IMG/VR virus record: IMGVR_UViG_3300044957_000075
Location: 1 to 24,275 of that record
Origin: a virus
Reading direction: 5' to 3' (one strand)
Length of the DNA: 24,275 nt
The position numbers and the translations under genes are program-made. Of the stretch, positions 1 to 24,275 are shown in pieces. The notes under the pieces were generated by a model. The model searched no databases. It was not told where the DNA came from and saw nothing but the letters and a program-made list of their open reading frames with translations. Every line of letters starts with the position of its first letter. Position 1 is the stretch's first letter.

Positions 1-2
1 AT

Positions 3-245
3 AACTTCAAGAGCATCAAGGTCAAGTCTGTAGGCGGTGAGCGTTCAGATACCGGCGAAGGTCTTGCTGCGGCTTCTGGCACTGCCATGCGTAAACATGT
101 TGCAGCGGGTGACAAGGAATCATTCCATAAGATGGCACCTTCGGGTATGAGCAAGGCACATAAGGATGAATTGTACCACGATGTTCGTAAAGGTATGGGC
201 ATTCACGAATTGTTCATCATGAGATTTAAAAACTGGATTCACTAA
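3..245 (+). CDS. C-terminal end of an unrecognised phage protein (5' truncated)
   Basis: An open frame runs in from the left edge and ends at TAA 243-245, giving 80 residues. The visible part is hydrophilic and basic, with many Lys, His, Gly and Ser residues and a Met-rich stretch, and it ends FKNWIH. No catalytic motif is visible. The stop overlaps the start of the next gene (TAATG), so the two are translationally coupled and probably belong to the same late virion operon. The style resembles the Lys-rich putative head-internal proteins further right, but with the N-terminus missing no family can be assigned. The frame call rests on the lack of stops and the coupling. Confidence 0.6.
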   Translation, partial: NFKSIKVKSVGGERSDTGEGLAAASGTAMRKHVAAGDKESFHKMAPSGMSKAHKDELYHDVRKGMGIHELFIMRFKNWIH

Positions 246-1039
246 TGGCACAATGGGATTCAGCAAACAATATTTTAAGATCTCAAACAAAAACTCTGTT
301 TGAGGTTAACATACCTAATACACAGAGTATTCTTGCCGGCGATTTTAATCTGCAGGTTGCTCGTGGTAAAGTAAATGGTGTATCTCTTGTAAACCTTTAT
401 GGATATCAAGCAGCTGTTGATGATACATTTATTCCTATTTGGGAAAATCCTACTACGTACACATATCCATTAAATGGCGGAGAACAGATGACTCTTTATA
501 GTTCATCTGCATCTGACACAAATGTAACTGTTTTTATTGACGGTTTAGATTTAAACTTTTTGCCAATTAATGAATCTCTACTACTTACAAATGGAACTAC
601 CGGAGTTACAACTGTTAATTCATATCGCAGAATTAACAGTATGAGAATTACAGGAAGCGTAAATCCTGTTGGTATTATTCGTCTTGCAAATTCTGGCAAA
701 ACTACTACGTATGCTCAGATTGCGATTGGTACCGGAAGAACACAGTGGTCAATATATACTGTTCCTGCTGGATATACATTTTTCTTAAATCGTGTAACAG
801 CCGCTGCCTCTGCTACAAATTCTGATAAGGTTTTACGATATCGTGTATATCAGATCTCAGGAACCGGGCTACAGTCTCTTGTACTTCAATCACCATGGAT
901 TGATACATATGAAACACTTCGTGTGATTCCAAACCCATACTTAGAAAAAACATCTATTCAGTGGCAGGTTACATCCGATACAATATCGCAGGTTGGCCTT
1001 CGTGTTGAAGGTATTCTTATTCGAAATGATCTTCTGTAG
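245..1039 (+). CDS. Beta-rich virion structural protein (phage, function unassigned)
   Basis: This 264-residue protein has no Cys, few charged residues, and is rich in Thr, Ser, Asn, Val, Ile and Tyr, the composition of an all-beta capsid or tail surface protein. No signal peptide or membrane helix is seen. A central segment (about residues 75-140) has a repeated short-strand pattern with a NG-T-TGVTTVNSY-R-IN motif. The stretch around residues 160-200 (GTGRTQWSIYTVPAGYTFFLNR) resembles structural proteins of large phages as I remember them, for which decoration or fibre roles have been proposed. It starts on an ATG overlapping the previous stop, and a T4-type late promoter lies just after it. 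Virion location is inferred from composition and context; the exact role is unknown. Confidence 0.6.
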   Translation: MAQWDSANNILRSQTKTLFEVNIPNTQSILAGDFNLQVARGKVNGVSLVNLYGYQAAVDDTFIPIWENPTTYTYPLNGGEQMTLYSSSASDTNVTVFIDGLDLNFLPINESLLLTNGTTGVTTVNSYRRINSMRITGSVNPVGIIRLANSGKTTTYAQIAIGTGRTQWSIYTVPAGYTFFLNRVTAAASATNSDKVLRYRVYQISGTGLQSLVLQSPWIDTYETLRVIPNPYLEKTSIQWQVTSDTISQVGLRVEGILIRNDLL

Positions 1040-1049
1040 TTTTTCCTAT

Positions 1050-1057
1050 TATAAATA
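1050..1057 (+). promoter_or_regulatory. T4-type late promoter (TATAAATA)
   Basis: The octamer TATAAATA is an exact match to the T4 late promoter element read by a gp55-like sigma factor. It lies in the 78-base space between two virion-type genes. Transcription would begin about 6-8 bases downstream, near 1064. That placement disfavours the ATG at 1061 as a start and supports the ATG at 1118, which has AAGGGA at 1105-1110. No gp55 gene is in the window, so the assignment rests on motif and position. Confidence 0.75.
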
Positions 1058-1117
1058 ACAATGCGGTTAGGCTACGGCAATCCCGTTTGTTTACAGATAA
1101 GCCCAAGGGAAACTCTG

Positions 1118-2530
1118 ATGGAAGATAAGAAGAAACCGGTACCAGAAAAGAATACGAAGAAGCCTACTGGCAAATCTGCAACTGGTAAACCACTAAATGG
1201 CATTGACGTCAATCCTCAGCTAGACGACAAGCGCCGTACAAACGAGGACTTCGCCGTCCTAACCGCGACCCTCCAAGAACGCAAAGCTCTGACTCTTGCT
1301 CAACGTCAGCAAAGAGGCCGCCAGCTGAAGCGCATTCAGCCAAAACTTCAAAGAGCTAAAAAAATCTCGCAAGGACATCTTGCTGGACCACAGAAACTAC
1401 AAAGACGTGCCGAAGCCAAGGCCCGCGCAATCCTGAAATCAAGAATTGCTGCTCGCAAGGATATTCCTTACGCAGAGCTGACAACTTCTGAAAAGATTCA
1501 GGTAGATACTGCAGTTGCTAAGAAGACAAAGCTGATTAAACGCATTGCTGCACGTCTTCTACCGAAGCTGAGAAAAGCCGAATTTGAAAGACTCAAGTCT
1601 TTCCACTCTGGTGCACCTATGAAGAGTCTTCATACGGTCGCTGCATCAGAAGAATTTTCTGGTCTCTTTCAAGATCTGAATGCCAAGTCAACATTAGAAC
1701 TTGTTGACATCATTGAGAACGCGATTACCAAGTTTGAAAAAGAAGGTAATCCAATTAGCATTACTCTCCGTAGAATGCTGAACTCGACGATTGGTACAGA
1801 TCCAATCACAGAGATACTTATCAAAAAAGCTGAAAAGACTAACATTCCGTTCTCGACTCTTAGAGAAGTGTTCGAGCGCGGTCTTTCGTCGTATATGAAT
1901 GAGTCGATACAGACACCAGAACAGATTGCATTTAATCGAGTCAATAGCTATATTGCCAAGGGTAGAGCATGGACTCTTGATGCAGACCTTCGTGAAGAGA
2001 AAGCTGTGAACGAAGAGCTCGATCTGGCATTCAATGAGCTTCTGGAAAAACAAGGCATATGGGCAAACATTCATGCCAAGCGCCAAAAAATCAAAGCTGG
2101 TTCAGGTGAGCGTATGCGCAAGCCTGGAGAAAAAGACGCACCGACACCTGAAGGTTTAAGATCTGCCCAGGAAACTGCATGTGAAATCACAGCAGCCGAT
2201 AGAGAGATTGGCACTACTTCACTCATAAAGAAGTACAAGAAAGATACACCTGGCCAAGAGAAAGCCGACCTGAACGAGACATTCAACATGGCTTGGACTG
2301 CAGGAATTGGTGTAACTCTTTCTGCTAAAGAATGCGGCATTAAGATGAAGTCAGCATTTGAGCACCATCCTGATGTTGTTGACGCAATGGAGGAAGTACG
2401 TTCTGCTGATATTGAAGGTGTGGTTGTTCGTACTGCTAGCGGCAAGACTATTGTTCGTAAGCAGAAGAGAAACAGAAAGATTATCGGCACTGGCAATCTG
2501 ACAGATGGGAAACCAAATGATACGCTTTAA
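1118..2530 (+). CDS. Lys/Arg-rich conserved phage protein, likely head-associated
   Basis: This is a 470-residue protein. The frame is open from an ATG at 1061, but 1118 is preferred because AAGGGA (1105-1110) precedes it and the late promoter would start transcripts at about 1064. The N-terminal half (about residues 35-165) is strongly basic and predicted helical, with a RQQRGRQLKRIQPKLQRAKK segment. Residues about 243-293 carry a domain with RVNSY-x2-KG and D-x-DLR motifs, also found in the protein at 6702-7763 and widespread in marine T4-like phages (I recall it as DUF5824-like; not verified). The C-terminus (about 390-470) has a GIGVTLSAKECGIKMKSAF segment. No enzyme motif is visible. The basic composition and late context suggest DNA contact inside the head, which is inference. 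Confidence 0.65.
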   Translation: MEDKKKPVPEKNTKKPTGKSATGKPLNGIDVNPQLDDKRRTNEDFAVLTATLQERKALTLAQRQQRGRQLKRIQPKLQRAKKISQGHLAGPQKLQRRAEAKARAILKSRIAARKDIPYAELTTSEKIQVDTAVAKKTKLIKRIAARLLPKLRKAEFERLKSFHSGAPMKSLHTVAASEEFSGLFQDLNAKSTLELVDIIENAITKFEKEGNPISITLRRMLNSTIGTDPITEILIKKAEKTNIPFSTLREVFERGLSSYMNESIQTPEQIAFNRVNSYIAKGRAWTLDADLREEKAVNEELDLAFNELLEKQGIWANIHAKRQKIKAGSGERMRKPGEKDAPTPEGLRSAQETACEITAADREIGTTSLIKKYKKDTPGQEKADLNETFNMAWTAGIGVTLSAKECGIKMKSAFEHHPDVVDAMEEVRSADIEGVVVRTASGKTIVRKQKRNRKIIGTGNLTDGKPNDTL

Positions 2531-2816
2531 GCAATTTATTTTAGAAGCTCGCGGTGCTGACTCAAAGGGGCATTTCAGGGCCACCGAGAAGGGTGCAGGC
2601 ATGACTGAGAAGGGTGTCAAAGCCTATCGTCGCGCTAATCCTGGATCAAAGCTTCAAACAGCTGTAACCGGTAAGGTAAAGCCAGGATCTAAAGATGCTA
2701 AGAGACGCAAGTCTTTCTGTGCTCGTATGGGTGGCATGCCAGGTCCTATGAAGGATGAAAAAGGTAGACCAACACGCAAAGCAATGTCTCTGCGTAGATG
2801 GAGATGTAGAACGTAA
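2517..2816 (+). CDS. Small basic phage protein (DUF6321-like) with capsid-targeting-like N-terminus
   Basis: The frame opens at ATG 2505, but I prefer the in-frame ATG at 2517, giving 99 residues that begin MIRFKQFILEARG. This start closely resembles the capsid-targeting sequence of T4 internal proteins (for example IPIII, which begins MKTYQEFIAEA), and ILE-A fits the T4 gp21 cleavage pattern (I/L-x-E before a small residue). The rest is strongly basic and matches a phage family I recall as DUF6321: RRANPGSKLQTAVTGKVKPG, KRRKSFCARMGGMPGPM and TRKAMSLRRWRC. It overlaps the previous gene by 14 bases and its stop overlaps the next start (TAATG). A small DNA-binding cargo protein delivered with the genome is a reasonable guess. 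Confidence 0.65.
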   Translation: MIRFKQFILEARGADSKGHFRATEKGAGMTEKGVKAYRRANPGSKLQTAVTGKVKPGSKDAKRRKSFCARMGGMPGPMKDEKGRPTRKAMSLRRWRCRT

Positions 2817-3250
2817 TGGAAGAGATTACAAATCCTCTGAAGATCGCATTTGCAGATACCTATGCATTCTATGTGAAGGCACAGAACTATCATTGGAATG
2901 TAGAAGGTCCAATGTTTGCAATGTATCATGAATTCTTTGGCAAGATCTACGAAGAAGTTGGTGGTACAATTGACCAGTTTGCTGAAGAGATTCGTGCGCA
3001 GAATACATATGCGCCAGCATCTTTTAGCAGATTCCGTGATCTGACAAACATCAATGACGAAGTTTTAATTATTAAGCCTGAACAAATGGTAGAAACATTG
3101 TTCTCAGATAATGCTACTGTGCTTGCTTCATTACATCGTGCAAGAGATGTTGCTGATAAGTATAATGAAAACGGTCTGGTTAATTTTCTTGAAGAAAGAC
3201 TTGATCAGCACAAGAAACACGCTTGGATGTTAAGGGCATCGATGAAATGA
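2816..3250 (+). CDS. dps: Dps-like DNA-binding ferritin
   Basis: This 144-residue protein is a ferritin-like four-helix bundle of the Dps family (usually about 150-170 residues). The intersubunit ferroxidase residues are all present with the family spacing: His26 (YHWNVEG), His38 (YHEFF), Asp53 and Glu57 (TIDQFAEEIRA), giving gaps of 12, 15 and 4 as in E. coli Dps (51, 63, 78, 82). The C-terminal helix EERLDQHKKHAWMLRA is also typical. It lacks the long Lys-rich N-terminal tail of E. coli Dps, so DNA binding by that route is unlikely. Dps proteins oxidise Fe(II) with hydrogen peroxide and shield DNA. Its place between putative head-internal proteins suggests late expression and possibly packaging, which is inference. 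The start overlaps the preceding stop and the end overlaps the next gene (ATGA). Confidence 0.88.
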   Translation: MEEITNPLKIAFADTYAFYVKAQNYHWNVEGPMFAMYHEFFGKIYEEVGGTIDQFAEEIRAQNTYAPASFSRFRDLTNINDEVLIIKPEQMVETLFSDNATVLASLHRARDVADKYNENGLVNFLEERLDQHKKHAWMLRASMK

Positions 3251-3831
3251 GTTATCGTTCACTTGAATCTAAAATTCGAGATATTTTTGAAGGTGTGAGT
3301 ATTCATGCTGGAGAGTCTGATCAGAATGATCAGATTGCGGTTGGGTCGTATACAACTAAAGCATTTGAAGTGTCTCCACAGGCACAGAAGCTCTATGCAA
3401 ATCTTCCAAAAGAAACAAATGCTTCTGATGCTCAAACCGCGGCAGAGAACTTAGATAAATTATTTGATATTGTTAAGGATGTACAACATACTAGTAAAGC
3501 AACAGCGGCACATATTGCTCGTGCTACCATGCACGGTGAGATTGTAATGAGACATGCTGTTGGCATGAAACTTGAAAAAGAACACGATGCTATTGTCAAG
3601 GCTGCAATGAGAACTATTCATTCTCATTCTGGTGAACATGAAAAAGAACTTGATCCAAATACTGAGTATCATCCAGCTGACGACAAAAGATTTTATAATC
3701 CACCAAAGGGATATGTACCAGATCCAATTGCAGGGCCTCAGGGTGATAAAGATATAGATAACCTAAAGAAATACCTTATTAAAAGGTCCCGTGCGGCAGA
3801 ACGAAAAATTAAAATCATAGATGTAGATTAA
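3247..3831 (+). CDS. Conserved phage protein, putative head-internal protein
   Basis: This is a 194-residue protein. The start chosen is ATG 3247, which forms an ATGA overlap with the Dps stop; an upstream in-frame ATG at 3223 would add eight residues inside the Dps gene. The N-terminus, MSYRSLESKIRDIFEG, is an amphipathic helix ending IFE-G, matching the T4 prohead protease pattern. Many marine T4-like phage proteins of unknown function begin similarly. The middle (about residues 50-130) is predicted helical and Ala/His-rich, and the C-terminal part has a YNPPKGYVPDPIAGPQGDKD segment and a basic tail. No catalytic motif is visible. Virion or prohead-core location is inferred from the N-terminus and neighbours. 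Confidence 0.6.
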   Translation: MSYRSLESKIRDIFEGVSIHAGESDQNDQIAVGSYTTKAFEVSPQAQKLYANLPKETNASDAQTAAENLDKLFDIVKDVQHTSKATAAHIARATMHGEIVMRHAVGMKLEKEHDAIVKAAMRTIHSHSGEHEKELDPNTEYHPADDKRFYNPPKGYVPDPIAGPQGDKDIDNLKKYLIKRSRAAERKIKIIDVD

Positions 3832-3843
3832 AGGACTCCAACA

Positions 3844-5268
3844 ATGTTTACAAAGAAACTCGAAGATCAATTTTCTGCCGACCTTCTGAATACCGTAAAA
3901 AGTATTCTAGGCGAGGCTAAACACGACAAAGAATGCGAATGCGAAAAGTGCAAAGAAGAAGATGAGGATGAAGAAGATGAAGCCAAGGAAGAGAACGGCA
4001 AGAAGAAAATGAAGGAAAACTATGTCAGTGCCGCTCAGCGCAAGGCTGTGTGGGCAAACCGTGCTGACGGTGGTAAGGGTCATCCTGATAACAAAAAGAA
4101 GAAGATGAAGAAGGAAGGATACGTTCCTACCGCTGATGAACCGACAGAGCATGACAAAAAGACTGCTCAGAAGGTTCGTGATATGATGGCAAAAGAAAAG
4201 AAGCCAGTCAAGAAAGCTGCTGAACGTCTTGGTAACAATACTCTTGCCAAGGAAGAAGTCGAGCAGATCGATGAGCTTTCGAAGGACGCACTAGCATCAT
4301 ACACAGTAAATGCTGCTAGAGATCTTCCACGTCTTGCTGGTAAGAGACAGGCCGAAATTCGAAAGACCGGTATTGGAGCATCCGATAGAAAGATTAAAAA
4401 TCGTATTAAAGGTATCGATACTGCAGCCGATCGCCTTCGTAACGAAGAAGTCGAGCAGATCGACGAACTCTCAAAGGCAACACTGGGTCGTTACATTAAC
4501 AAGGCTGCCACAAAAATAGGTAGCCAAGGTGTTACAGCCGGTCTGAAAATTGCTGCTGATGAGAAGTCAAGCAAGAACTTTAAGGATATGGGTAAGCGCG
4601 AAAAGGGTATTGCAACCGCTGTCAAGAAACTGACCAAGGAAGAACAGGACTTCATTGATGCGCTCAATGATGCTGATCTTGAGCAGATCGATGAACTATC
4701 GGGCGCAACTCTTGGTTCTTATGTTGCCAAGTCAAGAAAAGACGAAGCTGATCGTCGTGAAAAAGGAATCAAGATACGCGACGAGATTCGTAAGCAAACA
4801 GGCCTAAGAGTTGGTACACCAATTGATCGCAAGATCCACAGTTCAACAACTGGCCGAGCAGCGGGTCAAAGAATGGCAGTAAAGAAACTGACCGGACAGG
4901 CACGCGTGAATGCAAAGGAAGAAGTTGAGCTAGAAGAAGGTCGTGGTCGTCCGCCGAAGGAAGGTTCGGCTGCATGGCATGCAAAGCAAAAGCAAGCTAA
5001 TGATGACATGGTTTCTCTTGGCATGCAACTTCGTAAAGCCAAGTCAATCAACAAGAAGGTTCGTTTCATGGATAACAAAGAACATGATATCCATCCGAAC
5101 CACATCAATCGCTTTGAAGACCATATGGCTGCTCGCAGAACAACTCAAGAAAAAGACAAGTTCCAGAGACAAGCCCACAAGTCACATGCAGAATTCGTCA
5201 AGGCTGTATCTGCCCCAGTTCCAAAGGCTGCGAAGGACACTGGCGAGATCGTAAAGTATAGGCACTAA
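3844..5268 (+). CDS. Repeat-containing phage protein with AT-hook; putative head-internal or scaffold protein
   Basis: This 474-residue, highly charged protein has an AAGGA-type ribosome site upstream. Its N-terminus reads ...NTVKSILGEAKHDKE, with LGE-A at residues 22-25 fitting a prohead-protease site. A Cys/acidic patch follows (Cys31, Cys33, Cys36, then about 14 mostly Asp/Glu residues). Three copies of an EQIDELS-x4-L-x2-Y unit start at residues 140, 204 and 280, each followed by a basic spacer. At 366-374 lies an AT-hook core (GRGRPPKEG, with RGRP at 367-370). The C-terminal 95 residues form a domain with MQLRKA and KEHDIHPNHINRFEDH motifs that I recall in other phage proteins of this kind. 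No enzyme motif is seen. DNA contact inside the capsid is plausible from the AT-hook and charge; the function is unproven. Confidence 0.65.
   Translation: MFTKKLEDQFSADLLNTVKSILGEAKHDKECECEKCKEEDEDEEDEAKEENGKKKMKENYVSAAQRKAVWANRADGGKGHPDNKKKKMKKEGYVPTADEPTEHDKKTAQKVRDMMAKEKKPVKKAAERLGNNTLAKEEVEQIDELSKDALASYTVNAARDLPRLAGKRQAEIRKTGIGASDRKIKNRIKGIDTAADRLRNEEVEQIDELSKATLGRYINKAATKIGSQGVTAGLKIAADEKSSKNFKDMGKREKGIATAVKKLTKEEQDFIDALNDADLEQIDELSGATLGSYVAKSRKDEADRREKGIKIRDEIRKQTGLRVGTPIDRKIHSSTTGRAAGQRMAVKKLTGQARVNAKEEVELEEGRGRPPKEGSAAWHAKQKQANDDMVSLGMQLRKAKSINKKVRFMDNKEHDIHPNHINRFEDHMAARRTTQEKDKFQRQAHKSHAEFVKAVSAPVPKAAKDTGEIVKYRH
4252..4731 (+). repeat. Three in-frame EQIDELS repeat units
   Basis: Units begin at about 4252, 4444 and 4672, each about 60 bases, separated by 132-168 bases of less conserved sequence. 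The first two share an identical 20-base stretch (4252-4271 and 4444-4463), and the third shares the 11-base core GAGCAGATCGA at 4681. The protein consensus is EQIDELS-[KG]-x2-L-x-[SR]-Y. A degenerate fourth unit lies in a different gene at about 7143-7202 (KEDVQIDEISK...SY). Identity at DNA level points to fairly recent duplication inside this gene. Confidence 0.85.
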
Positions 5269-5269
5269 T

Positions 5270-5467
5270 ATGGCTATTAACGTAGGCGGACTGGTAATAA
5301 ATGGTGTGGATGTTGTAAAGGCTCAGGAAGAGGCTTCTACAAAGGAGATCATTTTTTCTGAAAAGCCTATGCCTGAACACACCGTGATGGTTAATGGTCG
5401 ACCAAAGAGATTTCATAAGAAAATGTCTCAGTACATGATTGATATGCTCACTACAGAAGAAGAATAA
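5270..5467 (+). CDS. Small phage protein of unknown function
   Basis: This 65-residue protein begins one base after the preceding stop. It starts MAINVGGLVINGVDVVKAQE, has a central EKPMPEHTVMVNGRPKRFHK stretch and ends in an acidic TTEEE tail. The first 15 residues look like two short beta strands rather than a membrane helix. No motif or family is recognised. It sits between the repeat protein and a virion structural gene, so it is probably late and virion-related. A late-promoter-like octamer overlaps its 3' end. Confidence 0.55.
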   Translation: MAINVGGLVINGVDVVKAQEEASTKEIIFSEKPMPEHTVMVNGRPKRFHKKMSQYMIDMLTTEEE

Positions 5468-5470
5468 ATA
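5463..5470 (+). promoter_or_regulatory. Late-promoter-like octamer (AATAAATA)
   Basis: AATAAATA differs from the T4 late consensus TATAAATA at the first base only. It overlaps the stop of the 65-residue gene and lies 27 bases before the ATG of a structural gene that has a near-perfect ribosome site (AGGAGG, 5484-5489). The position suits a dedicated late promoter for an abundant virion protein, but the octamer also occurs inside other genes by chance. Confidence 0.4.
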
Positions 5471-5497
5471 AAAGAAAGTTCTTAGGAGGAAACTACA

Positions 5498-6052
5498 ATG
5501 GCTCAATGGGGCAATACAGACGATGCTGCGAATTCAGTCCTATGGGCTGTTTCTCAGTTAAATAAAGTTGCAAACACAACAACACAAACAAACCTTTATG
5601 GTAATACAACAGTTGGCGCATTTGAAACAAATGAAATCAATGGCCAGTTTGGTGTTGATGCTGTGGAAGCTGCAAACACTTCTTCGAATTTCAAAAAGGT
5701 AGCTCATGCCGGTTGGAATCTAAAGACAACTGGTACAGGTCCACTTGCATCTGTATCAATTGTTGCTGGTGGTACTGGATATTCAAATGGTGATGTTCTT
5801 ACATTTGCCGCTACCGGTACTGGCACAGTAAATGCTACTGCAACAGTTTCAACAAACTCAACAGGTGGAATCACATCTCTTGCAATCACAAACCCTGGTG
5901 CAGGATTTACTAACACACTTGTTTATGGTACTTTTGCCAACTCGACGGGTGGTTCAACCGGCGGTTCAACAGCAAACGTTGCTGGTAACATTGGTGGTCG
6001 TGCAGGACGTGTTTCTTATGAAACACTTGTTGCTATGAGCACAATTACCTGA
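5498..6052 (+). CDS. Virion structural protein with inserted glycine-rich beta domain
   Basis: This 184-residue protein belongs to a family I recognise from marine T4-like phages, starting M-A-x-W-GNTDDAANSVLWA and ending GRAGRVSYETLVAM. The flanks, residues 1-82 (ending GWNLKTTGTGP) and 166-184 (GGRAGRV...), are the conserved core. Between them, residues about 83-165 form a Gly/Thr/Ser-rich domain with a VAGGTGYSNGDVLTF motif and an ITSLAITNPGAGFT motif, a pattern common in phage surface proteins. In the relatives I remember, the two core parts are adjacent, so the middle is probably an insert. AGGAGG at 5484-5489, 8 bases from the ATG, is the strongest ribosome site seen here, consistent with a high-copy virion protein. 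The precise virion location is unknown. Confidence 0.7.
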   Translation: MAQWGNTDDAANSVLWAVSQLNKVANTTTQTNLYGNTTVGAFETNEINGQFGVDAVEAANTSSNFKKVAHAGWNLKTTGTGPLASVSIVAGGTGYSNGDVLTFAATGTGTVNATATVSTNSTGGITSLAITNPGAGFTNTLVYGTFANSTGGSTGGSTANVAGNIGGRAGRVSYETLVAMSTIT

Positions 6053-6061
6053 GGATAATAT

Positions 6062-6313
6062 ATGAGTGAACGTGCTAAGAAGATTACAGAACTAACATCA
6101 ATTGGCACGGCGAATACGTCGATTGCTAGCGGAGACCTCTTCATTGTTGAGGACGTCTCCGCTAACACGACCAAGTCTGCTACATTATCAACATTACGTA
6201 AAGCTATTATACAAGGTCCCTATGCAAATGATACTGCAGCCAATACCGGCGGTGTTGTGCTTGGACAACTATACTATACTGCGGCGGGGGACGTCAAAGT
6301 AAGAATTGCATAA
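6062..6313 (+). CDS. Small virion-type protein
   Basis: This 83-residue protein starts nine bases after the preceding stop, with GAGGAT as ribosome site. The N-terminal half reads KKITELTSIG...SGDLFIVEDVS...TKSATLSTLRKAI, a module frequent at the start of phage tail-fibre and capsid accessory proteins. The C-terminal half reads GPYANDTAANTGGVVLGQLYYTAAGDVKVRIA, a short motif found at the end of similar phage proteins. It may be a small decoration or fibre-associated protein. It is coupled to the next gene by a TAATG overlap. The virion assignment is from memory of the motifs and from context. Confidence 0.6.
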   Translation: MSERAKKITELTSIGTANTSIASGDLFIVEDVSANTTKSATLSTLRKAIIQGPYANDTAANTGGVVLGQLYYTAAGDVKVRIA

Positions 6314-6702
6314 TGGTTGATAAACTTGATGAAACAAACTTTTTGTTATATGCCGCGAAACATTATGATAACCCGCAATGTTTTGATACACTCGAGTTCT
6401 ATGAGGATTTAGCTCGATTCAAATATATTAAAAGATTATTAAATCGTTATGAAGAAACTGGAGAACTTAAAGAAAGACTCGTAATTAATCACTTGATTAT
6501 TCTATACAATGTGTTTGGTCCACCGGCCACGCGAATGCTCTTCTTTAAGTTGGACGGTTATCATCATATGTTGAAGCCGTTCATTGTTTTATTAGGACAT
6601 ATGCCAAATGTGATTCAAGGCATTGGATATGAAAATAAAACAATAATCAGTTCAGACATTTATATGGATGAGAACATAGTCAAGATTCTAAGGAAGATCT
6701 AA
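6313..6702 (+). CDS. Conserved T4-like phage protein of unknown function
   Basis: This 129-residue, mostly helical protein starts MVDKLDETNFLLYAAKHYDN. It includes EFYEDLARFKYIKRLLNRYEETGELKERL (split here by structure: an acidic helix, then a basic one) and a HLIILYNVFG segment. I recognise this pattern from many marine T4-like phages, where it lies in the structural region with no known role. No catalytic motif, signal peptide or membrane helix is convincing; the ILYNVF and MLFFK stretches are too short. It overlaps both neighbours by one base (TAATG at each side), so it is made together with flanking virion proteins. Confidence 0.65.
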   Translation: MVDKLDETNFLLYAAKHYDNPQCFDTLEFYEDLARFKYIKRLLNRYEETGELKERLVINHLIILYNVFGPPATRMLFFKLDGYHHMLKPFIVLLGHMPNVIQGIGYENKTIISSDIYMDENIVKILRKI

Positions 6703-7763
6703 TGAGAAAGAATCCAAGAGATAAAGAATCGGGTCTTCCGAAGGCATATGTAAAAGGTCTGAGTTCGTCGACTGCAAAAGCAAGAAAAGCACACTGGGAT
6801 AGAGCAAATAAACTTTCTGATAGAGATCCAAGAGCTTATGAGCCCGCCCCTGGAGATGCTAATGCGAAAACAGTGCCAAGCAAAGCCACGAGAGAGGTTA
6901 GAAAAATCATGAACAAAGAAGAAGTAGAAATTACAGAAAAAGCTGAAAACTCTCTTGCTGCAAAAGCGAAGAAGTTTGACGTTCCTCTTGATACTCTCAA
7001 GACGGTTTATCGTCGTGGTGTTGCTGCATGGAATTCAGGCCATCGTCCTGGTACTACACCACAACAGTGGGGTCATGCTCGCGTAAATTCATATCTGCGC
7101 AAAGGCAAGGGAACTTACTACGGGACTGATAAGGATCTTCGTAAGGAAGATGTTCAGATCGATGAGATCTCAAAAGATATAATGAAATCATATCGGGGCA
7201 AAGCTCTTAATCAATACGTAAATGCTACTCTTTCTCCTAAGTATGATAATCATGATAGCAAAGAGCATAAACTTGCTATAAAGAGAGCGAGAGGCCTAAA
7301 TATGGCCCACAAGAAGATTGGCGAAGCCAAAGATGAAAGAGAATACGGCTACGAAGGTGAGATGGTTATGTCTCAGTTGAAGGGTATTATGAATCACGCA
7401 CAGCAGCTTTACGACATACTAAAACCAGATACAGATCTTCCTGAATGGGTTCAATCGAAAGTTACTCTTGCATATGACTATCTTCAAACGGCTGCCGATT
7501 ATATGGCAACCGAGATAAATGAAGAGTGGGAAGTGAGGAGAGGAACAAAGGTTATCTCTACTCATAAGAAAAAAGATGAAGCGGACGTGAAGGCCATGAA
7601 GCATCCTCTGAATAAGGTTGTTGCTAAAGAAGAAGCTCCAGTCAACGTTGCCGGTACTGGTAACGTTGCCGGTCTTGGTGTTGGTTCACAGGGTGAACCC
7701 GGTGTAAAGAAAAAGAAGAAACCAGCGCTTGCAAGCTTTAAGAGATTTGTGAGGAGAACATAA
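6702..7763 (+). CDS. Multidomain phage protein with RVNSY-type domain and EQIDELS-like unit; putative head-internal protein
   Basis: This 353-residue basic protein has several modules. Residues 1-70 form a domain (SGLPKAYVKGLSSSTAKARK, YEPAPGDANAKTVPSKATRE) found in other phage proteins. Residues 91-149 are the same domain as in the protein at 1118-2530 (W-x6-RPGTTPQQWGHARVNSY-x2-KG, then DKDLR). Residues 148-165 carry a VQIDEISK...SY unit like the repeats of the 3844 gene. Residues about 215-275 are a helical acidic segment. The C-terminus has NVAGTGNVAGLGVGSQGEPG followed by a Lys-rich tail. No catalytic residues are seen. The mix of modules shared with two other genes suggests a family of cargo or scaffold proteins built by shuffling. 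It is coupled on both sides by TAATG overlaps. Confidence 0.65.
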   Translation: MRKNPRDKESGLPKAYVKGLSSSTAKARKAHWDRANKLSDRDPRAYEPAPGDANAKTVPSKATREVRKIMNKEEVEITEKAENSLAAKAKKFDVPLDTLKTVYRRGVAAWNSGHRPGTTPQQWGHARVNSYLRKGKGTYYGTDKDLRKEDVQIDEISKDIMKSYRGKALNQYVNATLSPKYDNHDSKEHKLAIKRARGLNMAHKKIGEAKDEREYGYEGEMVMSQLKGIMNHAQQLYDILKPDTDLPEWVQSKVTLAYDYLQTAADYMATEINEEWEVRRGTKVISTHKKKDEADVKAMKHPLNKVVAKEEAPVNVAGTGNVAGLGVGSQGEPGVKKKKKPALASFKRFVRRT

Positions 7764-8281
7764 TGTTAGGCATGATTCCTCTTCCATATAAATTATTAGC
7801 AGGTACAGCGCTCATAGCCGGTGTGTTCTTTTATGGCTACATGAAGGGATCCACTTATGCTGATGCAGAACTAGCTCGCTATGGTCAAAAGCAGGCTGAG
7901 TTGGTATCTGAACTTGAAAAGGCGAAAACAGAGATTACAATACAAACCGTAACTAAATATGTTGATAGATTACAAGTTGTAAAGGAAAAAGAATATGTCT
8001 ACCGCGACCTCGCTCAAAATGTTGTTCCTAACCAGTTCACTCTGTCTAATGGCTGGGTGCACACGCACGACGCTAGTGTCCGTGCCGACAATGCCGACCC
8101 CGCCAGAGCTTCTGATGCGACCCCCTCAGGAATTACAGACACTACGGCCCTTGTCGGAATCGTCGGAAACTACTCAAGATGCCAACAAAACGCCGAGCAG
8201 CTCAGACAGCTCCAGCAATGGATAATCCTAAATAAGGAAGCTGTCGATATGGTGGCACAGGAAGCGAATAAAAAGAAATGA
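7763..8281 (+). CDS. Inner-membrane spanin (Rz-like)
   Basis: This 172-residue protein has the i-spanin plan: a short N-terminus, one membrane helix (about residues 9-26, LLAGTALIAGVFFYGY), then a charged coiled-coil segment (about 38-85) in the periplasm. The C-terminal part NYSRCQQNAEQLRQLQQWI (136-154) resembles the end of Rz-type proteins. Spanins join the inner and outer membranes and fuse them in the last step of lysis of Gram-negative hosts. The best support is the lipoprotein gene embedded in its +1 frame, the arrangement of lambda Rz/Rz1. GAGGAG at 7751-7756 precedes the ATG, which overlaps the previous stop. The central stretch (about residues 93-125) is low in structure and rich in Ala, Asp and Ser, as expected where it is constrained by the second frame. 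Confidence 0.82.
   Translation: MLGMIPLPYKLLAGTALIAGVFFYGYMKGSTYADAELARYGQKQAELVSELEKAKTEITIQTVTKYVDRLQVVKEKEYVYRDLAQNVVPNQFTLSNGWVHTHDASVRADNADPARASDATPSGITDTTALVGIVGNYSRCQQNAEQLRQLQQWIILNKEAVDMVAQEANKKK
7995..8225 (+). CDS. Outer-membrane spanin lipoprotein (Rz1-like), embedded in Rz
   Basis: This 76-residue gene lies wholly inside the Rz-like gene in the +1 frame. It begins MSTATSLKMLFLTSSLCLMAGC, a lipoprotein signal peptide with a lipobox ending MAGC, so acylation is predicted at Cys22. The mature part is Pro-rich near its start (VPTMPTPPELLMRPP), then Ser/Thr-rich, as in Rz1 proteins. AAAGGA at 7981-7986 sits 8 bases before the ATG, an independent ribosome site inside the Rz gene. The product would be an outer-membrane lipoprotein whose periplasmic end meets the C-terminus of Rz. 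Lambda has the same nested layout. Met at the -3 lipobox position is tolerated but not ideal. Confidence 0.8.
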   Translation: MSTATSLKMLFLTSSLCLMAGCTRTTLVSVPTMPTPPELLMRPPQELQTLRPLSESSETTQDANKTPSSSDSSSNG

Positions 8282-8508
8282 AGAAGTTTAAAGATTTTGA
8301 CAAGTTAGAAGACACAAAAGATGACTCTCCGCCAGCGGATAACCTTGTCAATATCATTGCCAACTCTTTGAACCGCGCGCGCGGTAAAGACGACTCTAAG
8401 ACTATGCTTGCATTAATCGCAGCTCTTAGTTTGTTGAATGTTTCGAAAGAAGACTTTCCACTGAGTGTTGCACGCAGACTTGCCACAACAATAAAAAATA
8501 ATAAATAA
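8278..8508 (+). CDS. Small helical phage protein of unknown function
   Basis: This 76-residue protein starts with an ATGA overlap on the Rz stop. It begins MKKFKDFDKLED, a charged amphipathic start, followed by an acidic linker (DTKDDSPPADN). Two helices follow, of which the second (TMLALIAALSLLNVS) is hydrophobic but short and flanked by charges, so a membrane role is uncertain. The end is basic. No family is recognised. Its position between the spanin pair and a holin candidate makes a lysis role possible, and the start also resembles the capsid-targeting-like starts seen upstream. Neither is established. Confidence 0.5.
   Translation: MKKFKDFDKLEDTKDDSPPADNLVNIIANSLNRARGKDDSKTMLALIAALSLLNVSKEDFPLSVARRLATTIKNNK
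8500..8507 (+). promoter_or_regulatory. Late-promoter-like octamer in a 111-base gap
   Basis: AATAAATA (one mismatch to the T4 late element) overlaps the end of the 76-residue gene and begins the 8509-8619 gap, the longest in the window. It could drive the two membrane-protein genes at 8620 and 8859. The gap otherwise holds only weak inverted repeats (around 8529-8554); I see no tRNA, terminator or small gene in it. Confidence 0.35.
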
Positions 8509-8619
8509 TCACGTGGTAAAAGATTAAAAGACGTTTGGGTTTCTAGACCTGAACAAAGATAGCGATAAGGACTTTGGTTCTTTCTAAATTATGATTCTGT
8601 TTTCAACGGAGTCAAGAAA

Positions 8620-8859
8620 ATGTTTACTAAGTTAAAGAGTCTTATTTTCCAGACATTTACTGGAAAGGATAACAAGACACTCGACCTGGGTAGAATCCTG
8701 TGGGCCAAAGGTGTAATACTTTTTTTTGGCCTTTCAATCTACGATATCTATCGTGGTGCATCATTTGATGCATCTACATGGGGTGTGGGTCTTGGTGCAG
8801 TACTCGCAGCAGGTGGTGCTGCTCTTGCAATGAAGGCTGGAACGGAGCCAACCGAGTAA
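8620..8859 (+). CDS. Small two-helix membrane protein, holin candidate
   Basis: This 79-residue protein has a basic N-terminus, a hydrophobic helix at about residues 27-45 (LWAKGVILFFGLSIYDIY) and a small-residue helix at about 54-71 (WGVGLGAVLAAGGAALAM), then a short polar tail. Size and layout fit a class II holin, which forms inner-membrane lesions timing lysis, and the gene is next to the spanins. No sequence-specific holin motif exists to confirm this. CGGAG precedes the ATG, and the stop overlaps the next start (TAATG). An alternative is a small virion membrane protein. No endolysin gene is recognised nearby, so the lysis cassette would be split. Confidence 0.55.
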   Translation: MFTKLKSLIFQTFTGKDNKTLDLGRILWAKGVILFFGLSIYDIYRGASFDASTWGVGLGAVLAAGGAALAMKAGTEPTE

Positions 8860-9332
8860 TGGCAATTACAAACGTCAACAAGCTCGCCGAGGATGTATCG
8901 TATCTACGTAAGGATATGGCAGTCGTTGGCGCGCTTGTTGATCGTTTGGACACAACCATCGACAAACTAACAGATATCTCGAATAGTGTATCAAGCCTCC
9001 TTGCAGTCCATGAAACCAAACTTACAGCTCAAGAGATTATAAGTAAGCAGCTAGCGAATTTAGTGGAAGCGCGAAGAGTGGAAACAGACGACAAAATTCA
9101 AATTCTGCACGAACGTATCTCTTCTGGCGAACGTGAAATTAAAGACAAGATTGACGACCAGTACGACGAACTCATGCATGAACTCAAAGAGATGCGTGCT
9201 GAATCTACACTACAACACAATACACTGAGTAATCGCATCACAACCATGGAAAAATGGATGTGGGCGGTGATCGGCGGATCCGCAATCGTAGGCGGACTTA
9301 TCACTGTCATCCCCTGGGATAAATTCTTGTAA
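8859..9332 (+). CDS. Coiled-coil protein with C-terminal membrane anchor (XhlA-like layout)
   Basis: This is a 157-residue protein. The frame is open from 8778, but ATG 8859, overlapping the previous stop, is the likely start. Residues about 5-130 are a long heptad-rich helix with many Asp, Glu, Lys and Leu residues. Residues about 132-153 (WMWAVIGGSAIVGGLITVIPW) form a single membrane segment, followed by a short DKFL end. This is the plan of the XhlA family, small membrane-associated proteins that act with a holin in some phages, although this protein is longer. Translational coupling to the holin candidate supports a joint lysis function. A tail-anchored antiholin is an alternative. No Cys or catalytic motif is present. 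Confidence 0.6.
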   Translation: MAITNVNKLAEDVSYLRKDMAVVGALVDRLDTTIDKLTDISNSVSSLLAVHETKLTAQEIISKQLANLVEARRVETDDKIQILHERISSGEREIKDKIDDQYDELMHELKEMRAESTLQHNTLSNRITTMEKWMWAVIGGSAIVGGLITVIPWDKFL

Positions 9333-9347
9333 TTACATCACTTTTTT

Positions 9348-9376
9348 GTGTACTTATTTCTCAGACTGTGTATAAT
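9348..9376 (+). promoter_or_regulatory. Sigma70/T4-early-like promoter for the primase operon
   Basis: The -10 element is a perfect TATAAT (9371-9376). Exactly 17 bases upstream lies GTGTAC (9348-9353), close to the GTTTAC -35 element of T4 early promoters as I recall it. ACTGTG directly precedes the -10. Transcription would start near 9383 and enter the primase gene at 9406. It lies in the 73-base gap (9333-9405) separating the lysis region from replication genes. The second copy of this layout is at 20788-20817. Confidence 0.8.
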
Positions 9377-9405
9377 GATACTATCAGTCGACAATAGGTA
9401 TATTA

Positions 9406-10431
9406 ATGCTTTGGTTAGAACACAAATACGTAAATCTTCTTTCATCCCGCCTTGAAAGATTTGCAAGGGTCAATGCGAACACTTATAAGTTCCGTTGCCC
9501 GGTCTGCGGTGATTCTCAGAAGGACCCTCGAAAGACTCGCGGTTACATCTATATGCGTAAAGGAGCTTTGAAGTTCTTTTGCCATAACTGTAATGCATCA
9601 ATGGGTCTTCCATGGTTCATCAAGACTCTTGATCCGACTCTCTATGCAGAGTTTCTCAAGGAGAAGATGCTCGAAAACGGGAACCGAAACGAGACTCAAG
9701 AGTTTGTTGATAAGATGAAGACTCCTGTCTTTATCAAGACAACTGGCTTGAAAGATCTGAAGAAGATCTCACAGCTTAAACCAGAACACCCGGTCAAACA
9801 ATATGTTTCTCAACGTTTGATCCCTTCAGAGGCACATCACAAACTATTTCTCGTAAGAAACTTTAAGGCGTGGGTAAACACCATGCTTCCTGATAAGTTT
9901 AATATGGATTCGTTAACTCGAGATGAACCGCGACTTGTTATCCCATTCCTTGATGAGAATAAGAACCTATTTGGATTTCAAGGTCGTTCTTTTAAGAAGA
10001 ATGGTATTCGGTATATCACAATCATTTTGAATGATGAGAAGCCAAAGATCTTTGGACTGGATACAATGGATCCGAACAAAGATATATATGTAGTGGAAGG
10101 ACCAATCGATTCTCTCTTTTTGCCGAATGGTATTGCATCGGCCGGTGGTGATCTTGTCACGCCATTGCAATTTTTAGAGGTACAAAATAACAAATTTGTT
10201 ATAGTGTATGACAATGAGCCAAGAAATAAAGATACTGTCAGACACATTGAAAAGGCCATTGACTTAGGATACCGTGTCTGTATTTGGCCACTTAGTATGC
10301 AGCATAAAGACATCAATGACATGGTCTTGGCTGGATACGCCCCAGAACAAGTGAAGGAAATTATCGATGAATGCACTTACTCAGGACCGACTGCAAAACT
10401 GCATTTTGCGTTATGGCGAAAAGACCGTTGA
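9406..10431 (+). CDS. DNA primase (T4 gp61-like)
   Basis: This 341-residue protein matches T4 primase gp61 in size and plan. The N-terminal zinc ribbon has Cys31, Cys34, Cys59 and Cys62 (RCPVCGDS ... FFCHNCN), used to recognise the priming site. The TOPRIM-type catalytic part has VVEGPIDSLFLPNG (Glu231, Asp235) and VIVYDNEPRN (Asp269, Glu271), the acidic residues that bind metal ions, followed by KDINDMVLAG. The C-terminal TYSGPTAKLHFALWRK is typical of gp61 relatives. The enzyme would make RNA primers for lagging-strand synthesis with a gp41-like helicase, which is not in this window. It is the first gene after an early-type promoter. Its 3' end overlaps the next frame by 65 bases. Confidence 0.92.
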   Translation: MLWLEHKYVNLLSSRLERFARVNANTYKFRCPVCGDSQKDPRKTRGYIYMRKGALKFFCHNCNASMGLPWFIKTLDPTLYAEFLKEKMLENGNRNETQEFVDKMKTPVFIKTTGLKDLKKISQLKPEHPVKQYVSQRLIPSEAHHKLFLVRNFKAWVNTMLPDKFNMDSLTRDEPRLVIPFLDENKNLFGFQGRSFKKNGIRYITIILNDEKPKIFGLDTMDPNKDIYVVEGPIDSLFLPNGIASAGGDLVTPLQFLEVQNNKFVIVYDNEPRNKDTVRHIEKAIDLGYRVCIWPLSMQHKDINDMVLAGYAPEQVKEIIDECTYSGPTAKLHFALWRKDR

Positions 10432-10564
10432 TGCTATTGCACGTTTAAATAAACTCAAGGCAAACGGCTATGTGAGCCAAAAGGTAAAAACGTTTGAGGT
10501 TAAACAGTTACATATTTTTGATTATGAAAAGAACAAGTTGTCATGTTTATGGAAGAAAGTATAA
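10367..10564 (+). CDS. Small basic protein of unknown function overlapping primase
   Basis: This 65-residue frame starts inside the end of the primase gene (65-base overlap) and is the only open frame across 10432-10564. The sequence is basic and Lys-rich (RYGEKTVDAIARLNKLKANG, then FEVKQLHIFDYEKNK). It has one Met only, so the start is fixed at 10367 unless a rare start is used. The stop is one base before the next ATG, which supports a real, coupled gene. No ribosome site stands out and no family is recognised. Confidence 0.5.
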   Translation: MNALTQDRLQNCILRYGEKTVDAIARLNKLKANGYVSQKVKTFEVKQLHIFDYEKNKLSCLWKKV

Positions 10565-10565
10565 T

Positions 10566-10808
10566 ATGTATTCGACCGAAATGATTCGCAAGTTCCCTCC
10601 GGAGCCCAAGGCACCTATCCTGTTTGTTGTATACAATGACACGATGGTAGAGCGTGCTGAGTTATACATCTGCACTATCCACGGTACTGAGTATTTTGAT
10701 AACCACGTGACTGTTGTTCCCCTTAACACAAAGGTCGAAGAACATGGGAAGTATGATGTTTATATCGACCCGATGGTCTACAAGTATATGCACTCTTGGA
10801 GTAACTGA
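10566..10808 (+). CDS. Small phage protein of unknown function
   Basis: This is an 80-residue protein. The frame opens upstream at 10494, but ATG 10566, one base after the previous stop with GGAAG nearby, is preferred. It reads as an alternating strand pattern (APILFVVYNDTMVERAELYICTIHG, here read in two parts; NHVTVVPLNTKVEEHGKYDVYIDP), suggesting a small beta-rich fold. One Cys is present and no metal-binding pattern. No family is recognised. It lies between primase and thyX in the early operon and is followed one base later by the next gene. Confidence 0.55.
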   Translation: MYSTEMIRKFPPEPKAPILFVVYNDTMVERAELYICTIHGTEYFDNHVTVVPLNTKVEEHGKYDVYIDPMVYKYMHSWSN

Positions 10809-10809
10809 T

Positions 10810-11031
10810 ATGAAGACTGAAATCTACAATACACTTTACCGCCATCTGCAGGCTCAAGTTGATAAGCACGTGTTGAATGTGCGTATTATGCTTAGGAATC
10901 CGATGGCTATTCATGACCATACTAACTTCATGGAAGCTGTTGAACTTGAACTTGCACGTATTGCTGAATACAAGGACAAACTTGAAGCTCTTAGTGTTGT
11001 GACTAGTAGCACTACCGACGTCGGTGGTTAA
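10810..11031 (+). CDS. Small helical phage protein of unknown function
   Basis: This is a 73-residue protein. The start chosen is ATG 10810, one base after the preceding stop; the frame opens further upstream at 10714, but that part lies inside another gene. The sequence is helical (MKTEIYNTLYRHLQAQVDKH, then FMEAVELELARIAEYKDKLEAL) with a flexible Ser/Thr/Gly tail. It could form a small coiled-coil dimer. No motif or family is recognised. A 55-base gap follows, then thyX. Confidence 0.55.
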   Translation: MKTEIYNTLYRHLQAQVDKHVLNVRIMLRNPMAIHDHTNFMEAVELELARIAEYKDKLEALSVVTSSTTDVGG

Positions 11032-11086
11032 ATAGCAAATATATTCAAGAAGTGCTTTGGCACGATAATGATATAAGGAATAGTTA

Positions 11087-11779
11087 ATGAGTCAAGTTGA
11101 ATTAGTTGGTATTACTAAGCCAAGCGCTATTACTGGATGCTTTACTGCTAATGAATTAGTGGCTTGGGCTGCAAGAGTTTCGAATCCTTCGAATCAAAAT
11201 AACACGGCTACTGCTCCTAAACTGGTTCAATATTTGGTCAAAAACCAACACTGGAGCCCAATGGAGATTGTTCATGTCGCGATGCGCATTACTACTACAA
11301 GAGATATCGCTCGTCAAATTCTACGACATCGTTCTTTTGCATTCCAAGAATATTCTCAACGTTACGCCGATCCAACGGCAGATCTTGGATTTGTGAAGCG
11401 AGAAGCCAGACTTCAAGACGCTAAAAATCGTCAAAACTCGATCGATGTTGATGATGTACGACTTCAAGAAGAATGGAATATGATGCAGCAGAAGGTTATC
11501 AACGCTGCTAAAATGGCCTATCAGTGGGCGAGTGAGCGCGGTATCGCCAAGGAACAGCGGCGCGCTGTATTGCCCGAAGGTAATACCGAATCGGTCATGA
11601 TTATGTCTGGCTCGCTGCGTTCTTGGGTACATTATATTGAATTAAGAACCGAAATCGGTACACAAAAAGAACACAGAATTATTGCATCACAATGTAAAAT
11701 AATTATTGCTCAACATTTTCCAGACGTTGCTGCTGCATTGAATTGGACCTTTGATAATAACAATGTTGCAGAACAATAA
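11087..11779 (+). CDS. thyX: Flavin-dependent thymidylate synthase ThyX
   Basis: This 230-residue protein carries the ThyX signature RHR-x7-S, here RHRSFAFQEYSQRY with Arg80, His81, Arg82 and Ser90. This is the FAD- and dUMP-binding motif. HWSPMEIVHVAMRI upstream and AVLPEGNTESVMIMSGSLRSW downstream are also typical. ThyX makes dTMP from dUMP using methylene-tetrahydrofolate and NADPH with bound FAD, replacing ThyA. The length fits the family (about 220-250). With NrdA/NrdB next door it completes a deoxynucleotide supply module. The upstream gap has an AAGG-type ribosome site and a small GTGC/GCAC hairpin. Confidence 0.95.
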   Translation: MSQVELVGITKPSAITGCFTANELVAWAARVSNPSNQNNTATAPKLVQYLVKNQHWSPMEIVHVAMRITTTRDIARQILRHRSFAFQEYSQRYADPTADLGFVKREARLQDAKNRQNSIDVDDVRLQEEWNMMQQKVINAAKMAYQWASERGIAKEQRRAVLPEGNTESVMIMSGSLRSWVHYIELRTEIGTQKEHRIIASQCKIIIAQHFPDVAAALNWTFDNNNVAEQ

Positions 11780-11799
11780 GAGTTTGAAAGGAAACTGCC

Positions 11800-11976
11800 G
11801 TGAATAATAAACTAATTGTCAAAGAAGATGAGTACGGCGAATTATATATAGAACTACCCAACGAACTCATGGAAGAAATGGGTTGGGATGAAAACACAGA
11901 GCTAGTGTGGACCGTCTATGATGATGGCAAGATCGGCTTAAGAAAGAGAACAGATGATCCAAGTACAGAAGCGTGA
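11800..11976 (+). CDS. Small AbrB/MazE-like protein (GTG start)
   Basis: This is a 58-residue gene with a GTG start preceded by GAAAGGAAAC. The protein reads KLIVKEDEYGELYIELPNEL, then MEEMGWDENTELVWTVYDDG and KIGLRKR. The beta-hairpin, I-x-L-P-x-E-L-x-E-x-M-G-W and D-G-K-I-x-L layout is that of SpoVT/AbrB swapped-hairpin domains, used by antitoxins such as MazE and by transition-state regulators. No toxin partner is adjacent, so it is more likely a small regulator or orphan domain. Its end overlaps the nrdA start by 23 bases, which suggests coupling or local control of RNR expression. The family call rests on pattern only. Confidence 0.7.
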   Translation: MNNKLIVKEDEYGELYIELPNELMEEMGWDENTELVWTVYDDGKIGLRKRTDDPSTEA

Positions 11977-14224
11977 TGGAACGCGCGAACCTCTCGATAT
12001 TAACAAGTTCCACAAAGTTGCAATGCATGCCTGTGAAGGTCTATCAGGCGTTTCTGTATCTGATCTAGAAATCAAAACTCACATTCAGTTCTATAATGGC
12101 ATCAAGTCGTCTGATATCCAGGAGACTCTGATCAAGGCCGCTGCTGATCTGATTGATGAGGATCACCCCAACTATCAGTATGTTGCCGGTCGTCTGATTA
12201 ACTATCAGCTTCGTAAAGAAGTCTATGGCACCTATAACCCAGAACCACTTCTGAAGCACTATATTTGCGTACGCGATCAAGGATACTATGATCGCGAGAT
12301 CGGTGTCGCTTATTCAGTTGAAGAGTTTGACGAGCTGAACGATTACATTCAGCACGACCGCGACGATCTTCTGACCTATGCTGCTATGGAGCAGTTCCGT
12401 GGTAAGTATCTCATTAAGAATCGTGTCACCGGCAAGTACTACGAAACTCCTCAGATGGCATTCATGTTGATTGCCATGACACTCTTTCAGAACTACAAGA
12501 AAGATCGGCTTAAATGGGTAAAGGAACTCTATGATGCAATTAGCACTTTTGACATTAGCCTTCCTACTCCTATCATGGCAGGCGTGCGCTCACCTCAACG
12601 CCAGTTTAGTTCGTGCGTACTTATCGAAACTGATGACTCGCTGGACTCAATAAATGCAACCTCCTCAGCAATCGTCAAGTACGTTTCTCAGAAAGCTGGA
12701 ATTGGTATTGGCGGCGGTCGTATTAGGGCTATTGGATCTCCTATACGCAATGGTGATGCTAGTCACACTGGTGTTATTCCTTTTTATAAGCACTTTCAGA
12801 CTGCTGTTAAATCGTGCTCCCAGGGGGGAGTTCGAGGAGGCGCTGCCACACTCTACTACCCTATCTGGCACCTCGAAGTCGAAGATCTCCTAGTCCTCAA
12901 GAACAACAAGGGAACAGAAGACAACCGTATTCGCCATCTTGATTATGGTGTGCAGTTTAATAAGGTAATGTATGAAAGACTTTTGGCTGGAGGTAATGTC
13001 ACCCTCTTCTCGCCTCATGATTGCCCAGATCTCTACGACGCGTTCTTTCGAGATGTTGATGCGTTCCGTACACTCTACGAGAAGTATGAGAAGTCAACCA
13101 AAATCAGAAAAAAGACCATCCCTGCGATTGATCTCTTCTCAGCCTTCGTTACTGAACGAAAGGACACCGGACGAATCTACTTGATGAACGTTGACCATGC
13201 AAACGATCATGGTTCGTTCGATGTCTCTAAGGCTCCCATCAAGATGTCCAACCTCTGTTGTGAAATTACTCTACCCACGAAACCATTGAAGGATATTAAT
13301 GATGAAGATGGCGAAATTAGCCTATGCACGTTGGCGGCAATCAATTGGGGCAAGATTAGAAAGCCAGCTGACTTCGAAAAGCCCTGCACGCTGGCGGTCC
13401 GCGCCCTCGATGCTCTACTCGATTACCAATCATACCCTGTTAGAGCCGCTGAAATTGGTACTCGGAATCGTCGTCCTCTTGGCATTGGTATTATTAACTT
13501 TGCTTATTTTCTTGCTCGTAACGATACCAATTACACTAATCCTAATCTCGATCTGGTTCATGAATATGCTGAGGCGTGGTCTTACTACCTTATCAAGGCG
13601 TCTGTCGACCTTGCAGAAGAAGTAGGTGGGTGCAACGAGTGGCTAGAAACCAAGTATGGCGCTGGTGTAATGCCCATCCACACCTACAAGAAAGATGTTG
13701 ACGAGCTCGTAGAACCAACGTATAAGATGGACTGGGATGAACTTTCCATGAGAGCACACACTCATGGTATTCGTAACTCTACTCTGATGGCGCTGATGCC
13801 TGCAGAGACATCTGCTCAGATCTCGAACTCGACCAACGGCATCGAGCCTCCTCGGGCTCTTGTTTCGGTCAAGCAGTCAAAGGATGGCGTGCTCAAGCAA
13901 GTCGTTCCAGGCATCCAAAAGCTAAAGAATAAATACGAGCTACTGTGGGATCAGAAGTCGCCGGAAGGTTATCTGAAGATCATGGCGGTCCTGCAGAAGT
14001 TTATTGATCAGGCTATCTCGGTCAATACGTCCTACAATCCTCTGCACTATGAGGACGAAAAGATTCCGATGTCTGAGATGATCAAGCACATTCTGATGCA
14101 CTACAAGTATGGCGGTAAAACTCTGTACTATTTCAACACCTTTGATGGTGCTGGTGAAATCGAAGAAAAGCCTTTAGCACAAGGGCAAGTAGGTGATGAC
14201 TCCTGCGATAGTTGTAAGATCTAA
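11954..14224 (+). CDS. nrdA: Class Ia ribonucleotide reductase, large (alpha) subunit
   Basis: This 756-residue protein is the catalytic subunit that reduces ribonucleoside diphosphates to deoxy forms. The N-terminal ATP-cone (about residues 1-90, VQKRDGTREPLDINKFHKVA) gives activity control. The active-site cysteines are present: Cys221 (RQFSSCVLIE), Cys435 in NLCCEITLPT (with Asn433 and Glu437) and Cys458 (SLCTLAAINWG). The C-terminal DDSCDSCKI carries the swinging pair Cys751/Cys754 that relays electrons from glutaredoxin. The length is close to E. coli NrdA (761). The gene sits between thyX and nrdB. No intein or intron interrupts it, although these are common in phage RNR genes. The start overlaps the AbrB-like gene. 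Confidence 0.97.
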   Translation: MIQVQKRDGTREPLDINKFHKVAMHACEGLSGVSVSDLEIKTHIQFYNGIKSSDIQETLIKAAADLIDEDHPNYQYVAGRLINYQLRKEVYGTYNPEPLLKHYICVRDQGYYDREIGVAYSVEEFDELNDYIQHDRDDLLTYAAMEQFRGKYLIKNRVTGKYYETPQMAFMLIAMTLFQNYKKDRLKWVKELYDAISTFDISLPTPIMAGVRSPQRQFSSCVLIETDDSLDSINATSSAIVKYVSQKAGIGIGGGRIRAIGSPIRNGDASHTGVIPFYKHFQTAVKSCSQGGVRGGAATLYYPIWHLEVEDLLVLKNNKGTEDNRIRHLDYGVQFNKVMYERLLAGGNVTLFSPHDCPDLYDAFFRDVDAFRTLYEKYEKSTKIRKKTIPAIDLFSAFVTERKDTGRIYLMNVDHANDHGSFDVSKAPIKMSNLCCEITLPTKPLKDINDEDGEISLCTLAAINWGKIRKPADFEKPCTLAVRALDALLDYQSYPVRAAEIGTRNRRPLGIGIINFAYFLARNDTNYTNPNLDLVHEYAEAWSYYLIKASVDLAEEVGGCNEWLETKYGAGVMPIHTYKKDVDELVEPTYKMDWDELSMRAHTHGIRNSTLMALMPAETSAQISNSTNGIEPPRALVSVKQSKDGVLKQVVPGIQKLKNKYELLWDQKSPEGYLKIMAVLQKFIDQAISVNTSYNPLHYEDEKIPMSEMIKHILMHYKYGGKTLYYFNTFDGAGEIEEKPLAQGQVGDDSCDSCKI

Positions 14225-14235
14225 GGATATTGATT

Positions 14236-14421
14236 ATGAATTATATTCAAATTGATAATGACATGTGGGATTATGCTGGCAAGGTTTGGTACGTACACGA
14301 GTACGAATCAAGTCCTAATACAACAGCAGTCAAACTTACAATTGAAGATACTGAAACAGGTGAAATTCAAACACTAATGGTTTCACAAAACCAAATAGAG
14401 TGGTTAGAAGAAAAGGACTAG
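14236..14421 (+). CDS. Small acidic protein between nrdA and nrdB
   Basis: This is a 61-residue protein. ATG 14236 with AAGGAT upstream is preferred to the in-frame TTG at 14230. It is beta-rich and acidic: WDYAGKVWYVHEYESSPNTT, then KLTIEDTETGEIQTLMVSQN, suggesting a small SH3-like or OB-like barrel that could bind nucleic acid or a partner. No family is recognised. It lies within the RNR operon, so it is expressed with nrdA and nrdB. Confidence 0.55.
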   Translation: MNYIQIDNDMWDYAGKVWYVHEYESSPNTTAVKLTIEDTETGEIQTLMVSQNQIEWLEEKD

Positions 14422-14422
14422 G

Positions 14423-14968
14423 ATGCTATATACAGGCTCAGGAAATCTTCCACACCATATCTACTGCTGGGTAGATTCGTCTTTCATTCGTAAGGGAGCA
14501 AAACCTTACACCTTTGAGCCTTGTATCTGGTTTGCCGTTCATGCTAAAGCTGGACATTCATGGGGATGTCATGTGATGCTTGAGTGCGGTGCCGTCTATC
14601 GTGGAGTACCACCTCATGCGTTGGCTTTTCACACGGTTCCAGAAGAAAAATGGCAACTATATGATACACAAATATGGGATTGTTACGGCGATCAGTTCTC
14701 AATTTTGATATATAATTATCTGCATAGCCAACGTGCAGAGATTCGAAGCAACGGTCTCTTTGGCCGTTATCTTTTTACAGTGATTCCAATGTATGATGGT
14801 TTTACTCAAGACCCGTCTCAATCAAAGGAATTTATGTTCATTCAACTTGACAATGGTAGGTTGACTATCATGCCAACAAACCAACTTCGATTCCATGATA
14901 AATCATACACCGAAGGCGATTGGCCAAAAGATCTTAAACTGAATAATAGTACCTGGAGAGTAGAATGA
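14423..14968 (+). CDS. Conserved-looking phage protein of unknown function between nrdA and nrdB
   Basis: This 181-residue protein has many aromatic residues (His, Trp, Tyr, Phe) and four Cys residues (in HIYCWVD, EPCIWF, WGCHVMLEC). The segment GHSWGCHVMLECGAVYRGVPPHALAFH has several His and Cys residues spaced as in metal or active sites, but no known motif is complete. No signal peptide or membrane helix is found. It starts one base after the previous stop and overlaps nrdB by four bases (ATGA), so it is co-translated with RNR. I do not recognise the family. An enzyme or a Vsr-like or papain-like fold cannot be distinguished from sequence alone. Confidence 0.6.
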   Translation: MLYTGSGNLPHHIYCWVDSSFIRKGAKPYTFEPCIWFAVHAKAGHSWGCHVMLECGAVYRGVPPHALAFHTVPEEKWQLYDTQIWDCYGDQFSILIYNYLHSQRAEIRSNGLFGRYLFTVIPMYDGFTQDPSQSKEFMFIQLDNGRLTIMPTNQLRFHDKSYTEGDWPKDLKLNNSTWRVE

Positions 14969-16050
14969 CTGTATTTAGTACCAACAATGTTGATGCGACA
15001 CAGCAGACTTGTTTCTTTGGTGAGCCGGTGAATATTGCTCGCTATGACAAGCAACGTTATTCTATTTTTGAAAAGCTAACAGATAAGCAACTTGGTTTCT
15101 TTTGGAGACCTGAGGAAGTCGATCTGTCACGTGATGGCAAAGATTTTAAAGGATTGACTGACAATGAAAAACATATTTTTACTTCTAATCTTAAACGTCA
15201 AATTCTTCTTGACTCTGTGCAGGGTCGAGCTCCATCTATGGCTTTTCTCCCAGTATGTTCGCTTCCTGAGTTGGAAACCTGGATCCAGACTTGGGCGTTT
15301 AGCGAGACAATTCATTCCCGTTCCTACACTCATATCATTCGTAATATCTATTCTGACCCTTCCAGGGTTTTTGATGAAATGCTTAACTTGGAAGAAATCG
15401 TAGACTGTGCCGATGATATCAGTAAGTACTATGATCGGCTAGTTCATACAAACACCCAGTGTGCTCTCTTTCAATTTAACCAAAAGCAGTTGTATGATCA
15501 TAAAAAGGCATTGTGGCTCTGTTTAAATGCGGTCAATGCTCTAGAAGGAGTAAGATTCTATGTTAGCTTCGCATGTTCATGGGCTTTTGCCGAAGTTAAG
15601 AAGATGGAGGGCAATGCGAAAATCATCAAGCTTATTGCGCGGGATGAGAACGTTCACCTTGCCTCAACTCAACAACTCCTCAAAATTCTACCAAAAGAAG
15701 ATGAAGACTTTGCTCGCATATCAGAAGAGACACGGACTGAGTGCCTTGACATGTTTTACAGTGTGGTCGAACAAGAGAAAGCATGGGCGCGTTATCTATT
15801 TAAGAATGGATCAATGATCGGTCTGAATGAACAACTACTCTGCAACTACGTAGACCACATTGCTGCAAAGCGCATGGGTGCTATCGGACTTGGTGGTAAG
15901 CCAGGTGCTAATCCACTTCCATGGACTCAGAAGTGGATCTCTGGCGCGGAGGTTCAGGTTGCTCCGCAAGAGACGGAGATTACATCATATGTCATCGGTG
16001 GTGTAAAGAAAGATGTGGATGTAAACACATTTAAGAACTTTCAGCTATAG
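14965..16050 (+). CDS. nrdB: Class Ia ribonucleotide reductase, small (beta) subunit
   Basis: This 361-residue protein carries the di-iron site and tyrosyl radical for NrdA. All key residues fit E. coli NrdB: Asp83 (LLDSVQGR), Glu114, His117 and radical Tyr121 (FSETIHSRSYTHII), Glu194 (ALEGVRFYVSF), Glu228 and His231 (ARDENVHLAST). Because the radical tyrosine is kept, this is the tyrosyl-radical type rather than a Mn/Fe radical-free type. The C-terminal DVNTFKNFQL tail would dock on NrdA. The length is close to T4 NrdB and E. coli NrdB (about 375-388). It overlaps the preceding gene by ATGA, showing that the three genes after nrdA are a translation unit. Confidence 0.97.
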   Translation: MTVFSTNNVDATQQTCFFGEPVNIARYDKQRYSIFEKLTDKQLGFFWRPEEVDLSRDGKDFKGLTDNEKHIFTSNLKRQILLDSVQGRAPSMAFLPVCSLPELETWIQTWAFSETIHSRSYTHIIRNIYSDPSRVFDEMLNLEEIVDCADDISKYYDRLVHTNTQCALFQFNQKQLYDHKKALWLCLNAVNALEGVRFYVSFACSWAFAEVKKMEGNAKIIKLIARDENVHLASTQQLLKILPKEDEDFARISEETRTECLDMFYSVVEQEKAWARYLFKNGSMIGLNEQLLCNYVDHIAAKRMGAIGLGGKPGANPLPWTQKWISGAEVQVAPQETEITSYVIGGVKKDVDVNTFKNFQL

Positions 16051-16094
16051 GATATTTTCTAGCGCACTGATTGCCAATTAAGGAAACATATTTA

Positions 16095-16229
16095 ATGGAT
16101 TGGAAAACTTGCTCTTCATGCGAAGAAGAATTTAAAGTTATAACTGATGCTTTAGAAGCAATTAGCTTTTGTCCACTATGCGGAGCCGAACTAGAAGAAG
16201 ATCTTTTTGATGAAGACGGGGATGAATAA
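16095..16229 (+). CDS. 44-residue zinc-ribbon protein
   Basis: This very small gene has AAGGAAA upstream of its ATG. The protein reads MDWKTCSSCEEEFKVITDAL, then EAISFCPLCGAELEE, followed by an acidic tail. Two CxxC pairs (Cys6/Cys9 and Cys26/Cys29) are set 16 residues apart, a minimal zinc ribbon. Such proteins bind nucleic acid or a polymerase, but the acidic charge here favours protein contacts. It lies alone between nrdB and the GIY-YIG-like gene, with short gaps on either side. Confidence 0.7.
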   Translation: MDWKTCSSCEEEFKVITDALEAISFCPLCGAELEEDLFDEDGDE

Positions 16230-16263
16230 ATAAATCTTTCCACTTGTTACGGAATAGATTTAA

Positions 16264-16686
16264 ATGACTTGGTTATACGAAGGCAAAGAATTTACAAACA
16301 ACGGTGAATGGTATGGTTTCGTGTATCTCATTGAAAACAATGCAAATGGTAAGAAGTACATAGGTCGAAAGCATTTCACAAAAGCTGGATATAAGACTGT
16401 CAAAGGCAAACGCAAGAAAAACCGTGTAGAGTCCGATTGGGATAGCTATTACGGGTCTTCTCCAGCCTTAAAAGCAGACATCGAAGCATTTGGTAAAGAG
16501 AACTTTAAAAGAACTATTCTTCGCCTCTGCAAGACACGTGGTGAATGTAATTACTTTGAAACTAAATATATCTTCGATAACAACGCGATCTTAGATCCGA
16601 ATTACTACAACACCTGGGTTAGCTGTAAGATTCAATCAAGTCATGTCAAGACTTTACTTTTCAAACCAGAACAGGAGACTTTATGA
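16264..16686 (+). CDS. GIY-YIG-like nuclease
   Basis: This 140-residue protein has the features of a GIY-YIG domain: the first strand GFVYLIEN (residues 18-25) in place of GIY, KKYIGRK (30-36) as the YIG motif with catalytic-type Arg35, an acidic position Glu99 (NYFETKYIF) and Asn116 (YYNTW). These match the Tyr, Arg, Glu and Asn positions of GIY-YIG enzymes. The stretch WDSYYGSSPALKADI in the middle is shared with many stand-alone phage proteins annotated as putative endonucleases. No DNA-binding extension is present, so it is not an obvious homing enzyme; host DNA breakdown or recombination is equally possible. It lies just before the SpeD-like gene, and its end carries the ribosome site for it. 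Confidence 0.78.
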   Translation: MTWLYEGKEFTNNGEWYGFVYLIENNANGKKYIGRKHFTKAGYKTVKGKRKKNRVESDWDSYYGSSPALKADIEAFGKENFKRTILRLCKTRGECNYFETKYIFDNNAILDPNYYNTWVSCKIQSSHVKTLLFKPEQETL

Positions 16687-16687
16687 G

Positions 16688-17068
16688 GTGGGTAAAGTAC
16701 TAGAACACAAGCACTTAATCGTAAGAGCAGAATTAAGCAATCCTCCGCAATGCACGACTGCTATCAATACATGGATGCACAAACTTGTGAAGGCGATTGA
16801 TATGAAGATCCTGATGGGTCCTTATTCGGTTTATTCAGATATGGTAGGTAATCGTGGCCTAACTGCCGTGACTATTATCGAGACCAGTCATATTGCTCTT
16901 CATGTTTGGGACGAATGTGAACCAGCACTTGCACAACTAGACGTTTATACTTGCAGCACGCTGAATATTGATGATGTGTTTAAAGCAATTAAAGAATGGA
17001 ATCCTACAAAAGTTGAATATAAGTACATAGACAGAGAAAAACAATTGTCTTTAATTCAGAAAGCGTGA
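16688..17068 (+). CDS. speD: SpeD-like pyruvoyl decarboxylase (S-adenosylmethionine decarboxylase family)
   Basis: This is a 126-residue protein from GTG 16688, chosen because AGGAGA at 16673-16678 is correctly spaced. An in-frame ATG at 16643 has no ribosome site and lies inside the nuclease gene. The core ETSHIALHVWDE...LDVYTCS matches the bacterial SpeD proenzyme (ESH-x3-H-x-WPE...VD-x-YTCG). Ser67, His72 and Cys89 correspond to the pyruvoyl-forming Ser, the processing His and the catalytic Cys. SpeD self-cleaves to make a pyruvoyl group and supplies decarboxylated AdoMet for spermidine. The residue before Ser is Thr rather than Glu, and two residues are added between His and Cys. SpeD homologues with ornithine or arginine specificity are known, so the substrate is open. 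No spermidine synthase is nearby. Confidence 0.85.
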   Translation: MGKVLEHKHLIVRAELSNPPQCTTAINTWMHKLVKAIDMKILMGPYSVYSDMVGNRGLTAVTIIETSHIALHVWDECEPALAQLDVYTCSTLNIDDVFKAIKEWNPTKVEYKYIDREKQLSLIQKA

Positions 17069-17130
17069 TATACAATGGGATATATATTAGCAATTGTAAT
17101 TTTGTTGTTAATTATATAGTTGAGGTGAAT

Positions 17131-17223
17131 ATGCCACATCCATCAAAGAATCGACCTCGCAAGGGTCGTCGTAAAATTGGTTCGACAAAGCGTAAAGCTC
17201 GTCAAGCACATAAGAAGCAGTGA
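17131..17223 (+). CDS. 30-residue highly basic microprotein
   Basis: This tiny gene has GAGGTG at 17122-17127, closely spaced before the ATG. The protein MPHPSKNRPRKGRRKIGSTK continues KRKARQAHKKQ-like to the stop at 17221; of 30 residues 13 are Lys or Arg. Such composition suggests RNA or DNA binding, or a ribosome- or polymerase-directed peptide. No family is recognised. The next gene, also very basic, starts ten bases after the stop with its own GAGGA site, so the two are probably co-expressed. The strong ribosome site and lack of other coding sequence support a real gene. Confidence 0.65.
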   Translation: MPHPSKNRPRKGRRKIGSTKRKARQAHKKQ

Positions 17224-17232
17224 GGATATATT

Positions 17233-17502
17233 ATGGGTAAAAAGAAAATACGTACCAAGCAAACATCAAAGGGTGCGCGACGGAGTGTTGTTGCTGGCGT
17301 TCGTGATGTTCGTAAGGATAAGAGTCCTCTCGAAAAAGCAATGAACAAGCTCGAAGCTTGGAAAAAGGGACAGAATCCTTGGATTACTGTTCCAGGTACA
17401 CAATCGAACATGCGCTTTGTTCGTGTTCGTGCTAATAACTATTTTGGCGACCCTCGCCGTGTAGCAAATATTTACAGAGGAAAGAGTTCGGATGCGGAGT
17501 AG
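17233..17502 (+). CDS. Small basic phage protein of unknown function
   Basis: This 89-residue protein has GAGGA upstream and ends 11 bases inside the glutaredoxin gene. It starts MGKKKIRTKQTSKGARRSVV, then has a helical KSPLEKAMNKLEAWKKGQNP segment and a C-terminal WITVPGTQSNMRFVRVRANN part, which looks like a short beta region. I recall similar proteins in marine T4-like phages with no assigned role. The charge suggests nucleic-acid binding. No Cys is present. Confidence 0.6.
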   Translation: MGKKKIRTKQTSKGARRSVVAGVRDVRKDKSPLEKAMNKLEAWKKGQNPWITVPGTQSNMRFVRVRANNYFGDPRRVANIYRGKSSDAE

Positions 17503-17749
17503 AAATGTCATCATCTATACCAAGGACAATTGTCCATATTGTTTACAAGCTAAGAACTTATTTTCTTTGAAGGGTGAAACCTATCACGAAATGAAGATTG
17601 GTGTCGATTTGACTCGGGAAGATTTTATTAACATCTTTCCAGAAGTGAAAACAGTTCCATTTATCATTATTAATCATGAACATGTAGGTGGTTATGACAA
17701 ACTCGTTGAATACTACAACCGACCAGAACAACAATTCTTGGCAGAATGA
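17492..17749 (+). CDS. Glutaredoxin
   Basis: This 85-residue protein has the classic redox site CPYC (Cys14, Cys17), the cis-proline motif TVPF (Pro56) and GGYDKL (66-71) that contacts glutathione. Size and motifs fit a phage glutaredoxin of the T4 NrdC or E. coli Grx1/Grx3 kind. It would reduce the C-terminal cysteine pair of the phage NrdA, completing an RNR electron chain. It overlaps the upstream gene by 11 bases and is itself overlapped by the next gene. Confidence 0.93.
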   Translation: MRSRNVIIYTKDNCPYCLQAKNLFSLKGETYHEMKIGVDLTREDFINIFPEVKTVPFIIINHEHVGGYDKLVEYYNRPEQQFLAE

Positions 17750-17990
17750 TTATCTGAAGCGCGCTCTCCATAATGGAGTCGTTCAAGTAATCTTTATTAA
17801 GAAAGATGGAACAGAGCGCAGGATGGTCTGCACACTAAAGCCTGGTCTTCTTCCAGCACAGACTGACCTCGAAGAAGCTGTGCAAAAGAAGACTCCGAAC
17901 TCAGATGTTCTGGCTGTATGGGATCTTGAGAATCAGGGATGGAGATCGTTCCGTTATGATTCGGTTCTCGGATTTACTCAAGAATCATGA
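17694..17990 (+). CDS. Small SH3-barrel-like protein (DUF2693/WYL_2-like)
   Basis: From ATG 17694 this is a 98-residue protein overlapping glutaredoxin by 56 bases; GTG 17688 is an alternative. The conserved part starts at DYLKRALHNGVVQVIFIKKD and continues GTERRMVCTLKPGLLP, with VLAVWDLENQGWRSFRYDSV near the end. This pattern fits small T4-like phage proteins I recall under DUF2693, a Sm- or SH3-like barrel. The first 15 residues (Asn- and Thr-rich) look like forced coding across the overlap, so the true start may be a rarer codon further in. The role is unknown; nucleic-acid binding is plausible. The stop overlaps the next gene (ATGA). Confidence 0.7.
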   Translation: MTNSLNTTTDQNNNSWQNDYLKRALHNGVVQVIFIKKDGTERRMVCTLKPGLLPAQTDLEEAVQKKTPNSDVLAVWDLENQGWRSFRYDSVLGFTQES

Positions 17991-18331
17991 TCTATATGAT
18001 AGACATTGATCAGACAATTTGTCTGACGCCGTTTGTTGATGGCGTACATCGCTACGATATGTCAACTCCTTTTCACCATCGTATTGAAGAGATAAACAAA
18101 CTATACGATCAAGGGCACACCATCATTTATTGGACTGCCCGCGGTTCAGGATCCGGATTGGATTGGACCGAACTTACTTCACAACAACTAAATGACTGGG
18201 GCTGTAAGTACCAGGAAGTTCGTCTTGGAAAGCCATCGTACGACGTATGGATCGACGACAAAGCTTTCAACGATCGCGATTTCTTTGCAATTGCAGACCT
18301 TAACAACTTTCTAGGAGTTGACGATGAATAA
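17987..18331 (+). CDS. HAD-superfamily phosphatase, first gene of a sugar cassette
   Basis: This 114-residue protein has the HAD motifs: motif I DIDQT (Asp6, Asp8), motif II with Thr50 (IIYWTARGS), Lys82 (LGKPSYD) and motif IV WIDDKA (Asp90/Asp91). It is short, with little or no cap domain, like the small HAD proteins I recall in surface-polysaccharide gene clusters next to heptose genes. The role would be phosphatase on a sugar phosphate; in the heptose route, GmhB removes the C7 phosphate from heptose 1,7-bisphosphate. This protein is not a canonical GmhB (no zinc loop is visible), so that role is inference. It overlaps the glycosyltransferase by eight bases. Confidence 0.8.
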   Translation: MIYMIDIDQTICLTPFVDGVHRYDMSTPFHHRIEEINKLYDQGHTIIYWTARGSGSGLDWTELTSQQLNDWGCKYQEVRLGKPSYDVWIDDKAFNDRDFFAIADLNNFLGVDDE

Positions 18332-19307
18332 TCAAGATCTAATTGAACTAAATGAACTCAACAAGGAGTCGAATGGTGGAACTGAACTTACCACTCGAAA
18401 TCTCTTCCACCGACTCGCGCGAGATGAACTCGATGGTATCCAAATTATCACTGCTCGCGTACGCGAATTGGATCCTGAACGAATTAGAATCTATCACCTT
18501 CACGACCTACCTCTCGATCCTGAGGCTGAACACCTTAAAGATCCAGCTTCTCGAGCGCGCTTTCACAAGCTGGTCTTTAGCTCTAACTGGCAGTATCAAC
18601 AATATCGTGACTATCTTGGAGTTCCATATAGCCATCAATCATGCGTTATTGAAACAGGTATTGAGCCACTCGAGCTCGTTGAGAAGCCAAAGGACAAGAT
18701 TCGCCTCATTTATACGTCCACGCCACATCGTGGACTGGAGATTCTGGTTCCTGTCTTTATTGCTCTTGCCGAGAAATACCCCAACATCGAGCTAGATGTC
18801 TTCAGTTCATTCGGCATCTATGGTAAGAACTGGGAAGGCCGTGATCAACAGTACGAGCCACTGTTCGAAGCATGTCGTAATCATCCACAAATTAACTATC
18901 ATGGTTGGGCAGATCAAGAAATAGTACGTGCTGCATACCAAAAGGCTCACATCTTTGCGTATCCTTGCATTTGGCCAGAGACTTCTTGTCGTTCACTGAT
19001 TGAAGCAATGTCTGCCGGCTGTCTTGCTGTACATCCGAACTTCTCTGCTCTGACTGATACGTCAGGTGGTCTGACAGTTCAGTACGATGGTGATCATGAG
19101 AATATGAATCTCCATGCAAATATCTTTGCTCACACTCTGATGTACGCCATCGAGAATGTACAGAACAACGATTTGACAAATCTTCTCACATTCATTAAGG
19201 CATATGCTGATACTCGATTCTCTTGGGAATCGATCATGCCGAAGTGGAAAGGTCTGATTGCATCATTGAAGGAACATCACAGTGATCTTGGCAAAAGCGC
19301 CTCTTAG
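18324..19307 (+). CDS. GT4-like glycosyltransferase
   Basis: This is a 327-residue protein from ATG 18324, which has AGGAG at 18313-18317; an in-frame TTG at 18318 is less likely. It shows a GT-B plan: an N-terminal NGGTE loop, a linker with VIETGIEP, then LIYTSTPHRGLEILVP and the donor-site segment YPCIWPETSCRSLIEAMSAG, where the E-x7-E motif falls at about Glu219/Glu227. Proteins with the ELNELN...SNGGTEL start are common in phages. It would move a sugar from a nucleotide donor to an acceptor (DNA base, protein or glycan). The overlapping sugar-phosphate genes suggest a heptose-type donor, which is inference. It has no signal peptide, so it acts in the cytoplasm. Confidence 0.85.
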   Translation: MNNQDLIELNELNKESNGGTELTTRNLFHRLARDELDGIQIITARVRELDPERIRIYHLHDLPLDPEAEHLKDPASRARFHKLVFSSNWQYQQYRDYLGVPYSHQSCVIETGIEPLELVEKPKDKIRLIYTSTPHRGLEILVPVFIALAEKYPNIELDVFSSFGIYGKNWEGRDQQYEPLFEACRNHPQINYHGWADQEIVRAAYQKAHIFAYPCIWPETSCRSLIEAMSAGCLAVHPNFSALTDTSGGLTVQYDGDHENMNLHANIFAHTLMYAIENVQNNDLTNLLTFIKAYADTRFSWESIMPKWKGLIASLKEHHSDLGKSAS

Positions 19308-20232
19308 AGTATCGTTCTTCGGCGGTGGTAGTGATATCCCCTCCCATTTTGTACAGTGGGGTGGAGCCACCATCTCGACTGCTATCAATAAATATGTCTA
19401 CGTAGCAGTGATGCACACTCCTCATAATCATATCAAAGTTTCCTATTCAAAACAAGAATGTGTAGAGCACGTTGATAAAATTCAGAATGAAATTGTCCGC
19501 AACACACTGAAGTTCTTTGGGGTCGAATCCAACATTGAGATCACATCTTTTGCAGACATCCCCACGATTGGTAACGGTCTTGGTGGATCGTCTGCCTTTA
19601 CTTGTGCTCTTGTTAAGGCTTTGAGTGCATATCTTGGTTATGAGTATGTGAATCCATACAGTGTAGCAAAGACTGCATGTCATATCGAGATCGATCTATG
19701 TGGTTGGAAGATCGGCATGCAGGATCAGTTTGCATCTGCATTCGGCGGTATGAACTACATTCAGTATACAAACGAACTTGGCAATAGTCATGTGGACGTG
19801 AAGCGACTTGATTCGAACGGTATCGAGAACTATATGATCTTAGTTCCAACTAACATCGAACACCACGCAGCGAAGATTCTTGATAACATTAACTTTGAAG
19901 CCAAGACGTTTGTGATTCGAGAGCTGGCACATATGGCAGACATGCAGGGAACTCAGAAGGTTCATATTAATGACTATGGTCGTTTGCTCAATTCTGCATG
20001 GGCACTTAAGAAGCAAATGGACGATAGTATCTCTTCAATAGAGATAGATAGTATGTACGACCGGTGTCAATCAGCCGGTGCATACGGAGCCAAACTCCTT
20101 GGCGCAGGCGGCGGCGGATACATGCTAGCACTCACAGATTCAAAGAGCAAGATCCGTACCGAGTTTTCAGATAGAATATGTTTAGATGTAGGTATTTCAT
20201 ATGAAGGAGCGCGCATTGTCTATCGTGACTAA
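19282..20232 (+). CDS. hddA: GHMP sugar kinase, D-glycero-D-manno-heptose 7-phosphate kinase (HddA-like)
   Basis: This 316-residue protein from GTG 19282 has AAGGA nine bases upstream. It starts MILAKAPLRVSFFGGGSDIP, the HddA-type form of the GHMP substrate motif. The ATP loop GNGLGGSSA (residues 98-105) and the C-terminal GAGGGGY (274-280) complete the GHMP set. GMQDQFASAFGGMN (145-158) is the catalytic region shared with HddA and fucokinase-like enzymes. HddA makes heptose 1,7-bisphosphate from the 7-phosphate in the GDP-heptose route. The gene overlaps the glycosyltransferase by 26 bases and the isomerase by 32. Fucose or other sugar kinases of this family are the main alternative, but the isomerase next door favours heptose. 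Confidence 0.87.
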   Translation: MILAKAPLRVSFFGGGSDIPSHFVQWGGATISTAINKYVYVAVMHTPHNHIKVSYSKQECVEHVDKIQNEIVRNTLKFFGVESNIEITSFADIPTIGNGLGGSSAFTCALVKALSAYLGYEYVNPYSVAKTACHIEIDLCGWKIGMQDQFASAFGGMNYIQYTNELGNSHVDVKRLDSNGIENYMILVPTNIEHHAAKILDNINFEAKTFVIRELAHMADMQGTQKVHINDYGRLLNSAWALKKQMDDSISSIEIDSMYDRCQSAGAYGAKLLGAGGGGYMLALTDSKSKIRTEFSDRICLDVGISYEGARIVYRD

Positions 20233-20785
20233 TTATGATCAGCACTGTAATGCTGTAAAAAGAGGCCTTGAGTCTGTCGATGTTGAAAGACTCCAGAAAG
20301 CTGCTGATGCAATCTTATATGCCATTCGCATGGGCTCTGTGATATACACGGCTGGCAATGGTGCATCTGCAGCAATTGCACAACACTGGGCGTGTGACTA
20401 TACAAAGGGGTGTTCGCGTCTTGATATACCGAAGCCGTTCAAGCCAAAGGTGATTTCGCTTTCGGCCAATATCCCATTGATGACTGCAATCTCCAATGAC
20501 ATCTCGTATGATAAAGTATACTCATATCAGCTTGAGCGACTTGCCGACTTAGGTGATGTGTTCATTAGTATTAGCAGTTCTGGCAACTCTCCATCTGTGG
20601 TCGAGGCATGCAAGGTTGCTTTGTCAAAAGGAATGACCGTGATTGCACTCACTGGCTTTGATGGTGGTGAAACACGCAAATTGGCACACCACTCAGTTCA
20701 TGTCGATCTTCCAGAGTATGAGGCGGTCGAGGATGTACACCAGGCGATCATGCACACGATCGCAAAATATCTTCGGACAAAATAA
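20201..20785 (+). CDS. gmhA: SIS-domain phosphosugar isomerase (GmhA-like)
   Basis: This 194-residue protein has a single SIS domain: GNGASAAIAQHW (52-63), SLSANIPLMTAISND (86-100), ISSSGNSPSVVEAC (124-137) and EDVHQAIMHTI (177-187). GmhA turns sedoheptulose 7-phosphate into D-glycero-D-manno-heptose 7-phosphate, the substrate of HddA, and gmhA-hddA pairs are known from GDP-heptose clusters. The Gln of the E. coli QEIH-x4-H motif is Glu177 here, and the His of the SHCDAMHFAEE region is absent, so it resembles the GmhA2/DiaA branch rather than E. coli GmhA. The start is uncertain: ATG 20201 lies in the kinase gene, while TTG 20216 has AAGGAG close before it. This ends the cassette. Confidence 0.82.
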   Translation: MKERALSIVTNYDQHCNAVKRGLESVDVERLQKAADAILYAIRMGSVIYTAGNGASAAIAQHWACDYTKGCSRLDIPKPFKPKVISLSANIPLMTAISNDISYDKVYSYQLERLADLGDVFISISSSGNSPSVVEACKVALSKGMTVIALTGFDGGETRKLAHHSVHVDLPEYEAVEDVHQAIMHTIAKYLRTK

Positions 20786-20787
20786 CC

Positions 20788-20817
20788 GTGTACAAATTTT
20801 AAAAACTGTGGTACATT
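20788..20817 (+). promoter_or_regulatory. Second early-type promoter, same layout as the primase promoter
   Basis: GTGTAC (20788-20793) is followed after 11 bases by ACTGTG (20805-20810) and a TACATT -10 (20812-20817), a spacing of 18. The same GTGTAC-N11-ACTGTG order and spacing occurs at 9348-9370. The -10 is weaker than the TATAAT there. It lies in the only non-coding stretch (20786-20842) between the sugar cassette and the next operon. Confidence 0.65.
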
Positions 20818-20829
20818 GAATTAATTCAA
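20816..20829 (+). promoter_or_regulatory. Perfect 14-base palindrome at the transcription start, possible operator
   Basis: TTGAATTAATTCAA is a perfect inverted repeat overlapping the end of the -10 and the expected start point of the second early-type promoter. A dimeric repressor bound here would block initiation. AT-rich palindromes also occur by chance, and no regulator is tied to it. Confidence 0.35.
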
Positions 20830-20842
20830 GAAGGAAACTACA

Positions 20843-21931
20843 GTGGCTATCAAAATCAAGACTAAGACAAAACCAAAACAAATCTCGCGGTCAGCCATTA
20901 AGTCGATTGATGACAAGGCATATGGTCCTGAGCCGATTCAGATCAAGGATTTTACCGATGCCCTGAATTGGTATAACTATATGAGTGATGACGAAAAGTC
21001 TCGTGACTGGTTTTTCACCTATGTCAAGAAGCATTATACGAAGAACGAGGTTGCTGCTCTGCGTAAGCTTCCGAAGTGGAAGATCTCTAAGACTCTTGGA
21101 AGTGTTGCTCGCATCCTTACAAATGGAAATAAGCTGCCTCAGAACAATATGGATTACTTTGACCGCAGTGTCAAGGATCTTGTTAAATTGGCTTCCTCAA
21201 CGATCGAGGAAGTAGAAACCAAAGAAAAACCGAAGACCACGATCACTATTCAAGATCGTGTGCAGGCAAAGATCCATAACCTTATTACTGATTGCGAAGA
21301 AGCAATTGATACTATCTCTAACTTCAATGTCTATAACTGGCTTGTTGCCAAGGAAGTGACTCCTCAGGCCGCAAATGCAATCCGTGAATACTATTCAAAG
21401 TTTGCAGCGGATCATGAACCAGATGAGCATGACACTCCTGCTATGAAGAAGTCACGTGCACAGCTCAAAAAGCATTGGGGAGAATTTGTTCTTCTGATCG
21501 ATCGTTATATAAATAACAAGAAGGCTGTCAAGGTACGTAAGCCTCGTGAGAAAAAGGTCAAGTCTGCTGTTGAGCTAGTCAAGAATCTGAAGTTTAGGAA
21601 AGAAGATCCTTCACTGAAGATTGTATCTGTTCACCCAGCCGAGATTATTGGATGTCAACAATTATGGGTGTACAACACCAAATATCGCAAACTGATTCAG
21701 TACCAAGCGGTTGGACCTGCGGGTATTCAAGTCAAGGGAACGACTGTTACTGGCTGGGATACAGAATCAAGTACGTCAAAGACTCTTCGAAAGCCAGAAG
21801 AAGCCCTGACGGGTCTGCTATCAGCAGGCAAGGTGACACTGAGATCCTTTATGTCAAATATCAAGACCACTGAAAGCAAACCAAATGGCCGTATCAATAG
21901 CGAATGCATTCTAGTAAGGGTTATTAAGTGA
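20843..21931 (+). CDS. Conserved T4-like phage protein of unknown function (GTG start)
   Basis: This is a 362-residue protein with a GTG start and AAGGA seven bases before it. The N-terminus is Lys-rich (MAIKIKTKTKPKQISRSAIK). A helical region (about 35-120) includes YVKKHYTKNEVAALRKLPKW. The middle (about 130-230) is helical with an acidic stretch, and residues about 250-362 form a beta-rich domain (SLKIVSVHPAEIIGCQQLWV, KYRKLIQYQAVGPAGIQVKG, TLRKPEEALTGLL). I recall this C-terminal domain from many marine T4-like phages, always without a known function. It is the first gene of an operon leading to RNase H, so a DNA-replication link is possible. A TATAAATA inside the gene at 21508-21515 is probably fortuitous. 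Confidence 0.7.
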   Translation: MAIKIKTKTKPKQISRSAIKSIDDKAYGPEPIQIKDFTDALNWYNYMSDDEKSRDWFFTYVKKHYTKNEVAALRKLPKWKISKTLGSVARILTNGNKLPQNNMDYFDRSVKDLVKLASSTIEEVETKEKPKTTITIQDRVQAKIHNLITDCEEAIDTISNFNVYNWLVAKEVTPQAANAIREYYSKFAADHEPDEHDTPAMKKSRAQLKKHWGEFVLLIDRYINNKKAVKVRKPREKKVKSAVELVKNLKFRKEDPSLKIVSVHPAEIIGCQQLWVYNTKYRKLIQYQAVGPAGIQVKGTTVTGWDTESSTSKTLRKPEEALTGLLSAGKVTLRSFMSNIKTTESKPNGRINSECILVRVIK

Positions 21932-22278
21932 CAGACAACGTTATTGTTTTTCCTGGCTTCAGGCGCGAATCTCCCCCGCAATCAATAGAAGAAATTACTG
22001 TTCGGGTGGAACAAACTCGGAAAGACCACATTAATGGTGTTCTGAACGATCTTATTCCAGAGTTGATTCATACATTCGCATCTTATGGTATAGACATCAA
22101 CTCGGATGAGTATATTAAAGATGTTGCAATGGTGATAGAGTCGATTAAGTCAATGATTAGCAGACAGTATCGAGTCGAACATCCATTTCATAAAATGGTT
22201 AATACCTTTTTTGAGTTTAGTTTGAATGAAGACAATTCTGTTGCGTACACATATAAATTTCCAACGGATGAAGAGTAG
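21928..22278 (+). CDS. Small helical phage protein of unknown function
   Basis: This 116-residue protein starts on a GTG overlapping the preceding stop (GTGA). The N-terminus MTDNVIVFPGFRRESPP is followed by a long helix (EEITVRVEQTRKDHINGVLN) and a second helical part with DINSDEYIKDVAMVIESIKS. The last third has a YKFPTDEE acidic end. The layout, a short hydrophobic VIVFPG motif plus an acidic helical body, is seen in other T4-like phage proteins upstream of rnh as I recall. No catalytic motif is visible. Confidence 0.6.
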   Translation: MTDNVIVFPGFRRESPPQSIEEITVRVEQTRKDHINGVLNDLIPELIHTFASYGIDINSDEYIKDVAMVIESIKSMISRQYRVEHPFHKMVNTFFEFSLNEDNSVAYTYKFPTDEE

Positions 22279-22284
22279 TATATC

Positions 22285-23136
22285 ATGATTATTGTCGATT
22301 TATCTCAGGTAATGATTTCCAATCTAATGGTTCAGCTTGGAAACCACACTAATACTGAGATTGAAGAAGAACTCCTTCGCCATATGATTCTCAACTCAAT
22401 TCGTTCTTACAACCAAAAATTCAAGGACGAGTACGGCGAGATGATTATCGCCTGTGATGCTGGTAACAACTGGCGTCGTGAAATCTTTCCTTACTACAAG
22501 GCCAACCGTCGTAAGAACCGTGACAAGTCTGAATTGAACTGGACTCACATCTTCGAAGTCCTCGGTAAGGTTCGTGATGAGCTTAAGGAATACTTCCCTT
22601 ATCGCGTCATTCAGATTGATGGCGCCGAGGCCGATGATATCATCGGTACTCTTGTCGACAAGTTTGGCAATACCTCAGAAAAGATTCTGATCATGTCTGG
22701 TGACAAGGATTTCATGCAGCTGCAACGCTACATGAACGTGAAGCAGTACGATCCTGTCCAGAAGAAGTGGCGCGCCACTAACGATCCGGATCGGTTCATG
22801 AAGGAACACATTATGCGTGGTGATACCGGTGATGGTGTTCCTAACTTCCTCTCTGCAGACAATACCTTTGTGGTTGGCGCTCGTCAGAAGCCACTCAGCC
22901 AGAAGAAGATGGATGCATGGATTCACCTTGACCCTCGCGAGTTCTGTGACGAGAACATGCTGCGTGGCTATATGCGCAATCAGCAGTTGGTCGACCTCAC
23001 CTTCGTCCCTGAAAATCTTCGTGTGCAAGTACTCGACGAGTATGAAGTACAGGCTGGCAAGGGACGTGGAAAGCTTTTCAATTACTTTATTGAAAAGCGT
23101 CTCAAAAACCTACTTGAAAGTATTAATGAGTTTTAA
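22285..23136 (+). CDS. rnh: RNase H, T4 type (5'-3' exonuclease/FEN family)
   Basis: This 283-residue protein matches T4 RNase H (305 residues) in motif order. The metal-binding acidic residues are visible: Asp5 (IIVDLSQ), Asp58 (IIACDAG), the cluster Glu115, Asp117 and Asp118 (DGAEADDIIGTL), Asp140 and Asp142 (SGDKDFMQLQ), and Asp180 and Asp183 (RGDTGDGVPN). NNWRREIFPYYKANR carries basic residues that contact DNA. The enzyme removes RNA primers and flaps from Okazaki fragments, working with the gp61-type primase at 9406. It starts seven bases after the preceding stop. Confidence 0.93.
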   Translation: MIIVDLSQVMISNLMVQLGNHTNTEIEEELLRHMILNSIRSYNQKFKDEYGEMIIACDAGNNWRREIFPYYKANRRKNRDKSELNWTHIFEVLGKVRDELKEYFPYRVIQIDGAEADDIIGTLVDKFGNTSEKILIMSGDKDFMQLQRYMNVKQYDPVQKKWRATNDPDRFMKEHIMRGDTGDGVPNFLSADNTFVVGARQKPLSQKKMDAWIHLDPREFCDENMLRGYMRNQQLVDLTFVPENLRVQVLDEYEVQAGKGRGKLFNYFIEKRLKNLLESINEF

Positions 23137-23137
23137 T

Positions 23138-23554
23138 ATGCCAACACCTTCTATTGCACAAATCATTACCGATGCTTCAAACATCGAATCTGAAGCCGAA
23201 CGAATTGCTTTCCTTCAGCAAAATGATAATACCACTCTTCAAAAAATTCTACGGCTTGGCTTAGACAAGAATGTAAGATGGGATCTTCCAGAAGGAGCTC
23301 CACCTTTTAAGAGGAGTCAGTATATTGACATTGAAGGTCGCCTTTATCAAGAAATGAGATCTCTGTATCTTTATCTTGAAGGCGGCAATCCTGCTCTTAA
23401 TAAGGTAAAGAAACAATTTCTTTTCATTGGTCTTCTTGAATCACTTGACCCACGTGATGCAGATCTTCTTATCGCTGTTAAAGATAAGAAACTTCCCGAA
23501 TCCATCAACAAGAAAGTTGTAAACAAGGCATTCCCAGGACTTATCGATGAGTAA
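23138..23554 (+). CDS. DUF6433-like conserved phage protein
   Basis: This is a 138-residue protein. The frame is open from far upstream, but ATG 23138, one base after the rnh stop, is the likely start. It reads MPTPSIAQIITDASNIESEA, then ERIAFLQQNDNTTLQKILRL, with WDLPEGAPPF in the middle and LFIGLLESLDPRDADLLIAV and a KLPESINKKVVNKAFPGL end. This is a highly conserved family in marine T4-like phages that I recall as DUF6433, always near rnh. Its role is unknown; the conservation and position suggest replication or recombination. It overlaps the next small gene by eight bases. Confidence 0.75.
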   Translation: MPTPSIAQIITDASNIESEAERIAFLQQNDNTTLQKILRLGLDKNVRWDLPEGAPPFKRSQYIDIEGRLYQEMRSLYLYLEGGNPALNKVKKQFLFIGLLESLDPRDADLLIAVKDKKLPESINKKVVNKAFPGLIDE

Positions 23555-23708
23555 ATCATATAAGCGTAACAATAAATACAATGACGACGAAAACTATAGA
23601 TACGATTCTTACAATAGTCGTCAAAACCATTTAAAAGAAAAAAGATTGCGTTCTGCACTTCGCAGCAGAAACCAAAATGATTTAATGAATCTGTTTGAAG
23701 AAGATTAA
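23547..23708 (+). CDS. 53-residue basic phage protein
   Basis: This small gene starts inside the end of the previous gene (8-base overlap). The protein MSKSYKRNNKYNDDENYRYD continues with SYNSRQNHLKEKRLRSALRS and ends in an acidic NLFEED. It has a polar, possibly disordered start and a basic helix. Small proteins of this form commonly follow the DUF6433-like gene in related phages as I recall. No function is known. The frame is open with no competing gene across 23555-23711. Confidence 0.65.
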   Translation: MSKSYKRNNKYNDDENYRYDSYNSRQNHLKEKRLRSALRSRNQNDLMNLFEED

Positions 23709-23711
23709 TTA

Positions 23712-24011
23712 ATGCCAATTTATGAGTTTAGGGACAAAGAAACTGGGAAAACCTGGGAAGAGTTCCTTTCTATGTCTGCCAAGGACGAGTACCTTACAGA
23801 GAATACAAATGTAGAATTAGTTATCGGTGCGCCTGCTCTCATTTCTGGAATTGCAGGCGTTACTCATAAGAATGATGGTGGCTTTAAAGACCTGTTAAAT
23901 AGGATTGGCAACGCCAACCCAAACTCACCTCTTGCTCAGCAATACGGAGACAAGGGTATTAAAGCTACTAAGACTCGCGAAGCTGTTGCCAAAGCTAAAA
24001 ACAAAAAATAA
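23712..24011 (+). CDS. FmdB-like protein without zinc-binding cysteines
   Basis: This 99-residue protein begins MPIYEFRDKETGKTWEEF, matching the start of FmdB-type zinc-ribbon proteins (MPIYEYRC-x2-CG-x-FE) except that every Cys is replaced, so zinc cannot bind. Then come a FLSMSAKDEYL helix, a VIGAPALISGIAGVTHKNDG loop and GFKDLLNRIGNANPNSPLAQ, followed by a Lys-rich tail. Related cysteine-free forms occur in marine T4-like phages as I recall. It starts three bases after the preceding stop and precedes phoH. The role is unknown. Confidence 0.65.
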   Translation: MPIYEFRDKETGKTWEEFLSMSAKDEYLTENTNVELVIGAPALISGIAGVTHKNDGGFKDLLNRIGNANPNSPLAQQYGDKGIKATKTREAVAKAKNKK

Positions 24012-24020
24012 GGATTATTT

Positions 24021-24275
24021 GTGGAACATAGCCAACCGCGTTTAACAAAAAGAGAAAAAAGACTTGCCAGGCAGAATGCTGCAGCTTCTGAAGGTCTGAC
24101 ATTTAAAACACAAAACTTCAATCTCAAAACAGTAAATCCATTAACAGAGAACCAACGTATTGCGTTTGATGCATTTGATGATGGAAAACACCTAATGCTG
24201 CATGGTATGGCCGGCACCGGAAAAACTTTTATTGCTCTTTATAAAGCAATTGAAGCTTTGATCGAAAATAAAGGT
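24021..24275 (+). CDS. phoH: PhoH-like ATPase, N-terminal part (cut by window edge)
   Basis: This is a GTG start at 24021 with AAGGAT upstream. 85 residues are visible before the right edge. The basic N-terminus (LTKREKRLARQNAAASEG) leads into NPLTENQRIAFDAFDDGKHL and a Walker A loop GMAGTGKT (residues 62-69). This combination, NP-LTENQ-x-AF then MLHGMAGTGKT, is that of PhoH family P-loop ATPases, widely found in marine phages. PhoH proteins may act as RNA helicases or in phosphate stress, but the phage role is not settled. The 3' part, including Walker B, lies outside the window. Confidence 0.88.
   Translation, partial: MEHSQPRLTKREKRLARQNAAASEGLTFKTQNFNLKTVNPLTENQRIAFDAFDDGKHLMLHGMAGTGKTFIALYKAIEALIENKG

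Follow-up and report, generated by a model that had tools for sequence, protein, structure and literature searches.

Do three clustered genes of an environmental virus encode proteins that are loaded into the prohead, trimmed there and injected with the DNA? The question is raised by a 24,275-base viral contig fragment of 35 genes (termed here the window), in which a first-pass annotation had singled out the N-termini of three proteins (named here, by their start positions, the 2517, 3247 and 3844 products). All three N-termini and their coordinates are correct (Table 1), and each tag does end in a motif of the type cut by the prohead protease gp21, namely [IL]xE before Ala or Gly (ILE/A, IFE/G and LGE/A, where the slash marks the putative cut). 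The best explanation of the observations described below, and one that is considered fairly probable as a whole, is that this segment of the window is part of a block of head-cargo genes in a T4-like phage; the 2517 product would be docked, cut and retained within the head, and the 3247 and, with less certainty, the 3844 product likewise. This kind of protein is already known from T4; what is new lies in the cargo and in how broadly the tag occurs among environmental T4-like phages.

Table 1. Coordinates of the window features under discussion (slash, predicted cut).
Feature	Positions	Strand	Basis
C-terminal end of NMNAT/cytidylyltransferase-like protein, head of the block	3..242	+	blastp: G026 NTase 3e-9, S-SCSM1 gp91 1e-7
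Basic multi-domain protein, same block	1118..2530	+	weak Pfam DUF5824 match, E 1.3e-3, under curated cut-off; relatives
Basic DUF6321 protein, 99 aa, capsid-targeting-like N-terminal tag MIRFKQFILE/A	2517..2816	+	Pfam DUF6321 E 1.4e-21
Capsid-targeting-like sequence, residues 1-10, T4 IPIII register (F4, F7, I8, E10)	2517..2546	+	
Dps/ferritin-like protein, untagged, between tagged genes	2816..3250	+	Pfam Ferritin E 3.4e-22; PHROG 3636
194-aa protein: helix MSYRSLESKIRDIFE/G at the N-terminus, then a disordered linker and a helical core	3247..3831	+	relatives; alignment; model
Repetitive protein, 474 aa: MFTKKLEDQFSADLLNTVKSILGE/A start, then an acidic stretch; IDELSxxTLxSY module in three copies	3844..5268	+	
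DUF5824 protein of same block, with shuffled modules	6702..7763	+	Pfam DUF5824 E 4.2e-17; module sharing

The block to which these genes belong runs, in order, from the NTase end (the 5' end of which is off the contig) through the DUF5824, DUF6321, Dps, 3247 and 3844 genes and, further on, to primase, ThyX, NrdA and NrdB. The tagged genes had been called consecutive, which is true of four relatives (L009-L012) that lack the Dps gene and in which all three are adjacent, the DUF6321 gene abutting the 3247 homologue; in the window, the Dps/ferritin-like gene, which is conserved in most relatives, separates 2517 from 3247. A DNA search of phage records found no match to the window as a whole, and gp21 is not on this 24-kb fragment; a 163.5-kb relative (G026) has both gp21 and gp23, the latter with LFE/A at the expected place. 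T4-type gp5, gp6, gp25, gp53, gp32, gp33 and gp59 occur on 70-kb contigs of close relatives, and T4-type tail and replication genes on two contigs of the close clade (G005 and G011, both incomplete).

The 2517 product matches the DUF6321 profile (PF19846) with 77.4 bits, against a curated cut-off of 28.5, and, with its 99 residues and a pI of 11.5, it is small and basic in the manner of T4 internal proteins. A second in-frame ATG lies upstream, at 2505; the start at 2517 is favoured, since it coincides with the first residue of the conserved tag and GGGA stands just upstream of it. An AlphaFold2 model has a helix at residues 4-10, within a low-confidence segment (residues 1-13), and its folded domain starts at around residue 19; a PDB fold search with the DUF6321 model (pLDDT 71.3) returned no match, and a literature search on DUF6321 and DUF5824 found nothing.

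The resemblance of this N-terminus to that of T4 IPIII, also pointed out in the first-pass annotation, is borne out by the T4 record (MKTYQEFIAEA): in register, M1-I-R-F4-K-Q-F7-I8-L-E10/A11 aligns with M1-K-T-Y4-Q-E-F7-I8-A-E10/A11 of IPIII. Within the ten-residue tag of T4, targeting depends on residues 4 and 7, and processing on residues 8 and 10 (PMC9026906). Among 15 distinct relatives of the 2517 product, F4, F7 and E10 each occur in 15/15 and all 15 have I, V or L at position 8; six different residues are found at position 9. The T4 register (an aromatic residue at 4, F7, a hydrophobic residue at 8, and E10) is thus present in the 2517 product and its relatives; it is absent from the 3247 and 3844 products, neither of which is classified here as an IPII/IPIII-type protein. 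In seven related contigs (representing four distinct sequences: L017; L019-L021 and L026; L023; L024) the tag is preceded by a short N-terminal extension (MANDIIGFKEF... and others), so that in these its distance from the start Met can vary. In the same seven contigs and in L028, F4 is encoded by TTC with no upstream stop codon overlapping it at +11; the idea that F4 is kept only through overlap with an upstream stop was rejected because F4 is retained where that stop is absent.

That targeting (positions 4 and 7) and processing (positions 8 and 10) are separable in T4 (PMC9026906) lends some plausibility to a different view, in which the N-terminal segments are helices that dock onto the head, or onto some other part of the virion, and that stay uncleaved. 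This is judged quite improbable: an invariant E10 preceded by a free position 9 is the signature of the processing rule and, where DUF6321 forms part of a longer fusion protein in T4-like contigs, [ILV]xE mostly stands right ahead of the domain. If the tag is instead a cleavable capsid-targeting sequence, as is preferred here, the cut within the 2517 product is predicted to fall after E10. The 2517 product shares with T4 IPII and IPIII an N-terminal tag of ten residues and its register (an aromatic residue at 4, F7, I8, E10/A11), and would yield a small basic product; it differs from them in that its predicted mature part is a DUF6321 domain rather than an internal protein.

The tag is linked to phage lineage. 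The presence of gp21/gp23 was discarded as a lineage marker, being too sparse (2/50 DUF6321 contigs), and T4 core genes identified by tblastn were used instead. Glu precedes the DUF6321 domain, mostly as [ILV]xE, in all nine contigs with T4-type genes, and in none of ten contigs lacking T4-type markers; Glu is likewise found there in G070 and G043, although no T4 marker was detected on these. The association between Glu and lineage (Fisher p = 2e-4, contigs alone) is based on a residue read by eye and on contigs that are fragments, for which absent markers do not prove another lineage. Four isolates without T4-type markers (HTVC024P, HTVC027P, HTVC028P and DSL-LC04) have DUF6321 without either tag or Glu. 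The Pfam family to which the 2517 product belongs also includes members, from phages without T4-type markers, that lack the tag.

The same link is seen at gene starts. Formulated as the pattern M..[FYW]..[FLIMY][ILVMF].E and scored at ATG starts, the IPIII register occurs in 13 of 398 ORFs from the nine T4-like DUF6321 contigs versus 0 of 441 from the ten others (p = 6e-5), and at 1 of 1429 internal Met residues in the T4-like contigs. Between 60 and 110 kb of T4 it matches, among 71 ORFs, exactly IPII and IPIII, and within the window it matches 2517 only. Twenty-seven relatives together contain 42 matches in 622 ORFs (20 distinct sequences, which are mutually non-independent), for the most part in DUF6321 and DUF6267 proteins. 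The T4-like contig G033 (151 kb) has five matches, including a HAD phosphatase-like protein; the pattern scan found no IPIII-register start in G026. On G070, a 91-aa HNH endonuclease-like protein (L187:16786-17058, + strand) has the IPIII-register start MKTFFQFITE.

Virion data enter by way of two cyanophages, both analyzed by published mass spectrometry (PMC10665884, PMC9602691). Three of three S-CREM2 proteins with the pattern--gp6 (SAM hydrolase), gp136 and gp154 (cytidylyltransferase)--belong to the virion proteome (PMC10665884), as does gp91 (NMNAT) of S-SCSM1, gp30 of the latter phage not being reported there from the virion (PMC9602691); detection of 4/5 pattern proteins has a chance probability of p = 0.007. 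The authors themselves caution that such virion proteins may be carry-over (PMC10665884, PMC9602691). Moreover, S-CREM2, S-SCSM1, P-TIM68 and Cr30 show synteny across the NTase-to-primase block, and the window block corresponds by position to S-SCSM1 89-101 and S-CREM2 154-164. Detected in virions are 89-93, 95 and 97 of S-SCSM1 (PMC9602691) and 154, 155, 156 and 160 of S-CREM2 (PMC10665884). Sequence homology among the compared block genes is confined to the NTase, the 6313 product and primase, the others sharing position alone. The S-SCSM1 gp91 and S-CREM2 gp154 proteins share with the 2517 product both its block and its kind of start (MKSFLQFLKE/A and MKNFSSFLTE/A, respectively), and differ from it in being NMNAT/cytidylyltransferase enzymes rather than DUF6321 proteins; no targeting tag is mentioned for either in the available text (PMC10665884, PMC9602691). 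It is only by analogy with S-CREM2 and S-SCSM1 proteins that have the same start, or that are syntenic, that the proteins of the window would be expected in virions.

For the 3247 and 3844 products other evidence must be considered. The motif [IL]xE[AG] occurs within residues 5-30 in exactly three of the 35 window genes (2517, 3247 and 3844) and in 10 of 403 internal 26-residue segments (2.5%), from which about 0.9 genes would be expected. Plain [IL]xE is common, being present in 14/35 N-termini of the window; taken by itself, the motif therefore says little about 3247 and 3844. The same commonness, together with the finding of the 3844 tag in close relatives only, speaks for an explanation in which both motifs arose by chance and were retained by common descent alone. 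The clustering of the only three genes with [IL]xE[AG] speaks against it, as does the persistence of the 3247-family site through sequence change and a one-residue shift, down to 48% identity, and this explanation is regarded as unlikely. The 3247 family consists of 27 relatives in viral contigs and corresponds to no Pfam family; [ILV]xE stands at the helix end in 14/15 aligned sequences (IFE, IYE, VLE, ILE, LIE, LRE), and the site is lost in the most distant homologue, that of G026. With a pI of 6.4 the 3247 product is not basic, and its model, in which the N-terminal helix spans residues 6-20, is of low to middling confidence (pLDDT 64.5). A fold search with this model matched only unnamed phage proteins, and tblastn with 3247 found no match in phage isolates.

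The tag of the 3844 product is retained in 11 close relatives, in some of which LGE is replaced by LDE. The protein has only five [IL]xE sites (with E at residues 24, 144, 208, 284 and 365), one in the tag, one at the start of each of the three modules and one ahead of GRGRP. At the module sites P2 is for the most part D, and P1' is L, I or V, which argues against ordinary gp21 sites; given this mostly fixed P2 residue and the hydrophobic P1', the IDELS repeats were not taken as established protease sites. The module, in the form IDELxxxTLxSYI, is shared with a G026 protein (L029, 152227-153060) that is encoded between gp20 and gp21. Because the module recurs in a protein at that location, the 3844 product (and perhaps the 3247 product) could belong to the prohead core or scaffold, like T4 gp67, gp68 and gp22, in which case it would be cut up and mostly expelled rather than injected as cargo. 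This proposal, which is thought somewhat unlikely though it carries more weight than the two considered above, draws on several features: residues 25-60, behind the first site, form an acidic stretch with a pI of 4.6, the modules are repeated, all five [IL]xE sites coincide with the tag or with module junctions, and the place of the G026 protein, between portal gp20 and protease gp21, is that of T4 genes 67/68. The resemblance to gp67 and gp68 extends to the acidic stretch, the gp21-type sites and the module common to the G026 protein. The 3844 product is unlike them in being much larger, in being basic apart from its acidic stretch (pI 9.9 for the remainder) and in genome position, its gene lying in the NTase-primase block rather than among head genes or between gp20 and gp21; also, its module sites, in which P2 is mostly D and P1' hydrophobic, are unlike those of gp22, gp23 and the internal proteins.

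Returning to the head-cargo reading, the following mechanism is proposed. The ten-residue capsid-targeting sequence of the 2517 product would dock on the prohead core via F4 and F7; a gp21-type prohead protease of the phage would then cut after E10; and the basic DUF6321 domain would be left in the head with the DNA and might be ejected into the host. By means of longer N-terminal helices ending in [IL]xE/[AG], which, compared with the tags of IPII and IPIII, are out of register, the 3247 product would take the same route, as would, with less certainty, the 3844 product. The original capsid-targeting interpretation is well supported for the 2517 product, which is very likely a capsid-targeting-sequence-tagged head protein, given its IPIII register, its conservation, the enrichment at starts in T4-like contigs only and the virion detection of same-start proteins in relatives. 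For the other two it is plausible, with the 3247 product likely, and the 3844 product possibly, such a protein; here the interpretation draws on a conserved [ILV]xE that ends an N-terminal helix and on the presence of the block's positional counterparts in relatives' virions.

More generally, the IPIII-register tag could serve T4-like phages, far outside the T-evens too, as a general and portable label for cargo, borne by shuffled proteins that are packaged into the head and injected--a generalization whose prospects are evenly balanced. Among the proteins so marked would be NMNAT-like, SAM hydrolase, HAD phosphatase-like, DUF6267, HNH nuclease-like and DUF6321 proteins. If this is true, virion cargo is predictable from a gene's first ten residues. 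Cyanophage proteomics has found NMNAT-like enzymes in virions, and the reports leave undecided whether these are cargo or contamination (PMC10665884, PMC9602691); a tag in a register that has been mapped by mutation in T4 offers both a mechanism and a simple test for such enzymes. Many uncharacterized genes of environmental T4-like phages likewise become candidates for injected early-infection proteins, and the tag may mark those that such phages carry into their hosts.

Three further features of the window were noted. Short modules (DUF5824 and KAGSGERMRKPGEK) are shuffled among proteins of the block (1118-2530 and 6702-7763) and those of related phages. A weak-to-good match to an Rz-like spanin family at 7763-8281 (PHROG 8821, E 7e-9) suggests a lysis gene after the block. 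Finally, four adjoining genes at 17987-20785 resemble a heptose-type sugar set, comprising a HAD-like protein, recognized by eye, and a glycosyltransferase, a GHMP kinase and a SIS isomerase, recognized by Pfam.
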